DNA from: Candidatus Hebobacterum abditum
GTDB lineage: Bacteria > Armatimonadota > Hebobacteria > Hebobacterales > Hebobacteraceae
Length of the DNA stretch: 64,000 nt
Assembly: GCA_029821875.1 (NCBI GenBank)
Contig: JALGXW010000005.1
Span: 1-64,000 of the forward strand
Direction: 5' to 3'
The notes under the pieces were generated by a model. That model was not told the DNA's origin and made no database searches. It saw nothing but the letters and a program-made list of their open reading frames with translations. Below, piece after piece: positions 1 to 64,000 of the stretch. The position numbers and the translations under genes were made by a program. Positions within the stretch are counted from its first letter, which is position 1; every line of letters begins with the position of its first letter.

Positions 1-268
1 GATGCCATCCCAGTCAGCCAGCTTCACCCCGTTGACGTCGAGCCACGTGTTGTCGTCGGAGGCATAGCCCTTCTGCCAGCGGTCCCAGTTCTGGGCGCAG
101 ATCTGTATCCAGAGGGTATCGCTGCCGGCGAAGACGTACTTCTTCCACACATAGCTGGGGTGGGGCGATGTCGTTGGCTGAGTCCATGGCGCGACGCCCA
201 AGAACTGGCTGGGCGTCTGACCTGGTGCCCGCTCGTTAGGATGTACCTCAAGCAGCACTTTCGCCGAC
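1..268. repeat. Direct repeat, copy A (shared C-terminal module)
   Basis: Bases 1-268 match 2209-2476 without a gap and in the same reading phase. Many blocks are identical over tens of bases. Copy A is cut by the window edge, so the full length is unknown. It encodes the C-terminal module of the beta-helix gene. Confidence 0.9.
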
Positions 269-1848
269 CCTCCTGCGAACTCGCTGGCCCCTCTGTCGGG
301 GCCGGCGCCGGAGGGCACCGGGTGCCCCCAGAAGTCCTGGCCGCCATTGTCCGGGACAGCCATACCGGAATCGATGCAGGGCGAGTTCGCCCGAAGCCGA
401 TAGCCAGCACAGCTCCCGCGTCCCAGCCCCGCCGAACCTGGATCCACCAGCAGGGGGTCGCTCGTGATCTTGTGGGGGTCGGCTGGCTCGCTCGCCGGAT
501 GGTACCCGTAGAACACGTTGTAGTCGAAGACGATGTTGGTGGTGGAGCTGAAGTTGAAGTCTGCTGCGGGGGAGTTCGTGTTGTAGTGGATGTTGTTCCA
601 GAAGTACGTGTCCTGATTGTACTGGCCGCCGCAAGGGCCGCTGTCCAGCCAGTGGGGGTCGGTGTCATCGAGGTAGACAGTGTTGTTGTAGATGTAGTTG
701 TCCCAGGCCTTTCCGACAAGGCGCCAGATTCTCGTCTGGTCGTTCTGGCTGATATTGTAGCGGAAGTGGTTGTCGTTGCAGAAATTGCTGTAGGGGCCCT
801 CGCCAGTGCAGTCGGGGGCGCCGATGATCATGAGGAAGCCGCCGTCGTTGTCGTGGCTGTAGTTGTACTGGTAGACGCAGCGCTGGGAGCAGCCGTCAAT
901 GTCGAAGGCCATGCCATCCCAGGTCTGCATGGAGTCGTACACTTCGTTGTACTGGATGATGGCGTCGTCGGAGGCCCAGGTCCAGAGGGCGGCGTTGGCC
1001 TTGTCAGTCCAGTAGCAGGAGCGGCTGACGACGTTGTACTCGGCGAGGGCGCCGGCGGTCTGGTGGACATTGATGCCGTCGCCGGCGATGTTGTCAACGA
1101 CGTTGCTGCGAATGACGACGTTCGTATGCAGGGAGGGGGAGGCCTGGGTGCATGACCGCCCCCAGTTGGTCCAGAGTTTGATGCCGCTGCGCTCACAGGC
1201 ATAGACGTTGCACGCCTCGATCAGCACGTCGTCGAAGTTGGTGGGCGTCGTCGACCCTTCCACGTCAACCAGAATACCCGCGTTGCACTTGGCTTGGTCA
1301 CGCCCCGCGGTGAGGGAACCATTCACATCGTGTACGTCCAGGCCGACGAGGTAGATGTGCGCCAACGTGCCGACGTCTTCGCCCAGGATGCGGACCCCCT
1401 GCCTGATGGCTGGGCCCGCAGCATCGTAGTTGGTGATCTCCAGGTTGCCGATCTCCCAGTACTCCTGGTTGTGGAGAAGCAGCGCTTCCTGCTCGACCCC
1501 GTTGCCGTTGATGAGCGGCTTGGGGCCCGTGCCGTACATGTCGATCACAATCGGATTCCCGGGGGTGCCAGAGCCTTTGGGGTAGAGGCGCTGATCGTTC
1601 CATACACAGTCTGCCTTAAGCAGAATCTGGTCGCCGGGGGCGAATGTCGTGGCGTTGACATTGGCCAGACTCTCCCAGGCTGCGCCCGGGCTGGTGCCGC
1701 TGTAGCCGTCGCTGCCGCCCACACTGTCAACGTAGTAGGTCGTGCCCCAGGCACAGGCCGCGAAGCCCAGAGAAAGACATGCGGCTGTGAGCAGCACGAG
1801 CAGGGCCAACTGCCCGGTGGAGCTGGCTTTCTCGATCCATTCTCGCAT
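1..1848 (-). CDS. Secreted right-handed beta-helix protein (3' end outside window)
   Basis: One frame stays open from the ATG at 1848 to the left edge, giving 616 visible residues; the stop lies outside the window. Residues about 10-35 are a hydrophobic signal peptide. The body is an Asn/Asp-rich parallel beta-helix with rungs such as IIQYNEV, FRYNISQN and IYNNTVY, typical of polysaccharide lyases and other carbohydrate-active beta-helix proteins. It closes with DPLLVDPG and SPCIDSG, the same ending style as the beta-helix protein at 13443-15011. From about residue 526 a separate module begins (VLLEVHPNERAPGQ) that is nearly identical to the C-terminus of the next gene. No catalytic residues can be assigned, so an enzymatic role is unproven. 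The export and fold calls are firm; the substrate is unknown. Confidence 0.8.
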   Translation of the reverse strand, partial: MREWIEKASSTGQLALLVLLTAACLSLGFAACAWGTTYYVDSVGGSDGYSGTSPGAAWESLANVNATTFAPGDQILLKADCVWNDQRLYPKGSGTPGNPIVIDMYGTGPKPLINGNGVEQEALLLHNQEYWEIGNLEITNYDAAGPAIRQGVRILGEDVGTLAHIYLVGLDVHDVNGSLTAGRDQAKCNAGILVDVEGSTTPTNFDDVLIEACNVYACERSGIKLWTNWGRSCTQASPSLHTNVVIRSNVVDNIAGDGINVHQTAGALAEYNVVSRSCYWTDKANAALWTWASDDAIIQYNEVYDSMQTWDGMAFDIDGCSQRCVYQYNYSHDNDGGFLMIIGAPDCTGEGPYSNFCNDNHFRYNISQNDQTRIWRLVGKAWDNYIYNNTVYLDDTDPHWLDSGPCGGQYNQDTYFWNNIHYNTNSPAADFNFSSTTNIVFDYNVFYGYHPASEPADPHKITSDPLLVDPGSAGLGRGSCAGYRLRANSPCIDSGMAVPDNGGQDFWGHPVPSGAGPDRGASEFAGGSAKVLLEVHPNERAPGQTPSQFLGVAPWTQPTTSPHPSYVWKKYVFAGSDTLWIQICAQNWDRWQKGYASDDNTWLDVNGVKLADWDGI

Positions 1849-2010
1849 GCGCCCTATCTCCCTATTGCGACGTGGCCGACTCGACTTCAGGCCACAGCCC
1901 CGTCTCCCCTTCCAGGTCGACCGGCTGGAACCACCAGAGTGTGCGGGCCCCATCGGCCTAGAGTTCGAGCGCGTGCAGAGCAGCGGTGAGGACTGCTGGG
2001 CGAGACACCA

Positions 2011-5000
2011 TCACGCAGGCGGATATATCGACGCTTCCTCGAGATCGGTCACCTTGATCCACCAGAGAAGGGGGCTCTCGTCCGCGCCGATCCAGAGATT
2101 GTGCGTCTGGATTCCCTGCATGCCCCCCACCCACAGGAAGCGCAAGGTCCAACGCTGGCCCTTCTCCTTGGATCCGACCCACTGCCAGCCACCGGGAGGG
2201 CCGTTCTGGATGCCATCCCAGTCAGCCAGCTTCACCCCGTTGAGGTCGAGCCACGTGTTGTCGTCGGAGGCGTAGCCTTTCTGCCAGCGGTCCCAGTTCT
2301 GGGCGCAGATCTGTATCCACAGGTTATCGCCGGCAGCGAACACGTACTTCTGCCACACATAGCTAGGGTGGGCTGATGTCGTTGGCTGAGTCCATGGCGC
2401 GAGGCCCAAGAACTGCTTGGGCGTCTGCCCCGGCGCCCTCTCATTGGGATGCACTTCCAGTACCACCTTCGCCCCCGGCCCGAGGTCAGCGCGCTCCGCG
2501 ATCCGATCGGCGATCTGCTGGCGGTAGCTGTCGAGAGCAGCCTCGAGATCGGCGCAGTAAGACGGTCCGGGGGAGAGCCCTGCGAAGTACTCGCCGGAGT
2601 CTACCGGGTAGTCGGGGATGTCATCCAGCAACGACTGGAGCAGAGCCTCCGCCTGATTCGCCCACGCGATGAACTCCGGAATTCCGGTGGTCTTCGCCTC
2701 ATCAGCCAGGCGAGCGAGGGTGGCGGCATAGCGGTAGTCGCTGATGCCCTGGCTGGCCCACTCGTACTTCAGTGTTGCGATAGGGCCGTTGGGCGACGGG
2801 TACGTGAAGTGCCACTGGTTGTTGAACGGGCTGTAAGGGAATGGGTCCCAGCCCCCGCCGTCGAGCCAGTCGAAGTGCCACTCCCAGCAGCCGTCGCCGA
2901 CCTCATACTGGTAGTAGCCATAGATGAACCGCAGGTCGGCCCATCGGTGCTGGCTCCACATGTCGTGGTCCCACGTGTTGTAGAACCAGATCGGCTTCTC
3001 CTGGGCCAGCGCCTTTGTGATCAGCCCCGAAGACGCCGACCAGGGATGGGTCTGAGCGACATCGGTCTCATCGACTATGACCGTATAGTCGAGGCCGCCG
3101 TTGCTGTCCGACATCACGGTCACCGTGCTGACCACGCCTGGGACCTGGTTGGCCAGGTCGCAGTAGGCCAGGGTGTCGGCCAGGTTGCGGTTCCAGGACT
3201 GGATGCCCGCTTCGCGTGGTTCATCGACCAGGTACATCACGAGGGGGAGCCCCGATGTGCTACCCCAATCCACGATGCGTCCCAGCACGTCTTTGTAGGA
3301 GGCGTTGAAGTTGGAGTCGAACTCGCTGACCGAGCTGTGTCGGAGTATCTGGTTGGCGATGCTGAGGGTGCCAGCCTGATCGTGTCCCAGGCCACCGAAG
3401 CCCGTGTCCGCCATGGCCGAGACGTATCGATCGAGCTCCGTCATGTTGAGCCCGTCCACCCAGCCTGTGCTTGGATTGACGGGCCAGCACTCCGGCGTGG
3501 GGAACTGAACCGCGTTGAAACCGTGGGCGAGCATGTCGGCGAAGTCGAGGCGGAGCATGTCGTCCCCCGCGCCGGCCAAACCGGGGAAGTCCTTGAAGCA
3601 GTAGCGGTCATCGGGGCCGACATAGTACCAGCCATAGGACATGTGGTCCGCCGGGTCCAGTTCGAACGGCCATACGGTGACGGTCAACGGCACTACCAGG
3701 TCCGTGCCAGAGGTGTGGATCGTCACCGTACCAGTGTAGGTGCCTCCTTCCGCGTCGTTCGGGACGTGGACGTCAAGCCAGAACTGCTTCGTGATCTGCT
3801 CCGGGATGCCGATGGGGAAGTCATCCTGGAGGATATGCGGCCGCCAGTTGAGCACGGGCACGAAGAACTCCGAGTTCGGCCCTGCCATATAGCGCACGTG
3901 GCGGCAGTTGGTCGCCGCGGCCGGGATCGTGTGTCCGTCACCGTCGCTCAGGTCAGTCACCTCCACCCATACGTTCGTGAGGTCAGTCAACGCTCGGATT
4001 GCCAGATTCGCCGCTCGCGTCTCGCCGCGTGCCGCCTTGACCTGAAGCGCGATGCTCGGCCGCGGATCAGGGGGCAGCGTATCTGCGTGGCAAGGATCGA
4101 GGGTCGGCACAGGCCAGGCCGCATATCCGCGGACTGTTTCTGCGCTCGTGGGAGTGAAGGTCAGATCATAGGGTTCGTTCACGTAGTAGGTGGCCGCGAA
4201 CTCGGCCGCTCTGTCCGCCTCCCAGTCGGCGATGCGGCCGCTCATCTCGCCGGAGAGACTCGTCGGATAGACAATGAGCATGTAGGCCCAACAATCGACG
4301 AAGCTCAGGTCGAGGTGCCCGTCGCTGACGGCTACGCTGAACCCATAGGCCGGGAAGTGGGGATCGACATACCGCTCCCAATAGGAGGTCGTCAGCGGAT
4401 AGCCGTCGCCAATGCCCCGGTAGTAGTAGGAATCACTGTAGAAGGAGGTGGAGTCAACCGTGGTCTCGGCCTGGAGGACACCCTCCGCCCAGACCTGCCA
4501 GCCTCGCACCGGCATGCCGTGCCATTCGCCGGAACGCGCAATGACGTAGATGCCGTACGTATCGTTCGGGACATCGAGGCGGAAATCCATCTGCTGGCCC
4601 GCCCCACCCCAGACATCGTTCCTCGTGCAATCGCGACAGAGGTCGTCCGGGCCTCCGAGGTCGGCGTCATACCGGGGGTCGCCCCCACTCCACCCCCACC
4701 AGCCGCCGCCGACCGGATATGTGTCTGCCGCGGTCACCCGGAAGAAGTCCGGCCAGCGCGGCGACGTGTCTGTGCCGAAGTCGAACTTGTAGATCTCTCG
4801 AGACGCGTCCGCCCACGGATCGTCGACCACGGTCTCCAGGCGCACGTAATCGCAGTACATGTCCGTCGCGCTGGAGAACCCCGATCCATAGAAGAGGAAG
4901 CGGCCGATGTTCGCGGCGTCCACATCGCCGGTGTCATCGTTTCGGGGGAGGTTATGGAGATCGATCTCGATGGTGTTCGCGCCCGGTATCAGAGTCCGTT

Positions 5001-5415
5001 CCGTGTAGTAGCGCTTCGCCCAACTGCTCCCGGCCACCGAGTCGCTGATTTCGACGTGAAGGAGAAGAGCGAACGCGTTCGGGTTGTAGAAGTCCATCAG
5101 GAAGACGTCGTAGCCCGACCAGTCGGTGATGGGGAAGCTTGTCAGGTTCATGCCCGGCCAGCTTGTGGGAGGGGGAGGCATCCCGAGGAGGCAGCTGTAG
5201 CTGCCGCTTGTCGCGTTCGCGGTGACGCGGGAGAGGGTCGCGGGAGTGGGATCACACCATCCGTCGGGGCAGTAGACGATTGCGCCAGTCGGCTCCCACT
5301 GGGCGAGATCGGGCGCGGTCTCGAAGTCCGATAGGACGAAGACTGCGGACACCGCCGCTCCCGGCACCAGCCCCAGCAGGAGGACGGCGGCCACGCTCAC
5401 AGAAGCGCCACGCAC
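2011..5415 (-). CDS. Secreted DUF4091/GH123-like glycoside hydrolase
   Basis: A protein of about 1134 residues. I prefer the GTG at 5415 because AGGAGG lies 7 bases upstream; an in-frame ATG at 5451 lacks a ribosome site. Residues 1-25 form a signal peptide. Residues about 25-200 (SDFETAPDLAQW) and 205-400 look like carbohydrate-binding beta-sandwiches. Residues about 430-630 are a beta-rich domain, followed by a TIM-barrel-like region with YLVDEP near residue 730. The adjacent Asp-Glu matches the acid pair used by GH123 N-acetylgalactosaminidases and DUF4091 relatives. The last 155 residues hold the module shared with the upstream beta-helix protein. It probably acts outside the cytoplasm on a glycan; the substrate is unknown. 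Confidence 0.75.
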   Translation of the reverse strand: MRGASVSVAAVLLLGLVPGAAVSAVFVLSDFETAPDLAQWEPTGAIVYCPDGWCDPTPATLSRVTANATSGSYSCLLGMPPPPTSWPGMNLTSFPITDWSGYDVFLMDFYNPNAFALLLHVEISDSVAGSSWAKRYYTERTLIPGANTIEIDLHNLPRNDDTGDVDAANIGRFLFYGSGFSSATDMYCDYVRLETVVDDPWADASREIYKFDFGTDTSPRWPDFFRVTAADTYPVGGGWWGWSGGDPRYDADLGGPDDLCRDCTRNDVWGGAGQQMDFRLDVPNDTYGIYVIARSGEWHGMPVRGWQVWAEGVLQAETTVDSTSFYSDSYYYRGIGDGYPLTTSYWERYVDPHFPAYGFSVAVSDGHLDLSFVDCWAYMLIVYPTSLSGEMSGRIADWEADRAAEFAATYYVNEPYDLTFTPTSAETVRGYAAWPVPTLDPCHADTLPPDPRPSIALQVKAARGETRAANLAIRALTDLTNVWVEVTDLSDGDGHTIPAAATNCRHVRYMAGPNSEFFVPVLNWRPHILQDDFPIGIPEQITKQFWLDVHVPNDAEGGTYTGTVTIHTSGTDLVVPLTVTVWPFELDPADHMSYGWYYVGPDDRYCFKDFPGLAGAGDDMLRLDFADMLAHGFNAVQFPTPECWPVNPSTGWVDGLNMTELDRYVSAMADTGFGGLGHDQAGTLSIANQILRHSSVSEFDSNFNASYKDVLGRIVDWGSTSGLPLVMYLVDEPREAGIQSWNRNLADTLAYCDLANQVPGVVSTVTVMSDSNGGLDYTVIVDETDVAQTHPWSASSGLITKALAQEKPIWFYNTWDHDMWSQHRWADLRFIYGYYQYEVGDGCWEWHFDWLDGGGWDPFPYSPFNNQWHFTYPSPNGPIATLKYEWASQGISDYRYAATLARLADEAKTTGIPEFIAWANQAEALLQSLLDDIPDYPVDSGEYFAGLSPGPSYCADLEAALDSYRQQIADRIAERADLGPGAKVVLEVHPNERAPGQTPKQFLGLAPWTQPTTSAHPSYVWQKYVFAAGDNLWIQICAQNWDRWQKGYASDDNTWLDLNGVKLADWDGIQNGPPGGWQWVGSKEKGQRWTLRFLWVGGMQGIQTHNLWIGADESPLLWWIKVTDLEEASIYPPA
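2209..2476. repeat. Direct repeat, copy B (shared C-terminal module)
   Basis: Second copy of the module seen at 1-268, at a constant offset of 2208 bases. It lies in the 3' part of the DUF4091 gene. Similarity fades just upstream of the module, where the two proteins become unrelated. Confidence 0.9.
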
Positions 5416-5522
5416 CACACTGCCTCCTTCTCTCCTGTATGGTACGCCCATGTCAGTGTCGGACGCGTGTGTGCCAGCCCGGCCAGACTTGCGCTACTTA
5501 AGTTTCCACTATCCGGCATGAA

Positions 5523-5563
5523 ATGACAAGGGCCCAGCCACGCTTGCGCGCCGGCCCTCTCAT
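5523..5563 (-). terminator. Possible terminator hairpin after the folate operon
   Basis: Arms at 5523-5534 and 5553-5563 pair as a 6-bp G+C-rich stem extended by 4 bp beyond a small internal loop. It lies in the 265-base gap between the NTPase gene stop (5681) and the DUF4091 gene start. There is no clear U-tract, so this is tentative. I see nothing else in that gap. Confidence 0.35.
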
Positions 5564-5680
5564 GACCTCTGCGGCCTCTTCCGCGTCACGATTCGAGGTG
5601 ACCGGTCCGTGCCCCAGTCAGCTGCATGAGGAGGAAGGGTACGATAGGCGGCTTCAGAGCGGTCGTGGCGTACCCGGTGC

Positions 5681-6235
5681 TCAGTTGAGGGAGATCGACT
5701 CGAAGATGCGCTGCGGCAGCGCGTCGCGGTTGTCTTGGGTCACAGTCAGAAGCCCGACGTCGGCACGGCTCTTGACAGCATCTGCAAAGGGATGCCGGGC
5801 GGCCATGATCGTCCCAAGTACACGGGCCTCGCTGTCGAGGCTGGCAAGTACTGCTCGGCGAAACGCGTCGGAACACAGTTCCATCTTGCCGATCTCGTCC
5901 ATCACCAAGACTATGCGACCGTCGGCTGTTGCGGCGATGCCCCGCTCGAGCTCCGGCACCGCGAGCTGATCGATGGCCTCGACCTGCACGCCATAGGCGC
6001 CGACGCGTGGCGGGCCGGGTCGATCTCTCGAGGCAAGCAGTTGCCGCTGGCCGTCGAGAAGTTCGATGGCGAACCCCTCCCGTCTCCGGCCGCGCCGTAT
6101 CTCCGGCGTCCAGAAGCCGAATGCACTCCATCCCGCAGCTCGGAGCCGAGGGACGACGGCCGACAACACAGTGCTCTTGCCTGAGCCCGGCGAGCCGGTG
6201 AGCAGGATGTGGCGCGTCTGAGGCGCTTCCACCAC
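5681..6235 (-). CDS. THEP1/DUF265-type nucleoside-triphosphatase
   Basis: A 184-residue P-loop NTPase that hydrolyses nucleoside triphosphates; the family's cellular role is unclear. The Walker A motif GSPGSGKST is near residue 14-22 and a Walker B-like stretch VLVMDEIGKMEL is near residue 110. The length matches the THEP1 family. The start is a GTG with AGGGGG a few bases upstream. It is the last gene of the pterin/folate operon, 90 bases after folE, so a link to GTP or pterin metabolism is tempting but is inference. Confidence 0.8.
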   Translation of the reverse strand: MVEAPQTRHILLTGSPGSGKSTVLSAVVPRLRAAGWSAFGFWTPEIRRGRRREGFAIELLDGQRQLLASRDRPGPPRVGAYGVQVEAIDQLAVPELERGIAATADGRIVLVMDEIGKMELCSDAFRRAVLASLDSEARVLGTIMAARHPFADAVKSRADVGLLTVTQDNRDALPQRIFESISLN

Positions 6236-6325
6236 GGCCCCCTGCGAGTCGTTGCCTGGTGAGACAGTGTGAACCCCTGAAGCGGCCCTGTCTGAGGCCT
6301 GGAACCGATGCTGCCGGCGCAGGCG

Positions 6326-6895
6326 CTACACCGGCCTCGGCCTTCCGATGAGGCTGAGAAACTCCTCTCGCGTGGCGATGGAGGACCGGAATGTCCCGAG
6401 CACCGAGGATGTCGTCATCATCGAGTTCTGTTTCTCGACCCCGCGCATCATCATGCACAGATGTCGCGCCTCGACAATGACGCCCACGCCCTCCGCGTCG
6501 ATCGCATCCTCGATAGCGCGCGCCACCTGCTCGGTAAGTCGCTCCTGTATCTGCAAACGCCGCGCGTACATATCTACAAGCCGCGCGAGCTTGCTGAGTC
6601 CGAACACGCGATCTCTCGAAACATAGCCGATGTGGCAGCGCCCGTAGAAGGGCAGCATGTGATGCTCGCACAGGCTATAGAGCTCGATATCCCGCGCGAT
6701 GATCATATTGTTGGTTTCCTGCGTGAAGATGGCGCCGTTTATGAGTTCGTCGACGTCGGCGCGGTAGCCCGATGTCAGGAACGCCATCGCCCTCGCGAAG
6801 CGGTCCGGCGTCGCGAGGAGACCCTCGCGGTCGGGGTCCTCTCCGATCTCGATCAGAAGCTCCCTAACGAGCCGCCTTACTTTGTCGTGATCCAT
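6326..6895 (-). CDS. folE: GTP cyclohydrolase I
   Basis: Converts GTP to 7,8-dihydroneopterin triphosphate, the first step of folate and pterin synthesis, in the cytosol. The zinc and active-site motif SLCEHHMLPFYG and the second Cys in RHLCMMMRG are intact, as is the C-terminal VLGTFR. I choose the ATG at 6895 (189 residues, normal for FolE) because AGGAGG sits about 8 bases upstream; an earlier in-frame start at 6934 has no such site. The gene overlaps folK by 32 bases, so the two are translationally coupled. Confidence 0.96.
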   Translation of the reverse strand: MDHDKVRRLVRELLIEIGEDPDREGLLATPDRFARAMAFLTSGYRADVDELINGAIFTQETNNMIIARDIELYSLCEHHMLPFYGRCHIGYVSRDRVFGLSKLARLVDMYARRLQIQERLTEQVARAIEDAIDAEGVGVIVEARHLCMMMRGVEKQNSMMTTSSVLGTFRSSIATREEFLSLIGRPRPV

Positions 6896-7406
6896 TCGCA
6901 AGTTCCCTCCTGACCTCCTCAGTGTAGGTGGCAAGTCGTTCCATGCCGTGCTCGGCGAACCGGCCCGCGATCGCGCGAAGAGAGCGCCCGTCGCCCGGGA
7001 GAACGGCCTCGGGGGCCAGTTCTGCCAGTGGAACCGCCAGGAACGGGCGCGACACGATGTCGGGATCGGGCACCGTGAGGTCCGGCGAAGATATCATGCG
7101 AGCGTCGTATAACAGAATGTCGAGATCCAGCGTGCGCGGTGCATACGTGTCGGCCGTGCGGACGCGGCCCATCTCCGACTCCACCGCGCGCAGGACGCCG
7201 TACTTGAGTTGCTCCGGCGGCACGTCGGTCTCGACCTCGACGACACCGTTGATGAACGGCTGCTGCTCCGGCCGGCCCAGGGGAAGAGATCGGTAGAAGG
7301 TGGACACGGCCTTTATGCTTAGTCGCTGCGAGAGCCGCCGCAGACCTTCCCGGACGTTCTGCTCCGGCTCGATATTGGATCCGACTGCAATGAATGCGCG
7401 GGCCAC
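6864..7406 (-). CDS. folK: 2-amino-4-hydroxy-6-hydroxymethyldihydropteridine pyrophosphokinase
   Basis: Transfers pyrophosphate from ATP to 6-hydroxymethyl-7,8-dihydropterin. The 180 residues carry the N-terminal VGSNIEPEQNV, the metal-binding DLDILLYD near residue 97 and the C-terminal RPFLAVPLAELAP. The usual VPHP before that block reads VPDP here, replacing the conserved His with Asp. The start is a GTG three bases after the folB stop, and the 3' end overlaps folE. folB, folK and folE are consecutive; folP is not in the window. Confidence 0.95.
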   Translation of the reverse strand: MARAFIAVGSNIEPEQNVREGLRRLSQRLSIKAVSTFYRSLPLGRPEQQPFINGVVEVETDVPPEQLKYGVLRAVESEMGRVRTADTYAPRTLDLDILLYDARMISSPDLTVPDPDIVSRPFLAVPLAELAPEAVLPGDGRSLRAIAGRFAEHGMERLATYTEEVRRELANGSRQSKAAR

Positions 7407-7409
7407 CGG

Positions 7410-7763
7410 TCACGTCCGATCGCGCGCGATCTCGACGGCGACGGTGCGGGCAAACCGAAGCGCTGCTGGCTTCTCGACTGTGACATGCGCGCGCAAGACT
7501 TCTGGGCGCCCCAGGCAGATCTCCGCGATGCGCTCCGCGAGGGCTTCGATCAGGAAGTACTGCGAACTCTCGGCCATCGCGTAGATCTCCTTCTTGATGG
7601 CCCGGTAGTCAACGGTGTCGGCGAAATCGTCGCTCTTCCCCGCCCGCTTCAGATCGGCCTCGAGTGCGACATTGATGAGTACGTCTTGCTTCTCTCGGCG
7701 TTCCTCGTCGTTGACGCCGATAATGCAGCGGACGGCCAAGTCCCTAATCAGGATTCTGTCCAC
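7410..7763 (-). CDS. folB: Dihydroneopterin aldolase
   Basis: Splits dihydroneopterin to 6-hydroxymethyldihydropterin and glycolaldehyde. At 117 residues it has family length, with the active-site Glu in VNDEERREKQDVL and the conserved Lys in VTVEKPAALRFA. It starts with GTG at 7763, preceded by GGAG 7 bases upstream, and overlaps the end of the SDR gene by 20 bases. Its product feeds FolK, encoded immediately downstream. Confidence 0.94.
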   Translation of the reverse strand: MDRILIRDLAVRCIIGVNDEERREKQDVLINVALEADLKRAGKSDDFADTVDYRAIKKEIYAMAESSQYFLIEALAERIAEICLGRPEVLRAHVTVEKPAALRFARTVAVEIARDRT

Positions 7764-8499
7764 TCGCGTGCTCCATCAGATGCCGGCCGCCATCGACGTA
7801 TATCACTTGGCCGGTCACGAACTCGCTGTGCAGCAAGAATAACACCGCGGCAACGATGTCCTCTGCACCTCCGTGTCGCTTCAGCGGCACCGTCTCCTTC
7901 ATCGCCTCGAGATAGGCCTCGTCCTTGCCTGGAGGCGGCAGGATGAGCCCGGGCGCGACTGCGTTGACCCGGATGCTCGGGGCGAACTCGAGTGCCGTCA
8001 TCCTCGTCCAGAGTTCAAGGACGTTCTTGCTGACTATGTAGGAGAAGTGCTTCCAGTCGTAGTCTGCCACCCGGGTGTCGAGGAAGTTCACTATCGCTCC
8101 GCGCTTCGCGTGGCGCGCGAATGAGCGGCTCAGGGCGAGCGGCGCCCACGCGTTCACTCGGAGGTTCTGCACGACGTTCTCGAACGTCGCCTCCATCAGT
8201 GTATCGGGCGAGAAGATCGAGGCGTTGTTGACAAGGATGTCGAGCTGCCCCGAGAGGTCGAGCGCGCGCGGTATCAGTGCACCCACTTCCTCCGGCTTCT
8301 CTAGATCTGCCTTGACAATCCAGGCCGATGTGTCGCTCTTTTGGAGCTCTTGCGCGAGTTGCTCGGCAGGGGCCCGTGAACGGTTGTAGTGGATCACTAC
8401 GCTCGCGCCCTCGGCGGCCAATGCCCGACCCGTGGCCGCGCCGAGGCGCTGTGCCCCGCCAGTCATCAAGGCCGTCTTTCCCGCCAGTGAGCTCCCCAT
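7744..8499 (-). CDS. Short-chain dehydrogenase, FolM/pteridine reductase-like
   Basis: An SDR of about 251 residues. The nucleotide-binding TGGAQRLG is near the N-terminus, NNAS near residue 88 and the catalytic YIVSK near residue 155. TGGxxRxG and a place within a folate cluster are typical of FolM-type dihydromonapterin/dihydrofolate reductases and pteridine reductases, which use NADPH. The ATG at 8499 is preferred; a GTG three codons upstream is possible. The 3' end overlaps folB by 20 bases. No folA is visible, so this could supply pterin or dihydrofolate reduction. The exact substrate is inferred from context. Confidence 0.78.
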   Translation of the reverse strand: MGSSLAGKTALMTGGAQRLGAATGRALAAEGASVVIHYNRSRAPAEQLAQELQKSDTSAWIVKADLEKPEEVGALIPRALDLSGQLDILVNNASIFSPDTLMEATFENVVQNLRVNAWAPLALSRSFARHAKRGAIVNFLDTRVADYDWKHFSYIVSKNVLELWTRMTALEFAPSIRVNAVAPGLILPPPGKDEAYLEAMKETVPLKRHGGAEDIVAAVLFLLHSEFVTGQVIYVDGGRHLMEHASGQNPD

Positions 8500-8573
8500 G
8501 CCGCGCACAACTCCACTGGTTCTACGGCGCCAACAGAATGTGCCCCCGCCTGCTTGCCGGGGGGCCGTTCAGC

Positions 8574-8894
8574 TTACGCCAGCCGGTCGATCTTCGCGGC
8601 CAGGATGAAGTCGTTCTTCGAGAGGCCCCCGATCTTGTGAGTCGAGAGCTGAAGCCGGACCTTGCTGTAGTAGATGAAGATGTCCGGATGGTGTCCCTCT
8701 TCCTCGGCCACCTCCGCGACCCTGTTGACGAAGGCGATCGAGCCGCGGAAGTCGTCGAACTCGAACTCCCTCTCGATGGCGCTCTCCACCAGAGTCCACG
8801 CCGGCGTATGCTTAATCAGCTCGAGCGCCTTCTCTCGAGAGAGAGGCGGCGCCCCAACCTGGCACGGCTCACACTTCTGCTGCGACAGCTTCAT
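8574..8894 (-). CDS. Pterin-4a-carbinolamine dehydratase
   Basis: Dehydrates 4a-hydroxytetrahydropterin, recycling a pterin cofactor. The family signature HHPDIFIYYSKV followed by THKIGGLSKND is present near residues 67-95. I use the ATG at 8894 because GGAGG lies 5 bases upstream, giving about 106 residues, close to family length. It lies between the oxidoreductase and the FolM-like gene in the operon. No aromatic amino acid hydroxylase is visible, so its pterin-consuming partner is unknown. Confidence 0.92.
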   Translation of the reverse strand: MKLSQQKCEPCQVGAPPLSREKALELIKHTPAWTLVESAIEREFEFDDFRGSIAFVNRVAEVAEEEGHHPDIFIYYSKVRLQLSTHKIGGLSKNDFILAAKIDRLA

Positions 8895-8936
8895 GTCGAC
8901 CTCCGAACACGACGCCATGCTTACTGCTGTCCGCGC

Positions 8937-10139
8937 CTACTTGATCGCGCCCACTAACTCCGCGGGCTCAACCTTCTTGGATGCCTGGATCAGCGTGCGC
9001 GCCTCCTCCACCTTGTCCCAGACATTGCACAGCATGACGCCACGCACGGTGTCGCCCGAGAGGTAGTAGAGCACACCGGTCTTGTGCTTCTCCTGCCAGT
9101 CGGCGACCACCGTGAGCCTGCTGTCCACCTCGCCCACGGCCTCGTAGCCGAACTCGAACAGGTCGGAGAAGAAGTAGGGCATGTGGGTGTACGGCTGATC
9201 TGCCCCCGCCATGTTCTTTCCTGCCTGCTTGCCGTGGTTCAGTGCGTGGTCCCAGTGCTCGATTCTCATGCGGCCTCCCAATGCCTCGTACGGAAATGCC
9301 GCCACGTCTCCGGCGGCGAAGATGTCGGGCTCGGAAGTTCGTTGGTGCTCATCGACGACGATGCCGTTCTCAATGTCGAGTCCGGCCGCCTCCGCGAGGC
9401 GCGTCTCCGGCTCGATGCCAATCCCCACGATGGCGAAGTCGGCCTCGATCTTCTGCCCGGACTTGGTGGCAACTGCAACGCGGCCGTCGCGCTCCTCGAA
9501 CGCCACAGGCACGTCTTCGGAATGAACGGCGATCCCGCGGCTCACGTAGTCATCCTGCAGAGCCTTCCCCAGGTCGGCCGGAAGGACTCGGTCCACGAGG
9601 TACGGGCCGCCATACACCATCGTGACGCTGACTCCATTGGAATGGAGGGCGGCCGCCATCTCGGAGCCGATGAAGCCCCCGCCGACCACGATAGCGGCCT
9701 TCCCAGCAGCGGCCTGCTCTCGGATTCGCATGTAGTCGTCCAGCGTCCGGTAATGGCAGATCAGCGGCAAGTCGCCGCCGGGGACATCGAGACGGCGGGG
9801 CCGACCGCCGGTCGCGAGCAGCAACTTCTCGTAGCGGCAGGCCGCGCCGCCGGTGGTAGCGATGGTCTTGGCCTTGGCATCGAGGGCAGATGCCTCAGCG
9901 CCGAGCTGCAGGTCAACGCCTTTGCTGTCGTAGAAGTCGCGCTCGTGGAGGTGGATCTCATCCACCTGCTTCTTGCCTAGCCACAGGCTCTTGGACAGCG
10001 GCGGCCGGTCGTACGGCAATGCCTCCTCACGGCCAATAAGCAGGATTGGGCCCTCAGGATCGACCTCGCGGATGCCCTCCACGGCCGAGGCTCCCGCGAG
10101 CCCGGCGCCGACGATGACATATCGGTAGCTGTCCTGCAT
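8937..10139 (-). CDS. FAD/NAD(P)-dependent oxidoreductase (ferredoxin/rubredoxin reductase type)
   Basis: A 400-residue two-dinucleotide-binding flavoprotein. The FAD motif VGAGLAGASA is at the N-terminus, the NAD(P) motif VVGGGFIGSEMA is near residue 155 and the second FAD-contacting block IFAAGDVAAFP is near residue 270. The C-terminal domain resembles those of rubredoxin/ferredoxin-NAD(P) reductases and AIF-like proteins. The start at 10139 follows GGAGGGG; an earlier ATG at 10190 has no good site. It is the first gene of the minus-strand run into the folate genes (42-base gap). Its electron partner is not identified and no ferredoxin gene is adjacent. Confidence 0.85.
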   Translation of the reverse strand: MQDSYRYVIVGAGLAGASAVEGIREVDPEGPILLIGREEALPYDRPPLSKSLWLGKKQVDEIHLHERDFYDSKGVDLQLGAEASALDAKAKTIATTGGAACRYEKLLLATGGRPRRLDVPGGDLPLICHYRTLDDYMRIREQAAAGKAAIVVGGGFIGSEMAAALHSNGVSVTMVYGGPYLVDRVLPADLGKALQDDYVSRGIAVHSEDVPVAFEERDGRVAVATKSGQKIEADFAIVGIGIEPETRLAEAAGLDIENGIVVDEHQRTSEPDIFAAGDVAAFPYEALGGRMRIEHWDHALNHGKQAGKNMAGADQPYTHMPYFFSDLFEFGYEAVGEVDSRLTVVADWQEKHKTGVLYYLSGDTVRGVMLCNVWDKVEEARTLIQASKKVEPAELVGAIK

Positions 10140-10390
10140 CGCGTGCCCCTCCAGAGAGCGTTTGGCTGACTCGGCAAGAATGTAGGACATCGGCGGCCCA
10201 GCGCCTGTGTCGGACCCGCGACAAAGGCGAGGCGAACGCGGCCCCCGGGGTGGCCTGCCGGCGTGCTGATGGTGCTGTGCTCAGGACCCGGCGCCGATGA
10301 GGGATTCGGCGTGCTAGGGCGTATAGAGATGTCCGAGGCAGGTGCGGTGGCCGGTCTCGATCTACCTGCCCGCGGAAGGAGGCACTCGCC

Positions 10391-11860
10391 TTGGCCGATA
10401 TCATCCTCAGTCGCGAGAAGTACCGCGACAAAGTCTATGCGTGCTGGCTTGGGAAGAACATCGGGAGCACGCTGGGCGCGCCCTTCGAGGGCCACAAGTA
10501 CGTCAATGATCTGACCTTCTACGATCCCGTGCCGAGCGAACCATCGGCAAATGACGATCTGGACCTTCAACTCGTATGGCTGTGCCTGCTGGAGGAGAGA
10601 GGGACAGACCTCAGCCTGGCCGACTTCGCCGAGTACTGGCAGCGCTACCTGATGGCCTACCCGTGGGACGAGTACGGGTTCTGCGCCCGGAACTTGGAGC
10701 GCGGCCTCATGCCGCCGATGAGCGGGTGGTTTGAGAACTACTATGTCGATCAGATGGGTTCGCCGATCCGCAGCGAGCTGTGGGCGTGCATCGCGCCGGC
10801 CGATCCCCAGCGGGCGGCCGCGCTCGCCTGGATGGACGCTGTGATGGATCACGCGGGTGGGGAGGGGGTGTGGGGGGAGATGTTCTGGGCGGCTGTCGAG
10901 AGCGCCGCCTTCGTGATGGATGATCCGCAGACGCTCATCAACATCGGGTTGCACATGATCCCGCCGTCCTGCCACATCGCGCGGGTGATCCGCGAGGCGG
11001 TGTGGTGCTTCGAGAGCGGGAAGCGGTGGGCGGCGGCGCGGGAGCGTATCGAGAGGATCTACGGGCACGAGCATCCGTGCAACGCGATGCCGAACCACGG
11101 CTTCACGATACTCGGCTGGCTGTATGGGAATGACTATGGCGAGCGGCTCTGTCGGGCCGTCAACTGCGGCTATGACACGGACTGCACCGGCGCGACGCTC
11201 GGGTCGCTGCTTGGGATCATCGGCGGCACGAGCGCGATCCCGAAGAACTGGAGTGACCCCGTCGGGACCGGGATCGTGCTTCACAAGTTCACGGGCGACA
11301 TCGCGGCACCGAAAGACGTCGAGGAGTTGACCGATCGAACCGCGGCGATGGCGAACCGGTTCGCCGAGGTGGAGCGGGCGCGGGCGGCTTTCGGCGAGGA
11401 GAGCAGTCTGCCTTCGGACTTGCTGTCCTTGCTCTATCGCAACGAGGAGGCCGAGGAGGCCAGGGCGCGAGACGTGCGGTGTGCGGTCGCCCGGGATCGC
11501 GACATGGAGATCACGCTGCACTACCACGGCGGCCCGGTCTTCGAGCCGGAGATCGCGCGCAGGCTCAGCGTCAGCTGCCGCAAGACCGGCATGGCGGCGC
11601 ACGCTCGCGCACGGCTCACTGCTCCGCCTGGTTGGGGCGTCACCGAAGCCGATAAGGGGCGATTCGAGGTCACCCCGCCGAAGTTCGAGGGTGTTCAGGG
11701 AGTCGGGATAGAGGCCGAGATCGACGGCGCGGGCTACTCGGCGGAGTTCGCCGTACTCAGCCCATCGGAGGCGCGTGGGTTCCCGAGCCTCCAGAACGTA
11801 GAGCACTGCCTCGTCTGTCAGGGCCGGCAAGGCTCCTGCCTCTGCGAACGGAGTGGGTGA
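10391..11860 (+). CDS. ADP-ribosylglycohydrolase family protein
   Basis: A 489-residue protein with the metal-binding blocks of the family: ANDDLDLQL near residue 53, replacing the usual TDD start, and GYDTDCTGATLGSLLG near residue 257. It probably hydrolyses an ADP-ribosyl or related N-glycosidic bond in the cytoplasm, but many family members have unknown substrates. The C-terminal 150 residues form an extra domain beyond the catalytic fold. The start is a TTG with GGAAGGAGG about 8 bases upstream. The gene ends 8 bases from the convergent sulfatase gene. Confidence 0.85.
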   Translation: MADIILSREKYRDKVYACWLGKNIGSTLGAPFEGHKYVNDLTFYDPVPSEPSANDDLDLQLVWLCLLEERGTDLSLADFAEYWQRYLMAYPWDEYGFCARNLERGLMPPMSGWFENYYVDQMGSPIRSELWACIAPADPQRAAALAWMDAVMDHAGGEGVWGEMFWAAVESAAFVMDDPQTLINIGLHMIPPSCHIARVIREAVWCFESGKRWAAARERIERIYGHEHPCNAMPNHGFTILGWLYGNDYGERLCRAVNCGYDTDCTGATLGSLLGIIGGTSAIPKNWSDPVGTGIVLHKFTGDIAAPKDVEELTDRTAAMANRFAEVERARAAFGEESSLPSDLLSLLYRNEEAEEARARDVRCAVARDRDMEITLHYHGGPVFEPEIARRLSVSCRKTGMAAHARARLTAPPGWGVTEADKGRFEVTPPKFEGVQGVGIEAEIDGAGYSAEFAVLSPSEARGFPSLQNVEHCLVCQGRQGSCLCERSG

Positions 11861-11868
11861 GATCTGGA

Positions 11869-13281
11869 TTACGAGCCGGCGTCGGCGCGCCTGCGATCAC
11901 CGAGGGCCCGTCTCAGCCGCTCGACGATGTCCGGGCGCTTCAGGTAGAGGTCGTGGCCCTCCGCCACATCGGCCTCCATGTCGTAGAGCTGGCCCTCTGG
12001 GCCACCTTCCTCCGGCCGCGCACTTGTCGGCTCAGAGAATCCGCCTGATCCGAGTCCTTCGACTAGCTTCCAGCGCCCCTGTCGAATCGAGAACATGCCG
12101 GCAGCCGAGTGGTGCACCAACTGCCGGCGAGCAGTCTCCCTCTTCCCAGCGCCCAGGAGCGATGGGAAGAAGCTGATGCTGTCCTCGCCGGCTCCCTCGG
12201 GAAGATCCGCCTCGACCATCTCCGCGCAGGTCGCCATCAGGTCGCCAAGGCAGATGAGATCATCGCAGACGGCCCCTGCTTCGACGCGGCCCGGCCATCG
12301 GGCAACGAACGGCTCTCGGTGGCCGCCTTCCCAGATGTCGGCCTTCTGCCCGCGAAGCTCGCCGTTGGACTTATGTCCGTAGTCGCGACCGTTTGCACAG
12401 GCCAAGCGAGCGCCGTTATCGCTTGTGACGATGAGCAGCGTGTTCTCGGCGACGCCGAACTCATCGAGCTTCTCCATCACTTGTCCTGTGCACCAGTCCA
12501 GCGCACACACCATGTCACCGCGGTCGCCCGCTTGGCTTCGGCCCTCGAGGAAGTCCGGCGGCACGCACGGCCGGTGTGGCGCGGAGAGTGGAAGGTAGGC
12601 GAAGAAGGGCCGCGCGGCGGCGGCCTGCTCCTCGATGAACGCGCACGCCTTCTCGGCGAAGGTGACGTCCACGAGGTCGTCGCGCCAGCCATCGGCCATC
12701 ATGCCGCGGCGCTGCTGGTTGAGGTAGACGTCTTTCTCCCCTCGCACCGGGCCGACGCAGTGGTCGTCCTCCAGGAAGCAGTAGGGCGGCATATCGAGGG
12801 AGCCGGCGATGCCGAAGAAACAGTCGAAACCCAACTCAGTTGGCCCGCCGCCGAATGGCTCCTCGTAGTCTGCGTCGAGCCCCTCGTAGTCCCAGGCGAC
12901 CTTGTCGTCGATGTCCGATACTCTGTCCCCGGACTTGGTCCGCCAATCGAGGCCGAGGTGCCACTTGCCGAAGGCCCCGGTGGCGTAGCCGGCCTCCTTC
13001 AGGAGGGAGGCAACGGTCATCCGTCCCGGCTCCACGAGCGGCGCGCCGAATCCCGCGAGGACCCCATGGTCGAGCCACGTGCGCCAGCAGTAGCGCCCGG
13101 TCAGCACGGAGTAGCGGCTCGGCGAGCACACGGCCGAGGACGAGTGTGCGTCCGTGAAGAGCATGCCCTCCGCGGCAAGGCGGTCGATGTTGGGCGTGGG
13201 AATCCTCTCGGCCCCGTAGCAGCCGAGGTCACCGTAGCCCATGTCATCGGCCATGATGAAGACGATGTTTGGTTGTGCCAT
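11869..13281 (-). CDS. Sulfatase (formylglycine type)
   Basis: A 470-residue arylsulfatase-family enzyme that would release sulfate from an ester, probably on a carbohydrate. The metal-binding DDMGYGD is at residues 12-18, the formylglycine motif CSPSR at 52-56, GKWHLG further on, APHRP mid-protein and SDNGA in the C-terminal half. All core residues look intact. The start at 13281 puts the conserved N-terminus at residue 4; the frame extends upstream to 13440 without a signal peptide or conserved sequence. The absence of a visible signal peptide is odd for this family. Activity would need a formylglycine-generating enzyme, not encoded here. Confidence 0.9.
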   Translation of the reverse strand: MAQPNIVFIMADDMGYGDLGCYGAERIPTPNIDRLAAEGMLFTDAHSSSAVCSPSRYSVLTGRYCWRTWLDHGVLAGFGAPLVEPGRMTVASLLKEAGYATGAFGKWHLGLDWRTKSGDRVSDIDDKVAWDYEGLDADYEEPFGGGPTELGFDCFFGIAGSLDMPPYCFLEDDHCVGPVRGEKDVYLNQQRRGMMADGWRDDLVDVTFAEKACAFIEEQAAAARPFFAYLPLSAPHRPCVPPDFLEGRSQAGDRGDMVCALDWCTGQVMEKLDEFGVAENTLLIVTSDNGARLACANGRDYGHKSNGELRGQKADIWEGGHREPFVARWPGRVEAGAVCDDLICLGDLMATCAEMVEADLPEGAGEDSISFFPSLLGAGKRETARRQLVHHSAAGMFSIRQGRWKLVEGLGSGGFSEPTSARPEEGGPEGQLYDMEADVAEGHDLYLKRPDIVERLRRALGDRRRADAGS

Positions 13282-13442
13282 TGGCAACGCGCCTTCGGCG
13301 CGCCCGCAGCAAGCACCTGCTGGTGCCTCTGTAAGCCGGCGGTTGATAGCACGTCGGCTTGAAGGCTCAAGGGCCTCGTTGCTGGAATCAAACTGCTTGT
13401 TCAGGCGCTGGGGGCGGGGTAGGGAGGGAAAGGCAGGCAACT

Positions 13443-15011
13443 ATGTGTCGGCGCAGGCAAGAGCCGAGAACCAGGTTATCCGCTGGCAGAGCCATTCAAC
13501 AGCTGGTGAGGTGCATCATGGTCGCTTCGATAGCAGGCTGTAATCCCGTCCAGGCGGCGGACTACCACGTGAGTCCCCGTGGCAGTGACTCCAACCCAGG
13601 AACGGTCGGCCAGCCGTGGCAGACGATCGCGAGGGTCAACGAGGCCGATCTCGAGCCCGGCGACCGGGTGCTCTTCGAGGGCGGCGAGAGGTTCGAGGGC
13701 ACGATCACCCTCGATGCTGAAGACAGCGGCAGCGAGAGCGAGAAGGTGGAGATCGGCTCGTACGGGCAGGGACGTGCGACGATCGATGGCGGCGACGGAA
13801 GCGGCCTTGTCGCCAAGGGCTGCAGTCACCTCGCGGTCCGGAACCTGAACTTCGTGGGATCGGGGCGCAAGGGCGGGAACACGCAGGACGGCGTCTTTCT
13901 GTCGGAAGGGGAGGACCTGCTCGTCGATGAGGTGGACGTGAGCGGCTTCCAGAAGTCGGGCCTCGCGGTCGCCAGCGTCCGCAACGCCCGGATCACGCAC
14001 GTGTACGCACACGATAATGGCGCCACGGGGATCGGGTGCGGCGGAGACCCAGCGGCTCCGACCTCGGAGAATGTCTATATCGGTTACTGCGTCGCCGAGA
14101 ACAACCCGGGCGACCCCACGAATCTGGACAACCACAGCGGCAACGGCATTGTGGTGGGCTGCGTCAAGGGATGTGTGATCGAGTACTGCGAGGCCATGAA
14201 CAACGGGTGGGACATGCCCCGCAAAGGCAACGGACCGGTGGGCATCTGGGCCTGGAACGCGGACGAGGTAACGATTCAGTTCTGCATCGCGCACCACAAC
14301 AAGAGCCCGGGCTGGGACGGCGGCGGCTTCGACTTCGACGGCGGGGTGACGAACTCGGTAATGCAGTACAACCTCTCCTACGAGAATGTGGGACCGGGCT
14401 ACTTCCTGTGTCAGTATCCCACGGCATCGGCCTGGAAGAACAACGTCGTGCGCTACAACATCAGCGTCAACGACGGCATAAGGACCAACATTGGCTGCGG
14501 CATAGAGGTGATGGCCAACGACGCAGGCATGTCCGACGCCGAGGTCTACAACAACACGGTCTACAACACAAAGGGCGGCGCCGTGGGCTTTGGCGACAGG
14601 CCGGTGCCGCGGGTGCGGTTCAGGAACAACATCTTCGTGTCCGCGGAAGAGCTCATCAAGGGCGATCCCAGTCGTGCTCGCTTCGAGGGGAACTGCTACT
14701 GGTCGATCGGTGAGGCCCCCTTCTCCTCTGAAGGGCATGGCAGTCTTGAGGAGTGGGCAGAGGCCACGGGACAGGAGATGTCGGGCGGGGAGCTGCTTGG
14801 GCTTGCTCTGGATCCGCTGCTTACAGGGGCCGGCGACGAACTCAGCATCAAGCCGGAGGACCTGGCGGCCCTGGCCGCCTACCGGCTCAGCCCGGACTCC
14901 CCCTGCGTGGGAGCAGGCATCCCAATCCCGGACAACGGCGGCCGTGACTTCTGGGGCACCGAGGTTGCCGCGGACAAGAAGCCGAGCATAGGCGCCTGCC
15001 AGAAGCCGTGA
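13443..15011 (+). CDS. Secreted right-handed beta-helix protein
   Basis: About 522 residues from the ATG at 13443. Residues about 12-38 form an export signal, with a Cys at IAGCNP that could be a lipoprotein site. Residues about 40-430 are Asn/Gly-rich rungs (YNNTVYN, FRNNIFVS) of a parallel beta-helix, opening with YHVSPRGSDSNPGT as in DUF1565-type and lyase-like proteins. It ends with DPLL, then SPCVGAG and NGGRDFWG, closely resembling the protein encoded at 1-1848. It diverges from the sulfatase gene and converges on another beta-helix gene with a 24-base gap. The neighbourhood suggests extracellular glycan processing; the substrate is unknown. Confidence 0.8.
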   Translation: MCRRRQEPRTRLSAGRAIQQLVRCIMVASIAGCNPVQAADYHVSPRGSDSNPGTVGQPWQTIARVNEADLEPGDRVLFEGGERFEGTITLDAEDSGSESEKVEIGSYGQGRATIDGGDGSGLVAKGCSHLAVRNLNFVGSGRKGGNTQDGVFLSEGEDLLVDEVDVSGFQKSGLAVASVRNARITHVYAHDNGATGIGCGGDPAAPTSENVYIGYCVAENNPGDPTNLDNHSGNGIVVGCVKGCVIEYCEAMNNGWDMPRKGNGPVGIWAWNADEVTIQFCIAHHNKSPGWDGGGFDFDGGVTNSVMQYNLSYENVGPGYFLCQYPTASAWKNNVVRYNISVNDGIRTNIGCGIEVMANDAGMSDAEVYNNTVYNTKGGAVGFGDRPVPRVRFRNNIFVSAEELIKGDPSRARFEGNCYWSIGEAPFSSEGHGSLEEWAEATGQEMSGGELLGLALDPLLTGAGDELSIKPEDLAALAAYRLSPDSPCVGAGIPIPDNGGRDFWGTEVAADKKPSIGACQKP

Positions 15012-15035
15012 CCGTGCTGGCGCAACGTGGCCGGT

Positions 15036-16400
15036 TCAGCGCCCTGTGCCGTCCTCCTGGAACTCATGGGCGCCGATATCGCAGGCCTTGCCGACGGGCC
15101 GCGCTTTCCCGTCGATGTCGCTGTCCGGCGCGTCTACAGAGGACCCAATGTCGATCGCGGGGGACCTCGCCCGGAGCCGGAAGTCGCCGGTCTCGGGGCT
15201 GACGAACAGAGGATCGCCCTCCACGTGGGCCGTGCCGCGGCTCTCGTTCGCGTGGGCACGGTAGCCATCGATCAGGTTGTGGTCGACGACCACCCGCGCG
15301 GGGTCAGCATCGACGCGGATCTGCCAGTCGCGGTTTCTGCTACAGACGTTGTTCCTGATCAGTATGTCGCGCACGTCGGCGGCCTGAACGGCTATGCCGC
15401 CGCCCCAGCTATGCCCAGGCCACCCGTTGTCGTAGATGGTATTGTTGACAATCTTCACATTGTGAATCGGATGGTCGTACTCGCCGTTCCAGCCGGCCAC
15501 TGCGATTCCCGCTGAGCGGTTGCGATAGACGACATTGTTCAGGAATCGCACGCGCTGCAGCAGTCCCCCGCGCTCGGAGGCGGCCGCGAGGCCGCAGCCG
15601 GCGCAGTCGTGCACTGTGTTCCCGATCACGTCGATGTCGTGCGTATCGCTTCGCCATGCATCGACGTAGATGCCAAGTCTGCTGAGGTTATGGACGTGAT
15701 TGCCCCGGATGATCACGTAGCAGGACCCGTCCTTCGCGTCGATGCCCTCGCCACCGCGCCCTTCAGGCGCGCCGTTGTGGACGTGGTTGTCCGCCACGAG
15801 GATGTGGGTGCTGCCCGCGATGGTGATGCACTCCTGACCGCGGCCGGTGCACGCGAGCTCCACCTCGTTGCCCTCCACCACCACTTTCTCGCTGCCCCAA
15901 ATGCCGATGCCACTGCTCGCCGTGTTGTAGGTGTGGTTGCCGTCGATGAGAATCTGCCGTGAACGCACTGCCGCGATGCCTGTCAGCGGAGAGTTGACGA
16001 CTCGCAGACCGGTGACACGGATGAACTCCCGCTCATGGATGTCGAAAAGGCCTTCCCTTGTGTCCAGGTCCAAGCCATCGCCATCGATCGTGACAACATC
16101 CCCCGGGTAGGCAGCATAGGTGATGTACTTCCCGGGAGCGCCGGAGCGCTGCGGCGCAACGCGCTCCCCATAGGTGCCCGCTCTGACGTAGACAGTATCG
16201 CCCGGCCCAAGTGTCTGCGCGGCCTTCCCGATTGTGCGCCACGGCTGAGCCATGGTTCCCTGGTTCGCGTCGTCGCCCTCCAGAGCCACGACGTAGGTCG
16301 CGGCAGGTGCAGCGGCCGCAGTCGCGGCCATGGCTGCCGCCAGCAGTACGACCCTCAGCACGACCCGCGCGAGGTCCATCCATCCGCTTGTGGCTATCAT
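15036..16400 (-). CDS. Secreted right-handed beta-helix protein (NosD/lyase-like repeats)
   Basis: 454 residues from the ATG at 16400, which follows GGGAGGGA by 7 bases. Residues 8-34 are a signal peptide ending near AAAPAATYVV. The body has regular beta-helix rungs (VIGNTVHD, FLNNVVYRN, IVNNTIYDN, IRNNVCSRN). The tail, DPLFVSPETGDFRL then SPAIDIGS and DIGAHE, is the standard ending of PL6/PL9-like and related secreted beta-helix proteins. It lies tail to tail with the beta-helix gene at 13443-15011 and follows a sulfatase-like gene. It may be a polysaccharide lyase or epimerase, but no catalytic residues can be named. Confidence 0.8.
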   Translation of the reverse strand: MIATSGWMDLARVVLRVVLLAAAMAATAAAAPAATYVVALEGDDANQGTMAQPWRTIGKAAQTLGPGDTVYVRAGTYGERVAPQRSGAPGKYITYAAYPGDVVTIDGDGLDLDTREGLFDIHEREFIRVTGLRVVNSPLTGIAAVRSRQILIDGNHTYNTASSGIGIWGSEKVVVEGNEVELACTGRGQECITIAGSTHILVADNHVHNGAPEGRGGEGIDAKDGSCYVIIRGNHVHNLSRLGIYVDAWRSDTHDIDVIGNTVHDCAGCGLAAASERGGLLQRVRFLNNVVYRNRSAGIAVAGWNGEYDHPIHNVKIVNNTIYDNGWPGHSWGGGIAVQAADVRDILIRNNVCSRNRDWQIRVDADPARVVVDHNLIDGYRAHANESRGTAHVEGDPLFVSPETGDFRLRARSPAIDIGSSVDAPDSDIDGKARPVGKACDIGAHEFQEDGTGR

Positions 16401-16525
16401 GCCCGTGTCCCTCCCTTCCGCTGTCATGCAAGCGATTCCCCGCGAGCCGCCGTGCACCTCTGCAGGGCTCGGGAGGAACACGCGGGGAGAGCCAGCCCGA
16501 GGCGAGGAGGCGACAGGCGACTCCG

Positions 16526-18028
16526 CTACTTCAGATAGCCCAGGGCCCTCAGAGTGCGTTCCATCTCCTCCGTCACCTCGACCTCCTGGACTTCCGGGAG
16601 TTCGGGAGTGGGAGCGTCCGGGTCCAGGTAGTCCAGCGGCGGCGCCACCTGCGTCTCGGCGAAGGCTCGGAACGCTTCGAGCAACTCCGCTGCCCTCTCG
16701 GGCTGCTCGTCGATGGTGTTGTTCACGGCCCGGGGGTCCTTCTCGAGGTCGTACAGCGCGCGCAGCTCGCCGCCCTGGTACAGGATGAGTAGCGACCGAT
16801 GGTCTCTCATCGCGTAGCTCGGTGGCCTGCCCGCGGTTCGGCAGAAGATGTAGTCGTTGACTGCTCCGTCTTCACCTGCCACAGCAGATAGCAGCGATCG
16901 CCCTTGCACGCCATCGCTCGGATAGGGGATCTCGAGCAAGTCGAAGATGGTCGGAAGCAGGTCTATCGACTGTGTCAGCGCTGTGACCCGACCTGAGGGA
17001 GCGCCTGTCCCAGGGAACCGCATGAGCAGGGGCACGCGAGTGGTCTCGTCATAGGCGGAGATCGTGTGCCCCTTGTAGCCGTGCTCCCCGAAGGCCTCCC
17101 CGTGGTCTGAGGTCACGATGAACAACGTGTTCTCGAACAGCCCGGCCTCGCGCAGCATCTCCTCGACCTCGCCCACCGCCCAGTCCGCATACAGGAGATG
17201 GCTATCGTAACGGTTGATGAAGAGCTGCTCGGACCACGGTTTCTCCCTCTGTCTCAGCTCCTGCTCCACTTCGTCGAACGGATGCGGCGACCGCCACGCG
17301 TTCGGCGGGTCCTTCTCATAGAACTTGTAGTACATGTCCAGCGGCGTCAGGTATGGATCGTGCGGCGGGATGAAGTGAACGTAGGCGAAGAACGGCTCGG
17401 GAGCGCCTTTCCCCAGCCAAGGTTCGATCAGCTCGAGCACAGCCTCGGCCTGCCAGATGTGCGGCTTCTTCCTCCCATTGGCCATGATATGCGGCTCATA
17501 GTAGGCCTCATCGAAGTGAAGGCCCAAGCCCCAGAGCGGTGAGGCGTACTCATTCTGGCTGAACAGCACGGTATGATAGCCGGCCCGACCGAAGCCCTGC
17601 GCGAGCGTGAAGGTGGACTCGGGCAACATCCGCTCGTGATAGGCGAGGTGTGTGTCGGGATACTGCGCCGTGAACAGGGAGGCCGTGGAGGGCTTTGTCT
17701 CGACGAACTGGACGAAGTAGTTCTCGAACCGATATCCTTCGGACGCCAGTCTGTCTATATTCGGTGTGGTGTCCCTCGGATATCCGTAGTATCCCACGTG
17801 ATCGGCGCGGGCAGCATCGATGATGACCAGAACGACATTGGCACCCCGTGCAAGCGCGCGCAGGCGATCCACTTCGGTGGAACTCGGCGTGAACGGCGCC
17901 GGCGCGCCGATCCCAGGCGGCTCGGGCCCGCCGCCTTCGTCGCGCCGATCGCCGCACCCGGCGAGTCCCGCGACGAGAAGGAGGGCTAACGGGCCGAGAA
18001 ACCTGGCGAGTCGGGGAGAGCTGAGCAT
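16526..18028 (-). CDS. Sulfatase-fold lipoprotein with Thr at the nucleophile position
   Basis: A 500-residue protein with a lipoprotein signal (LAGC, Cys25), so probably membrane-anchored. The sulfatase/alkaline phosphatase fold is shown by VIIDAARADHVG near residue 70, TPNIDRLASEG near 88, SDHGEAFGEHG mid-protein and the C-terminal tail ending in LGYLK. At the position of the formylglycine Cys/Ser the sequence reads TKPST (residues 111-115), so the classical C/S-x-P-S-R motif is absent. Thr nucleophiles occur in phosphoethanolamine transferases and phosphodiesterases of this superfamily, so a phospho- rather than sulfo-substrate is possible. A good promoter lies just upstream. Confidence 0.82.
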   Translation of the reverse strand: MLSSPRLARFLGPLALLLVAGLAGCGDRRDEGGGPEPPGIGAPAPFTPSSTEVDRLRALARGANVVLVIIDAARADHVGYYGYPRDTTPNIDRLASEGYRFENYFVQFVETKPSTASLFTAQYPDTHLAYHERMLPESTFTLAQGFGRAGYHTVLFSQNEYASPLWGLGLHFDEAYYEPHIMANGRKKPHIWQAEAVLELIEPWLGKGAPEPFFAYVHFIPPHDPYLTPLDMYYKFYEKDPPNAWRSPHPFDEVEQELRQREKPWSEQLFINRYDSHLLYADWAVGEVEEMLREAGLFENTLFIVTSDHGEAFGEHGYKGHTISAYDETTRVPLLMRFPGTGAPSGRVTALTQSIDLLPTIFDLLEIPYPSDGVQGRSLLSAVAGEDGAVNDYIFCRTAGRPPSYAMRDHRSLLILYQGGELRALYDLEKDPRAVNNTIDEQPERAAELLEAFRAFAETQVAPPLDYLDPDAPTPELPEVQEVEVTEEMERTLRALGYLK

Positions 18029-18058
18029 GTCAGATGATGGACTCGGAAGACTGCAGCT

Positions 18059-18086
18059 ATTATACAGTGAGCGTTCGCTCCGTCAA
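18059..18086 (-). promoter_or_regulatory. Sigma-70-type promoter for the sulfatase-fold gene
   Basis: On the minus strand TTGACG (18081-18086) and TATAAT (18059-18064) are 16 bases apart. Transcription would start near 18052, giving a leader of about 24 bases before the ATG at 18028. This is one of the closest consensus matches in the window. Confidence 0.7.
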
Positions 18087-18221
18087 ATGCGCGAGAGGCC
18101 GGGGAACAGATGATTGGAGTCCGGGCGCGGCATCCGCGGGGCCCTGGCTGGAACGGCTGGCTCCTGGGCCGACACACGGTCCGCAGGCCAGGGGTCGAGC
18201 CATGCCTCTCGGGCTGATACG

Positions 18222-19277
18222 CTACCTGCGAGGCGAGGCACGACTGAAGCGCGCACTCTCCCCTGGGCCGCCGTGCCCGGTCTCTCGAATCAGGCCGCAG
18301 ATGACCATGCGATGGTCTGAGTGCTCGCTCTTCCGCGCGCTCAGCTGGTTCACGCGCCACTGCTCGCTCACCCAGACCTGGTCGAAGCGCAGCAGCGGGA
18401 AGTCGTTCGTCGCCGTGTTGGGCCAGCCTGCGCCGGCCTCGCCAAACGCATCTCGCAGACGGCCGGGCAACGCTCGAAGCGCTCCGTCCCTGCCCGGCGC
18501 ATTGAAGTCTCCCCCGAGGATCAGCGGGCCCTCTGCGGCTGAGTCGCCCACTTCAGCGGCGATGAGAGCGATCTGCTCGCGGCGGGCCCGGCGGTTCGCT
18601 CGTTGAGACCGCCAGCAGTCCCGCGAGAAGATGTTGAAGGAGAGTACCGGGGGCAGGAGGCGAAGGCTGACTACATCGGCCTCGACGCCTGTCGCCGTCG
18701 TGACGCGGGCTCTGACCGCGAATCTGCTCACTTCAGTCGGAAGCGGGATCTCCTCGGCCTGGCCTCGCACTGCGATGGCGGCATCCGGGCCACACACGAC
18801 TGACGCGCGCTCACCCATCTCGTCCTCGGCGAGTTGGCGGACCCTCTCGGCCTGAGGCGACTCCTGGAGCAGGACCACGTCGGCCCCCTGCCGCATCGCC
18901 TCCGCGGCGGCGCCCTCGCTTCCTCCGGCGCAGTTCATGGACACGACACGGACCGCGTCGCCCCGCTCTTGAGCAGCGCGCCACTCCGACGTGTTGCGCC
19001 CGACCTCTCTGAGAAGGGACATAGGCTCCTCAGCGAAGAGCAGCAAGAACACAAACCAGAGTAGGGCAACCGCGACGATGACGCGCATGTCGCGCCGCCG
19101 CCATGATATGAGCACGACAGCGATTCCCATGAAGAACCACACCCAGGCCGGGCAGAGCGTGATGAGGGCACAGGAGTCGGGCCTGCGCCAGTAACAGAGC
19201 GCGAGGCCCACGCAGAGCAGCGCGGACACGATACGCGTCCCTGTGCGAATCACGGCAACGGATCTGTGGCTGACCAT
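18222..19277 (-). CDS. Membrane-anchored endonuclease/exonuclease/phosphatase family protein
   Basis: About 351 residues. Three hydrophobic helices fill residues 10-85, then a soluble domain with the EEP motifs: SMNCAGG near 110, LLQES, ILGGDFNAPGRD near 275 and SEHSDHRMV near 325. These supply metal-binding Asn, Glu, Asp/Asn and the Asp-His pair. The family includes phosphodiesterases, nucleases and sphingomyelinase-like enzymes; with N-terminal helices this one probably acts at the outer face of the membrane. The ATG at 19277 is favoured because a promoter ends just upstream; the ribosome site is weak. Confidence 0.8.
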   Translation of the reverse strand: MVSHRSVAVIRTGTRIVSALLCVGLALCYWRRPDSCALITLCPAWVWFFMGIAVVLISWRRRDMRVIVAVALLWFVFLLLFAEEPMSLLREVGRNTSEWRAAQERGDAVRVVSMNCAGGSEGAAAEAMRQGADVVLLQESPQAERVRQLAEDEMGERASVVCGPDAAIAVRGQAEEIPLPTEVSRFAVRARVTTATGVEADVVSLRLLPPVLSFNIFSRDCWRSQRANRRARREQIALIAAEVGDSAAEGPLILGGDFNAPGRDGALRALPGRLRDAFGEAGAGWPNTATNDFPLLRFDQVWVSEQWRVNQLSARKSEHSDHRMVICGLIRETGHGGPGESARFSRASPRR

Positions 19278-19328
19278 TCGCAGCCCCGCGCGCCCATGTT
19301 CTTTTTGGCAGCGGCCGCGCTGGCCGCC

Positions 19329-19337
19329 ATTGTAGCA
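19329..19337 (-). promoter_or_regulatory. Extended -10 promoter for the EEP-family gene
   Basis: On the minus strand TGCTACAAT forms an extended -10 element (TG-n-TACAAT). It gives a start near 19322 and a leader of about 45 bases. No -35 element is visible. The same 11-mer TGTGCTACAAT occurs upstream of smc. Confidence 0.5.
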
Positions 19338-19360
19338 CAGTGCAGGCACACCGGGCGGGA

Positions 19361-19390
19361 TTGACTCGGCAGCCGACCGCGAGCTAGGAT
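19361..19390 (+). promoter_or_regulatory. Promoter for the ART-like gene
   Basis: TTGACT (19361-19366) and TAGGAT (19385-19390) are 18 bases apart. The predicted start near 19397 is only about 5 bases before the ATG at 19402, so the transcript may be leaderless. Confidence 0.5.
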
Positions 19391-19401
19391 GCTGCGGAAC
19401 G

Positions 19402-20253
19402 ATGGCACGACGAGCAGAGACCAAGCTATCCCGACGCCGACTGCTCCGCAGGATGAAGGCGGATGAGTTGCTGCGCGGGCCCAAGTGGGAGTGGGACTTC
19501 CTACACATCGCGGATGCCTACGCGGCGCGGCAGCAGCACCGCGGCGATGTCTCTCTGAACGATTTCGCGGTCGAACACGGCGCGCTGGCCTCCGCACTCT
19601 ATGAGAGGACGAAGGGCAACGGCCTGGTTCTGTGGCACGGGACCAGCGTCTCTCGGGCCGCCAAGATCCTGGAGCACGGCTTCGCCCACTACAAGGGCGT
19701 GTGGATGGCGTTCGGGACGAGCACGCCCCTCGGCTTCGCGAGAAACCGCGCGGCCGAGTCCGAGGGCCGCCCCGCCATCCTCATCAGTGTCATTGATCTG
19801 GATGTGTTTCAGCCGGGTGTCCACTTCGACGCAGCCGCGGACGTCCGGTTCCGGGCTGACGTGCCGCCCGAGGTCGTCCAGTATATGCTCACCGACAGGG
19901 AGTTCCGCTATGTGGGCAGCGGTCGAGTACCACGGCATCGGCTCCCGGCGAAGGCGAAGTTCGTCCGGAAGGGCGGCCGCTGGGTCGTGCCATCGCAGAA
20001 CCCGGCGACGTTCGACGCGCGGCAGGGCCTAACGTACACGACCGCGAGCGAATGGCTGGACCTTAAGCTGAGCAGGTTCTTCGCTGGCCGAGGTCGTGCA
20101 ACTCCGTTGGAGGCGTTCTGCTCAGTCTACGCGAACTGCACGCCTACGGCGGCACTCCCCCGAGAGACCGTCCTCGACTGGCTGATCGAGCACTGCGAGG
20201 TGGTAGCGCAGAGCCGCTGGGGTCCGTTGCTCCACATGGTCGCGAGGGCGTGA
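19402..20253 (+). CDS. Unrecognised protein with ADP-ribosyltransferase-like HGT motif
   Basis: I do not recognise a named family. The 283 residues are soluble and very basic at the N-terminus (four Arg-rich turns in the first 20). The stretch LVLWHGTSVSRAAKIL at residues 75-90, then EHGF, matches the pattern of PARP, KptA and other ART-fold proteins, in which the His of HGT binds NAD. Downstream, WMAFGTSTPLGFARN and AILISVIDLDVF resemble the following ART strands. A catalytic Glu cannot be placed with confidence. No signal peptide is present. A start at Met18 is possible. The function is unknown; ADP-ribosyl transfer is a hypothesis. Confidence 0.6.
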   Translation: MARRAETKLSRRRLLRRMKADELLRGPKWEWDFLHIADAYAARQQHRGDVSLNDFAVEHGALASALYERTKGNGLVLWHGTSVSRAAKILEHGFAHYKGVWMAFGTSTPLGFARNRAAESEGRPAILISVIDLDVFQPGVHFDAAADVRFRADVPPEVVQYMLTDREFRYVGSGRVPRHRLPAKAKFVRKGGRWVVPSQNPATFDARQGLTYTTASEWLDLKLSRFFAGRGRATPLEAFCSVYANCTPTAALPRETVLDWLIEHCEVVAQSRWGPLLHMVARA

Positions 20254-20401
20254 CTCGCAGGCGCGACTTGCCGCTGGCGGAGGCCGCGGAAGCTGTCCTC
20301 ACCCCTGGCCGCGTGGGCTACGCACTCAACGTCGCATCCGCGGCCAAAGGCATCCTCTCGCCGAGGACCATTGCTCGACGGAGCAGAAGAGGAGCGGAAC
20401 G

Positions 20402-21373
20402 ATGAGATACAACCGCGTCCCTGGGTCGGAGGTCGAGCTCTCGGAGATCGGCCTGGGAGGGCACGAGTTTCTGCCTGACGGCCGGGTGAAGGCGATGGGG
20501 GAGGAGTTCCACAAGTCCGTCACCCCGGGCGTGATCTGGGACGGCTTCGGGCAAGACAGCCGGCGCGAGATCCTGCAAGTCGCCTACGAGAGCGGCGTCA
20601 ACTTCTTCGATGTCACCATGGACTCGGAGAAGGAGGCCCTCGGACGCAATCTACAGGAGATGCCGCCGCCATATCCCGTCTACATACAGACGCGGCCGGA
20701 GGGCATGGTCTACAACAATGACCCATCGGATGAGGACAAGACAAAGCTTCTGGACTACGGGCTGCTGAAGGCGGAGGCCGAGCACGGGTGCGAGCTGCTG
20801 CACCGGGAGCGGATCGACCTCTACAACTTCGGACTCTTCCCCCCGGCGATCCAACGGCAGCCCGGCTATGTGAGGAAGCTCGCGAGGAATGTCGAGCAGC
20901 TCAAGGGGGACGGCCTCATCCGCTTCGCCTGCGTGGACACGCTGTCAGGCGAAGCACTGTCGCTCGAGATGATCGAGACGGCCAGCTTCGACGCCGTCTT
21001 CACGAACTTGAGCGTCGTTGGCGACGCCGCGCTCGAACACGTCATCCCCGCCGCGCAGGAGCGCGGGATGTCCATCTTCCTGCGGGAGGCCTTTCTCAAG
21101 GGGCGCCTCTTCAGCCTGGGCGAGGCCGCCGGGATCAGTGACCGGCCGCAGCTGGCCCGAGCCGCGGTGCGCTGGCTACTCGCGCAGGAGGTGGCGACCT
21201 CCCTCGTGCTCGGCGTGGCCTCAGCGGAGCTTCTGACCGAGAACCTGAGGGCGGCCCGGGAGCCGCAGCTGACCGACGAGGACAAGGCCGTGCTCGACAC
21301 GCTGCGAGCCAGCCCCGAGTTCGCCGAGGCCCGAGCCGGCCAGCACGACTTCTTCCTGAAGGGGTGGGGGTAG
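20402..21373 (+). CDS. Aldo/keto reductase family protein with degenerate catalytic tetrad
   Basis: A 323-residue TIM-barrel protein of the AKR family, recognisable from SEIGLGGHEF at the N-terminus, FFDVTMDSEKEALG near 68-81, RIDLYNFG near 137-144 and the cofactor block SLVLGVASAELLTEN near 270. The tetrad normally has Asp, Tyr, Lys and His. Asp70 is kept, but the Tyr position is Ser/Glu, the Lys position is Arg98 and the His position is Gly144. It may bind NAD(P)H without classical reductase chemistry or act differently. GAGGAG precedes the ATG. It is followed 83 bases later by the radical SAM gene, which has its own promoter. Confidence 0.8.
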   Translation: MRYNRVPGSEVELSEIGLGGHEFLPDGRVKAMGEEFHKSVTPGVIWDGFGQDSRREILQVAYESGVNFFDVTMDSEKEALGRNLQEMPPPYPVYIQTRPEGMVYNNDPSDEDKTKLLDYGLLKAEAEHGCELLHRERIDLYNFGLFPPAIQRQPGYVRKLARNVEQLKGDGLIRFACVDTLSGEALSLEMIETASFDAVFTNLSVVGDAALEHVIPAAQERGMSIFLREAFLKGRLFSLGEAAGISDRPQLARAAVRWLLAQEVATSLVLGVASAELLTENLRAAREPQLTDEDKAVLDTLRASPEFAEARAGQHDFFLKGWG

Positions 21374-21409
21374 CGCCAAGGGGATCTGCCAGTCTGTGCA
21401 AACATGCGT

Positions 21410-21438
21410 TTGACAACGCGGCCCACGCGTGGTATCGT
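21410..21438 (+). promoter_or_regulatory. Promoter for the radical SAM gene
   Basis: TTGACA (21410-21415), a perfect -35, is 17 bases from TATCGT (21433-21438). Transcription near 21445 would give a leader of about 12 bases with AAGGGG just before the GTG at 21457. It supports that start over an upstream in-frame candidate at 21364, which lies before the promoter. Confidence 0.6.
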
Positions 21439-21456
21439 CCGGTGAAGGGGGCCACC

Positions 21457-22671
21457 GTGGCGGCGCTGCTGACTGACAAGCTCATCAAGTTGTCTACCGG
21501 AGCGCGCTTCGACCTCTGTGCCACCTGCGGGGAGCCGACACAGGTGGATGCCAGCGATCTCCTTGCCTCGTCCATCACGCGCGTCGTTCGCCCCGACGGC
21601 GGCTTCTTCTCCGTGTTCAAGGTTCTGATGAGCGATGCGTGCCACTACGACTGCCTGTATTGCGCGAGCCGCGCCCAGCGGAGCTTCCGCCGACATCGTT
21701 TTGCACCCGATGAGTTGGCCGACACGTTCGTAGCTCTCCGCGATGAGGATCTCGTCAGCGGGTTGTTCTTGAGTTCCGCTGTCCACGGCACGCCGGCAGA
21801 GAGCATGGCGGACATGCTGACGGCAGTGGAGATTCTGCGGGAGAGGCATCGCTTCTGTGGCTATGTCCATTTGAAGATCCTCCCGGGCGCGCCCCGCGAT
21901 TACGTGCAGCGCGCAGTGGAACTCGCCGACCGCGTATCCGTGAACGTGGAAGCCCCGACACAAGGGGCCCTGGATCGGCTCGCAACTCGGAAGCGCCTCG
22001 CTGAGGACATTATCCAGCCGATGCACTGGGTCCGCCAGGCCGTGGAGCGAGCGGGTCCCGACGCCCTGAAGGCCGGCCAGACGACGCAGTTCGTCGTGGG
22101 TCCTGCAGGTGAATCCGACCGGGAGATACTCGGTTCCGTAGCTGCCCTCCGCCGAAGCGTAGGCCTCCGGAAGGCGCACTTCTCCGGCTTTGCGCCGGTG
22201 GACGACACGCCGCTCGAGGGAGAACCCGCCACGCCTCCTCTGAGGCAGCACCGACTCTACCAGGCCGAGTGGCTGCTGCGCGAGTACGGCTTCCAGCTTC
22301 CCGACATCAGCTTCGATGAAGAGGGGAAGCTGCCGCTGGATACGGACCCAAAGGTGGCCTTCGCTCTCCGGAATCTCCACCTCTTCCCCCTTGAGGTCAA
22401 TCGGGCCACGCGAGCGGAGCTGTTGCGCGTCCCGGGCATCGGTCCGCGGTCGGCCGCCCGTGTACTGGCCGCGCGCCGCAGGGAGCGGATCACGTCCCTG
22501 GCTCACCTGCGCGGGCTGGGCATGGTCGTGCGGCGCGCGGCGTTGTTCCTTCTCTGTGACGGTCGTCGCCTCGGGCAGTTCAGCGATCTGTTGAGAGAAC
22601 GGCCCATCCCACCAGAGCAACTCGAACTCTTTGGCTTCTCGTCCACTGCGAGAGCGCCTCAACCGGTGTAA
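21457..22671 (+). CDS. Radical SAM protein of the putative DNA modification/repair type, with helix-hairpin-helix
   Basis: 404 residues from the GTG at 21457. FDLCATCGEPTQ comes first, then the radical SAM cluster motif CHYDCLYC (three Cys, C-x3-C-x2-C) near residue 61. The C-terminal part carries a helix-hairpin-helix (VPGIGPRSAARVL near 325), typical of DNA binding. This architecture matches the family annotated as putative DNA modification/repair radical SAM protein. That family is usually next to a small partner protein with a DUF4130 domain; no such partner is visible here. Chemistry and target are unknown. The overlapping upstream reading frame extends back into the aldo/keto reductase gene but is not needed. 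Confidence 0.85.
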   Translation: MAALLTDKLIKLSTGARFDLCATCGEPTQVDASDLLASSITRVVRPDGGFFSVFKVLMSDACHYDCLYCASRAQRSFRRHRFAPDELADTFVALRDEDLVSGLFLSSAVHGTPAESMADMLTAVEILRERHRFCGYVHLKILPGAPRDYVQRAVELADRVSVNVEAPTQGALDRLATRKRLAEDIIQPMHWVRQAVERAGPDALKAGQTTQFVVGPAGESDREILGSVAALRRSVGLRKAHFSGFAPVDDTPLEGEPATPPLRQHRLYQAEWLLREYGFQLPDISFDEEGKLPLDTDPKVAFALRNLHLFPLEVNRATRAELLRVPGIGPRSAARVLAARRRERITSLAHLRGLGMVVRRAALFLLCDGRRLGQFSDLLRERPIPPEQLELFGFSSTARAPQPV

Positions 22672-22866
22672 GCCACGCCTTGCCCGCTATGGCGCACCGC
22701 GGCTGACTCGGGCGACTCCCTTCTCCCCGGCCGCGGTCATCCGCGACGAACGCCGCCAACTTCACCACGCTGCTGACCGCCTCGGCCGGAGTCAGCCTGG
22801 CAGGGGCGGCGGTGGCAATGCTTGAATGCATTCGCGGAAGACATTGGCGAGAGAAGAGGAAGGGCA

Positions 22867-24318
22867 ATGGAGCGCAGACATCTCGATACGGATGTGCTAG
22901 TCATAGGCAACGGCGGGGCCGGTTTGCGGGCGGCCTTCGAGGCGGCGGAGCAAGGCCGGCGAGTCGTGCTTGCCTCGAAGATTGGCGCCGATAGACCGAA
23001 CAGCACGGCCGTCATCGCTGGCTGGGGAGCACATGTGCCAACACACGAGGTCGAAGACTACTTCCACATGGTCGTGGAGGAAGGCAACTACCTGAGCGAT
23101 CAGGAGCTGGCCTGGCAGTATGCAGCGGAGGCGGCAGAGCGCATGCCTGAACTGCAGCGCTTCGGCGTCGAGATGCGACTGGACGCCTCGACGCTCGAGC
23201 GGCCCGGCACGACGAGGCAGCTGTGGTTCTTCCCCGGCCCGCGCGGGAGGCTCGGCGATGCGATCCGGGAGCCGCTGCGCGCGGCCGCCGCCGACAGAGG
23301 CGTTGCGATCCTCGACAACACGTTTGTGACGAGACTGCTGACCTCTGATGCGGCCGTTGTCGGGGCGACCGCGCTCGACCTGGAGACTGGCGACCTGATG
23401 GTGATATCCGCGAAGGCGGTCATCATCGCCAGTGGCGGGGCTTCCGGCATCTACGCGCGGCAGAACAACCCGGCCGGCACGACTGGTGACGGCTACGCGC
23501 TGGCCTATCGGGCGGGGGCCGAGCTGATCGACATGGAGTTCGACACCTTCATGATGTCGCACGAAGAACTGAACGGGCTGTTCAGCGGGGCGCTTTCTGA
23601 GGAGCAGGCGCTCTCGACGGCTGGTGCGCACTACTCGTGTGGCGGCATACGAGTCAACCGGGAACGCTGCTCGATGATCGCGAATCTGTTCGCGGCAGGC
23701 GAAGCGGCGGGAGGGACGTTTGGCTCGGCCCGGCTTGGCGGCTCGGCCGTCGGGGACATCGTCGTGTCGGGATTCCTGGCCGGCCGCAGCGCGGCGGAGG
23801 CCGCGGCGAGGGCACCTGAGCCAGACCCGTGCGAAGATCAGGTGCTGCAGGAAGAAGAGGACCTCTCGCGGATTCTGTCTCGCGAGGGGGCTCCGGCGAA
23901 GGAAGTGACGGCAGAGATCCGCGACGTCATGTGGCGGAAGGCGGGGCCCGTGAGAAGGCGAGAGACGCTTGCCGCCGCGATAGCAGATCTCGAACGCCTT
24001 CGGGGCAAGATCGCAGATATCTCCGCTGCCGACCCGCGCGAGCTCCGAGGGGCCGTAGAGGCGGAGATCATGCTCGACGTCGGAATTGCCATCGCTGCCG
24101 CCGCACTGGAACGTGACGAGAGCCGCGGGAACCACTGGCGGCTCGACCATCCCGAGCCGGACAATGGGAAGTGGCTGCGTAACCTCATCGTGACCCAGGG
24201 ATCGGATGGCAGTGCGAGCATTCGTGCCGAGGAGGTCTCGCTCACGCGCATCACCAAGGTCGGAGAATGTCGCCTCGGCTCTGCGTGGACCGGCGGGTAC
24301 GTCGAGCCACTCCCCTAA
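22867..24318 (+). CDS. FAD-dependent oxidoreductase, fumarate reductase/SdhA-like
   Basis: 483 residues from the ATG at 22867, preceded by GAAGGG. The N-terminal VLVIGNGGAGLRAA binds FAD, ASGGASGIY and TTGDGYALAYRAGA follow mid-protein, HYSCGGI and FAAGEAAGGTFG sit near residues 257-285, and the C-terminal helical domain of SdhA/NadB proteins is present. The QFHPT-type motif that normally follows GAELIDMEF is absent (FDTFMMSHE), so the substrate is probably not fumarate or succinate. No iron-sulfur or membrane partner is adjacent, suggesting a stand-alone soluble flavoenzyme. Confidence 0.82.
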   Translation: MERRHLDTDVLVIGNGGAGLRAAFEAAEQGRRVVLASKIGADRPNSTAVIAGWGAHVPTHEVEDYFHMVVEEGNYLSDQELAWQYAAEAAERMPELQRFGVEMRLDASTLERPGTTRQLWFFPGPRGRLGDAIREPLRAAAADRGVAILDNTFVTRLLTSDAAVVGATALDLETGDLMVISAKAVIIASGGASGIYARQNNPAGTTGDGYALAYRAGAELIDMEFDTFMMSHEELNGLFSGALSEEQALSTAGAHYSCGGIRVNRERCSMIANLFAAGEAAGGTFGSARLGGSAVGDIVVSGFLAGRSAAEAAARAPEPDPCEDQVLQEEEDLSRILSREGAPAKEVTAEIRDVMWRKAGPVRRRETLAAAIADLERLRGKIADISAADPRELRGAVEAEIMLDVGIAIAAAALERDESRGNHWRLDHPEPDNGKWLRNLIVTQGSDGSASIRAEEVSLTRITKVGECRLGSAWTGGYVEPLP

Positions 24319-24434
24319 CACGCCACCGCGAGCGCGACGGCTGGCGGCGCGAGCAGCCTGAGTCAGTTCGCCAGGACCTCCTGCTCGTGTGCCGAAAGCA
24401 TCTTCCACTGAGCTCCAGATACGGAGACGAACTG

Positions 24435-25778
24435 ATGAACTCGAAGAAACGCTACGTCCAGGTCGGCCTTGGGGGACGCGCCGGCATGTACACGCATGCC
24501 GTGATGGACACTTACGCGCACTGCTGCGAGATGGCCGGCTTCTGCGACAACAACGAAGGCCGCGCGCGAATGGCCGCGGAGCGAGCGAAGGCGGCGAGCG
24601 CCGACGTCCCGGTCTACGCGGCCGATGACTTCGACAGAATGGTCGAGGAGCAGAAGGCCGACTGCGTGATCGTGACCACTAAGGACTGCTGGCACGACCA
24701 CTACATCTGCCGGGCGATGGAGCTCGGGTGCGACGCCGTCACGGAGAAGCCGCTGACCACCGACGAGCAGAAGTGCCAGCGCATCATCGACACCCAGCGG
24801 AAGACCGGGAAGAAGTGCACCGTCACCTTCAACTACCGCTACGCGCCGCCGGCCACCCAGGTCAAGGGCCTGCTCATGTCGGGCGCGATCGGGGATGTGC
24901 TGTCGGTGGAGTTCAACTGGCTGCTCGACACCAGCCACGGGGCCGACTACTTCCGCCGCTGGCACCGCAACAAGGAGAACTCCGGCGGCCTGATGGTGCA
25001 TAAGGCGACCCACCACTTCGATCTTGTGAACTGGTGGCTGTCGGCCGTACCGGAGTCGGTGTTCGCCATCGGACAGAGGAGCTTCTATACCCCGCAGACC
25101 GCCGAGCGATACGGGCTCAGCAACCGGGCCGAGCGCTGCCTCGACTGCCCCGAATCCGGCCGGTGCTCCTTCCACCTGGACCTGCGTGCGCATGAGGGCA
25201 TGCAGCGGCTCTACCTCGACAACGAGGACTACGATGGCTATTTCCGAGACCGGTGTGTGTTCAGCAATCTGATCGACATCGAAGACACCATGAATGTTGT
25301 CGTCGCGTATGACACCGGCGCGAAGATGGCCTATTCCCTCAATGCCTTCTCGCCCTGGGAGGGCTTCCTGGTCTGCTTCAATGGCACCGAGGGCCGGCTG
25401 GAGCGCAAGGAGGTCCACAGCACCTACGTCAGCGGCGACGGCAAGACACCACACCAGGTCGCGCAAGACCAGAGCTACGTCCGGGTCTATCCGCACTTCA
25501 AGGCGCCCTACTCGGCGGAGGAGTGGACGGGTGAGGGCGGCCATGGGGGCGGCGACCCGCTGCTGCTCGACGATATCTTCAGCCCGAATCCGAAGCCGGA
25601 CAAGTACCTTCGCGCCGCTGACCAGCGGTCAGGGGCCTATTCGATTCTCACCGGTGTCGCAGCGAATCGGTCGATGGAGAGCGGGAAGCAGATTCGCATC
25701 GCCGATCTGGTGGAGAACATCGGCATGCCGGACTACCCGTCGATGCCCTCTCCCGCAGATCCCATAGCGATCACCTAG
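24435..25778 (+). CDS. Gfo/Idh/MocA family oxidoreductase
   Basis: 447 residues from the ATG at 24435 with GGAG 8 bases upstream. The N-terminal Rossmann domain has VGLGGRAGMYTHAV and the conserved EKPLTT near residue 104. GGLMVHKATHHFDL near 190 supplies the Lys/His region of the second domain. NAD(P)-dependent oxidation or reduction of a sugar or cyclitol is the family activity. A cysteine group, RCLDCPESGRC, near residue 235 is unlike the classical members and could bind metal or be structural. panB follows after 59 bases; the two may be cotranscribed, without an obvious pathway link. Confidence 0.88.
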   Translation: MNSKKRYVQVGLGGRAGMYTHAVMDTYAHCCEMAGFCDNNEGRARMAAERAKAASADVPVYAADDFDRMVEEQKADCVIVTTKDCWHDHYICRAMELGCDAVTEKPLTTDEQKCQRIIDTQRKTGKKCTVTFNYRYAPPATQVKGLLMSGAIGDVLSVEFNWLLDTSHGADYFRRWHRNKENSGGLMVHKATHHFDLVNWWLSAVPESVFAIGQRSFYTPQTAERYGLSNRAERCLDCPESGRCSFHLDLRAHEGMQRLYLDNEDYDGYFRDRCVFSNLIDIEDTMNVVVAYDTGAKMAYSLNAFSPWEGFLVCFNGTEGRLERKEVHSTYVSGDGKTPHQVAQDQSYVRVYPHFKAPYSAEEWTGEGGHGGGDPLLLDDIFSPNPKPDKYLRAADQRSGAYSILTGVAANRSMESGKQIRIADLVENIGMPDYPSMPSPADPIAIT

Positions 25779-25837
25779 ATCCCTAGCGCGGATGAGAGGA
25801 CACTTCACCTCACGAGCATAGAGCAAAGGAGACCACG

Positions 25838-26698
25838 ATGGCCAAGAAGATGATCCACGGTTTGCACCGCATGAAGCAGGAGGGCGAGAAGATAACCTGG
25901 CTGACGGCCTATGACTACCCGACCGCGCAGTTCGCCGAGGCCGCAGGGATCGACATGCTGTTAGTTGGCGATTCGCTCGGCATGTGCGTCTACGGCTATA
26001 AGGACACACTGCCTGTCACGATGGATCAGTGCATCGTGCACTGTGAGGCCGTCCGGCGGGGGGCCCCCAACACCTTCGTGATCGGCGACATGCCGTTCCT
26101 GAGCTACCAGTCCTCTGTCGAGAAGGCGGTGGAGAATACGGGGCGCTTCCTCAAGGAGGCCGGTGTCGATGCGATCAAGCTGGAGGGCGGCCGGCGCATA
26201 CTCCCGGTGGTGCGGGCGATTCTCGACGCCGGGGTCGTGGTGATCGGCCACATCGGGCTGACGCCGCAGAGCTCCGGGCAGCTCGGCGGCCACAGAGCCC
26301 AGGGGCGGACCGTGGAGTCAGCCCGCGCCCTGATCGACGACGCGCTCGCGCTGGAAGAGGCCGGCATCCAGATGCTGCTGCTGGAGGCGGTGCCGCCGGA
26401 GGTTGGCCAGTTCATCACCGAGAAGCTGGCGATCCCGGTGCTGTCCATCGGCGCGGGCATGCACTGCGACGGCCAGCTCCTCATCGTGAGCGACCTCATC
26501 GGCCAGTTCCAGGCTTTCACTCCGAAGTTCGTCAGGAAATACTGCAACGTCGCCGAGGTCGTCACCAACGCGATGAAGGAATACGCGGCCGACGTGCGGG
26601 CGGGGAAGTTCCCAACCGATGAGCACTGCTACCATATGCTGGAGGGGGAGTACGAGAAGTTCCAGGAGATGGTGAGCCAGTACGAGGAGCCTACCTAG
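25838..26698 (+). CDS. panB: 3-methyl-2-oxobutanoate hydroxymethyltransferase
   Basis: Adds a hydroxymethyl group from methylene-tetrahydrofolate to ketoisovalerate, the first committed step to pantothenate, in the cytosol. The metal-binding Asp residues are in VGDSLGM and IGDMPF, the substrate Lys in DAIKLEGG and the catalytic Glu in LEAVPPEVGQ; all are intact over 286 residues. AAAGGAGA precedes the ATG. panC and panD are not in the window. The folate dependence links it loosely with the fol genes 18 kb away. Confidence 0.96.
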   Translation: MAKKMIHGLHRMKQEGEKITWLTAYDYPTAQFAEAAGIDMLLVGDSLGMCVYGYKDTLPVTMDQCIVHCEAVRRGAPNTFVIGDMPFLSYQSSVEKAVENTGRFLKEAGVDAIKLEGGRRILPVVRAILDAGVVVIGHIGLTPQSSGQLGGHRAQGRTVESARALIDDALALEEAGIQMLLLEAVPPEVGQFITEKLAIPVLSIGAGMHCDGQLLIVSDLIGQFQAFTPKFVRKYCNVAEVVTNAMKEYAADVRAGKFPTDEHCYHMLEGEYEKFQEMVSQYEEPT

Positions 26699-26712
26699 GG
26701 TTGTCAGGAGTC

Positions 26713-26744
26713 CGGTGTTTCGGGGGCAACCTCCCCAAACACCG
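26713..26744. terminator. Bidirectional terminator hairpin between panB and the convergent gene
   Basis: Arms CGGTGTTT and AAACACCG pair perfectly, continued by GGGG/CCCC after one bulged C, with a short loop near 26727-26732. It lies 14 bases after the panB stop and 32 bases before the stop of the minus-strand gene. The A/T-rich lower stem could serve both directions. Confidence 0.6.
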
Positions 26745-26776
26745 AGAGGACGTGTCGATGGGGTGCGGCGCGCTCC

Positions 26777-27625
26777 CTAGCCGCCCGCGGTGGTGGATGC
26801 GGAGGAGGCTCGGAGGGAGTCATGCTGCGGTGGCGGCGGGGGCGCGGTCTGTCCGGGCTGGCGCCACCGGAAGACGATGTGGACCGGCGCCTTGCCGCGG
26901 ACGACATGTCCGCCGTCGCAGTTCACCGCGGTGTGAACGGGCAACTCCTTCTGCATGAAGTCGGCCAGCCGCCAGATGTCCGATCTTCCCTGGACGATGA
27001 AGATGTAGTCGGGGCTCATCCCGAGCGCCATGCGGTCGGTGACCCTGTTCATGAAGGCGGTTGAGAAGCCATCGCGCTGAAGCACGGGAGCCAGCCTTTG
27101 TCCGAGCGCCAGGGCGTTCACTCCCGGCGCGTGCTTCAGCGTGCCGTAGTCGCCGGAGAGATCGACGCTGCCATCGCCCATGATGGCGAAGAACCAGCGG
27201 CCCGTGGTGGCACTGGACAGGATGCAGCCATCGACCTGATAGAAGTCGGCCAGAGCCATTGATATTGAATGGTGGAAAGCGCCCGTGGAAACGGCGACTC
27301 CGTCAAGGCGCTCCTTCGCCTCTTCCTTGGTCTCGCCCCGCCGGTGGTAGGCGATGACGGCCTCCATGTGCTCACATCGGGGAAGCTGAATCACGCGGAA
27401 GGTGCGCCGTCGGTGCTTTGTGAGCCACACCTTGACCATGTGGCGCGGGTGCTCCTGTGCGGTCGAGGTGTCCGCGGCGGCAATGCCTGACAGCGTGGCG
27501 CCGGCGGAGGGAGAAGATGGGGCACGCGACGGCAGTGGGTTACGGTGCGCTGGCATCACAGGCGGCACCAGCAGCATCGCTACTACCAGAGATAGAACAC
27601 AACCGGCTTGGCGCATGGCCCTCAT
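26777..27625 (-). CDS. Exported protein, phosphodiester glycosidase (NAGPA)-like
   Basis: 282 residues with a signal peptide at 5-26. The mature part has VSTGAFHHSISM near 112, a Gly-rich GRWFFAIMGDGSVDL near 140 and HTAVNCDGGHVV near 232. The last resembles the DGG motif of phosphodiester glycosidase/NAGPA domains (usually NLDGGGS), but the following Ser/Thr is missing, so the assignment is tentative. The C-terminal tail is Pro-rich. The TTG-free ATG at 27625 or the ATG three codons later are both possible starts. It converges on panB. Confidence 0.5.
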   Translation of the reverse strand: MRAMRQAGCVLSLVVAMLLVPPVMPAHRNPLPSRAPSSPSAGATLSGIAAADTSTAQEHPRHMVKVWLTKHRRRTFRVIQLPRCEHMEAVIAYHRRGETKEEAKERLDGVAVSTGAFHHSISMALADFYQVDGCILSSATTGRWFFAIMGDGSVDLSGDYGTLKHAPGVNALALGQRLAPVLQRDGFSTAFMNRVTDRMALGMSPDYIFIVQGRSDIWRLADFMQKELPVHTAVNCDGGHVVRGKAPVHIVFRWRQPGQTAPPPPPQHDSLRASSASTTAGG

Positions 27626-28023
27626 CCCGTACTCAGTTCAGCTGGGTGCATCTGTACGTATTCCAGATTTGCCACACCATCAACGCATGCAATATGAGAG
27701 CCGAGCGCGCGCTCAATCCACTCTATTCATACCCAGAGGTATCTTCCGCCAATTCGCTACAGCGCCCGTCAATGGCACCGTTGGGCGACAAGGAACCTGG
27801 AGCGCTGTCCCGGGCAGCTGCCCACAGAGCGGCCCCCGCTCACGGGAGCACGGCCCCGGCGCTGTGATTCCGGCCTCTGAAGCTCGAACGCCCCTGCAGT
27901 CGGCGACACTGATGGGCATCCGAGAGACAAGGGTCGGGGTGCCCGGCTGGAGTAATCCCTAAGCGACTAGTATAATGCCGTGCAACCAACGAGGACGTTC
28001 AGCGACCCACTGAGGAGGCCGCG
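27626..28023 (+). promoter_or_regulatory. Divergent intergenic region with a TATAAT promoter for the small membrane genes
   Basis: This 398-base stretch lies between two divergent genes and has no convincing reading frame. A perfect -10 TATAAT is at 27971-27976 with only a weak -35 17 bases upstream. Transcription near 27983 would give a 40-base leader before GAGGAGG and the ATG at 28024. I see no other structure in it. Confidence 0.5.
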
Positions 28024-28434
28024 ATGGAGCTCGACGCTGTCTGGCTGGCGATCACCAAGATCTATGCGGTCGTCATGATCGTCGTGACACTGGCGCTGAC
28101 TGTCGGCATCATCTTCGTCGGCGTGAAGCTCTCCCGGCTGATCGATCGGGCGCTCGGGCTCCTCGGACTCGTGACGGACAAGGCCGAAGAGACGGCGGAG
28201 ACCGTCAGCCGGACGACCAGCAAGATAGTGCAGCAGGCCGAGCGCACGGCCGCGGCCGCCGAGGAGAACATCGAACGGGCGACGGCGAATCTCGAGGAGG
28301 CCTCAGTTGCGGTGAAGCGGGCCGCCTTGGGCAAGGCGGGCGAGGTCGCCGCGCTCATGGTCGGCGTGGTGAAGGGGCTGGGCGGTGCCAGCGCCGCGGA
28401 GCGACCACGCACGGGTGGCGAGACCGATGACTAG
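28024..28434 (+). CDS. Small membrane protein with helical tail (paralogue 1)
   Basis: 136 residues, function not recognised. One transmembrane helix (about residues 11-35) is followed by an Ala/Glu-rich amphipathic helix (40-100), possibly a coiled coil, and a polar end. This layout resembles DUF948/YtxH-like membrane-anchored helices. The N-terminal VWLAITKIYAVV matches GWLAITTVCALV of the next gene, so the two are paralogues. GAGGAGG precedes the ATG. Confidence 0.7.
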   Translation: MELDAVWLAITKIYAVVMIVVTLALTVGIIFVGVKLSRLIDRALGLLGLVTDKAEETAETVSRTTSKIVQQAERTAAAAEENIERATANLEEASVAVKRAALGKAGEVAALMVGVVKGLGGASAAERPRTGGETDD

Positions 28435-28506
28435 CTCCGGGAGGCCGGGCCATCGAGTGCAGTCGGCGCTGCGAGGCGAGCCAGGAGGCTGTCTTGGGGA
28501 GGTGTC

Positions 28507-28881
28507 ATGCAGGTAGATAGTGGCTGGCTGGCGATCACTACTGTCTGCGCGCTGGTAACGCTGACTGCTCTTTTCATCGTGGCGGCCGGCGTCGCCTACT
28601 TGGTCCTCAAGGTGAGGAGGCTGGCGCGGCTGGCTAAGGCTCTGCCGGAACGCGTGGCGGAGCGGTCCAAGGCCATCGCCGAGGAGACGCAGGGGCACGG
28701 ACGGCGGCTGACTGAGCGGGGCCGCCGGACGGGAGATGTCCTCCGTGCCAGCCTCGGCATCGTCAAAGACGCGATGGACGACGCGGGCAAGATGATTGCG
28801 CGCCGGCCTGTCGAGGGCCCGGGCTTTCTGAAGCGCCTGGCGCGTCGCCGCGGGCCACGAGAGGGGACGACGGACGCCTGA
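28507..28881 (+). CDS. Small membrane protein with helical tail (paralogue 2)
   Basis: 124 residues with a transmembrane helix at about 10-34, then a basic amphipathic helix rich in Arg and Lys and a positively charged C-terminus. It is a shorter, more basic relative of the preceding gene, 72 bases downstream, with GGGGAGG before the ATG. Opposite tail charges (acidic in paralogue 1, basic here) could let them pair. The function is unknown. Confidence 0.7.
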   Translation: MQVDSGWLAITTVCALVTLTALFIVAAGVAYLVLKVRRLARLAKALPERVAERSKAIAEETQGHGRRLTERGRRTGDVLRASLGIVKDAMDDAGKMIARRPVEGPGFLKRLARRRGPREGTTDA

Positions 28882-28956
28882 TCGGCTCTCCTCACGCGCG
28901 GCGGGGCCGGGTCAACGGATGCCACCCTCAACATGCTTGTCTAGGAGCTGAATGTC

Positions 28957-29448
28957 ATGAGTATGACTGATCAAGCGGCGATAGATGCCGCGCTCAGACA
29001 CATGCCGTATGGCGTCCACGTTGTGACGGCTCGCGGTCCGAAGGGGGACCATGGACTGACCGCGAGTTGGGTCATGCAGGTGTCGAAGACGCCACCGATG
29101 GTGGCTGTGGCTCTGCGGAAAGGCTCCGCCTCGGCCAATCTCGTCGAGGCCGCGGGGGCCTTCGCAGTCAATATCCTCTCGGCGGACAGCGCGGAGCTTG
29201 CCGAGCGCTTCTTCACGCCCGTGGATCGATTCGGCTCGCCACCCCAGCCGGTCGTCAGCAGAGGAGTATCGGAGTTGCCTCTGTTGGGTGAGGCCATCGG
29301 CTGGCTGGAGTGCGAGGTCCGCCATCGCTGGGAGCCGGGAGATCATGTGGTCTTCGTGGGCGAGGTCGTGGCTGGCAACCTGAAGAGGAGTGAGATGCCT
29401 CTCACGACCCTCGCTGCAGGCATGGGCTACGGCGGCATACAGACGTAG
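28957..29448 (+). CDS. Flavin reductase-like FMN-binding protein
   Basis: 163 residues of the flavin reductase (split beta-barrel) fold: MPYGVHVVTA near 17, GLTASWVMQVS near 33, FAVNILSAD near 68, ending GMGYGGIQT. Members bind FMN and reduce flavin with NAD(P)H, or act as stand-alone flavoproteins with ferric or other targets. It follows the two small membrane protein genes by 75 bases in the same direction and is followed by a strong hairpin. No monooxygenase partner is visible. Confidence 0.85.
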   Translation: MSMTDQAAIDAALRHMPYGVHVVTARGPKGDHGLTASWVMQVSKTPPMVAVALRKGSASANLVEAAGAFAVNILSADSAELAERFFTPVDRFGSPPQPVVSRGVSELPLLGEAIGWLECEVRHRWEPGDHVVFVGEVVAGNLKRSEMPLTTLAAGMGYGGIQT

Positions 29449-29525
29449 CTGCAGTCCTGGGGCCCAGAGGACAGTGCGGGAGGCGCGTTCCTTGGCCTTG
29501 TAGGACTGTCTGTCTCCTCTCGCTT

Positions 29526-29565
29526 GACGCGATGACCGGCCGCTTCGGCGGCCGGTCATCGCGTC
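29526..29565 (+). terminator. Perfect 18-bp stem with UUCG tetraloop
   Basis: Positions 29526-29543 pair with 29548-29565 without mismatch around TTCG. The stem is G+C-rich with a C(UUCG)G closure, the most stable tetraloop context. It lies 77 bases after the flavin reductase stop, but no U-run follows. I call it a terminator or mRNA-end stabiliser for that operon. Confidence 0.7.
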
Positions 29566-29712
29566 TTGCCTCGCCACCCTGGTTGCTGCCACCGCGGTTC
29601 GCTTTCCTCGTAGAGGCGAATCTGTGGAATACCAGCGTTTGGGCGACCAGTGTAGCGTTACTGTGCCAGCGGCCGCTTCGTGCCCTGAGCCAGCGTGGGA
29701 GGTTGAGGCACG

Positions 29713-32700
29713 ATGCGCGGGTTCGCCATGGCCGGGGACCAGGGGCCGTTGGCAGGGGCGATCTCCGCCTTCCAGGGCGCGCTGCGTGGGTGGCGCACGC
29801 GCTCTGCTGAACACCAATCACAAGAAGGGGCAGCAGTCTGCTCCTGTGCCGCCGCGGGGACGTCAGCGAAGGCTATCCTTGTCCTTTCGCTGGCCCTTCT
29901 CGTCGGCTGGGGCCTTCCGGCAGTCGCCGCGCCCGTCGTGTGGGTCGAGCCGAGCTTGGCGCGCGTCGGGCCGGACGCGCCTGCTGGAAGCCACACCGCG
30001 ATCGAGCTCCATGCAGCCAAGGGCGAGTACGAGTCGTTCCAGATCATCGTCCAGGCGCCAGCAGGTGGGCTGACGAACGTCAACGTTGCCGTCCCCGACG
30101 CGGACGAGGTCGAGTTCACTCTCTATCGGGAGCACTACGTCTACCTCGCGCGCGGCTCCGCCGACTGGGCCACCAACCAGAACAGCCCCCTCGGGGGTGG
30201 CTGGTACCCGGATGGACTGATCCCTTTCGTGGACCCGGCCACGGGGGAGGATCTCTCGGGCGCGGAGCTCGACGCAGTCCCCTTCGACCTCGCCGCGGGG
30301 AAGAACCAGCCGGTATGGGTAGACGTGCTCGTGCGCCGAGAGGCCCCGGCGGGTGAGTACACGGGGACGTTGGTGGTCACGAGCGATCAAGGCGAGGCGA
30401 CAGTAACGCTGGACCTAACCGTTTGGAACTTCGAGCTGCCCGTGACGCCGGCGCTCGACTCAGCCTTCCTCTATTGGACGGTGGGCGGTCAGCTGCAGCC
30501 GAAACAGGAATTGCTCCGGAACCGCATCATGCCAACGAACGCGAGTTCCTCGCACGCCAACACCCTCGTCAGTGAAGGCCTGGGCGCGGTGAACATCGGC
30601 TTCTGGAGCGGCGCCGATGGCAGCACCTGCAGCGTCTCCAATCCGCCGCCGAGCGCGACCGCCGTCGCCTCTGCCGCCGCTGCCTATCCCGACGGGTTGC
30701 GTCTCTACGCCTATACCGCCGATGAGATCAGCCACTGCTCGGGCCTGTTGCCGACGATGGAGGCCTACGCCGACGCGCTGCACGAGGCCGGCGTCGACCA
30801 GCTCATCACGATGCCGCCCAACTCGGACTGGGCGGGAGTCGTGGACATCTGGGTGGAGCTGCCTAAGCAGTATGATGTCGCCGACGTCGAGGATGCCATC
30901 GAGCGGGGAGAGGCGGTGTGGAGCTACAACTGCCTCCAGCAGGATGACTACTCGCCAAAGTGGCTGCTCGACTACGCGCCCATCAACTATCGCATCCAAC
31001 CTGGCTTCATCAACCAGAGCCTTGGGCTCAGCGGGCTCCTCTACTGGCGAGCGGACCACTGGACCGCCGATCCCTGGAACGATGTCACGCGCTATTCTGT
31101 GAGCTACCCCGGCGAGGGCCTGCTCGTGTATCCCGCCGAGCAGGTCGGGCTTGAAGGTGTTGTGCCATCGATGCGACTGAAGTGGCTGCGGGATGGTGTG
31201 GACGATTACGATTACGTGCAGATTCTGAAGGGACGCGGCGACGGTGATTGGGCTCTCGGCATCGCCCAGGCTGTGGGACCGGATTGGATCAACTGGATCA
31301 GAGACCCGAGCGCGCTCGAGTCCGCACGGCGTCAGCTTGGCGAGAGGATAGTCGACCTCGACGCGCCGCACAGCCTGGAGGTCACGGTCTCTGCCTCACC
31401 TGGTGTCGTTCCCTCCGAGGGGATAGTCTCCTTGGACGCAGCAGCGGTCGATGGCCTCGGCCACGGTATAGGCGCGTGGACCTGGTCGGACAATGGGGCC
31501 GGCGGGATCTTCCTGCCTTCAGCAGCCATGCAGAGCCCGGCGTATTACGCTCCGGCCAACACGAGCGGAAGTGATCTCAGCATTGAGCTCACGGCGACCG
31601 CCACGTGCGCGGGCGCAGAGCCGCTTGCGGCCAGCGACACGGCGACGGTGACGGTCCAGTCGACCCCGCACCTGCTGTCGGTGACGGCAACGGCTTCACC
31701 TGGCTCCGTGCCCTCCGGCGGGACCACCATGCTGTCGGCGAGCGCGAGCGACACCCATGGCCACTCGGTCACATCCTGGCATTGGGATGACGGGGATGCG
31801 GGCGGGACGTTCTACCCGTCGCGCGATGTGCAGTACCCGAGCTACACGGCCCCGTCGAACACGTCGGAAGTCGAGCTCGAAGTGTTCCTCAGTGTGACGG
31901 TCACGTGCGCCGCGTCGACTCCCATCACCGCAAGTGCAGAGACATCGGTCACTGTCGTGCCGGGAGGCGAGGCGCCGGCCGTGGAGGCCCAACAGCCCAC
32001 GCCCTCCGTTGTGGACTCAGAGGGAGTCGCCTCACTGTCGGCGACGCTCAGCGGCGACGTCATCGAGGGCGAAGTAGCCTGGCACTGGCACGACGGCGAG
32101 GCGGGCGGGACCTTTCTGCCGTCGCCCGGCGTACGCTCACCGCTGTACCAAGCTCCTCGCAACACGACGGGACAGCCCCTGGAGGTTGCTCTTACAGTGG
32201 CCGCGAACCGCGAGGGGCCGGCCGCCGTTCTTCACGATTCGACGTCGATCACGGTGGAGCCGGCGGAACACGCTCTGACCATTCACGCCTATGTCGATCC
32301 ATCCGCCATCGGGTGGAAGGGAAAGGCACAGCTTACGGCCAGTACCGACGACACGTTCGGGCACGCCGTGGCTGACTGGCACTGGTCTGACGGAGGCGCA
32401 GGTGGATCCTTCTCGCCGTCGGCACTCGTCCCGGATCCCATCTACCGGCCCCTTCCCAACACCACTCTGGAAGAACAGGTCGTGACGCTCGCCGTCACCG
32501 CGACGTGCGACGGCGCCGCCCCGGCAAGCAACAGCGCAAGCGCGATCTTGTTGGTTCAGCCAAAGCCTAACGTGAAGGCGAGGACCGCCCGCGTGTCCAG
32601 GACCGCGGTGCGTGACGGCGAGACAACGCTGTTGATCGCGGACGCGCTAGAGCGGAGCACGGTCCGCGCCGCGTTCTGCGATGTGCCGGAGGACTTCTGG

Positions 32701-33240
32701 GCGGCGGGGGCCATCGCGGCCTGCCGGGATGCCGGGATCATAGTCGGCTACGATCTCGAGTCGTACGGGCCCGACCTCCCGATCTCCCGCGCTGAGATTG
32801 CAGTCTACATCGCGCGGGCGCTGTCCGGGGGGGACGGCGCCCTGCCGCCGGGGCCCGCGGAGGCATCCTTCCGAGATGTGTCCGCGCAGCACTGGGCACG
32901 GCGTCATGTCGAGTACGTCAGGGCTGCCGGCATCGTCACTGGTTTTCGGGACGGGACATATCGCCCGGGCGAGAACGTGACGCGCGCGCAGATGGCGGCG
33001 TTCGTTGCTCGATCTGTTGTAGACCCAGCCGGGGACGAAGGCCTGCGCACCTATAGCCCTCCGCTGTGTGCAACTTTCACCGACGTCCAGCCCACGCTCT
33101 GGGCCTTCAGCTATGTCGAGTATCTGGCCGCGGCAGGAATAGCCGTGGGCTACGAGGACGGCACATACCGGCCGCACTCCGTGTGCACCCGCGCGGAGAC
33201 CGTGGTTTATCTGGCCCGCGCTTTCGGCTTAGGCGACTAG
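29713..33240 (+). CDS. SLH-anchored DUF4091/GH123-like protein with four Ig-like repeats
   Basis: 1175 residues. The ATG at 29713 follows GGAGG by 11 bases; the export signal appears only at about residues 50-72, so a later start is possible. Residues 75-235 are the DUF4091 N-domain (WVEPSLARVG), then a barrel with YAYTADEI near 338 whose Asp-Glu pair fits the GH123-type acids. Residues 553-952 are four 100-residue repeats (WHWDDGDAGG types). The end carries three SLH domains (about 985-1175), with FCDVPEDFWAAGA, ARRHVEYVRAAGI and WAFSYVEYLAAAGI. It should sit on the cell surface and act on a glycan. Its close paralogue, at 47607-50027, faces it across the exopolysaccharide genes. Confidence 0.85.
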   Translation: MRGFAMAGDQGPLAGAISAFQGALRGWRTRSAEHQSQEGAAVCSCAAAGTSAKAILVLSLALLVGWGLPAVAAPVVWVEPSLARVGPDAPAGSHTAIELHAAKGEYESFQIIVQAPAGGLTNVNVAVPDADEVEFTLYREHYVYLARGSADWATNQNSPLGGGWYPDGLIPFVDPATGEDLSGAELDAVPFDLAAGKNQPVWVDVLVRREAPAGEYTGTLVVTSDQGEATVTLDLTVWNFELPVTPALDSAFLYWTVGGQLQPKQELLRNRIMPTNASSSHANTLVSEGLGAVNIGFWSGADGSTCSVSNPPPSATAVASAAAAYPDGLRLYAYTADEISHCSGLLPTMEAYADALHEAGVDQLITMPPNSDWAGVVDIWVELPKQYDVADVEDAIERGEAVWSYNCLQQDDYSPKWLLDYAPINYRIQPGFINQSLGLSGLLYWRADHWTADPWNDVTRYSVSYPGEGLLVYPAEQVGLEGVVPSMRLKWLRDGVDDYDYVQILKGRGDGDWALGIAQAVGPDWINWIRDPSALESARRQLGERIVDLDAPHSLEVTVSASPGVVPSEGIVSLDAAAVDGLGHGIGAWTWSDNGAGGIFLPSAAMQSPAYYAPANTSGSDLSIELTATATCAGAEPLAASDTATVTVQSTPHLLSVTATASPGSVPSGGTTMLSASASDTHGHSVTSWHWDDGDAGGTFYPSRDVQYPSYTAPSNTSEVELEVFLSVTVTCAASTPITASAETSVTVVPGGEAPAVEAQQPTPSVVDSEGVASLSATLSGDVIEGEVAWHWHDGEAGGTFLPSPGVRSPLYQAPRNTTGQPLEVALTVAANREGPAAVLHDSTSITVEPAEHALTIHAYVDPSAIGWKGKAQLTASTDDTFGHAVADWHWSDGGAGGSFSPSALVPDPIYRPLPNTTLEEQVVTLAVTATCDGAAPASNSASAILLVQPKPNVKARTARVSRTAVRDGETTLLIADALERSTVRAAFCDVPEDFWAAGAIAACRDAGIIVGYDLESYGPDLPISRAEIAVYIARALSGGDGALPPGPAEASFRDVSAQHWARRHVEYVRAAGIVTGFRDGTYRPGENVTRAQMAAFVARSVVDPAGDEGLRTYSPPLCATFTDVQPTLWAFSYVEYLAAAGIAVGYEDGTYRPHSVCTRAETVVYLARAFGLGD
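31369..32568 (+). repeat. Four tandem 300-nt repeats encoding Ig-like domains
   Basis: The copies start at 31369, 31669, 31969 and 32269, exactly 300 bases apart. Each encodes 100 residues with a Trp-x-Trp core near position 37-39 (WTW, WHW), an AGG turn and a Pro-rich PxYxAPxNT block near 57-65. The copies are clearly diverged at the DNA level. Confidence 0.85.
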
Positions 33241-33727
33241 TCCGGCCGCTGCCACAATCAGGCGCGAGGTCGAATCACTCGATCCCCTTCGCAGCGCGGC
33301 CGTGCCGTGTCGTGATTGGCAGAATTGGGGAGGGCCCCACCGGCTAGCGTAGCTGGCGGGGCTCTCCCGCGTCCCGAGCAGAGGCCGCCTTCGCCCCCAG
33401 ACTGTAGACGGGCGACCTCGGCGCGGCGAGCCCATGGGGCGCGAGCGTCCGCTCTGCGTCGGCCCTGCCCCGCCCGGCCATGGTGTCTCCTGCAGCCCTC
33501 TGACGCCCTGTCTGCCCATCGTCGGTTTGGACGGTTGGGGAGCCATCTTTGTGCCCATTTCCCACAACGGGGCAAGGGACACACAGGGATTTGGCCCAGG
33601 AATGTCGTATTCTAGTACTCACGCTACCTAGACGGGCGCAAGCTGGGGGGACCAGTGGGCAAGCAATCCGCGGGGCGAGTGTTGCGCGGAAGCAGATAGC
33701 CTGGCGTTGCGTTCGGGGAGGCGGAGC
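33241..33727 (+). other. Intergenic region upstream of the exopolysaccharide genes
   Basis: 487 bases without a supported gene. It holds a hairpin near its left end (separate entry). A -10-like TATTCT is at 33608-33613 without a convincing -35. The rest shows no strong structure to me. Confidence 0.4.
33327..33369 (+). terminator. Imperfect hairpin after the SLH/DUF4091 gene
   Basis: Arms 33327-33345 and 33351-33369 pair over about 19 positions with few mismatches, 87 bases after the stop. No U-run follows. It may end the surface-protein transcript before the exopolysaccharide genes. Confidence 0.45.
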
Positions 33728-34948
33728 ATGCGCGTTGGTCTGTGCCTGGTTCTGGGGCTAGTTGGCCTGCAGTCTCTCGGTCTTGCCCAGGTCGAGAAGG
33801 CCGCTGCTGTCGGTGCAGCAGAGCGGTCGGCCGCGCCTATCGCCTGCTCCGATACCTACCGGATCTGCCCCGGCGATACCCTCTCCATCGCGGTCGATGG
33901 AGAGGACGTCTTCACCCAGGAGTGTCAGGTGAACGGGGCAGGCACGATCTCGTACCCGATGCTTGGCGACGTGCCCGCGGCGGGCGCGACCTGTTCGGAC
34001 CTGAGGGCGCGGTTGGAGGAGGACCTGAGCAGGTACCTCAAGCACCCCACGGTCATGATCACAGTCAAGGAGTACGGGCAGGTCGGGATGAGCGTGTTCG
34101 TGATGGGCGAGGTGAGGAGCCCCGGGGTCTATCCACTTGCGGGCGGCTCGGGATTGATGCAACCGCTCGCCGCGGCGGGTGGGCTTACCGAGTACGCCAG
34201 CGGCCAGGTCACGGTCATGAAGCGAACCGGGGAGTCGTGGGTGGCATCGCTTGAGGACGTCCCTGGAAGCGGCGCCGGAGGCATACTGGAGCCCGGCGAC
34301 GTGATACTAGTCCAGCGGCGTCTTGAGCAGAGATACGCAGTGCTCGGCGAGGTGCCGACGCCGGGCATGTTTGACATGCCCGCACAGGGAGAGGTGCGCG
34401 TGCTCGACGCGATGACTCAAGCCGGACTGCTCGAGCCGAGCACCGATGCATCTCCCGGGGCGCCCGGGAGCCTGTTGGACAATCCGATTCGCACGGCCGA
34501 CCTGGAGCACGCCTCCGTCACGCGGGGCGAAGTGGTGATCCCTGTCGACCTCGCGGCGCTGCTCGCGGGCGACGCTGGACAGAACATCGTGCTCCGGTCG
34601 GGCGATGTGCTGACGGTGCCGCAACTTCCGGTGGTGCGCGTGTACGCGCTCGGCGAGGTGAAGGCGGCCGGGCGACACAACCTGCCGGAGCCCGCGAGCG
34701 TTCTGGATCTTCTGAGTGCAGCAGGTGGCATCACGGCCAGCGCCCGGCCTTCTGACGCGAGCATTATCAGGATGGTCGATGGCGAACCGGCGGCGACGCC
34801 GCTCGACATCGGGGATCTTCTGCGGGACGGCGACTCGGAGGAGAATCCGTCCCTGCAGGAAGGTGATGTCCTCTTCGTCCCGGCGCGGGGCGAGAGCAAC
34901 CGGAATGTCTGGAGGCTGCTCTCGGTGCTGCCGTACTTGATCTTCTGA
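33728..34948 (+). CDS. Polysaccharide export outer-membrane protein (Wza-like, three SLBB)
   Basis: 406 residues from the ATG at 33728, with GGGGAGG 7 bases upstream. Residues 1-22 are a signal peptide. The Poly_export domain (YRICPGDTLSIAV, then GTISYPMLGDV) covers about 45-125. Three SLBB domains follow: VMGEVRSPGVYPL, VLGEVPTPGMFDM and ALGEVKAAGRHNL. It forms the outer-membrane exit channel for a polysaccharide. It is the first gene of the exopolysaccharide run and precedes the Wzc-like gene, its usual partner. Its presence argues for an outer membrane. Confidence 0.92.
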   Translation: MRVGLCLVLGLVGLQSLGLAQVEKAAAVGAAERSAAPIACSDTYRICPGDTLSIAVDGEDVFTQECQVNGAGTISYPMLGDVPAAGATCSDLRARLEEDLSRYLKHPTVMITVKEYGQVGMSVFVMGEVRSPGVYPLAGGSGLMQPLAAAGGLTEYASGQVTVMKRTGESWVASLEDVPGSGAGGILEPGDVILVQRRLEQRYAVLGEVPTPGMFDMPAQGEVRVLDAMTQAGLLEPSTDASPGAPGSLLDNPIRTADLEHASVTRGEVVIPVDLAALLAGDAGQNIVLRSGDVLTVPQLPVVRVYALGEVKAAGRHNLPEPASVLDLLSAAGGITASARPSDASIIRMVDGEPAATPLDIGDLLRDGDSEENPSLQEGDVLFVPARGESNRNVWRLLSVLPYLIF

Positions 34949-35045
34949 GGAGTCGAGCAAGTGGCTCTTGACGACTATAGCTGTGCGGCTGTGCGGGATG
35001 GTCGCTCCATCTGTCCGGCCCCGCTTGGCCGCGAGGTGAGCGCGA

Positions 35046-37229
35046 ATGCCAGTTGACGAAGACAATTCGCGACTTCCCGTTCCCAGCCAGGGCCTGCCGC
35101 CGGTCGCAGTCGGCGGCGCAGGCCCGACTATCGCCACGCTTGAGGCATTTGAGACGCCGGCCCCGGGCCTGCGCGAGTATGTCAACATCTTCCGGCGCCG
35201 TCGAGCGGCGATCCTCATATCCCTGGGGGCGATCTTCGGCCTCAGCATCCTCATCACTCTACTCACCCCGAAGACGTACGAGGCCAGGGCGACCCTCCTC
35301 ATCAGCGAGGCACACGCGGGCACCTCTCCGTCATCCGAGAACGGCGTGCCAGCGAGCATGGCGGCGATGGGATCGCCCAACCTCGATACTCACGTGCAGC
35401 TGGTGCTGGGGGCGCTCACTGCAGAAGAGACCGCGAAGTGGCTGCGGGAGAACGGCGGACCAGTGTTGAGCCCGGCCGTGCTTCGCAAGAGCGTGGTTGC
35501 CAAGGCCGTGCGCGATACGCAGCTCGTTCGGATTAGCGCACGCGCGCGGACCACCGACGACGCGCAGAAGATCGCCAACGCGACGGCGACGACGTACGTG
35601 AGGATGAACCGGCAGCGCGCGCGGGGGTCGTCGGAGAGCACGGGACGCTATCTGACCGAGCAGTTGGAGATCGCCAAGGGCAATCTGACGCGGGCCGAGA
35701 GCGAACTGCAAGCCTACAAGGAATCCACCGGAACCGTTGCGTCGGATGCCGCCGCGAGCGAACTGCTGGCCCGAGCCGCCTCCCTGAGAGCGGACGTTGG
35801 CAAGACCGGCGCGGACCTCGGTCAGTCTCAGGCGCGCGTGAGCAGAATCCGCGACCAGCTCGCGAAGCAGAACATGAGCATAAGGTCCGGACAGGTTCGC
35901 GACAACGCGGTGATCCAACAGCTCCGCGCCAAGCTGGCCGAGTTGGAGGGACAGCGATTGGCCGCGCAAGCGCGGTACACCGCGGAGTACCGCGGCCCCC
36001 TCAACCAGATAGACGAGCAGATCCGTCTCGTCCAAGAGCAGCTTGATGAGGAGATACGGCGCATCGTAGGCGGCGGAACCGGCGATCTGGAGCTGCAGCA
36101 GTCGCTGACGGGCCAACTCATACAAGGCGAGGTAGAGGTGGCCGCCCTGAGGGCGAGACACCAGCAGCTCCGGGGAGACCTGGCGCGCGCCAACCGGGAA
36201 CTGGGCAAGATCCCGGCTCGGCAGGTGACACTCGCGGGGCTCCAGCGACAGGTCGATGTCGCGCAGAAGATCTACTCAGACCTGCTGCAGCGCAGTCAGC
36301 AGATCGAAGTGGGCCGCGTCATGGCTCTCGGCAATGCTGATATCGTCGAGCCGGCCACGATGCCCAGGCTGCCTGTGAAGCCCAATGTCCCGCTCAACCT
36401 CGTGCTGGGAATTCTGCTCGGCCTCGGCGTCGGCGTGGGCGTTGCCCTGGTCCAGGACCAGCTGGATGACACAGTGAGGGATCAGTCGGAGGCCGCTCGG
36501 CTCGCAGATGCGCCTGTTCTGGGCGCGATCCCAGCCTTCGAGCGCGAGACGGCACGGCCGGCTCTCACCTCCGGCGGGCCGCAGGCGGTCGCGGTTGAGG
36601 CCTATCGTGCGCTCCGCTACTGCCTGGACTTCGTGACTCAGGGCGAGCGGGGGCGCGTCATACTGGTGACTAGCCCCGGGCAGTTCGAGGGCAAGTCCAC
36701 GACGGTGCTCAACCTGGCGCGGGCAGTCTCGCTCACAGGGCGCCGCGTGATTCTTGTCGATACCGACCTGCGGCGCTCGGGCCTGGGTCGCATGGTCGGA
36801 GCCAAGGGAGAGAAGGGCGTTACCGATGTTCTGATGGGACAGGCAAGCCTGCAGGAGGCTCTGCAGCGCTGCCGGGAGCCCGGCCTGAGGTTCCTGGGAT
36901 CGGGGAAGCAGGTTCCCCACCCGACCGAGTTGCTGGACTCCGCGGCGATGCGGGATCTGGTCGCCGGTCTGCGCGAGGAGGCGGACCTGATCATCTTCGA
37001 TAGTCCGCCGGTGTTGGCAGTGGCCGATAGCCTCGTGTTGGCCAGCTTGAGTGACGCGGTGCTGATGGTTTGCGTGGCGGGACAGTCACACCGATACGAT
37101 CTTCAGCTAGCTCGAGGCCTGCTCTCACGCGTGGGCGAGAGGGTCTCGGGCGTGGTTCTCAACAAGCTCGGCGAGAAAGCCGGCTACGGCTACGGAGACC
37201 GTCAGCACTACTACGGGAAGTACGAGTAG
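35046..37229 (+). CDS. Wzc-like polysaccharide co-polymerase/tyrosine autokinase
   Basis: 727 residues. A Wzz domain with the first membrane helix near 58-76 is followed by long periplasmic coiled coils (about 190-430), a Pro-rich segment and a second helix near 455-475. The cytoplasmic BY-kinase domain has TSPGQFEGKSTT (Walker A), ILVDTDLRR (Walker A') and LIIFDSPPVL (Walker B). The C-terminal tail ends with six Tyr in about 15 residues (YGYGDRQHYYGKYE), the expected autophosphorylation cluster. It would control chain length and export with the upstream Wza-like protein. No cognate phosphatase gene is visible in the cluster. Confidence 0.92.
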   Translation: MPVDEDNSRLPVPSQGLPPVAVGGAGPTIATLEAFETPAPGLREYVNIFRRRRAAILISLGAIFGLSILITLLTPKTYEARATLLISEAHAGTSPSSENGVPASMAAMGSPNLDTHVQLVLGALTAEETAKWLRENGGPVLSPAVLRKSVVAKAVRDTQLVRISARARTTDDAQKIANATATTYVRMNRQRARGSSESTGRYLTEQLEIAKGNLTRAESELQAYKESTGTVASDAAASELLARAASLRADVGKTGADLGQSQARVSRIRDQLAKQNMSIRSGQVRDNAVIQQLRAKLAELEGQRLAAQARYTAEYRGPLNQIDEQIRLVQEQLDEEIRRIVGGGTGDLELQQSLTGQLIQGEVEVAALRARHQQLRGDLARANRELGKIPARQVTLAGLQRQVDVAQKIYSDLLQRSQQIEVGRVMALGNADIVEPATMPRLPVKPNVPLNLVLGILLGLGVGVGVALVQDQLDDTVRDQSEAARLADAPVLGAIPAFERETARPALTSGGPQAVAVEAYRALRYCLDFVTQGERGRVILVTSPGQFEGKSTTVLNLARAVSLTGRRVILVDTDLRRSGLGRMVGAKGEKGVTDVLMGQASLQEALQRCREPGLRFLGSGKQVPHPTELLDSAAMRDLVAGLREEADLIIFDSPPVLAVADSLVLASLSDAVLMVCVAGQSHRYDLQLARGLLSRVGERVSGVVLNKLGEKAGYGYGDRQHYYGKYE

Positions 37230-37297
37230 GCGGGAACGGGCGAGGAGGTTCCCGCGGGCAACAACTGGGCGGGGGTAACGAAGGGAAGCGGTCCTAG

Positions 37298-39292
37298 ATG
37301 AGTGTCAGGTTGTTTACAGGGGCGTGGCGTGCCGGGGAGACGCGGAGCGTCGACTTGGTGGTGAGGGCATCGCGCGCGGCTTGGGGCGCGGTGCGGTGGG
37401 CCTCTCAGACGCGGGCCAAGGATCTGGGGAAGCTCGCCATTGACGTCGTTCTGATGCTGGGCGCCGCGGTGTGGGCCTGGTTCAGCGCGTTCGGGCAAGT
37501 GCCCGACCCAGGGAGTCCCCTGCCTTTCGTGGCGGTAGCTGCGTGTGCCCGCCTCCCAGTGTACCTCGGCCTCAGGATCTATCGCATGCCATGGCGGAAG
37601 GTGTCGCGGCACGATGTGCTCTGGCTGACAGCAAGCGCGGCAGCGGGGCCGCCGGCCATGGCGCTTCTCCTGTACATCCTGCCGGACCCGTTCACGCTCA
37701 GGGCGCTCGCCCGTCCCTACCTGGTTCTGGTGACGGAGCCGGCGCTCTATCTCATCCTCCTGGGCAGCGTGCGCATCGCTGCGCGCACGATTGCCAACAG
37801 CCACCGCCAGGCCGAGGGCGGCCGCCGCACCCTCGTCGTGGGCACGGGGGACGCCGCCAGATCGCTCGTCTGGCAGATTCAAGAATCCGTGACCGACTAT
37901 CGGGTTTTGGGCTTCGTCGACGACGATCCGAAGAAACAGGATCAGCGGATACTCGGCGTGCCCGTGCTCGGCGCCCTCGACGACATCCCCCGGGTCGTCG
38001 ACAGGATCGGGGCCCGGCAGATCGTTGTGGCGATCCCCTCCCTGACTCCCGAGAGGATGCGTCAGGTTCTCCTCATCTGTGAGAGGACAGGCGTGCCGGT
38101 GCGGATTCTCCCGCCGTTGAGGGAGTTGATGGAGCGCAGCGTGGGTGTTTCGGCACTGCGGGAGGTCCACATGGAGGACCTCCTTCCCAGGTCGGAGGTC
38201 AGGCTGGATCGGGAGGCCGTTTCGAGCTACCTGAGCGGGCGGACGGTGCTCGTCACCGGCGGCGGGGGATCGATCGGCCGCGAGCTGTGTCGCCAGCTCT
38301 TGAAGGTGGGTGTCTCTCGGCTGCTGGCTCTCGGCCGGGGGGAGAACAGCGTCTACGAAGCGATGCAGGAGCTGTCAGAGTCGGCCGACGGCTGCGAACT
38401 CGTTCCGGTGATCTGTGACATCCAGGACCGGCGGGCGCTCGCGCGTGTGTTCGAGCTCTACAGCCCCGACGTCGTGTTCCACGCCGCCGCGCACAAACAC
38501 GTTCCGCTGATGGAGCAGTACCCGATGGAGGCCGTGAGGAACAACGTCATCGGGACCCTGAACGTCGTCCAGCTCTCCGTCGATCACTTCGTGAGCAGAT
38601 TCGTCCTCGTCTCCACCGACAAAGCGGTCGAGCCGAGGAGCGTGATGGGCTCGACCAAGCGCGTCGCTGAGATGATCGTGAAGGGATACGCGGAGGCCAA
38701 GAACGCTGACATGGTCAGCGTGCGATTCGGCAACGTCCTGGGGAGCCGCGGCAGCGTCATCCCGATCATGACCCGCCAGATCCGGAACGGCCAGCCCGTG
38801 ACCGTGACGGATCCCGACATGGTGCGCTATTTCATGACGATCCCCGAGGCCGCGCAGCTCATACTGCAGGCCGGCGCGATGGGTGGGCGGGGTGAGGTCT
38901 TCCTCCTCGACATGGGGTATCCCGTGAGGATCATGGATCTGGCCCAGGACTTGATTCGGCTGTCGGGGCTGGTCCCCAACCAGGACGTGCCAATCCATGT
39001 CACCGGACGGCGGCCCGGCGAGAAGCTGAGAGAGGACCTCCTGAGCAAGATGGAGACCGCCGGCGCGCGCCGGGAGGGACAGTTCTACGTCGTGCCGCCG
39101 GAGCCCGTGGCGCTCGAAGCCCTGCTCGGCCGGATCAACGCTCTTCGGGCGGCAGCTACGGAGGGCGATGGCGCTCAAATCGTGCGCATACTGCAGAGCG
39201 TCATCCCGGCCTTCCAGCCCGACGCCAGGCACTTGGCCTCAGGAGCACTCCATGGCGGGACCGCCCCTTCCGCGATGGGCCCCCCACAGTGA
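37298..39292 (+). CDS. Membrane nucleotide-sugar 4,6-dehydratase (FlaA1/CapD/PglF-like)
   Basis: 664 residues. Membrane helices fill about 45-170, then a first Rossmann domain with TLVVGTGDAARSL near 178 and a second with VLVTGGGGSIGREL near 312. VMGSTKRVAE near 448 gives the Met/Lys catalytic pair typical of UDP-GlcNAc 4,6-dehydratases. Such enzymes make 4-keto-6-deoxy sugars that a DegT aminotransferase, encoded at 45071-46243, can aminate. AAGGGAAG precedes the ATG. The stop overlaps the next gene's GTG. Confidence 0.92.
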   Translation: MSVRLFTGAWRAGETRSVDLVVRASRAAWGAVRWASQTRAKDLGKLAIDVVLMLGAAVWAWFSAFGQVPDPGSPLPFVAVAACARLPVYLGLRIYRMPWRKVSRHDVLWLTASAAAGPPAMALLLYILPDPFTLRALARPYLVLVTEPALYLILLGSVRIAARTIANSHRQAEGGRRTLVVGTGDAARSLVWQIQESVTDYRVLGFVDDDPKKQDQRILGVPVLGALDDIPRVVDRIGARQIVVAIPSLTPERMRQVLLICERTGVPVRILPPLRELMERSVGVSALREVHMEDLLPRSEVRLDREAVSSYLSGRTVLVTGGGGSIGRELCRQLLKVGVSRLLALGRGENSVYEAMQELSESADGCELVPVICDIQDRRALARVFELYSPDVVFHAAAHKHVPLMEQYPMEAVRNNVIGTLNVVQLSVDHFVSRFVLVSTDKAVEPRSVMGSTKRVAEMIVKGYAEAKNADMVSVRFGNVLGSRGSVIPIMTRQIRNGQPVTVTDPDMVRYFMTIPEAAQLILQAGAMGGRGEVFLLDMGYPVRIMDLAQDLIRLSGLVPNQDVPIHVTGRRPGEKLREDLLSKMETAGARREGQFYVVPPEPVALEALLGRINALRAAATEGDGAQIVRILQSVIPAFQPDARHLASGALHGGTAPSAMGPPQ

Positions 39293-40677
39293 GCACGCAC
39301 ATTCCTGTGGAGCGTCCGGCATTGGGGGTGGCTGAAGCGGTCCGGGAGTCCGGCGACGCGCGCCCCTTGTCGATGCGGTCGAACTTCGTCTGGACGCTCG
39401 TTGGCAGTGGCGTCTACGGCGCCAGCCAATGGGGCATGCTCATCGTCCTGGCCAAGCTCGGCAGCGCGGAGATGGTTGGGCGATTCGCCCTCGCGCTCGC
39501 GGTCTGTGCTCCCGTCATCATGTTCACGAACCTGCAGCTCAGGAACGTCGAGGCCACCGACGCGAGAAACGAGTACCGGTTCGGGGACTACCTCAGCCTT
39601 CGCCTCCTGGGTAGCGGCCTTGCGCTTGCCGTCATCGCGGCAATAGCATTCGCGGCCGGGTACCGGATGGAGGTCATGCTCGTTGTGTTCGCGGTCGCGC
39701 TGGCCAAGGCCGTGGAGAGCATCAGCGATGTGATCTACGGTCGACTGCAGAAGTCCGAGCGCCTCGACCGCGTGGCGCGGTCTATGATGTTGAGAGGTCC
39801 GGGAGCGCTGGCGGCCCTGGCGGCGATGATTGTGTGGACCCACAACGTGGCCCTTGCCGCCGTCGGGATACTGCTCGCGTGGGTGGTGGTGTTGCTGGTC
39901 TACGACCTCCCGAACGTGCGCCGAGTCGCTGCAGCCGAGTCGGCCGAGAGTGGCCGAGGCGGCGAGGCGGGAGCTTCGCCCCGCCCATCGGTGATCCGCC
40001 GGCTGGCCTGGCTATCGCTCCCACTCGGAGTCGTCGGCCTGCTTGACTCCCTGAATGTCAACGTTCCGAGATACGTCATCGAACGCAGCCTCGGCGAGGC
40101 GGCACTGGGGCACTTTGCGGCCATGGCTTACGTTATGGTCGCGGGGAACATGGTGGTGGCTGCACTGGCGCACTCAGCGGCCCCCCGCCTCTCGCGCTGC
40201 TATGTGACGGACATCGCCGCCTTCAAGCGTCTTGTCTGGAAGCTCGTCCAGTTCGGCGCGATGCTCGGGATGGCGATGGTTGTGGTTGCCGTGGCCTTCG
40301 GTCGCCCACTGCTCACGGTGCTCTACACGCCTGAGTACGCCGCCCACGCGCACGTGTTCTCGTGGCTGATGGTGGCGGCCGGCCTGGGATACGTTGCTCG
40401 CTTCCTCGTCTGGTCCATGACGGCCGCGCGTTGCTTCAAGGCACAGGCGCCGCTGTACGTGGTTGCGCTGCTGACCCTCGGCGGCCTCTGCTTCTGGCTC
40501 ATCCCGGTCCACGGTCTGCTCGGGGCCGCCTGGGCCATCTGCATGGGGATGACAGTACTGCTCATCGGGTCGATGCTTGTGAACGTGTATGCTGTCAGGG
40601 CGCAGGCGCGCGCTCTCCGAGAGCAGGAGGCACGCGAGCACACAACACCCGGAGTATCTGAGACCGATGTCCGCTGA
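39289..40677 (+). CDS. Oligosaccharide flippase (Wzx-like, MATE/MOP superfamily)
   Basis: 462 residues with 12-14 hydrophobic helices and loop SGVYGASQWGMLI near residue 37. It would move undecaprenyl-linked repeat units across the inner membrane. It starts with GTG in GTGA overlap with the dehydratase stop, so the genes are translationally coupled. Assigned by fold, length and position before the polymerase; no specific catalytic motif exists for this family. Confidence 0.85.
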   Translation: MSTHIPVERPALGVAEAVRESGDARPLSMRSNFVWTLVGSGVYGASQWGMLIVLAKLGSAEMVGRFALALAVCAPVIMFTNLQLRNVEATDARNEYRFGDYLSLRLLGSGLALAVIAAIAFAAGYRMEVMLVVFAVALAKAVESISDVIYGRLQKSERLDRVARSMMLRGPGALAALAAMIVWTHNVALAAVGILLAWVVVLLVYDLPNVRRVAAAESAESGRGGEAGASPRPSVIRRLAWLSLPLGVVGLLDSLNVNVPRYVIERSLGEAALGHFAAMAYVMVAGNMVVAALAHSAAPRLSRCYVTDIAAFKRLVWKLVQFGAMLGMAMVVVAVAFGRPLLTVLYTPEYAAHAHVFSWLMVAAGLGYVARFLVWSMTAARCFKAQAPLYVVALLTLGGLCFWLIPVHGLLGAAWAICMGMTVLLIGSMLVNVYAVRAQARALREQEAREHTTPGVSETDVR

Positions 40678-41890
40678 AACGCTGTCGGCCTGGCAGACGC
40701 CTTCCCCGGCCGCGGCGCGGCCGGCGGCGCGCCTTCGCTCGCCCGTTCTGGCGCTCGTGCTGTTGCTCGGCTTCGCCCTTCCCGTGATGCGCCTTCTCGC
40801 CTTCTCGGGAGGCCGAGTAAACGCCTGTGCGGCCGACGTGCTTCTGATTCCGGTCCTGATTGCACTTCGAGGCCAGTGGCTCAGGAGCGGGGGTCTCGGG
40901 GCCTGGGTCCTGGCGCTCTGGCTGGTCAACTTGGTCTCGTGGGGCCTCTCCATATCCGTACTCTCTTCCCAAACCTTCCTGCGAGAGTCCCTCAAGCTGA
41001 TCACTTGTTATCTCTACGCGCTGGCGGGGTTCGGCATTGGACGCGACTCTCGGACCGAGAGCGCCCTCGTCAAAGGACTCGTCCTCTCAGCCCTCCTGAT
41101 GGCGGCCATCGGCATATCTGCTTTCTTCACGCGGGTGCCGCGGTCGTTTATCGTCGACGCGCGCGTCGCCGGGACGCTCGGCGATCCGAACGCGTTCGGC
41201 ATCTTCCTCGCCATGGTCCTGCCGCTGGCCGCGTCGCTTCGTGTCGCCTGGCTGGCGATACCTCTGTTCATTGGCGCCGGCGTCGTCTCATTCTCCCGAA
41301 CGGGACTTACGGCGATCATCTCTTCGCTGGGCCTGAGCTTGCTCAACCTGGGGCTGCGGCGGTACCTCATGGTGGCGATAGCCTGCGCCGTCGTCTTCGT
41401 CGGCGTCTACGGTGCCGCCAGCCAGACCACTGTGGGCAAGCGGATAGCCAACTACGAGGGCTCGCTGGAGGGGCGGAAGGAGCTCTGGTCGCTGGCGGCG
41501 GAGACGGTGGCGACACACCCTCTGCTGGGAGTTGGCAAGGGCAACTGGCGGTTCGCGTCAGGTCGCCGGACTCTCCCACATAACACCTTCCTGTCCGTGA
41601 TGGTGGATGGCGGGCTGATAGGGTTCGCCGTTTTCATCATTCCCCTTCTCGTATGGCTGGCACGCGGGGTCCGGCGGACGGTTACTCGCCCCTGGACAAT
41701 CGCAGTTCTGATCGGATTGGTGGGCGGCCTTGCGGTCAGCCTGGACAACTTCCGCCTCTTCTGGGTCGCCGTTGGTGTGCTTGTGGCGCAGCTTATGATC
41801 GGCGCCGCTGAGCCGCGAACGAGGCCCGCGCTCGTTCCGGCTGCCCAGCGCGCCGGCCATCCATACGCGCCACAAGACAGGCAGGAGTGA
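40667..41890 (+). CDS. O-antigen polymerase/ligase-like membrane protein (Wzy/WaaL)
   Basis: About 407 residues and 10-12 membrane helices. A large outside loop near residue 265-310 ends with LLGVGKGNWRF and TLPHNTFL, the H-N pattern of O-antigen ligase/polymerase proteins. It probably polymerises the lipid-linked repeat units outside the inner membrane. The ATG at 40667 overlaps the flippase stop by 11 bases. Wzy and WaaL share this family, so polymerase is chosen from locus context. Confidence 0.85.
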   Translation: MSAETLSAWQTPSPAAARPAARLRSPVLALVLLLGFALPVMRLLAFSGGRVNACAADVLLIPVLIALRGQWLRSGGLGAWVLALWLVNLVSWGLSISVLSSQTFLRESLKLITCYLYALAGFGIGRDSRTESALVKGLVLSALLMAAIGISAFFTRVPRSFIVDARVAGTLGDPNAFGIFLAMVLPLAASLRVAWLAIPLFIGAGVVSFSRTGLTAIISSLGLSLLNLGLRRYLMVAIACAVVFVGVYGAASQTTVGKRIANYEGSLEGRKELWSLAAETVATHPLLGVGKGNWRFASGRRTLPHNTFLSVMVDGGLIGFAVFIIPLLVWLARGVRRTVTRPWTIAVLIGLVGGLAVSLDNFRLFWVAVGVLVAQLMIGAAEPRTRPALVPAAQRAGHPYAPQDRQE

Positions 41891-41895
41891 CTGGC

Positions 41896-43830
41896 GTGGC
41901 GGTTCGTGCGATATCGTCAGCGAAGGTCTCGGCATCGGCGGTGCGACCGCACGTCGTGCACGTTGTCACGGCCGCAATCACGACGCGGCTGATGCGTGGC
42001 CAGCTCCGCTATCTGCGGGAAGCTGGCTTTGAAGTGACGTTGGTGTCCTCGCCGGGAGCGGATCTCGACCGCGTCGCAGCAGAAGAGGGCGTCGCCAAGG
42101 CCGCCGTGCCCATGGAGCGCGAGATAGCGTTTCTCCAGGACCTGCGAAGTCTTTGGTCTCTGTGGCGGCTGATGCGGCGGCTCCGACCTACCGTGGTCAA
42201 TGTCGGCACCGCCAAGGCAGGCCTGCTGGCCGGGATGGCGGCCCGCCTTGCGCGCGTCCCGTGTCGCGTCTACACGCTGCACGGGCTGCGTTTGGAGACC
42301 ACTCGAGGGCTCAAGAGGTCGGTTCTGGCCTCCGCCGAGCGCATGGCCTGCCGCTGTGCGCAGCACGTGCTCTGTGTGAGCCCAAGTGTCCGGAGTCGGG
42401 CCGTCGAACTGGCTCTGGTCGGCCGGGATCGCTGCAGCTTTCTCGGCGCAGGGAGCTTCAACGGTGTCGATGTGGAGCGGTTCGCACCAACTCCGGACCG
42501 GCAGGCGCAGGCGGCCGCCTTGCGGCGCCAGCTGAAGATCCCCGCAGACGCGCCGGTGATCGGATTTGTCGGCCGCTTCACCCGGGACAAGGGTCTGCCG
42601 GAGCTGGTCGCAGCCTTCCGGGCCGTGCGAGACAGACTCCCCCACGTGCGGCTCCTGCTACTGGGGCGCTTTGAGTCCGGAGATCCGGTCCCGCGCGGCG
42701 TTTGCACCTTCATCGAGACCGACCCGGCAGTCGTCCACGTGGGCTTCGTGGCCGATCCGTCGCTCCACTACCAGGTGATGGATGTGCTGGCGCTGCCAAC
42801 CTACAGGGAAGGGCTCCCGACGGTGGTGCTGGAGGCGGCCGCGGCGGAGAAGCCGGTTGTGTCGACACATGCCACGGGTGCGAGAGACGCAGTCATCGAC
42901 GGCGTCACAGGCATGTTGGTGCCCATTGGCGACTCGACAGCGCTGGGTGAAGCGCTGCTGGCCGTTCTAGAGGACCGGTCGCTGGCCGAAGGGCTGGGGA
43001 GAGCTGGTCGGCGCAGAGTGGAACAGGAGTACATGCCAGAACAGGTGTGCGGCGAGCTCGCCAAGCTGTATCGGCGTCTGCTCAGCCGAACGGGCGTGGC
43101 GGAGACCGGACGGGAGGAGGGGACGTGCGAGGCGTCCTGGCAGGTGGGCCATCGGAATAGCGCCCTCGCTCTCAAGCGGACGTTTGACGTGTGTGCGGCC
43201 CTCATCGGCCTGGCGGTGGCTGGGCCGTTGATGGCGGCGGCCGCCGCTGCCATCTGGCTGACCATGGGGGCGCCGGTTCTGTTCTGCCAGCGACGAGCCG
43301 GGCGCTACGGGCGGGCCTTCCGTCTGCTGAAATTCCGGACTATGACCGACGCTCGAGATACTGACGGCCAACTGCTGCCGGACACGGCGCGCCTCAACCG
43401 TATGGGGCATCTCCTCCGGCGGTTCAGCGTGGACGAGCTGCCGCAGCTCTGGAACGTGCTGAAGGGAGACATGAGTTTCGTCGGCCCCCGGCCACTGCTC
43501 GCCGAGTACCTGCCTGGGTACACGGCGCGAGAGCACCTCCGGCATGCCGTCCGGCCGGGTCTCACTGGCTATTCCCAGATCAGCGGGCGCCATACGCTGC
43601 CGTTCAGCAAGCGCCTGGCGTTGGATGCGTGGTATGTCGAGAACTGGTCCATCGGTCTGGATCTCAAGATACTGATGCGGACGATTCCAAAGGTGCTGCG
43701 TCCGTCGGGCTCTGTCCTCTGCGAAGACTATCCGGCGATCGACGACCGCGGGTTCTGGCGCTATCTGCACGACCGCCCGAGAGACTGCGGCTGCTCAGTC
43801 GACCCAGCACGGGGGCAAGGGGCGGGCTGA
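41896..43830 (+). CDS. Fusion of GT4 glycosyltransferase and monotopic phosphoglycosyltransferase
   Basis: 644 residues from the GTG at 41896, which has AGGAG 8 bases upstream; a GTG at 41887 would overlap the previous stop. Residues about 15-385 are a GT-B glycosyltransferase (VHVVTAAITTRL, then GRFTRDKGLPEL and PTYREGLPTVVLEA). Residues about 420-625 are a sugar-phosphate transferase with an N-terminal membrane anchor, RLLKFRTMTDAR and SVDELPQLWNVLKGDM, then VGPRPLL. The C-terminal half would load a sugar-1-phosphate onto undecaprenyl phosphate and the N-terminal half add the next sugar. The stop overlaps the next ATG (ATGA-type). Confidence 0.9.
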   Translation: MAVRAISSAKVSASAVRPHVVHVVTAAITTRLMRGQLRYLREAGFEVTLVSSPGADLDRVAAEEGVAKAAVPMEREIAFLQDLRSLWSLWRLMRRLRPTVVNVGTAKAGLLAGMAARLARVPCRVYTLHGLRLETTRGLKRSVLASAERMACRCAQHVLCVSPSVRSRAVELALVGRDRCSFLGAGSFNGVDVERFAPTPDRQAQAAALRRQLKIPADAPVIGFVGRFTRDKGLPELVAAFRAVRDRLPHVRLLLLGRFESGDPVPRGVCTFIETDPAVVHVGFVADPSLHYQVMDVLALPTYREGLPTVVLEAAAAEKPVVSTHATGARDAVIDGVTGMLVPIGDSTALGEALLAVLEDRSLAEGLGRAGRRRVEQEYMPEQVCGELAKLYRRLLSRTGVAETGREEGTCEASWQVGHRNSALALKRTFDVCAALIGLAVAGPLMAAAAAAIWLTMGAPVLFCQRRAGRYGRAFRLLKFRTMTDARDTDGQLLPDTARLNRMGHLLRRFSVDELPQLWNVLKGDMSFVGPRPLLAEYLPGYTAREHLRHAVRPGLTGYSQISGRHTLPFSKRLALDAWYVENWSIGLDLKILMRTIPKVLRPSGSVLCEDYPAIDDRGFWRYLHDRPRDCGCSVDPARGQGAG

Positions 43831-44948
43831 TGTCGCGGCTCAGAGACTGCGAGGTGCTGACCACGAGCGATGAGTCGCGATGGTCAGAAGTGCTCGACGA
43901 GATCGGCCGACACGATTTCTGCCACCTCCACTCCTATAGTCGGCTCGCCGAGCTGTCCGGCCACGGCCGGGCGCGCATGTTTGTGTATCGTTCGGGTGAG
44001 TATATGCTGGCCTTTCCGCTCCTTCTGCGAGACATCGATGTGACGACAGTTCCAGGGATCGGGAGGGCTCTCTGCGACGTGACTTCCGTATACGGCTATG
44101 CCGGGCCGCTGGCGAACAGGAGCGACGTCCCCGAAGACCTGAGCGCGCGCTTCATGGGGTCCATCGACGATTACTTCCGCGAGCATCGGGTTGTCTCGGC
44201 GCTGTCGAGAATGCATCCCCTGCTCGATCAGGGACCCATACTGGACCGGCTGGGCAAGGCCGTTCCGGTCGGTTGCACTCTCTCCGTCGACCTGCTGCTT
44301 CCCGAGGCACAGCAGCTCTCGGCGTATCGGAGGAATCACAGCCAAGATATAAGACGGCTGCGCGCCATGGGTGTAACGTGTGGGGAGGTCGGGCTGGAAG
44401 AGCTGGACGACTTCGTCGCGATGTACCACGAGAACATGGATAGGGTCAAGGCGGCGACGCGCTACTACTTCAGCCGCTCTTACTTCGAGCACCTGCTCGC
44501 CGACATGGGGGACGTGTCACACCTGTTCATGTGTCTCCATGACGGGAGGCCGATTGCAGGGAGCATTTTCACCCTCTGTCGGGGATTCGTGCAATGGCAC
44601 CTGTCGGGGTCGCGCACCGACTTCGACGGGCCGCCGCCCACCAAGCTCATCTTCGATGTCGCTCGGCGGTGGGCAAAGGAGCGGGAGGCGCACACGCTCC
44701 ATCTCGGCGGGGGCGTCGGCGGGAGCAGGGATTCCCTCTACCATTTCAAGCGCGGGTTCACGAGGCGCGAGCACGTCTATTCGATCTGGCGACATATCGC
44801 TGACCCAGACGTTTACGCCGAGCTCACTCGGGCCATGTCAGAGCTGTCCGGCGTCGAGCCGGATGACGGCTTCTTCCCCCTCTACCGGCATCCTATCTTC
44901 GAGGATGCCCTCGCCCGTAGAGACGAGGCCAACACGCCGCGAAGCTAG
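43830..44948 (+). CDS. FemAB/GNAT-like acyl- or aminoacyltransferase
   Basis: 372 residues with the twin acyltransferase fold of FemAB and BioF2-like proteins: FCHLHSYSRLAEL near 30, RNHSQDIRRLRAMG near 168, RPIAGSIFTLCRG near 235 and HLGGGVGGSRDSLYHFKRGF near 290. The last block is a signature of this group. In exopolysaccharide loci such proteins may acylate or aminoacylate an amino sugar, which would suit the aminotransferase downstream. The acceptor is unknown. The start overlaps the fusion gene stop. Confidence 0.75.
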   Translation: MSRLRDCEVLTTSDESRWSEVLDEIGRHDFCHLHSYSRLAELSGHGRARMFVYRSGEYMLAFPLLLRDIDVTTVPGIGRALCDVTSVYGYAGPLANRSDVPEDLSARFMGSIDDYFREHRVVSALSRMHPLLDQGPILDRLGKAVPVGCTLSVDLLLPEAQQLSAYRRNHSQDIRRLRAMGVTCGEVGLEELDDFVAMYHENMDRVKAATRYYFSRSYFEHLLADMGDVSHLFMCLHDGRPIAGSIFTLCRGFVQWHLSGSRTDFDGPPPTKLIFDVARRWAKEREAHTLHLGGGVGGSRDSLYHFKRGFTRREHVYSIWRHIADPDVYAELTRAMSELSGVEPDDGFFPLYRHPIFEDALARRDEANTPRS

Positions 44949-45070
44949 CTGCAGGCCTCACGGGAGGCAGCCGGAGTCGTGCAGAGAGGGGAGCCGATGG
45001 CGGATCCCTGGCAGCGACCCGCCTGCCACTCGCAGTGACTCGCGATGAGAACGTGCACACGGACCATAGC

Positions 45071-46243
45071 ATGGAAGGGACGTCAGACAAGTTGGCGACG
45101 TTCATAGATCTGTCCGGCCCCGATCTCACGGACGAGGAGGTGGAGGCCGTCCTGTCGGTGCTGCGGACCCGCCATCTGTCCCTCGGGCCGAAGCTAGCTG
45201 AGTTCGAGGAGGTCGTGGCCGGATACGTCGGGCGCAGGCACGGCGTTGCAGTGAACAGCGGCACGAGTGCGCTCCACCTCGCCGTTCGTGCTCTCGGCAT
45301 AGGCGAGGGGGAGGAGGTCATCACCACGCCCTTCAGCTTCATCGCCTCCTCGAACTGCTTGCTCTATGAGCGGGCGGTCCCGAGGTTCGTGGACATCGAT
45401 CCGCTCACATTCAACATCGACTGCGACCAGGTCGAAACCGCGCTCACAGAGCGCACGAAGGCCCTTCTCGCGGTGGACGTGTTCGGTCTCCCGGCCGACT
45501 GGGATCATCTTCGCCGGATTGCAGACACGCACGGTCTGAGGCTGATCGATGATAGCTGCGAGGCACTGGGGGCGAGCCGCAAGGTGGACGGGCGCGGTTG
45601 GGCGATGGCCGGAAGCTTCGGGGATGCAGGGACGTTTGCGTTCTATCCAAACAAACAGATAACCACCGGCGAGGGCGGGATGGTCGTGACCGACGACGGG
45701 GATGTCGCCGAGCTCTGCCGCAGCATGCGCAATCAGGGCCGCGACTCCGGCGCTGAGTGGCTCCGGCATGCTCGCCTCGGCTATAACTATCGGCTGTCCG
45801 ACATCAACTGCGCCCTCGGCATCGCGCAGATGTCTCGCATCGACCAGATCCTCGCTGCGCGCCGTCGAGTGGCTGGCTGGTACGAGGAGATGTTGCGCGA
45901 CATCGAGGGGGTCGTCGCACCCGCGGAAGCGCCGGACACTAGGCGGAGCTGGTTCGTCTACGTAGTGAGACTGGCCATGTGCCAGTCCTGGCAAGATCTG
46001 GATGAGGTCGTCCGGCGACTGCGCGGGCGCGGGATAGGGTGCAGCAACTACTTCTACCCAATACACCTGCAGCCGTTCTATCGGGAGATGTTTGGGTACG
46101 AAGAGGGGGATTTTCCGGTGACCGAAAGCACCTCCAAACAGACGCTCGCTTTGCCGTTCCACAATCGCCTGTCGCGCCAGAGCGTCGCTCGAGTCGTTGA
46201 CGCGCTCCGAACGACTCTAGACGAACTCGACCTCGGGGCATGA
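45071..46243 (+). CDS. DegT/DnrJ/EryC1 aminotransferase
   Basis: About 390 residues from the ATG at 45071; a GTG at 45035 is also in frame. This PLP enzyme aminates a keto sugar nucleotide. The PLP Lys sits in FYPNKQITTGEGG near 188, preceded by LIDDSCEALGA, and GYNYRLSDINCALG follows. With the dehydratase at 37298 it would produce a 4-amino-4,6-dideoxy sugar. It is 122 bases after the FemAB-like gene, a longer gap than within the rest of the cluster. Confidence 0.92.
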   Translation: MEGTSDKLATFIDLSGPDLTDEEVEAVLSVLRTRHLSLGPKLAEFEEVVAGYVGRRHGVAVNSGTSALHLAVRALGIGEGEEVITTPFSFIASSNCLLYERAVPRFVDIDPLTFNIDCDQVETALTERTKALLAVDVFGLPADWDHLRRIADTHGLRLIDDSCEALGASRKVDGRGWAMAGSFGDAGTFAFYPNKQITTGEGGMVVTDDGDVAELCRSMRNQGRDSGAEWLRHARLGYNYRLSDINCALGIAQMSRIDQILAARRRVAGWYEEMLRDIEGVVAPAEAPDTRRSWFVYVVRLAMCQSWQDLDEVVRRLRGRGIGCSNYFYPIHLQPFYREMFGYEEGDFPVTESTSKQTLALPFHNRLSRQSVARVVDALRTTLDELDLGA

Positions 46244-46296
46244 ACGAGTTCGTGCGATGCGCCCCGAGCGACGGGCCACACGTGGTGGCGCGCCGG

Positions 46297-46321
46297 GGCC
46301 GCCGGCTGCCGAGAGGCGGCC
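46297..46321 (+). terminator. Short G+C hairpin between aminotransferase and VanZ-fusion genes
   Basis: GGCCGCC (46297-46303) pairs with GGCGGCC (46315-46321). It lies 53 bases after the aminotransferase stop with no U-run. It could attenuate or end transcription before the last gene of the cluster. Confidence 0.3.
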
Positions 46322-46412
46322 GCTCCGACCGGCCGTGGACGCATCGAAGCGCGGCCCGGCTCCCTAAGGCCCAGCCCGAGAGAAGACACTCCTGCCGGCC
46401 GTGAGATAGCCG

Positions 46413-47492
46413 ATGGCAGCGAAGACGAGTCATCTGAAGCACCTCGCGCTCTTGGCAATGTGGATGGTTGTCATCGCCGTGCTCTCCGGACCGGCCGGCT
46501 CGGAAGAGAGCATGCGAGACGGGATCTCGTGGCTGCTGAGGCCGCTCTCGGCCGTGCTCGGCGGGCCCCCCGCGGGGGAGGCGATCTCGGGGGAGGCGGT
46601 TTGGGTCCTTCGGAAGCTGCTCCACATGGGCGAGTACGGCATTCTGGCTCTTGTGGCGTTTCGTTGGTTCGCGTCGCTTGGCCTCGGTGCATCCGGGCGC
46701 GCAGTATCCGGCGCCTTTGCACTGAGCGCGACCTACTCGGCGCTCGACGAACTCCACCAGACTCTCACGCCCGGGCGAACCGGCGCCGCCGGGGACGTGT
46801 TGATCGACCTCCTCGCCGTATGCATTGTGCTGGCCGTGACCGCCGCCGAGAGGGGGCGGCCCGGCGAGTCCCTCTCTCGCGGGTTCGATCTCATCGCCGC
46901 GGCCGTAGGCCTCGTGCTTGCCGCGCCGCTTATGCTGGCCGCGGCCGCGGCCGTGCTCCTCAACATGGGTCGGCCCGTGTTATTCCCTCAGCGGCGAGTG
47001 GGATGGTACGATAGGCCGTTTACACTGATCAAGTTTCGGACCATGAGCCCGCGCCATGACGCCAACGGCCGCGCGTTGACTGCAACAGAACGATTGACGC
47101 CAACTGGCAGGTTGCTTCGCCAGTTTAGCATCGACGAGCTGCCTCAGCTGTGGAACGTCCTCAGGGGAGAGATGTCCCTGGTCGGTCCCAGGCCTCTCTA
47201 TCTCGAGTATCTTCCCTACTACACGCCGCGCGAACGGAAGCGCCACCTGGTGCGGCCAGGCCTTACTGGGCTCGCGCAGGTCATGGGCCGCAACACCGCC
47301 CGGTGGGATGACCGTCTCGAGCTGGATGTGCGCTACGTCGAGAGCAAGTCGTTGCTGCTCGACCTGCGCATTCTCCTGAGAACGGTGGGAAAGGTGATCG
47401 CACGGAGCGACGTATTGGATGACGCCATCGAGGGATCGCTGGCCAAGCACCGCGCCCACCTGTCTCAGGATCCTCACGCGGCAGGCAGATGA
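46413..47492 (+). CDS. Fusion of VanZ-like domain and monotopic phosphoglycosyltransferase
   Basis: 359 residues. Residues 1-145 have four helices and the VanZ motif DELHQTLTPGRTGAAGD. Residues 152-345 are a sugar-phosphate transferase with TLIKFRTMSPRH, SIDELPQLWNVLRGEM and VGPRPLYLEYL, so the catalytic Asp-Glu pair is kept. It would attach a sugar-1-phosphate to a polyprenyl phosphate. The VanZ part is of unknown function; it may help with lipid carrier or cell-envelope binding. It is the last gene of the exopolysaccharide run and the locus's second phosphoglycosyltransferase. Confidence 0.88.
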   Translation: MAAKTSHLKHLALLAMWMVVIAVLSGPAGSEESMRDGISWLLRPLSAVLGGPPAGEAISGEAVWVLRKLLHMGEYGILALVAFRWFASLGLGASGRAVSGAFALSATYSALDELHQTLTPGRTGAAGDVLIDLLAVCIVLAVTAAERGRPGESLSRGFDLIAAAVGLVLAAPLMLAAAAAVLLNMGRPVLFPQRRVGWYDRPFTLIKFRTMSPRHDANGRALTATERLTPTGRLLRQFSIDELPQLWNVLRGEMSLVGPRPLYLEYLPYYTPRERKRHLVRPGLTGLAQVMGRNTARWDDRLELDVRYVESKSLLLDLRILLRTVGKVIARSDVLDDAIEGSLAKHRAHLSQDPHAAGR

Positions 47493-47606
47493 GGGCGGGG
47501 CCCCTCCGATGGCGAGGCGCTTCGGTGGGCCGCGCCGAGGACCGGAGCAGGCTTTGGGTCTCTCCCCAGGCGGCCTCGGCGCGAGACGCGGCTGGCGCGT
47601 GATCTC

Positions 47607-50027
47607 CTAAGGCTGCTCCAGAAGGCCAAAGGCACGTGCGATGTACACGGCCATCTGGTCGCGGGTGCACGTGGCAGTGGGGCGGTAGAGACCATCCGGA
47701 TAGCCACTGCCTCCGCCGTGCTCCACTAAGTACTCTATGTGTGCATAGGCCCAGAAGTAGGTCTGGACATCGGGGAAAGTAGGCGTGCTGGGTGGGACGT
47801 AGTCGGCGAGACCCTCCTCGCCGGTTGGGTCGACCATCGACCTGGCGATGAAGACCGACATCTGCCCGCGGGTGATCGTCCAGTCGCCATGGTACATGCC
47901 GTCGGGATAGCCGCCGACGATCCGCGCCCCGGCCGCATACTCGATATGCTTCGCCGCCCAGTAGTCGGCCGGAATGTCGGGGAACCGGGTCGGCCCTGTC
48001 AACTCCGGAACGGCAGCGTCGCTCCCTGTCAGCGCCCGAGCGATGTAGACGGCCATCTCAGCTCTGGTCACAGACCGCCCGGGGCGGTAGAAGCCGTCTG
48101 GAAAGCCTCGCACGATCCCTGCATCGAGGCAGGCATTGATGGCAGCATGGGCCCAGTGGTCGTCTGGGACGTCGTAGAACGCGCCCTCGCGCGGCCGCAC
48201 TCGGAGCTCGATAGTGTGGCTGCCAACGGCCTCACCGCAGCCCGCCGTCACGGTGAGATGCACAATCAGGTCGAACTCCGTCATGTTCACCGGAGCCTGA
48301 TATTCGGGTCCCTGCACATCCGCGGAGGGCGCAAACGAGCCACCTGCTCCCCCGTCCGACCAGTGCCAGGAGGTTATCGCGTGGCCCTCGCCGTCGACGG
48401 CCGTGGCCGACAGCGAGGTCGTCCCAGTTGAGCCTACATCACGTGGATCAGACTGGCCCCTGGCCACAATCCCATGGGAGGCGCCACCTAGACTGCTGAG
48501 CATCTCCCCCAACTGCCGGCGAGCCGCCTCCAGTTCCGCCGGGTCTCGCGTCCAGTCCGACCAGTCAGGCCCCACCGTCCTCGCTATCTCCAGCGCCTGA
48601 TCGCCGAGGCCCAGCTGCTCCAGCATGTGCACATAGTCGTAGTCGTCGATGCCGTCCCGGAGCCACTTGACCCGCATCGAGGCGACGACGCCCGGCACCC
48701 CGACCTGCTGTCCAGGGTAGACCAGCATTCCCTCACCGGGATACCAGGGAGCATAGGCCTCCACGTTGTTCCAGGGATCGGTCGACCAGAGATCTGCCCG
48801 CCAGTACAGGACTCCGGTCATCCCCAGGCTCTGGTTGATGAAGCCGGGCTGAATCCGGTAGTTGATGGGGGAGAAGTCGATCGCCCACTTCGGCGAATAG
48901 TCGTCCTGCATCAGGCAGTTGTACGACCAGACCTCATCGCCTTTCTGCTGGCAGTAGATGACGCGATCGCTCGCGTTGTCGTACATCTTCGGGAGAATGA
49001 CCCAGATATCGACTGCCGAGCGCCCCGTGCCAGACCCATCGTCGTAGAGCTCGGGCACCGGCGCCATCGTGACCAGGTTGTCGACTCCGGCCGCGTGCAA
49101 GTTGCGCGCCCAACTCCTGAGTGTCTCGTACAAGTTGGTGCAAGAATCGATCTCGTCTGCCGTGTAGTTATACAGCTTCAGTTCAGGCTCGTGCTCGGCG
49201 GCCGCCGCCTGCAACTCCGCCACCGAGGGGGGCGAGCGCATCAGGCAGTTCGTCCCGTCGGCGCCACTCCAGAAACCGAGGCCGGTGGCCCCCAACCCGT
49301 AGCTGCTGATGAGGTACGATTCGTCCCCCCTGTTAACGGAGGACGGCATCAGTCGGTGTTGGAGCAGCTCGCGGGCGGTGGCCAGATCTCTCCTCATGGT
49401 CCAGAGCAGGATGGACGAATCCGCAGACGGCCGCAGGGGCACGGCGAAGTCCCACACCGTCAGGTTCAGTGTGGCCGATGCCTGACCTTGGCCGCTCGTC
49501 ACCGTGAAGGAGCCGCTGTACTGGCCCGGCGCCGTCCCGCGGGGCACATAGACGTCGACCCAAATGGGCTGATTCCTGTCAGCGGCAAGGTCGAATGGCA
49601 CCGCGTCGAGCTGGGCCCCGACAAGATCTTGCCCCGTCGCCGGATCGTCGAACGGTATGAGTGGGTCGGGATACCATCCCGGACCTTCGGGACGGTTTCG
49701 ATTGCTCGCCCAGTCGCCACTTCCCGTGCTCAGGTAGACGTAGTGTTCGCGGTAGAGCGTCACCTCCGGACCACCGAGGTCAGGAGCGGTGACGTCGACG
49801 TTGGTCAGGTTCTCACCGGCAGCGCGAACGATGATCTGAAACGACTCCGTTTCTCCCTGGGCCGCGTACAGATCGATCTCACTGGCCGTGCCTGCGGAGT
49901 CGAAGGGCCCCACTCGCTCCATGCTCGGCTCTACCCACGCGACGGGAGCCGGCAAGGCGGCACTCGCGCCGATAGTCAACAGGAGCGCAAGGACGCCCAC
50001 TGCCGCAAGACCAGTGATGGTAGGCAT
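47607..50027 (-). CDS. SLH-anchored DUF4091/GH123-like protein with one Ig-like repeat
   Basis: 806 residues from the ATG at 50027, which directly precedes a signal peptide (LAAVGVLALLLTIGASA); the frame is open upstream to 50204. The DUF4091 N-domain starts at VAWVEPSMERVG, the barrel keeps YNYTADEID with the Asp-Glu pair, and the NQSLGMTGVLYWRAD region matches the paralogue at 29713-33240 almost exactly. One 100-residue Ig-like repeat (WHWSDGGAGG) is followed by three SLH domains (VPDDHWAHAA, YWAAKHIEYA, FWAYAHIEYLVEHG). It should be displayed at the surface and act on a glycan, perhaps the polysaccharide made by the neighbouring genes. Confidence 0.85.
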   Translation of the reverse strand: MPTITGLAAVGVLALLLTIGASAALPAPVAWVEPSMERVGPFDSAGTASEIDLYAAQGETESFQIIVRAAGENLTNVDVTAPDLGGPEVTLYREHYVYLSTGSGDWASNRNRPEGPGWYPDPLIPFDDPATGQDLVGAQLDAVPFDLAADRNQPIWVDVYVPRGTAPGQYSGSFTVTSGQGQASATLNLTVWDFAVPLRPSADSSILLWTMRRDLATARELLQHRLMPSSVNRGDESYLISSYGLGATGLGFWSGADGTNCLMRSPPSVAELQAAAAEHEPELKLYNYTADEIDSCTNLYETLRSWARNLHAAGVDNLVTMAPVPELYDDGSGTGRSAVDIWVILPKMYDNASDRVIYCQQKGDEVWSYNCLMQDDYSPKWAIDFSPINYRIQPGFINQSLGMTGVLYWRADLWSTDPWNNVEAYAPWYPGEGMLVYPGQQVGVPGVVASMRVKWLRDGIDDYDYVHMLEQLGLGDQALEIARTVGPDWSDWTRDPAELEAARRQLGEMLSSLGGASHGIVARGQSDPRDVGSTGTTSLSATAVDGEGHAITSWHWSDGGAGGSFAPSADVQGPEYQAPVNMTEFDLIVHLTVTAGCGEAVGSHTIELRVRPREGAFYDVPDDHWAHAAINACLDAGIVRGFPDGFYRPGRSVTRAEMAVYIARALTGSDAAVPELTGPTRFPDIPADYWAAKHIEYAAGARIVGGYPDGMYHGDWTITRGQMSVFIARSMVDPTGEEGLADYVPPSTPTFPDVQTYFWAYAHIEYLVEHGGGSGYPDGLYRPTATCTRDQMAVYIARAFGLLEQP

Positions 50028-50449
50028 AGACGGTCCGGCGGACCTACCCCCCGTAGTAACAGATGCTTCGGCGATTCTTCGTTCCCCCCAGACAGCTGTC
50101 GCTCTGCATCGACGGCTCATGCTCCCCATTGATGCTCTGTCTGTCCCTATTTGATTTCCCGCCGATCCCACTGCCAGGATAGCAGCCCTGCCCGCGCTCT
50201 GCAACCGCCTAGCCCTCTCCAGGCCTGCACGGGTGGAGCCGGCCGGGCGCCGCCTGCATCACTCCGCCACTTGGGCATCTACCCCTGGCCTCGCTCTACG
50301 AAACCTGCGGCCATAGGCACAGCCGAGGCGGTTGTAGCGTCTCCGCCCCTTGTCTGTCTGCGACTGGCGTGCCGAATGGCCCGAGCAGGACACCAGTGGA
50401 TGCGGTGTCGAAGACGCGCAGAGCGTATAGCACAGGTGGGCGCAGGTCA
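50028..50449. other. Divergent intergenic region between the SLH gene and apbE
   Basis: 422 bases with no gene I can support. Minus-strand starts upstream of 50027 would use its left half. TATAGC at 50425-50430 is a weak -10 candidate for apbE. I see no strong hairpin or repeat. Confidence 0.35.
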
Positions 50450-51556
50450 ATGACAGGACGGAGAATCCGCCGGTTCGTCGGCGGAACAGCGATAGTTGCG
50501 ATTGCCATCCTGACGGGGGTGGGCATCCGGCAAACCTCGCGGCCGGCCCCCTCCTCTGCCCACGTTCTGGCCCGGCGGTGCCGAGGAGTCATGGGGACAA
50601 GCTGCCTTCTCGTAGCCATCGCCGAGGACCGCGAGAGCGGAGAGCAGGCGCTGCGAGAGGCGGAGGCCGCCCTGCGGCACGTGGAAGCGCTGATGAGCAC
50701 GTGGCTGGACGACTCCGAAATATCTCGGCTCAACAGGGCAGCCGCGGGAACGGAGGTGGCGCTCTCGGGCGAGACGGCCGAAGTGCTGGGCGCGGCCCGA
50801 AAGGCGGCTCGGGACTCGGAGGGCGCGTTCGACGTGACCTGCCGGCCTTTGGCCGATGTCTGGCGGCGGGCCGGCACGCGCGGAGTCCGCCCGAGCGAAG
50901 CGGAGCTCGATGAAGCGCGCGCGTCGTGCAGTTGGGATCACATCGAACTGACGGACTCCGGCGCAGTGAAACATAGTGACGACGCCCGTGTGGATCTGGG
51001 GGGCGTCGCCAAGGGATACGGAATCGACGCGGCAGTCCGGGTCCTCGCGGCGGCAGATGTGCTGGGCGGATTGATCGACGTCGGAGGGGACCTCAGGTGC
51101 TTCGGCACCGACCCAGATGGAGGCCGCTGGCGCGTGGAGATCAAGGACCCCTTCGGCGGGGGACCCCTGGCACATCTGCGCGTGGGCGATGCCGCCGTCT
51201 GCACCAGCGGCAACTACGCGCGGTTCGTCGAGATCGAGGGGCGGCGCTACAGTCACATCATCGATCCGCGCTCCGGCCGGCCGGCGGGAGCCGTGGCCTC
51301 CGCGACAGTCGTCGCGCCCCATGCCATGACGGCCGATATCTGGGCGACGGCGCTGAGTGTCTTGGCGAACCGCGGTCTCGGCATGTTGCCCGCGGGGGTC
51401 GATGCTCTGCTGGTTCTGGGTTCGGCGGACGACTTCCGGATCGTATGCACTCAGGGCCTTCAGTCGATGATCGAGGAGCCCCTCCCGGCGGGACTCCTCG
51501 TGGTCGGGGGCCGGGAGCCGGTGACTGAGGCGGGCCCGATGGAGGATGGCGGCTAG
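50450..51556 (+). CDS. apbE: FAD:protein FMN transferase
   Basis: 368 residues from the ATG at 50450. An N-terminal hydrophobic segment (about 7-24) anchors or exports it. RGVMGTSCLLV opens the domain, VDLGGVAKGYGID near 182 and LIDVGGDLRCFG follow, then the metal-site region HIIDPRSGRPAG and PHAMTADIWATALSVL. ApbE attaches FMN by a phosphodiester bond to Thr of RnfG and RnfD outside the cytoplasm. Both targets are encoded immediately next door on the opposite strand; the stop codons are one base apart. Confidence 0.94.
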   Translation: MTGRRIRRFVGGTAIVAIAILTGVGIRQTSRPAPSSAHVLARRCRGVMGTSCLLVAIAEDRESGEQALREAEAALRHVEALMSTWLDDSEISRLNRAAAGTEVALSGETAEVLGAARKAARDSEGAFDVTCRPLADVWRRAGTRGVRPSEAELDEARASCSWDHIELTDSGAVKHSDDARVDLGGVAKGYGIDAAVRVLAAADVLGGLIDVGGDLRCFGTDPDGGRWRVEIKDPFGGGPLAHLRVGDAAVCTSGNYARFVEIEGRRYSHIIDPRSGRPAGAVASATVVAPHAMTADIWATALSVLANRGLGMLPAGVDALLVLGSADDFRIVCTQGLQSMIEEPLPAGLLVVGGREPVTEAGPMEDGG

Positions 51557-51557
51557 G

Positions 51558-52478
51558 TTAGCCCCGCCACTCTGTGTCGTCCACGGTCGTCTTGAAGTCG
51601 GCCGTAACCGCCTCCGGGAGTTCCTCATCGGCAACCGCAGCCAGGTCCTCCGCGGTCGGCCTGCCGACAAAGAGGTAGCGCTTCCGGGGGCACTTCTCCA
51701 GCACCGACTCCAGCGCTTCCGACTCCTCGGGATTGTAGAGGTCGTAGTTGATCTGGGGCAGCGCGCCGCCCATGGTGACGAGTTCTGGCGCGACCCGCGC
51801 GCAAGCCTTGCAGCCAATGCAGCCCACCTCACACACGGCACGGACATCGGCTGCCGCGTCCGCGTTGGAGCAGGCGACGACCATCATGCGCTCGGCCTTG
51901 AACGGAACGAGAGTGATGATATTGCGCGGGCAGACTCGGGAACACGCCCCGCAGCCCACGCACTTCTCGTAGTTGATGGTCGAGAGCCCGCCGACGATCT
52001 CTATCGCGCCGTACTTGCAGGCCTGCGCGCAGTCGCCGAAGCCCAGGCACCCGTAGGTGCAGCCCTGCACACCGGCGACGAGGTTGGCACTGACACAGGT
52101 GCGCTCGCCGTCGTAGTCTGCGCGCTGGAGTCGTTGATCCCGATGGGCCGAGCAGTGCACCACCGCGCGGTAGGGACACGATTCGGTGACCTCGACCCCC
52201 AGGATGTCGGCGAGCTTCTGGGCGCAGTCCCCGCCGCCCGGAGCGCACAGCCCGACAGTCGTATCCCCCTCGGCGAGCGCGCCGGCGTACTCGGAACAGC
52301 CCACATATCCGCAGCCGCCACAGTTGGCCCCAGGGAGTGCCGCTTGAAGTAGCTCCACCCGTGGGTCCGCGGCGACGTGGAACTTGCGGCTGGCCCACCC
52401 GAGCACGAAACCCATGGCTATGGCCAACAGACCTAGGACTGCGGCCGCCAGAGCTAGCGCAACTGTGGTGGTAGGCAT
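51558..52478 (-). CDS. rnfB: Rnf complex iron-sulfur subunit RnfB
   Basis: 306 residues. A membrane helix at 5-27, an N-terminal cluster motif CGGCGYVGC near 53, then ferredoxin-like motifs CLGFGDCAQAC near 145 and CVGCGACSRVCP near 170. The last set, CEVGCIGCKACARVAP near 220, lacks the final Cys (Ala in its place), so one cluster is incomplete or unusual. RnfB takes electrons from ferredoxin in the cytoplasm and passes them to the membrane part. AGGAAG precedes the ATG. Last gene of the operon, as in Clostridia-type rnfCDGEAB. Confidence 0.95.
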   Translation of the reverse strand: MPTTTVALALAAAVLGLLAIAMGFVLGWASRKFHVAADPRVELLQAALPGANCGGCGYVGCSEYAGALAEGDTTVGLCAPGGGDCAQKLADILGVEVTESCPYRAVVHCSAHRDQRLQRADYDGERTCVSANLVAGVQGCTYGCLGFGDCAQACKYGAIEIVGGLSTINYEKCVGCGACSRVCPRNIITLVPFKAERMMVVACSNADAAADVRAVCEVGCIGCKACARVAPELVTMGGALPQINYDLYNPEESEALESVLEKCPRKRYLFVGRPTAEDLAAVADEELPEAVTADFKTTVDDTEWRG

Positions 52479-52491
52479 GTGACTTCCTGCC

Positions 52492-53187
52492 TCATCTCAA
52501 GAGAGAGCCAAGGGCCGTCTCAACGCCCTTCTCTACCCCGGTGAATCCCATGAATGCCATCGCCATTATACCGGCCACGATGAGCGCGATGCCAGCCCCT
52601 CTGAGGGCGCGCGGCACATCGCAGAGGTCGAGCTCCTCGCGGATGCCGGCCATCAGCGCTATCGCCAGCGTGAACCCTATGCCGCCGCCTAGCGCCAGCG
52701 CCAGTGCCTGTGGCAGGCCCCACAGCTCCGTCGAGTCCTGCATGTGCTTGAGGACTTCGAGAGAGGCGAAGAGGATCGCGCAGTTCGTGGTGATCAGCGG
52801 CAGAAACACGCCGAACGATTTGTAGAGCGGGGGGAAGAACCGTCGCACGTACATCTCAACGAACTGGACCGAGGAGGCGATCACGAAGATGTAGATGATG
52901 TAGCTGAGCACCGAGAGATCGATCTGTGTCTGCGCGCTGCCGCCGAGCGACTGCCACACCCAGGCCGGCAGCGGGGCGCCCGGCCGCAGGATGAAATGGG
53001 TGAAGGTCCAGTTCAGCAGCGTCGAGATGGAGATGACGAACGTGACGGCGCACCCCATCCCAAAGGCCGTGTCGACCCTCCTCGACACGCCGAGGAACGG
53101 GCAGATGCCGACGAAGTAGTGCAGCACGAAGTTGTTGATCAGTGCTGCGCCTATGAAGATCAGTATGAGGGCTGTTAGTGTCTCCAT
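52492..53187 (-). CDS. rnfA: Rnf complex membrane subunit RnfA
   Basis: 231 residues, six membrane helices. The start at 53187 ([16 protein letters not shown]) gives the family length; the frame is open much further upstream through rnfE but only as an antiframe. [14 protein letters not shown] and [13 protein letters not shown] near 120 hold the Cys that share a cluster with RnfE. The start overlaps the rnfE end by 13 bases. It forms the ion-translocating core with RnfE and RnfD. Confidence 0.95.
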
Positions 53188-53855
53188 GACCACAGCATCC
53201 TGACGGTTCGCCACAGCGCCGTGGAGGCCCGCTTCTCGGTGGCCCATTCCGCCACGGCGAGCAACAGACCCAGGGTGATGAACGCACCGGGCGGGAGCGC
53301 CATGATCCCCCAGTTCGGCCAGCTGGCGGGCATGACGTGGAGTCCAAACCAGGTCCCTGATCCGAGCACCTCCCTGACCGTGGCGATGGTGGCGAGCCCC
53401 AGGCCGAAGCCTAGCGACATGCCAACTCCGTCCGAAATCGCCACCCCGAGGCCCTGCTTGGAGGCACAGATCTCGGCGCGGGAGATGATGAGGCAGTTCA
53501 CGATGATCAGAGGCACGTACGGGCCGAGCTGTTTGCTCATCTCGTAGACGTAGGCGGCCAGGAACCGGTCGGCTATGGTGACAAACGTTGCGATAGTCAG
53601 CGTGAACACGAGGATCCTCAGGTGAGGCTTCAGCAGGCGGCGCAGCAGGCTCACCATGATGTTGGAGCAGATGAGCACGAAGGCCGTGGCGGCCGCCATG
53701 GTGACCGCCGGCTTCATGGCATTGGTGACGGCGAGCGTGGGACACATCCCAAGCAGCTGCCGGTAGATCGGGTTCTCCGGCAGAACGCCGTTGATGAACC
53801 TTTCCAGTGCTGTCGGTCCCTCTTCGGGCACGTTCGTGGTCCCCTCGGTGCTCAT
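53175..53855 (-). CDS. rnfE: Rnf complex membrane subunit RnfE
   Basis: 226 residues with six membrane helices. [21 protein letters not shown] near the N-terminus and [15 protein letters not shown] near 119 contain the conserved Cys residues that bind a cluster with RnfA. The ATG overlaps the rnfG stop as ATGA, so the two are translated together. Part of the sodium- or proton-pumping ferredoxin:NAD oxidoreductase. Confidence 0.95.
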
Positions 53856-54496
53856 TCGACCGCCTCGTCCGGCCGCGCGTTTCCGGGGCTTCGTTCCACG
53901 GCGAGAGCCCGAAGTGGCTCCCGGAAGTTGGCCAGCGCGCGGTTGACGATTGCGGCCACGCTCTCTGATGATATGGTTGCCCCCGACAGAGCGCGGATCT
54001 CGTTGTCAGCGGCCGGGTCGGTCTTCACGACCGCGAGGGGCCGGTCCGCGGGCTTGTCTCGGAAGAGGTCCTGGAAATCCGCGCGCGTGATGTAGTCCCC
54101 CAGGCCGGGCGTCTCTCTCTGATTGAGGACGTACATCCCGCGGACCGTAGTGACGCCTGAGTCGAGGCCGATCAGAAGCTCAATTCGGTCTGCGAAGCCC
54201 TGCCCGGCCGCCGGCAACACCCACCCGACGTGGGAGCCGTCCGTCCGGCGAGTCCTGTAGACGAGGCCCTCTTTGGCGTTCTCGCCGCGAACCATGATCT
54301 CGTCGGTCTTGTCCGGATCGGAGCCAGGGACGAGGTCCGGTATCACGCTGTACGTCTCCGCCCTCTTGTTCGCCTTGATCTTCCCGCTGAGCGCGTTCTC
54401 CACGCCCGCAAGGCCGCCGCCGTACAGCAGGGCCAGCAGAATCACGAGCCACGCCTGTCCTATGTACCCGCCCTTTCCTGGGGTAGGCTGAGTCAC
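53852..54496 (-). CDS. rnfG: Rnf complex flavoprotein subunit RnfG
   Basis: 214 residues from the GTG at 54496, four bases after the rnfD stop. One N-terminal membrane helix, then an outer domain with [10 protein letters not shown] near 138 and the flavinylation motif LSGATISS near 177, whose Thr is the FMN attachment site. ApbE encoded at 50450-51556 would catalyse the attachment. Upstream in-frame codons overlap rnfD and are not needed. Confidence 0.93.
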
Positions 54497-54500
54497 TGCT

Positions 54501-55580
54501 CTATGCCTTCTCTGGCTGCGGCGCAGGGCCGCCCACCGGGCGAGGGATGGTCCACCGGTTGAGGAGCGGAGTCGTCGCATTCATGAGCAGGACGGCGAAC
54601 ATCACGCCCTCGGGATACCCGCTGAACACGCGCAGGAGCACGAGGAGAACGCCGACGCCCAGGCCGAAGAGGAACTTGCCGCGGGCTGTCAGGGGGCTCG
54701 TCACCGGATCGGTGGCGATGAAGAAAGCCCCGAAGAGCAGCGACCCGCTGACGACGTGGTGGAGCGCTGTGAAAGCTGTCAGCCCGAGCCGGTCGGCAGC
54801 CCCTGCAAGTACGAGACCGGACAGTATGACGCCGGCTGGTATCTCCCAGGAGGCCGACCGTCGCAGACACAGGTAGAGGCCACCGATCAGCACGGCGAGG
54901 GCGCTCGTCTCGCCGAGCGACCCGTTGACATTGCCTAGGAAGAGCGGCCAGAGCTGTCGCGTCGATTCCATCTGGACCTGCGCGTCGCCGACGGTGATCG
55001 CCCCCGCCGCCAGGTCCGCCGCCACTTTCTTCGCGATCGTCAGAGGAGTCGCCTGGGTCACGACGTCGAGCTGCGACCGGTCTGTGACGTAGGCCGATGC
55101 CCCAAGCTCCCTTGCGAAGCTCAGCATGACGAAGGCCCGCCCCACCATGGCCGGGTTGAAGATATTGTAGCCCAGCCCTCCGAAAACAGCCTTGCCCAGG
55201 CCGATCGCGACGACGGATCCTATGACGGCGATGTGCCAGGGCGCGCTCCAGGGAAGCGACAGGCCGAGGATGGCGCCGGTGACGACGGCCGAGCCGTCAT
55301 CGATGCTGGTAGGCCGCCGGCGCATCCAGCAGAACAGCGTCTCCGCGACCAGGCACGTCAGGACACAGAGCCCGATCTGAACGACCGCGTACCAGCGGAA
55401 AAGGACGACCGCCATCGCCACGACCGGTGCCAGGCCGACGAGCACATCGGACATCATCCACCTGGTCGTCAGCGCCGTCTTCGAGATGTGCGGGGAAGGT
55501 GCGACACGGACGGCGGGCGCTTCCTGCTTCGACTCGGCCGTCGCGGCCGCATCTGGCTTCTCCGCTTTGCCTTCCGCCAT
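54501..55580 (-). CDS. rnfD: Rnf complex membrane flavoprotein subunit RnfD
   Basis: 359 residues from the ATG at 55580, 37 bases after the rnfC stop; the upstream frame would run through rnfC and is rejected. About 9-10 membrane helices, GLGYNIFNPAMVGRAF near 135 and VTQATPLTI near 170, whose Thr is the covalent FMN site. SPHISKTALTTRWMM near 35 is the usual RnfD opening. Charged N-terminal 25 residues are variable. Confidence 0.93.
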   Translation of the reverse strand: MAEGKAEKPDAAATAESKQEAPAVRVAPSPHISKTALTTRWMMSDVLVGLAPVVAMAVVLFRWYAVVQIGLCVLTCLVAETLFCWMRRRPTSIDDGSAVVTGAILGLSLPWSAPWHIAVIGSVVAIGLGKAVFGGLGYNIFNPAMVGRAFVMLSFARELGASAYVTDRSQLDVVTQATPLTIAKKVAADLAAGAITVGDAQVQMESTRQLWPLFLGNVNGSLGETSALAVLIGGLYLCLRRSASWEIPAGVILSGLVLAGAADRLGLTAFTALHHVVSGSLLFGAFFIATDPVTSPLTARGKFLFGLGVGVLLVLLRVFSGYPEGVMFAVLLMNATTPLLNRWTIPRPVGGPAPQPEKA

Positions 55581-55617
55581 ATGCTGAACTCTTCGACTCC
55601 GCCCAGCGCTGGTCTGG

Positions 55618-56967
55618 CTAGCCCTTCGGGAGTCTGACTTTCCCCAGCCTGATGAGCTGCACCAACGGAATGCTTGCCGGACATACATAGGCGCAGCAGC
55701 CGCACTCCATGCATGCGGTAATGTGATGCCGCTGCGCCAGCTCCATGTCATTGGCCTTCGAGGCCATCGCGATCTTCGTGGGCACCAAGTTGAGAGGACA
55801 CACGTCCACACAGCGGCCGCACCGCACGCACGTCGTCTCCTCTGCCTTGCGGACCTCGGCCTGGGTGAGAACGGTCAGCCCACTGGCCCCTTTCGTGACC
55901 GGAACGTCCAGGCTCCCGATGGTGAAGCCCATCATGGGCCCGCCCGCGACGAAACGCGCCGCCTCGGGAATGAGTCCTCCGCAGCAGTCCACGACGTCGC
56001 GATAGCTCGCCCCCACGGGCACGAGCAGGTTCTTGGCCTGTCTGATGCCGGCGCCCGAGACCGTCAGCACGCGATGTGTGAGCGGCTTTCCGCGCATGAC
56101 CGCGCGGGCGGTAGCCGCCGCGGTGCCAACGTTGAGCACGACCGCCCCAATGTCGAGTGGCAGCCCACCTGTAGGGACTTCCCTGCCCAAGACGGCGACG
56201 GTGAGCTGCTTCTCTCCTCCCTGGGGGTACTTCGTCTTGAGGACCCTCACCTCGATGCCGGTCCCCTCCGCCGCCTGCCGGAGCGACTCAGCGGCCTCGC
56301 GCTTGTTGTCCTCCGTGCAGATGATGACCTCACTGGCGCCGGCCGCCCGTTGGGCAAGAAGCGCTCCGGCTACAATAGGCTTGGGGGCCTCCATCATGAG
56401 CGCGTAGTCGGCAGTAAGGTAAGGCTCGCATTCACAGCCGTTGATGAGGAGTGTCCGGATCGGCCTATCTTCGTTCCGAGTGAGCTTGACGTGCGTCGGG
56501 AACGCTGCCCCTCCAAGGCCGACTAGGCCGGCCTCGCGCACGGCATCCACGATCTGCTCCGGCTCACACTGCTCCAGTCCCGCCGTCGGCCATTCGCCGC
56601 CGAGGACGTCATCGAACAGGGCCCGGTCGGACAGCGGCTGCTCCTCGGCGGCCCTTATCGGGACCACGGCCACGTGCCTGCCGTTGGGCAGTGTGGCCAC
56701 TGACATGCGACCTGTGGTGCCGGAGATGCTGGCGTGCACTGGAGCGCTGACAAAGCCCTTGGCTTCTCCGACGACATCGCCCAGCGCGACGTCGGTGCGA
56801 GGTTTGTGCACTGCTTCGCAGGGAGCACCGAGGTGCTGAAGCAGCGCGATACGGACCTCGGCGGGAGTGGGCAGCACCTCTATGGGTGCCCGCTCGGCGA
56901 GGTCCTTCCTCTCCGGCGGATGGACCCCCCGCACAAACGTTCCCCTGGCTGTAGCTGTAGTGGTCAC
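55618..56967 (-). CDS. rnfC: Rnf complex NADH-side subunit RnfC
   Basis: 449 residues. GLVGLGGAAFPTHVKL near 155 belongs to the FMN/NADH fold, ECEPYLTADY follows, and two 4Fe-4S motifs, CVRCGRCVDVCP near 385 and CMECGCCAYVCP near 424, lie near the C-terminus. RnfC exchanges electrons with NAD(H) on the cytoplasmic side. Its ATG overlaps the stop of the small RseC-like gene by four bases. The order rnfC-D-G-E-A-B follows the Acetobacterium/Clostridia arrangement. Confidence 0.95.
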   Translation of the reverse strand: MTTTATARGTFVRGVHPPERKDLAERAPIEVLPTPAEVRIALLQHLGAPCEAVHKPRTDVALGDVVGEAKGFVSAPVHASISGTTGRMSVATLPNGRHVAVVPIRAAEEQPLSDRALFDDVLGGEWPTAGLEQCEPEQIVDAVREAGLVGLGGAAFPTHVKLTRNEDRPIRTLLINGCECEPYLTADYALMMEAPKPIVAGALLAQRAAGASEVIICTEDNKREAAESLRQAAEGTGIEVRVLKTKYPQGGEKQLTVAVLGREVPTGGLPLDIGAVVLNVGTAAATARAVMRGKPLTHRVLTVSGAGIRQAKNLLVPVGASYRDVVDCCGGLIPEAARFVAGGPMMGFTIGSLDVPVTKGASGLTVLTQAEVRKAEETTCVRCGRCVDVCPLNLVPTKIAMASKANDMELAQRHHITACMECGCCAYVCPASIPLVQLIRLGKVRLPKG

Positions 56968-57302
56968 TGCGTCGTCTCACCCTCGCCGGAGACGCGAACG
57001 ACTGCAGTCCGCGCCCCGCGTCTCCTCGGCCTCAGGAGGAATCTCACCCAGAGGGCCGCGCCGAGCATGGCGAGAACGAGACCGACCAGTGCACCCACAA
57101 GCTGCGCACCTTCGCCCCCGCGGACGCAGAGAGCGCCCAATACGGCGAGGACGACAGGGGAAATGAACAGACCGATCGCGGCCAAGCCTAGCGAGCGGCC
57201 GCGCAGGCGCGGCTCCTGCGTCTCATCCCTCGCCGGGCAGTCCTCGGTTGGGCATCTGGCGCAGCTGGAGCAACTCAGCGTCGGTCTATCAGGCGTGCGC
57301 AT
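56964..57302 (-). CDS. Short RseC-like membrane protein at the head of the rnf operon
   Basis: 112 residues from the ATG at 57302; a GTG at 57329 is possible. The N-terminus holds four Cys in CSSCARCPTEDC (C-x2-C-x2-C-x4-C). Two membrane helices follow (about 38-55 and 63-82), then a basic tail. E. coli RseC (SoxR-reducing system, RseC family) has a CSSCA motif before two helices in the same way, but it is longer at the N-terminus. The ATGA overlap with rnfC ties it to the complex, perhaps as a cluster-bearing accessory. Homology is judged by eye only. Confidence 0.6.
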   Translation of the reverse strand: MRTPDRPTLSCSSCARCPTEDCPARDETQEPRLRGRSLGLAAIGLFISPVVLAVLGALCVRGGEGAQLVGALVGLVLAMLGAALWVRFLLRPRRRGARTAVVRVSGEGETTQ

Positions 57303-57566
57303 GTTTCGCGGACGATGACCTGAATACACTGGATGCCGCCGCGATGGTAACGCGGCGGCCCTGGTGGATGTAGCCGGCCCAGCCGATCCAGCTTCGACCA
57401 GTCACATCTGCGGATAGTGTGCCACTAGCGAGCTTGACCGTCAAGAGGCCGGAGCTGGGCGAGCCGCATTGCTGCCGAAGCCCGAGCGATGGGTGCAAGC
57501 CCGAGGAGCGGCATGCTGTGTGCAGAAGTACTCTGGCGCTGAAGATCACTGTGAGAATCCATCAGT

Positions 57567-58823
57567 ATGCCACATCCCGACGCCTCCGACTCGAGCGCAT
57601 CAACCGGAACTGAGCGTAACGTGCGCCGGGAGCTCGTGCTGTTCCTCGTCGTCGCGGCTGCGCTCGGGGTGACGTTCGGCATCTTCGAGACCACGTTCAA
57701 CAACTACCTGAACGACACATTCGCGATCTCGGCCGAGGCGCGGGGGAAGCTCGAGTTCCCGCGGGAGCTGCCCGGCTTCCTCGTCACGCTCATGGGCGGG
57801 GTGCTGTTCTTCCTCTCGGTGACCCGGATGGGCGTGCTCTCCGCGCTCGGCATCGCAGCCGGGATCGTCGGGCTCGCCTTCACGGGCGACGATTACCTGC
57901 GCATGATGTTCTTCATGGTGATCTGGAGCGCGGGCAACCACCTGCTCATGCCTGTCACAGGCACCATCGCGCTCAGCCTCGCGCCGCCGCACCAGCGAGC
58001 CGCCCGCATGGGACAGATCGGCGCCGTCGGGATGGCGGCCATGATCCTGGGGGCAACGGTCGTCTGGATGGGGCTCCAGTACATCGACATCGGCTATCGG
58101 GGGACGTTCCTCATCGCCGCGGTCGGCGCGACCATCGCGGCGGTCTTTCTCGGCCTGCTCAGGCCGCTGCCGAGGCGGGAGGGGCAGCGGCCGAAACTCG
58201 TGTTGAAGCGGCGGTACGGGCTGTTCTACCTGCTCAACATGTTCTCCGGCGCGCGCAAGCAGATCTTCATCACGTTCGGCGCCTGGGTCCTGATCAAGGT
58301 GTTCGAGCAACCCGCCTACACGATTGCGAAGCTGTGGATCGTCGCCTGCGCGCTCGGGATCATCGTTCAGCCGCAACTCGGCAAGCTCATCGACCGGGTG
58401 GGAGAGCGGGCCATCCTCATGGCCAACGCCATCATCATCATCACCATTTGCCTGGGGTATGGGTTCGCCCACCTGCTCCCGGTGGCCCATCCCGTGTGGG
58501 TCGTCTACGCCTGCTATGTCCTCGACAACCTGGTCTTCGCCACCAGCATCGCGCGCGCGACCTACCTGGACAAGATCGCAGAGCACGAAGCGGATATCCA
58601 CGCCTCTCTGTCCGTGGGCGTGACCATCGACCACGCGGTGTCGATGTCAATTCCCGCGCTCGGCGGCATCGCCTGGGTGGTCTACGGCTATCCCTGGGTA
58701 TTCGTCGGCGCGGCCACCATCGCGGTGCTGAACCTCATCGCGGCCGCCTTCATCCGCGTTCCGCGGGGACACGTGGACGCGCCGGTGCCGACACCGACGG
58801 AGATGAGGGACGCGCCGCCTTAG
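57567..58823 (+). CDS. MFS transporter
   Basis: 418 residues with 12 predicted helices in two halves and a central cytoplasmic loop around 200-215 (RREGQRPKLVLKRRYG). The fold and length fit the major facilitator superfamily. The substrate cannot be inferred. The ATG at 57567 gives a polar 20-residue N-terminus before the first helix; the ribosome site is weak. The 264 bases upstream show no clear promoter. The gene ends 21 bases from the convergent VOC gene. Confidence 0.85.
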   Translation: MPHPDASDSSASTGTERNVRRELVLFLVVAAALGVTFGIFETTFNNYLNDTFAISAEARGKLEFPRELPGFLVTLMGGVLFFLSVTRMGVLSALGIAAGIVGLAFTGDDYLRMMFFMVIWSAGNHLLMPVTGTIALSLAPPHQRAARMGQIGAVGMAAMILGATVVWMGLQYIDIGYRGTFLIAAVGATIAAVFLGLLRPLPRREGQRPKLVLKRRYGLFYLLNMFSGARKQIFITFGAWVLIKVFEQPAYTIAKLWIVACALGIIVQPQLGKLIDRVGERAILMANAIIIITICLGYGFAHLLPVAHPVWVVYACYVLDNLVFATSIARATYLDKIAEHEADIHASLSVGVTIDHAVSMSIPALGGIAWVVYGYPWVFVGAATIAVLNLIAAAFIRVPRGHVDAPVPTPTEMRDAPP

Positions 58824-58844
58824 GTTGGTCCGGCGCAGCCGAGG

Positions 58845-59246
58845 CTACTTCAGGTGCGGCTTTTGCCAGCTCTCCTCGGTGTAGCCATGCAGCTCGATGT
58901 GGTTGCCGTCCGGGTCGGTCAGCCAGGCCTGCCAGCTGTGGTCCATGCCGAGCTTGACGTCGGTGACCTCCGCGCCACGCGCCCGCAGCTCCTCCACCGT
59001 TTGCTCGAAGTCATCCACCTCCAGGCAGAAGTGCTGGTACGATTGCTGTGGTGCGCGCTCGGCGAGGTCTCCCTCGAACAGCTCGACGAAGGTTCTGCCG
59101 CCGACGTGCAGATAGACGCCGAAGCGCCTGCCGTCCTCATCGATGAAGTCGAAGGCCGGCGTCAGTCCCAGCTTGTCCTTGTAGAACGCGATCGAAGCCT
59201 CCAGGTCCTTCACGACAAAGCAAACGTGAGCCAAGCCTGCTATCAC
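58845..59246 (-). CDS. VOC (glyoxalase/bleomycin-resistance) family protein
   Basis: 133 residues from the GTG at 59246, preceded by AAAGGAGG 6 bases upstream; the longer frame to 59327 lacks conserved sequence. Two beta-alpha-beta-beta-beta repeats give metal ligands His (LAHVCFVV), Glu (FVELFEGD), His (YQHFCLEV) and Glu (NHIELHGY), so it can bind a divalent metal. Lactoylglutathione lyase, dioxygenase or resistance functions are all possible in this family; the substrate is unknown. Confidence 0.85.
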   Translation of the reverse strand: MIAGLAHVCFVVKDLEASIAFYKDKLGLTPAFDFIDEDGRRFGVYLHVGGRTFVELFEGDLAERAPQQSYQHFCLEVDDFEQTVEELRARGAEVTDVKLGMDHSWQAWLTDPDGNHIELHGYTEESWQKPHLK

Positions 59247-59392
59247 CGACTGCCTCCTTTGGTCGTCTGCGTGAGAGGGTCCCGGCTCCCGGCCTATTCG
59301 TCGGCGACGAGATGCTGCCTGCCCCACGTCGCGAAAGCACAGACGGGAATGGTATTCTGCGAGTGGTTGTGGTTCCAGTTAGGCTTCACGTG

Positions 59393-59401
59393 TGCTACAA
59401 T
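59393..59401 (+). promoter_or_regulatory. Extended -10 promoter upstream of smc
   Basis: TGCTACAAT with a weak TTCCAG -35 at 59373-59378. The predicted start near 59408 leaves a leader of about 104 bases. The 11-mer TGTGCTACAAT is identical to the one upstream of the EEP-family gene. Confidence 0.45.
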
Positions 59402-59511
59402 GCGCCCCGCCGGGCCAGGCGCGCAAGCCTGAACGGCGACGCACGAACGCGATAGCAGCGGCAGCCTAGTCACAGCACGAGAATCAGCAATATCGCACAA
59501 GGGGACTTGCC

Positions 59512-62500
59512 TTGTACCTCAAGCGCCTGGAGCTGTACGGCTTCAAGACCTTCGCCGACCGCACCTCGCTGGAATTCGGCCCCGGCGTGACCGGCATCGT
59601 CGGGCCGAACGGCAGCGGGAAGAGCAACCTCGCCGACGCGATCCTGTGGTCTCTGGGCGAGCAGAGCATGAAGTCTCTGCGGTCCAACCGCGCCGGCGAC
59701 GTGATCTTCGCCGGCAGCGAGGACCGGAAGCGCCTCGGGGTGGGGGAGGTCTCTCTCACCCTGGACAACAGCGACGGCTACCTCCCGCTCGACTTCACCG
59801 AGATCACGATCACGCGCCGCGTGTTCCGCTCGGGGGAGGGCGAGTATCTCATCAACCGAGTCCCCTGCCGACTGCGAGACATCCATGAGCTACTGCTAGA
59901 CACGGGGATAGGGAAGAACGCCTACTCCATGATTGGCCAGCAGGAGATCGACCGGATTCTCTCAGTTCGGTCCGAGGACCGTAGGGAGATCTTCGAGCAG
60001 GCAGCCGGAATCCAGCGATACCGACAGCGCAAGAACGAAGCTGGCCGGAAGCTGGATCGAGTGTGCGCGAACCTGACCCGTGTCAACGACATCATCCACG
60101 AGCTGGAGACTCAGCTAGAGCCGCTTGGGGCCCAATCTGAGACCGCGCGCGAGTACAGGCGGCTGTCCGAGGAGCTGTTCGACCTCAAACTCAGCCTGAT
60201 GGTCCACCAGCGGCGAGCGATGATGACGAATCTGGAGAACGCGCGGGAGCGCAAACGCGACCTCGAACGGGAGACAGAGCAGGCGCAGACGCGCTCCCAT
60301 CAGCTCGCGGCCGAGGAAGTCCAGCTCCGAGCCAAGCTGCAGGAGTTGGAGAGTCAACTGGATGAGACGCGGACGCTTGTCGGCCGATTGGGCAGCGAAG
60401 TGGAGCGCGCAGACGGACGCTGCAATCTCGCGCAACAGCGCGTCGAGGACCTGCGGGCACAGCACACGCGCGCCCGAGAGGAACTGGCTGAACTCGAAGA
60501 GCAGGAGAAGAGCGCTCGGGAAGAGCTCGCAGCCTCCGAGCAGGCGTGTCCCGCCCTGGTGGCCCGAGCCCAGGAACTGCGAGCAGAGATCGACGCGCGG
60601 GAGGCGCGCCTGAAGGCGACGTCCGGCGAGCTGCGGCAGACCGACAAGTCGGTGGAGGAGCAGCGGGCCGAGCATCTGGACACACTGCGGGAGCTGGCCG
60701 ACGCGCGCAACCGTCTCGGGCAGTGCGAGTCCCTACTCGAGGCGGCGCGCGCGCGCATCGCCCGGCTGGGAGAGCAACAGGGAGCCGCGGCTGCTCAGCG
60801 GGCGAAGCTCTCGGCAGAAGCCGAGGAGGCCCGAGGGTGCCTTGAGGAGATGCGGGCCCGGCGGGAGGAGCAGGGCGGGGCCGTAGCCGCGATGCGACTC
60901 GAGCAGGAGACGGCAGAGGCGGCGGCCGGCGAGCTCCTCCATCGGGAGACCGAGGTGCGGGAGCAGCTCGCCGCCATTCGCTCGCGGCACCAGGCCCTCA
61001 GCGAGATGGAGCGAGAGCGCGAGGGGCTTCGCGAAGGCGCGCGCGCTGTGCTCGCAGCCGCGGAACAGGGCCGCCTGAGGAACGACTACAAGACCGTCGC
61101 CGAGCTGATATCGGTGCCGAGAGAGCTGGAGGCGGCTGTCGAAGCCGCGCTCGGGCCGGCCGCCGGCGACCTCGTGGTCCCCTCACCGGCCGAGGCGCTC
61201 GATGCAGTCGCGTTCCTCAAGGAGGCGAAGGCAGGGCGAGCGACATTCCTGCCCCGATCCAACATGACGGTGGGGGTCCGGCCAGCGGGTCTGGCGGAAC
61301 TCACGGCAAGGCGCGGCTGTCGAGGGTCGGCTGCCGATCTCGTCCAGTGTAGGGAGGGTGCCGAGGAGGTCCTCGAGCATCTACTGGCACGCGTGCTGGT
61401 GGTGGACACGTTGGACGAAGCGCTCGACATCTCTCGGGACTCCGCCGGATGGCGAGCCATCGTCACCCTCGACGGCGATGTCGTGCTGCCCTGGGGCGCC
61501 GTAACCGGTGGCAGTCCTGCAGAGGGCGGCGGACTACTTGGCCGGGAACGGGAGATCGCCGACCTGCGGGGGAAGGCGGACGGACTGGAACGGCAGCTCG
61601 CCAGGCTAGGGGACGATCTTGCCCGAGCTCGGGCAAGGGCTTTGCAGGCGCGAGAAGAGGCCGACCGGCGACTGGACGAGGCCGAGCAGTTGGGAGCTGA
61701 AGTCACCGCAGCCGAGCGGCGGCTGGAGGTGATCGTGGAAAAGGTGCGGGTGGCCGGCGAGCGGGAGGAATCCCTGCTAACCGAATGCCGCGCGCTGGAG
61801 GAGGAGGCAGCCCGGATCGAGCAGGATCGATCGGCGTCCCTCGCCACCGTCGAGGAGATGGAGAGACAGACGAGCTCGGCGGAAGCGACGATGTCCGACA
61901 CCGAGTCGGCTTTGGCCGCCGGACGTGACGCGCGTGAAGAGCTCAGCTCAGTAACTGCCGAGCTCAGGGTCAGCCTCACCTCGGTTGAGGGGGATGCTCG
62001 CGCGTTGGACACGCGCATCGAGAAGATCAAGCAGAGCTTGCGGATGGTCGAGGCGGCCATAGAGGACAGGCGCTCACTCACGGACCGTCTCGTCGCCGCG
62101 GAGCGGGAGGCGGAGGAGACCTGCACGGAGCGCGCCGGCGAAGTGGAGCGGCTGAGGGAGGCGCGCGCCAAGGCCGAGGCAGAGCTTGCGCAGTGGCAGG
62201 ATGAACGGAAGAACCTTCTCGACGGGATTGCCGCGAACCGTGAAACCGCGGCCGGCCTTCGGGCCGAGCTGGAGACGATGCAGAACCGGGCGCACAGACT
62301 GGAGCTACGGCTGACGCAGATCCAGGGCGAAATCAGCTTCTGCGAGCGGACACTGGGGGAGGAGTATCGGATCTCCCTCGAGGAGGCCGAGCGGCGAGCA
62401 CAGCCGATTGACAGCCGAACGGCAGCCCAGCAGATGGTCAAGGAGCTCCAGGGGAAGGTGGATGCGCTCGGAGAGGTCAACGTCGGCGCAATCGAAGAAT

Positions 62501-63171
62501 ACGAGCGCGTGAAGGAGCGCCTGGAATTCCTGGGGGGCCAGCGGCAGGACCTGGAGGCGGCGCGGGAGGACCTGCACCAGGCGATCGTCGAGATCGATGG
62601 TGAAGCGAGAACGAGGTTCCTCGACGCCTTCCAGAAGATCCAGCGGGAGTTCCAGGAGTTCTTCACCCGTCTTTTCGGTGGCGGCCGCGCCGAGCTGTCT
62701 CTCACGGATCCGGACGATGTCCTTGAGTGCGGTGTCGACGTGACTGTCACCGTGCCCGGCAAGAAGACCCGCGACCTGCTGCAGCTGTCGGGCGGAGAGC
62801 GGGCCCTCACGGCGGCCGCCATCCTCTTTGCCCTCCTAAAGGTGAAGCCATCGCCCTTCGTGATACTCGACGAGGTCGACGCGCCGCTGGATGACTCGAA
62901 CATTGGGCGTTACTCCGCCCTGTTGAGGGAGTTCGCGCAGGAATCCCAGTTCATCGTCATCACGCACAACAAGGGCACGATGGAGGCGACCGACGTACTC
63001 TACGGCGTAACCATAGAGCAAGCCGGTACGAGCAAGCTGATAGGGATGCGGCTCCGCGACCCGGAGGAGGCGGCCGCGAAGGCAGTAGTCCCTATCGCCG
63101 AGCGAAGAGAGGACCGGCCCGCCGATGGCCCGGCCTCGGAGCAGCCAGCGGCGGAGGAAGAAGCGGCCTGA
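59512..63171 (+). CDS. smc: Chromosome segregation SMC ATPase
   Basis: 1219 residues, family length. It starts with TTG after AAGGGGA. The Walker A motif GPNGSGKSN is at about 32-40, long coiled coils follow on both sides of a hinge near 520-660, and the C-terminal head has LSGGERALTAAAILF near 1090 and the Walker B VILDEVDAPLDDSN. It condenses and segregates the chromosome as a dimer with ScpA and ScpB, which are not in the window. The last 35 residues are an acidic, Ala-rich tail beyond the usual head. Confidence 0.97.
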   Translation: MYLKRLELYGFKTFADRTSLEFGPGVTGIVGPNGSGKSNLADAILWSLGEQSMKSLRSNRAGDVIFAGSEDRKRLGVGEVSLTLDNSDGYLPLDFTEITITRRVFRSGEGEYLINRVPCRLRDIHELLLDTGIGKNAYSMIGQQEIDRILSVRSEDRREIFEQAAGIQRYRQRKNEAGRKLDRVCANLTRVNDIIHELETQLEPLGAQSETAREYRRLSEELFDLKLSLMVHQRRAMMTNLENARERKRDLERETEQAQTRSHQLAAEEVQLRAKLQELESQLDETRTLVGRLGSEVERADGRCNLAQQRVEDLRAQHTRAREELAELEEQEKSAREELAASEQACPALVARAQELRAEIDAREARLKATSGELRQTDKSVEEQRAEHLDTLRELADARNRLGQCESLLEAARARIARLGEQQGAAAAQRAKLSAEAEEARGCLEEMRARREEQGGAVAAMRLEQETAEAAAGELLHRETEVREQLAAIRSRHQALSEMEREREGLREGARAVLAAAEQGRLRNDYKTVAELISVPRELEAAVEAALGPAAGDLVVPSPAEALDAVAFLKEAKAGRATFLPRSNMTVGVRPAGLAELTARRGCRGSAADLVQCREGAEEVLEHLLARVLVVDTLDEALDISRDSAGWRAIVTLDGDVVLPWGAVTGGSPAEGGGLLGREREIADLRGKADGLERQLARLGDDLARARARALQAREEADRRLDEAEQLGAEVTAAERRLEVIVEKVRVAGEREESLLTECRALEEEAARIEQDRSASLATVEEMERQTSSAEATMSDTESALAAGRDAREELSSVTAELRVSLTSVEGDARALDTRIEKIKQSLRMVEAAIEDRRSLTDRLVAAEREAEETCTERAGEVERLREARAKAEAELAQWQDERKNLLDGIAANRETAAGLRAELETMQNRAHRLELRLTQIQGEISFCERTLGEEYRISLEEAERRAQPIDSRTAAQQMVKELQGKVDALGEVNVGAIEEYERVKERLEFLGGQRQDLEAAREDLHQAIVEIDGEARTRFLDAFQKIQREFQEFFTRLFGGGRAELSLTDPDDVLECGVDVTVTVPGKKTRDLLQLSGGERALTAAAILFALLKVKPSPFVILDEVDAPLDDSNIGRYSALLREFAQESQFIVITHNKGTMEATDVLYGVTIEQAGTSKLIGMRLRDPEEAAAKAVVPIAERREDRPADGPASEQPAAEEEAA

Positions 63172-63198
63172 GCTGTGCCCGGCCTTCGGCCGCGCCGG

Positions 63199-64000
63199 TC
63201 ATGAACCGTCGGGCGCCATTACGTCGGCGATGAGCGGCTCGATCTGTAGACCCGGATAGCCCATCCGCTGGGCGAGCTCCTCCGCGTTGAACTCCTGGCC
63301 AAGGGCCCACAGCTGCCTGAGGAACTCCCCAGCCTGCGCCGAGGCGAACCAGCGCTCGCCGAACTCCTCCAGCAGCCTTCGCCGCAGCAGGACCTCCAAC
63401 ATCCACGCTCGCAGGTAGCAGGTGCAGTAGAGCCCGTCGTCGACATCGGCAAGGTAGTTCTCCGGGACCATCTGCACTCCCAGAGACTCGCCCAGGTCAT
63501 CCGCGTAGACATCCGCAAGCTCCGCTGTCGGTGCCGTTGCCGCATGTAACTTGCGCTCGTACGCAAGCCGGGCCGCCAGGCGTCGAAGGTAGTAGAGCTG
63601 GTAGAAGTGCGCGAGCCGAAGGTAGGGCTCCTGCGGTGGCATCCGCGCCACCTCCCGAAGCCACGTAGGACTGCGTAGCAGCAGGTTGAGAAGGAAGGCA
63701 TAGGCCTCCGTCACCGAGTTGTCGCCCAGCGCACGATAGGCGAAGGGTGCTGAGGACCTCGTGTGTGCGAAGTGCAGCGCGTGCCCGGCCTCGTGGAAGA
63801 GCGTGTTGTAGTCCTCCCTGCCCCCGCGCGGCATGATGACCAGTCGCACATCCGACGGGACGCGAACCGGGGAGCAGAAGGCACGGGGAGACTTGAGTGG
63901 GCGTTCCGCCGTGTCGAGGTCCAGGTTCCCGAGAGATCTCAGGCTGATCCCCAGTCCGTCCAGCGTCCGCTCCAGAGCGGGCATCAGGCACTCGCGGGGG
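63199..64000 (-). CDS. M3-like zinc metallopeptidase (C-terminal part)
   Basis: The frame is open through the right edge, so only about the last 267 residues are visible and the start is unknown. The zinc motif HEAGHALHF is near residue 69 of the visible part, and the C-terminal all-helical lobe contains LGVQMVPENYLADVDDGLY. This fits oligopeptidase F/M3-type peptidases that cleave oligopeptides in the cytosol. It converges on smc with a 27-base gap that holds only a short CGGCC-type inverted repeat. Confidence 0.75.
   Translation of the reverse strand, partial: PRECLMPALERTLDGLGISLRSLGNLDLDTAERPLKSPRAFCSPVRVPSDVRLVIMPRGGREDYNTLFHEAGHALHFAHTRSSAPFAYRALGDNSVTEAYAFLLNLLLRSPTWLREVARMPPQEPYLRLAHFYQLYYLRRLAARLAYERKLHAATAPTAELADVYADDLGESLGVQMVPENYLADVDDGLYCTCYLRAWMLEVLLRRRLLEEFGERWFASAQAGEFLRQLWALGQEFNAEELAQRMGYPGLQIEPLIADVMAPDGS

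What the first reader, a model, noticed from the sequence alone, without database searches (positions are those of the whole stretch)
19402..20253. Candidate ADP-ribosyltransferase-like protein with a probably leaderless transcript
LVLWHGTSVSRAA at residues 75-87 fits the NAD-binding His-Gly-Thr strand of PARP/KptA/ART proteins, and the Arg-rich N-terminus suggests nucleic acid contact. The promoter at 19361-19390 predicts a start about 5 bases before the ATG. I cannot place the catalytic Glu. An ADP-ribosylglycohydrolase lies 8 kb away but is not linked.
Basis: partly seen in the sequence, partly recalled or inferred. Interest (0 to 1): 0.55.

Follow-up and report, generated by a model that had tools for sequence, protein, structure and literature searches.

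The report
Tpt1-like ADP-ribosyltransferase, accessory gene
This bacterial gene makes a real, rarely found protein whose middle part resembles the NAD-binding half of the RNA-repair enzyme Tpt1/KptA, but it lacks that enzyme's RNA-binding half, so what it modifies is unknown.

Summary
The ORF at 19402-20253 is a real gene (dN/dS 0.20-0.24 against its two close relatives) and residues 75-87 read LVLWHGTSVSRAA. The ART call holds up. A 4-row profile matches KptA over the whole NAD lobe (score 48.7; 100 shuffled controls at most 24.0) and bacterial PARPs more weakly (34.6; at most 22.9). Tpt1 chains are its best hits among PDB sequences, though not significant alone (E 0.065). His79 is kept in 4 of 4; the second-motif position is Trp101. 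On the Tpt1 alignment the third strand has no Glu; a low-confidence PARP alignment points to invariant Glu167. Tpt1's RNA lobe and Arg-His-Arg-Arg tetrad are missing, so it is not a Tpt1. Structure models were unusable. "Leaderless" is unproven: the promoter match is real, but of 9 such matches before 215 genes it is the only one within 20 nt of a start, and the genome shows Shine-Dalgarno signals and no leaderless signature. Full-length members were found in 4 of 291 phylum genomes, in differing neighbourhoods; one lies behind a PARIS-like gene pair. Most likely an accessory NAD-dependent ART of unknown acceptor.

The parts
19402..20253 (+). gene for the KptA/Tpt1-like ADP-ribosyltransferase-fold protein, 283 aa
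   Evidence: open frame; relatives at 87%, 69% and 31% identity; dN/dS 0.20-0.24 against the two close ones
19402..19482 (+). Arg-rich N-terminus, residues 1-27
   Evidence: 10-11 R/K of 27 in three relatives, 5 of 27 in the distant one, whose row lacks its first residue
19612..19899 (+). NAD-lobe-like ART core, residues 71-166
   Evidence: hhalign to 28 KptA proteins: 92-93 columns, probability 87-92%, column-shuffled controls at most 4.7%
19636..19644 (+). His79-Gly80-Thr81, first ART motif
   Evidence: invariant in 4 of 4; aligned to the KptA and PARP HGT/HGS
19687..19689 (+). His96, where KptA has the conserved Arg before VHLS (Tpt1 Arg121 on my reading)
   Evidence: invariant in 4 of 4; conserved R..VHLs in KptA; residue roles from passages of PMC6333775; placing both here is by eye and my inference
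19702..19704 (+). Trp101 at the second ART motif position (His in KptA, Tyr in PARP)
   Evidence: G-V/L-W-x-A invariant in 4 of 4; aligned to G-[VI]-Y-F of PARP; the match to the KptA VHLS His is by eye
19843..19872 (+). third-strand region V148-R149-F150...V-P-P-E157, without a conserved Glu at the catalytic place
   Evidence: aligned to KptA NGVWL..VPP and to a Tpt1 chain with NVRI..VPPD; E157 is E,E,D,D in the four rows
19900..19902 (+). Glu167, invariant Glu at the end of the core; candidate catalytic Glu if the enzyme is PARP-like
   Evidence: invariant in 4 of 4; falls near the PARP catalytic Glu only in a forced, low-confidence extended alignment
19969..20250 (+). C-terminal region, residues 190-283, perhaps helical, no family match
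   Evidence: aligned in all 4 rows; no Pfam match there; helices only in a low-confidence model
19361..19390 (+). promoter-like TTGACT-18-TAGGAT, 11 nt before the ATG
   Evidence: only hit in 2001 bases, 0.1 expected; 29 of 30 bases kept in L003, but the rest of the intergene is 76 of 87, p=0.29; not seen in L005 by eye

Best explanation
The gene encodes an accessory, NAD+-using ADP-ribosyltransferase-fold enzyme whose core is a free-standing version of the Tpt1/KptA NAD lobe, set between an Arg-rich N-terminus and a C-terminal region of its own. His79 and Thr81 would hold the ADP-ribose half of NAD+ and Trp101 would pack on the nicotinamide side; nicotinamide leaves and ADP-ribose goes to an acceptor held by parts outside the lobe. 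Shown: gene reality, homology of the core, conservation of His79 and Trp101, absence of Tpt1's RNA-lobe motifs and tetrad, patchy distribution in the phylum. Inferred: that it is active, that it uses NAD+, and the roles of the residues. Unknown: the acceptor (nucleic acid, small molecule, protein or water).
For: hhalign of the 4-row core to 28 KptA proteins gives score 48.7 over 93 columns, against mean 14.1, sd 2.5, maximum 24.0 in 100 column shuffles, and 16.0 reversed. To 9 bacterial PARPs 34.6 (maximum 22.9), and to a HEAT-repeat ART-like family of the same phylum 56.7 (maximum 22.0). Leaving out the distant row changes little for KptA (48.1). A profile search of all PDB sequences returned Tpt1 chains as the 3 best of 5 hits (E 0.065-0.068). 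NCBIfam RNA 2'-phosphotransferase is sub-threshold at E 0.054 for the window protein and 0.0062 for L005. Pfam PARP is sub-threshold in all 4 (E 0.00028-0.0031). Motifs invariant in 4 of 4.
Against: No database search is above a curated cut-off or significant alone. L003 and L008 gave no NCBIfam 2'-phosphotransferase hit at E 0.1; L008 also has a chance-level Lactamase_B match (E 0.02). Single-sequence PDB searches gave one irrelevant hit each. The KptA profile is deeper than the PARP one (Neff 3.6 against 2.75), which may favour it. Structure prediction was unusable, and Foldseek on the core model showed no ART. The family is 4 full-length sequences, 3 of them close. Without a placed third catalytic residue, an inactive or merely binding ART fold is possible.
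Confidence: 0.68

Rival explanations
1. A PARP-like H-Y-E transferase in which Trp replaces Tyr and Glu167 (in DREFRYVG) is the catalytic Glu, modifying a protein or nucleic acid directly.
For: PARP is the only Pfam match of the window protein. HGT and GVWMA line up with HGT and GVYFA of bacterial PARPs. Glu167 is invariant in 4 of 4 and falls near the PARP Glu when the alignment is forced to extend.
Against: PARP similarity is weaker and shorter than KptA similarity; the confident part stops before the Glu; PF00644 matches only profile positions 29-69 of 199 in the window protein.
Confidence: 0.2
2. A degenerate, non-catalytic ART fold that binds NAD+, ADP-ribose or an RNA end as a sensor.
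For: No acid at the third motif on the KptA alignment; Trp at the second motif; no Tpt1 tetrad.
Against: HGT is invariant and the gene is under purifying selection; [quoted passage not shown]
Confidence: 0.15
3. A true RNA 2'-phosphotransferase (Tpt1/KptA) that has diverged.
For: Closest named family by profile.
Against: No LRH.P and no RA..GHS motif of the RNA lobe; His96 where KptA has the conserved Arg. PF01885 has no match at E 0.001 in this genome.
Confidence: 0.04

Closest known systems
Tpt1/KptA RNA 2'-phosphotransferase (PF01885), NAD lobe
   Same: HGT motif, following helix, a G..F....V....VPP ending, order and spacing over 93 columns
   Different: no N-terminal RNA-lobe motifs, no Arg-His-Arg-Arg tetrad, Trp instead of His in the second motif (by eye), extra N-terminal and C-terminal regions
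bacterial PARP-type proteins (PF00644)
   Same: HGT/HGS motif and G-[VI]-[YW]-[FM]-A strand
   Different: no confidently placed catalytic Glu; only a sub-threshold Pfam score
HEAT-repeat ART-like proteins of the same phylum (e.g. L002:700-1773, -)
   Same: HGT, V-W-F-A, and a V-P-V ending; best profile score of the three
   Different: the ART-like part is at the N-terminus and HEAT repeats follow (Pfam-tested in L002 only); no Glu in the third strand

Membership tests
ART superfamily | profile similarity of the NAD-binding core beyond chance | tested here: met
   scores 34.6-56.7 against maxima of 22.0-24.0 in 100 shuffles each
ART superfamily | first-motif His conserved | tested here: met
   His79 in 4 of 4
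ART superfamily | ART fold in a confident structure | tested here: inconclusive
   pLDDT 35.3 and 48.6; Foldseek without ART in the rows shown
Tpt1/KptA | N-terminal RNA lobe with LRH and RA..GHS motifs | tested here: not met
   motifs conserved in the 28 KptA proteins are absent from the N-terminal part; RNA lobe as in PMC6333775 passages
Tpt1/KptA | Arg-His-Arg-Arg tetrad | tested here: not met
   three members lie in the missing lobe; the fourth position reads as His96 by eye
Tpt1/KptA | NCBIfam or Pfam score over the curated cut-off | tested here: not met
   13 bits against a cut-off of 231; PF01885 has no match at E 0.001 in G000
PARP / H-Y-[EDQ] clade | Tyr in the second motif and Glu/Asp/Gln in the third | tested here: inconclusive
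   Trp101 in place of Tyr in 4 of 4; Glu167 a candidate only on a low-confidence alignment
PARP / H-Y-[EDQ] clade | Pfam PF00644 over cut-off | tested here: not met
   19.4 bits against 26.7
PARIS (AriA-AriB) defence system, as a third part | constant linkage to an AAA-TOPRIM pair | tested here: not met
   linked in G246 only; the TOPRIM-like protein of that locus has no match at E 0.001 in G000, G195 or G196
leaderless gene | mapped 5' end at or within a few nt of the start codon | not testable with these tools
   no transcript data; only positions of consensus matches

The most novel reading that the evidence does not exclude
A lineage of ARTs made from the Tpt1 NAD lobe without its RNA lobe, with an H-W-x instead of an H-H-h or H-Y-E active site, has become a free-standing effector that is sometimes coupled to a PARIS-like AAA-TOPRIM sensor (G246) and elsewhere works alone against phage or plasmid nucleic acid.
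Probability: 0.08. Interest if true: 0.6.

Novelty: new member of a known kind. Interest (0 to 1): 0.33.

Why it matters
PMC6333775 (passages) proposes that Tpt1 arose by fusing a specialised NAD lobe to a specialised winged-helix domain. A family with a Tpt1-like NAD lobe and no RNA lobe is the kind of relative that could show what such a lobe does alone. The family found here is small and its acceptor unknown, so this is a modest lead.

Tried and rejected
Full-length AlphaFold2 on 3 sequences and core only, residues 66-176: both below usable confidence; Foldseek of the core model gave only meaningless matches. Viral contigs: 27 stretches matched a pattern of the 4-row alignment and 4 a pattern of the G246 protein, none confirmed as a relative. 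Phage and plasmid records: no match for either protein. PHROGs and PADLOC: no match for the window protein. PDB by single sequence: one irrelevant hit each for the window protein (E 1.1) and the G246 protein (E 1.3). The G213:C517 match (L009) lies in the frame of an unrelated long ORF and was dropped as chance; the G168 match with stops inside was dropped too. A first extraction of PARP and KptA proteins took the wrong strand for many loci; it was replaced.

I considered Glu157 as the PARP catalytic Glu because its spacing to Tyr170 looked like PARP's (by eye). I rejected it: it is Asp in two of four relatives and aligns with the variable VPP-x residue of KptA and Tpt1. I considered linkage to the ADP-ribosylglycohydrolase: rejected, other genes lie between. 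I considered a later start at Met18 (which would give a leader of about 57 nt): unlikely, because that codon is Leu in L005 while Met1 aligns. I considered the ART as a regular third gene of AAA-TOPRIM pairs: 9 other genomes have a (partial) match to the TOPRIM-like protein and none of them appears with a family member, so the link rests on one locus.

Full report
What is there. The ORF 19402-20253 (+) encodes 283 aa and holds LVLWHGTSVSRAA at residues 75-87. The window is the first 64 kb of contig C100 of a 4.3-Mb genome (identity checked). Relatives named by record title are a Candidatus Hebobacteria MAG (the same contigs as G196, 'same genus' as the window's genome) and an Armatimonadota MAG, so the phylum is Armatimonadota. 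The gene is real: dN/dS is 0.24 against L003 (87% identity) and 0.20 against L005 (69%). Against the distant G246 relative (31%) it is 0.55, with dS 1.45 and so little weight. The gene's GC3 of 0.820 is normal for the 217 genes that a simple script called in 320 kb of the genome (mean 0.804, sd 0.066).

Distribution. Of 291 genomes of the phylum searched with the protein and with a 4-row profile, 4 hold a full-length member: G000 (the window), G196, G195 and G246. In many genomes the profile search scored only the best 8 candidates. G196 holds two versions, one of them cut by a contig end and identical to the window over 206 residues, which may reflect a mixed MAG. Shorter matches (about 63 to 96 residues around the HGT motif) in G000, G195, G197, G198 and G213 belong to a separate family; HEAT repeats were found by Pfam in the one member tested, L002. 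Two other short matches were dropped as chance (G213:C517, G168). Nothing was found in phage, plasmid or viral collections. Other phyla were reached only by one genome-contig scan with exact 8-residue patterns, which finds close relatives (3 loci, all of this phylum). Wider occurrence is therefore untested.

Neighbourhood. In the window the gene lies between a divergent endonuclease/phosphatase-family gene and a downstream aldo/keto reductase gene. In L003 the endonuclease-family gene is kept upstream (82% identity; the sulfatase beyond it by eye) and a URO-D-family gene stands before the aldo/keto reductase. In L005 the gene follows two GNAT genes by 27 nt and precedes a sigma-70/ECF-type gene. 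G197 and G198 have the aldo/keto reductase but no full-length family member; in G198 the stretch upstream of it holds other ORFs. This is the pattern of an accessory gene. In G246 the gene is the third of a same-strand run: an AAA_21 ATPase (best PADLOC matches PtuA; AriA also), 14 nt on a gene with a partial AriAB match (E 1.9e-8, residues 55-132), then the ART 54 nt on. That second gene has no Pfam match; I call it TOPRIM-like from the AriAB match only. Partial relatives of it occur in 9 other genomes, none of which is among the matches, so the association rests on one locus.

What the protein is. Pfam PARP matches all four relatives below its cut-off (E 0.00028 to 0.0031). NCBIfam RNA 2'-phosphotransferase matches the window protein (E 0.054) and L005 (0.0062), not L003 or L008. 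To settle this I collected 28 KptA proteins and 9 PARP-type proteins of the same phylum (of 30 KptA loci, L071 and L072 were not used) and compared profiles. With the ART core (columns 61-200 of the 4-row alignment) the scores were 48.7 for KptA (93 columns; residues 71-166), 34.6 for PARP and 56.7 for the HEAT-repeat family (4 of 5 members used). One hundred column shuffles each gave maxima of 24.0, 22.9 and 22.0, and the reversed profile gave 14.6-16.0. As a yardstick, KptA against PARP itself scored only 28.9. The KptA profile is deeper than the PARP profile (Neff 3.6 and 2.75), so the difference between the two should not be over-read. A profile search of all PDB sequences gave five hits at E up to 10, the first three being Tpt1 (E 0.065-0.068; profile positions 72-160, including RFRADVPPDVV against RIVERVPPDCI). 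Single-sequence PDB searches found nothing relevant. Each database result is weak; together with the shuffled controls they make ART homology firm and Tpt1/KptA the closest named family over the whole lobe.

Active site. His79, Gly80 and Thr81 are invariant in the four rows, as is Trp101 in G-V/L-W-x-A. Trp101 stands where PARPs have Tyr and, by eye, where KptA has the His of VHLS. The third strand on the KptA alignment is V148-R149-F150 with no conserved acid; Arg149 is invariant. Glu157 is Glu or Asp and aligns with the variable VPP-x residue of KptA. Glu167 is invariant; only a forced, low-confidence extension puts it near the PARP Glu. The clade names H-H-h, H-Y-[EDQ] and R-S-E, and the statement that the H-H-h clade mostly acts in RNA repair, on small molecules and in making soluble ADP-ribose derivatives, come from passages of PMC9503650. 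Placing this protein nearer H-H-h is my inference; the Trp makes it fit neither profile exactly. From passages of PMC6333775: Tpt1 has an RNA lobe (1-85) and an NAD lobe (86-182) in the Clostridium enzyme; its essential tetrad is Arg18, His19, Arg68 and Arg121. The window protein has no RNA-lobe motifs, and by eye His96 stands where KptA has the conserved Arg before VHLS, which I take to be Arg121. It is therefore not a Tpt1, although its core would work like a Tpt1 NAD lobe.

Structure. Foldseek on the core gave 447 matches at E up to 10, none at 0.001 or better, and no ART among the 50 rows shown. This test neither supports nor refutes.

N-terminus and start. The first 27 residues hold 10-11 R/K in the three close relatives and 5 in G246, whose row starts at its second residue. 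The promoter-like site is the only one in 2001 bases (0.1 expected) and ends 11 nt before the ATG. Among 215 gene starts in 320 kb of the genome, 9 such sites lie within 150 nt upstream: 7 at 20-39 nt, one at 80-89 nt, and this one, the only one under 20 nt. TANNNT ends at -5 to -14 in 1.9% of the 215 starts against 8.4% at -25 to -34, while Shine-Dalgarno-like words occur in 45.6% against 14.0% in a control stretch. Starts were chosen by a simple rule, so these figures are rough. The site is kept in L003 (29 of 30 bases), but so is most of the intergene (76 of 87; Fisher p 0.29). In L005 it is not seen at the aligned place, and GGGAGG stands before the ATG. A leaderless transcript is possible, would be unusual for this genome, and is not shown.

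Literature. Listings only were seen for: ART classification terms (26 papers, 15 listed), Tpt1 active site (5), ADP-ribosyltransferase with HEAT repeat and KptA (1), Armatimonadota/Hebobacteria (357, 10 listed), and AriA/AriB/PARIS/TOPRIM/ADP-ribos (10). PARIS with ADP-ribosyltransferase, TOPRIM, AAA ATPase and anti-phage gave none. Passages of two papers were read (PMC9503650, PMC6333775). I recognised no listing as describing this family. These searches are narrow, and most subscription papers are not held.

Noticed in passing
L002:700-1773 (-), genome contig C37; also L026, L027, L028, L029: A second ART-like family (HGT, VWFA, VPV) occurs in this genome and four others of the phylum; the member tested (L002) has HEAT repeats behind it and a sub-threshold NCBIfam RNA 2'-phosphotransferase match (E 0.0072).
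   Followed up: partly
L013:10670-13638 (-): In G246 the distant relative is the third gene of a tight same-strand run after an AAA_21 ATPase and an AriAB-matching (TOPRIM-like) gene, like a PARIS system with an added ART.
   Followed up: partly
L031-L038, L042: Nine PARP-family (PF00644) proteins over the curated cut-off occur in 8 of 291 genomes of the phylum, with an alignable N-terminal region (by eye); the 14 control genomes had none.
   Followed up: no
L003:5708-6369: The aldo/keto reductase gene of the related MAG matches in two separate pieces with a TGA reported in the first, at the end of a contig, while the window copy is whole; a real break or an assembly error.
   Followed up: no
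window 26777-27625 (-): A 282-aa ORF with no Pfam match at E 0.001, next to a ketopantoate hydroxymethyltransferase gene.
   Followed up: no
window 10391-11860 (+): An ADP-ribosylglycohydrolase-family protein (PF03747, E 5.6e-40, residues 17-285 of 489), not linked to the ART.
   Followed up: partly
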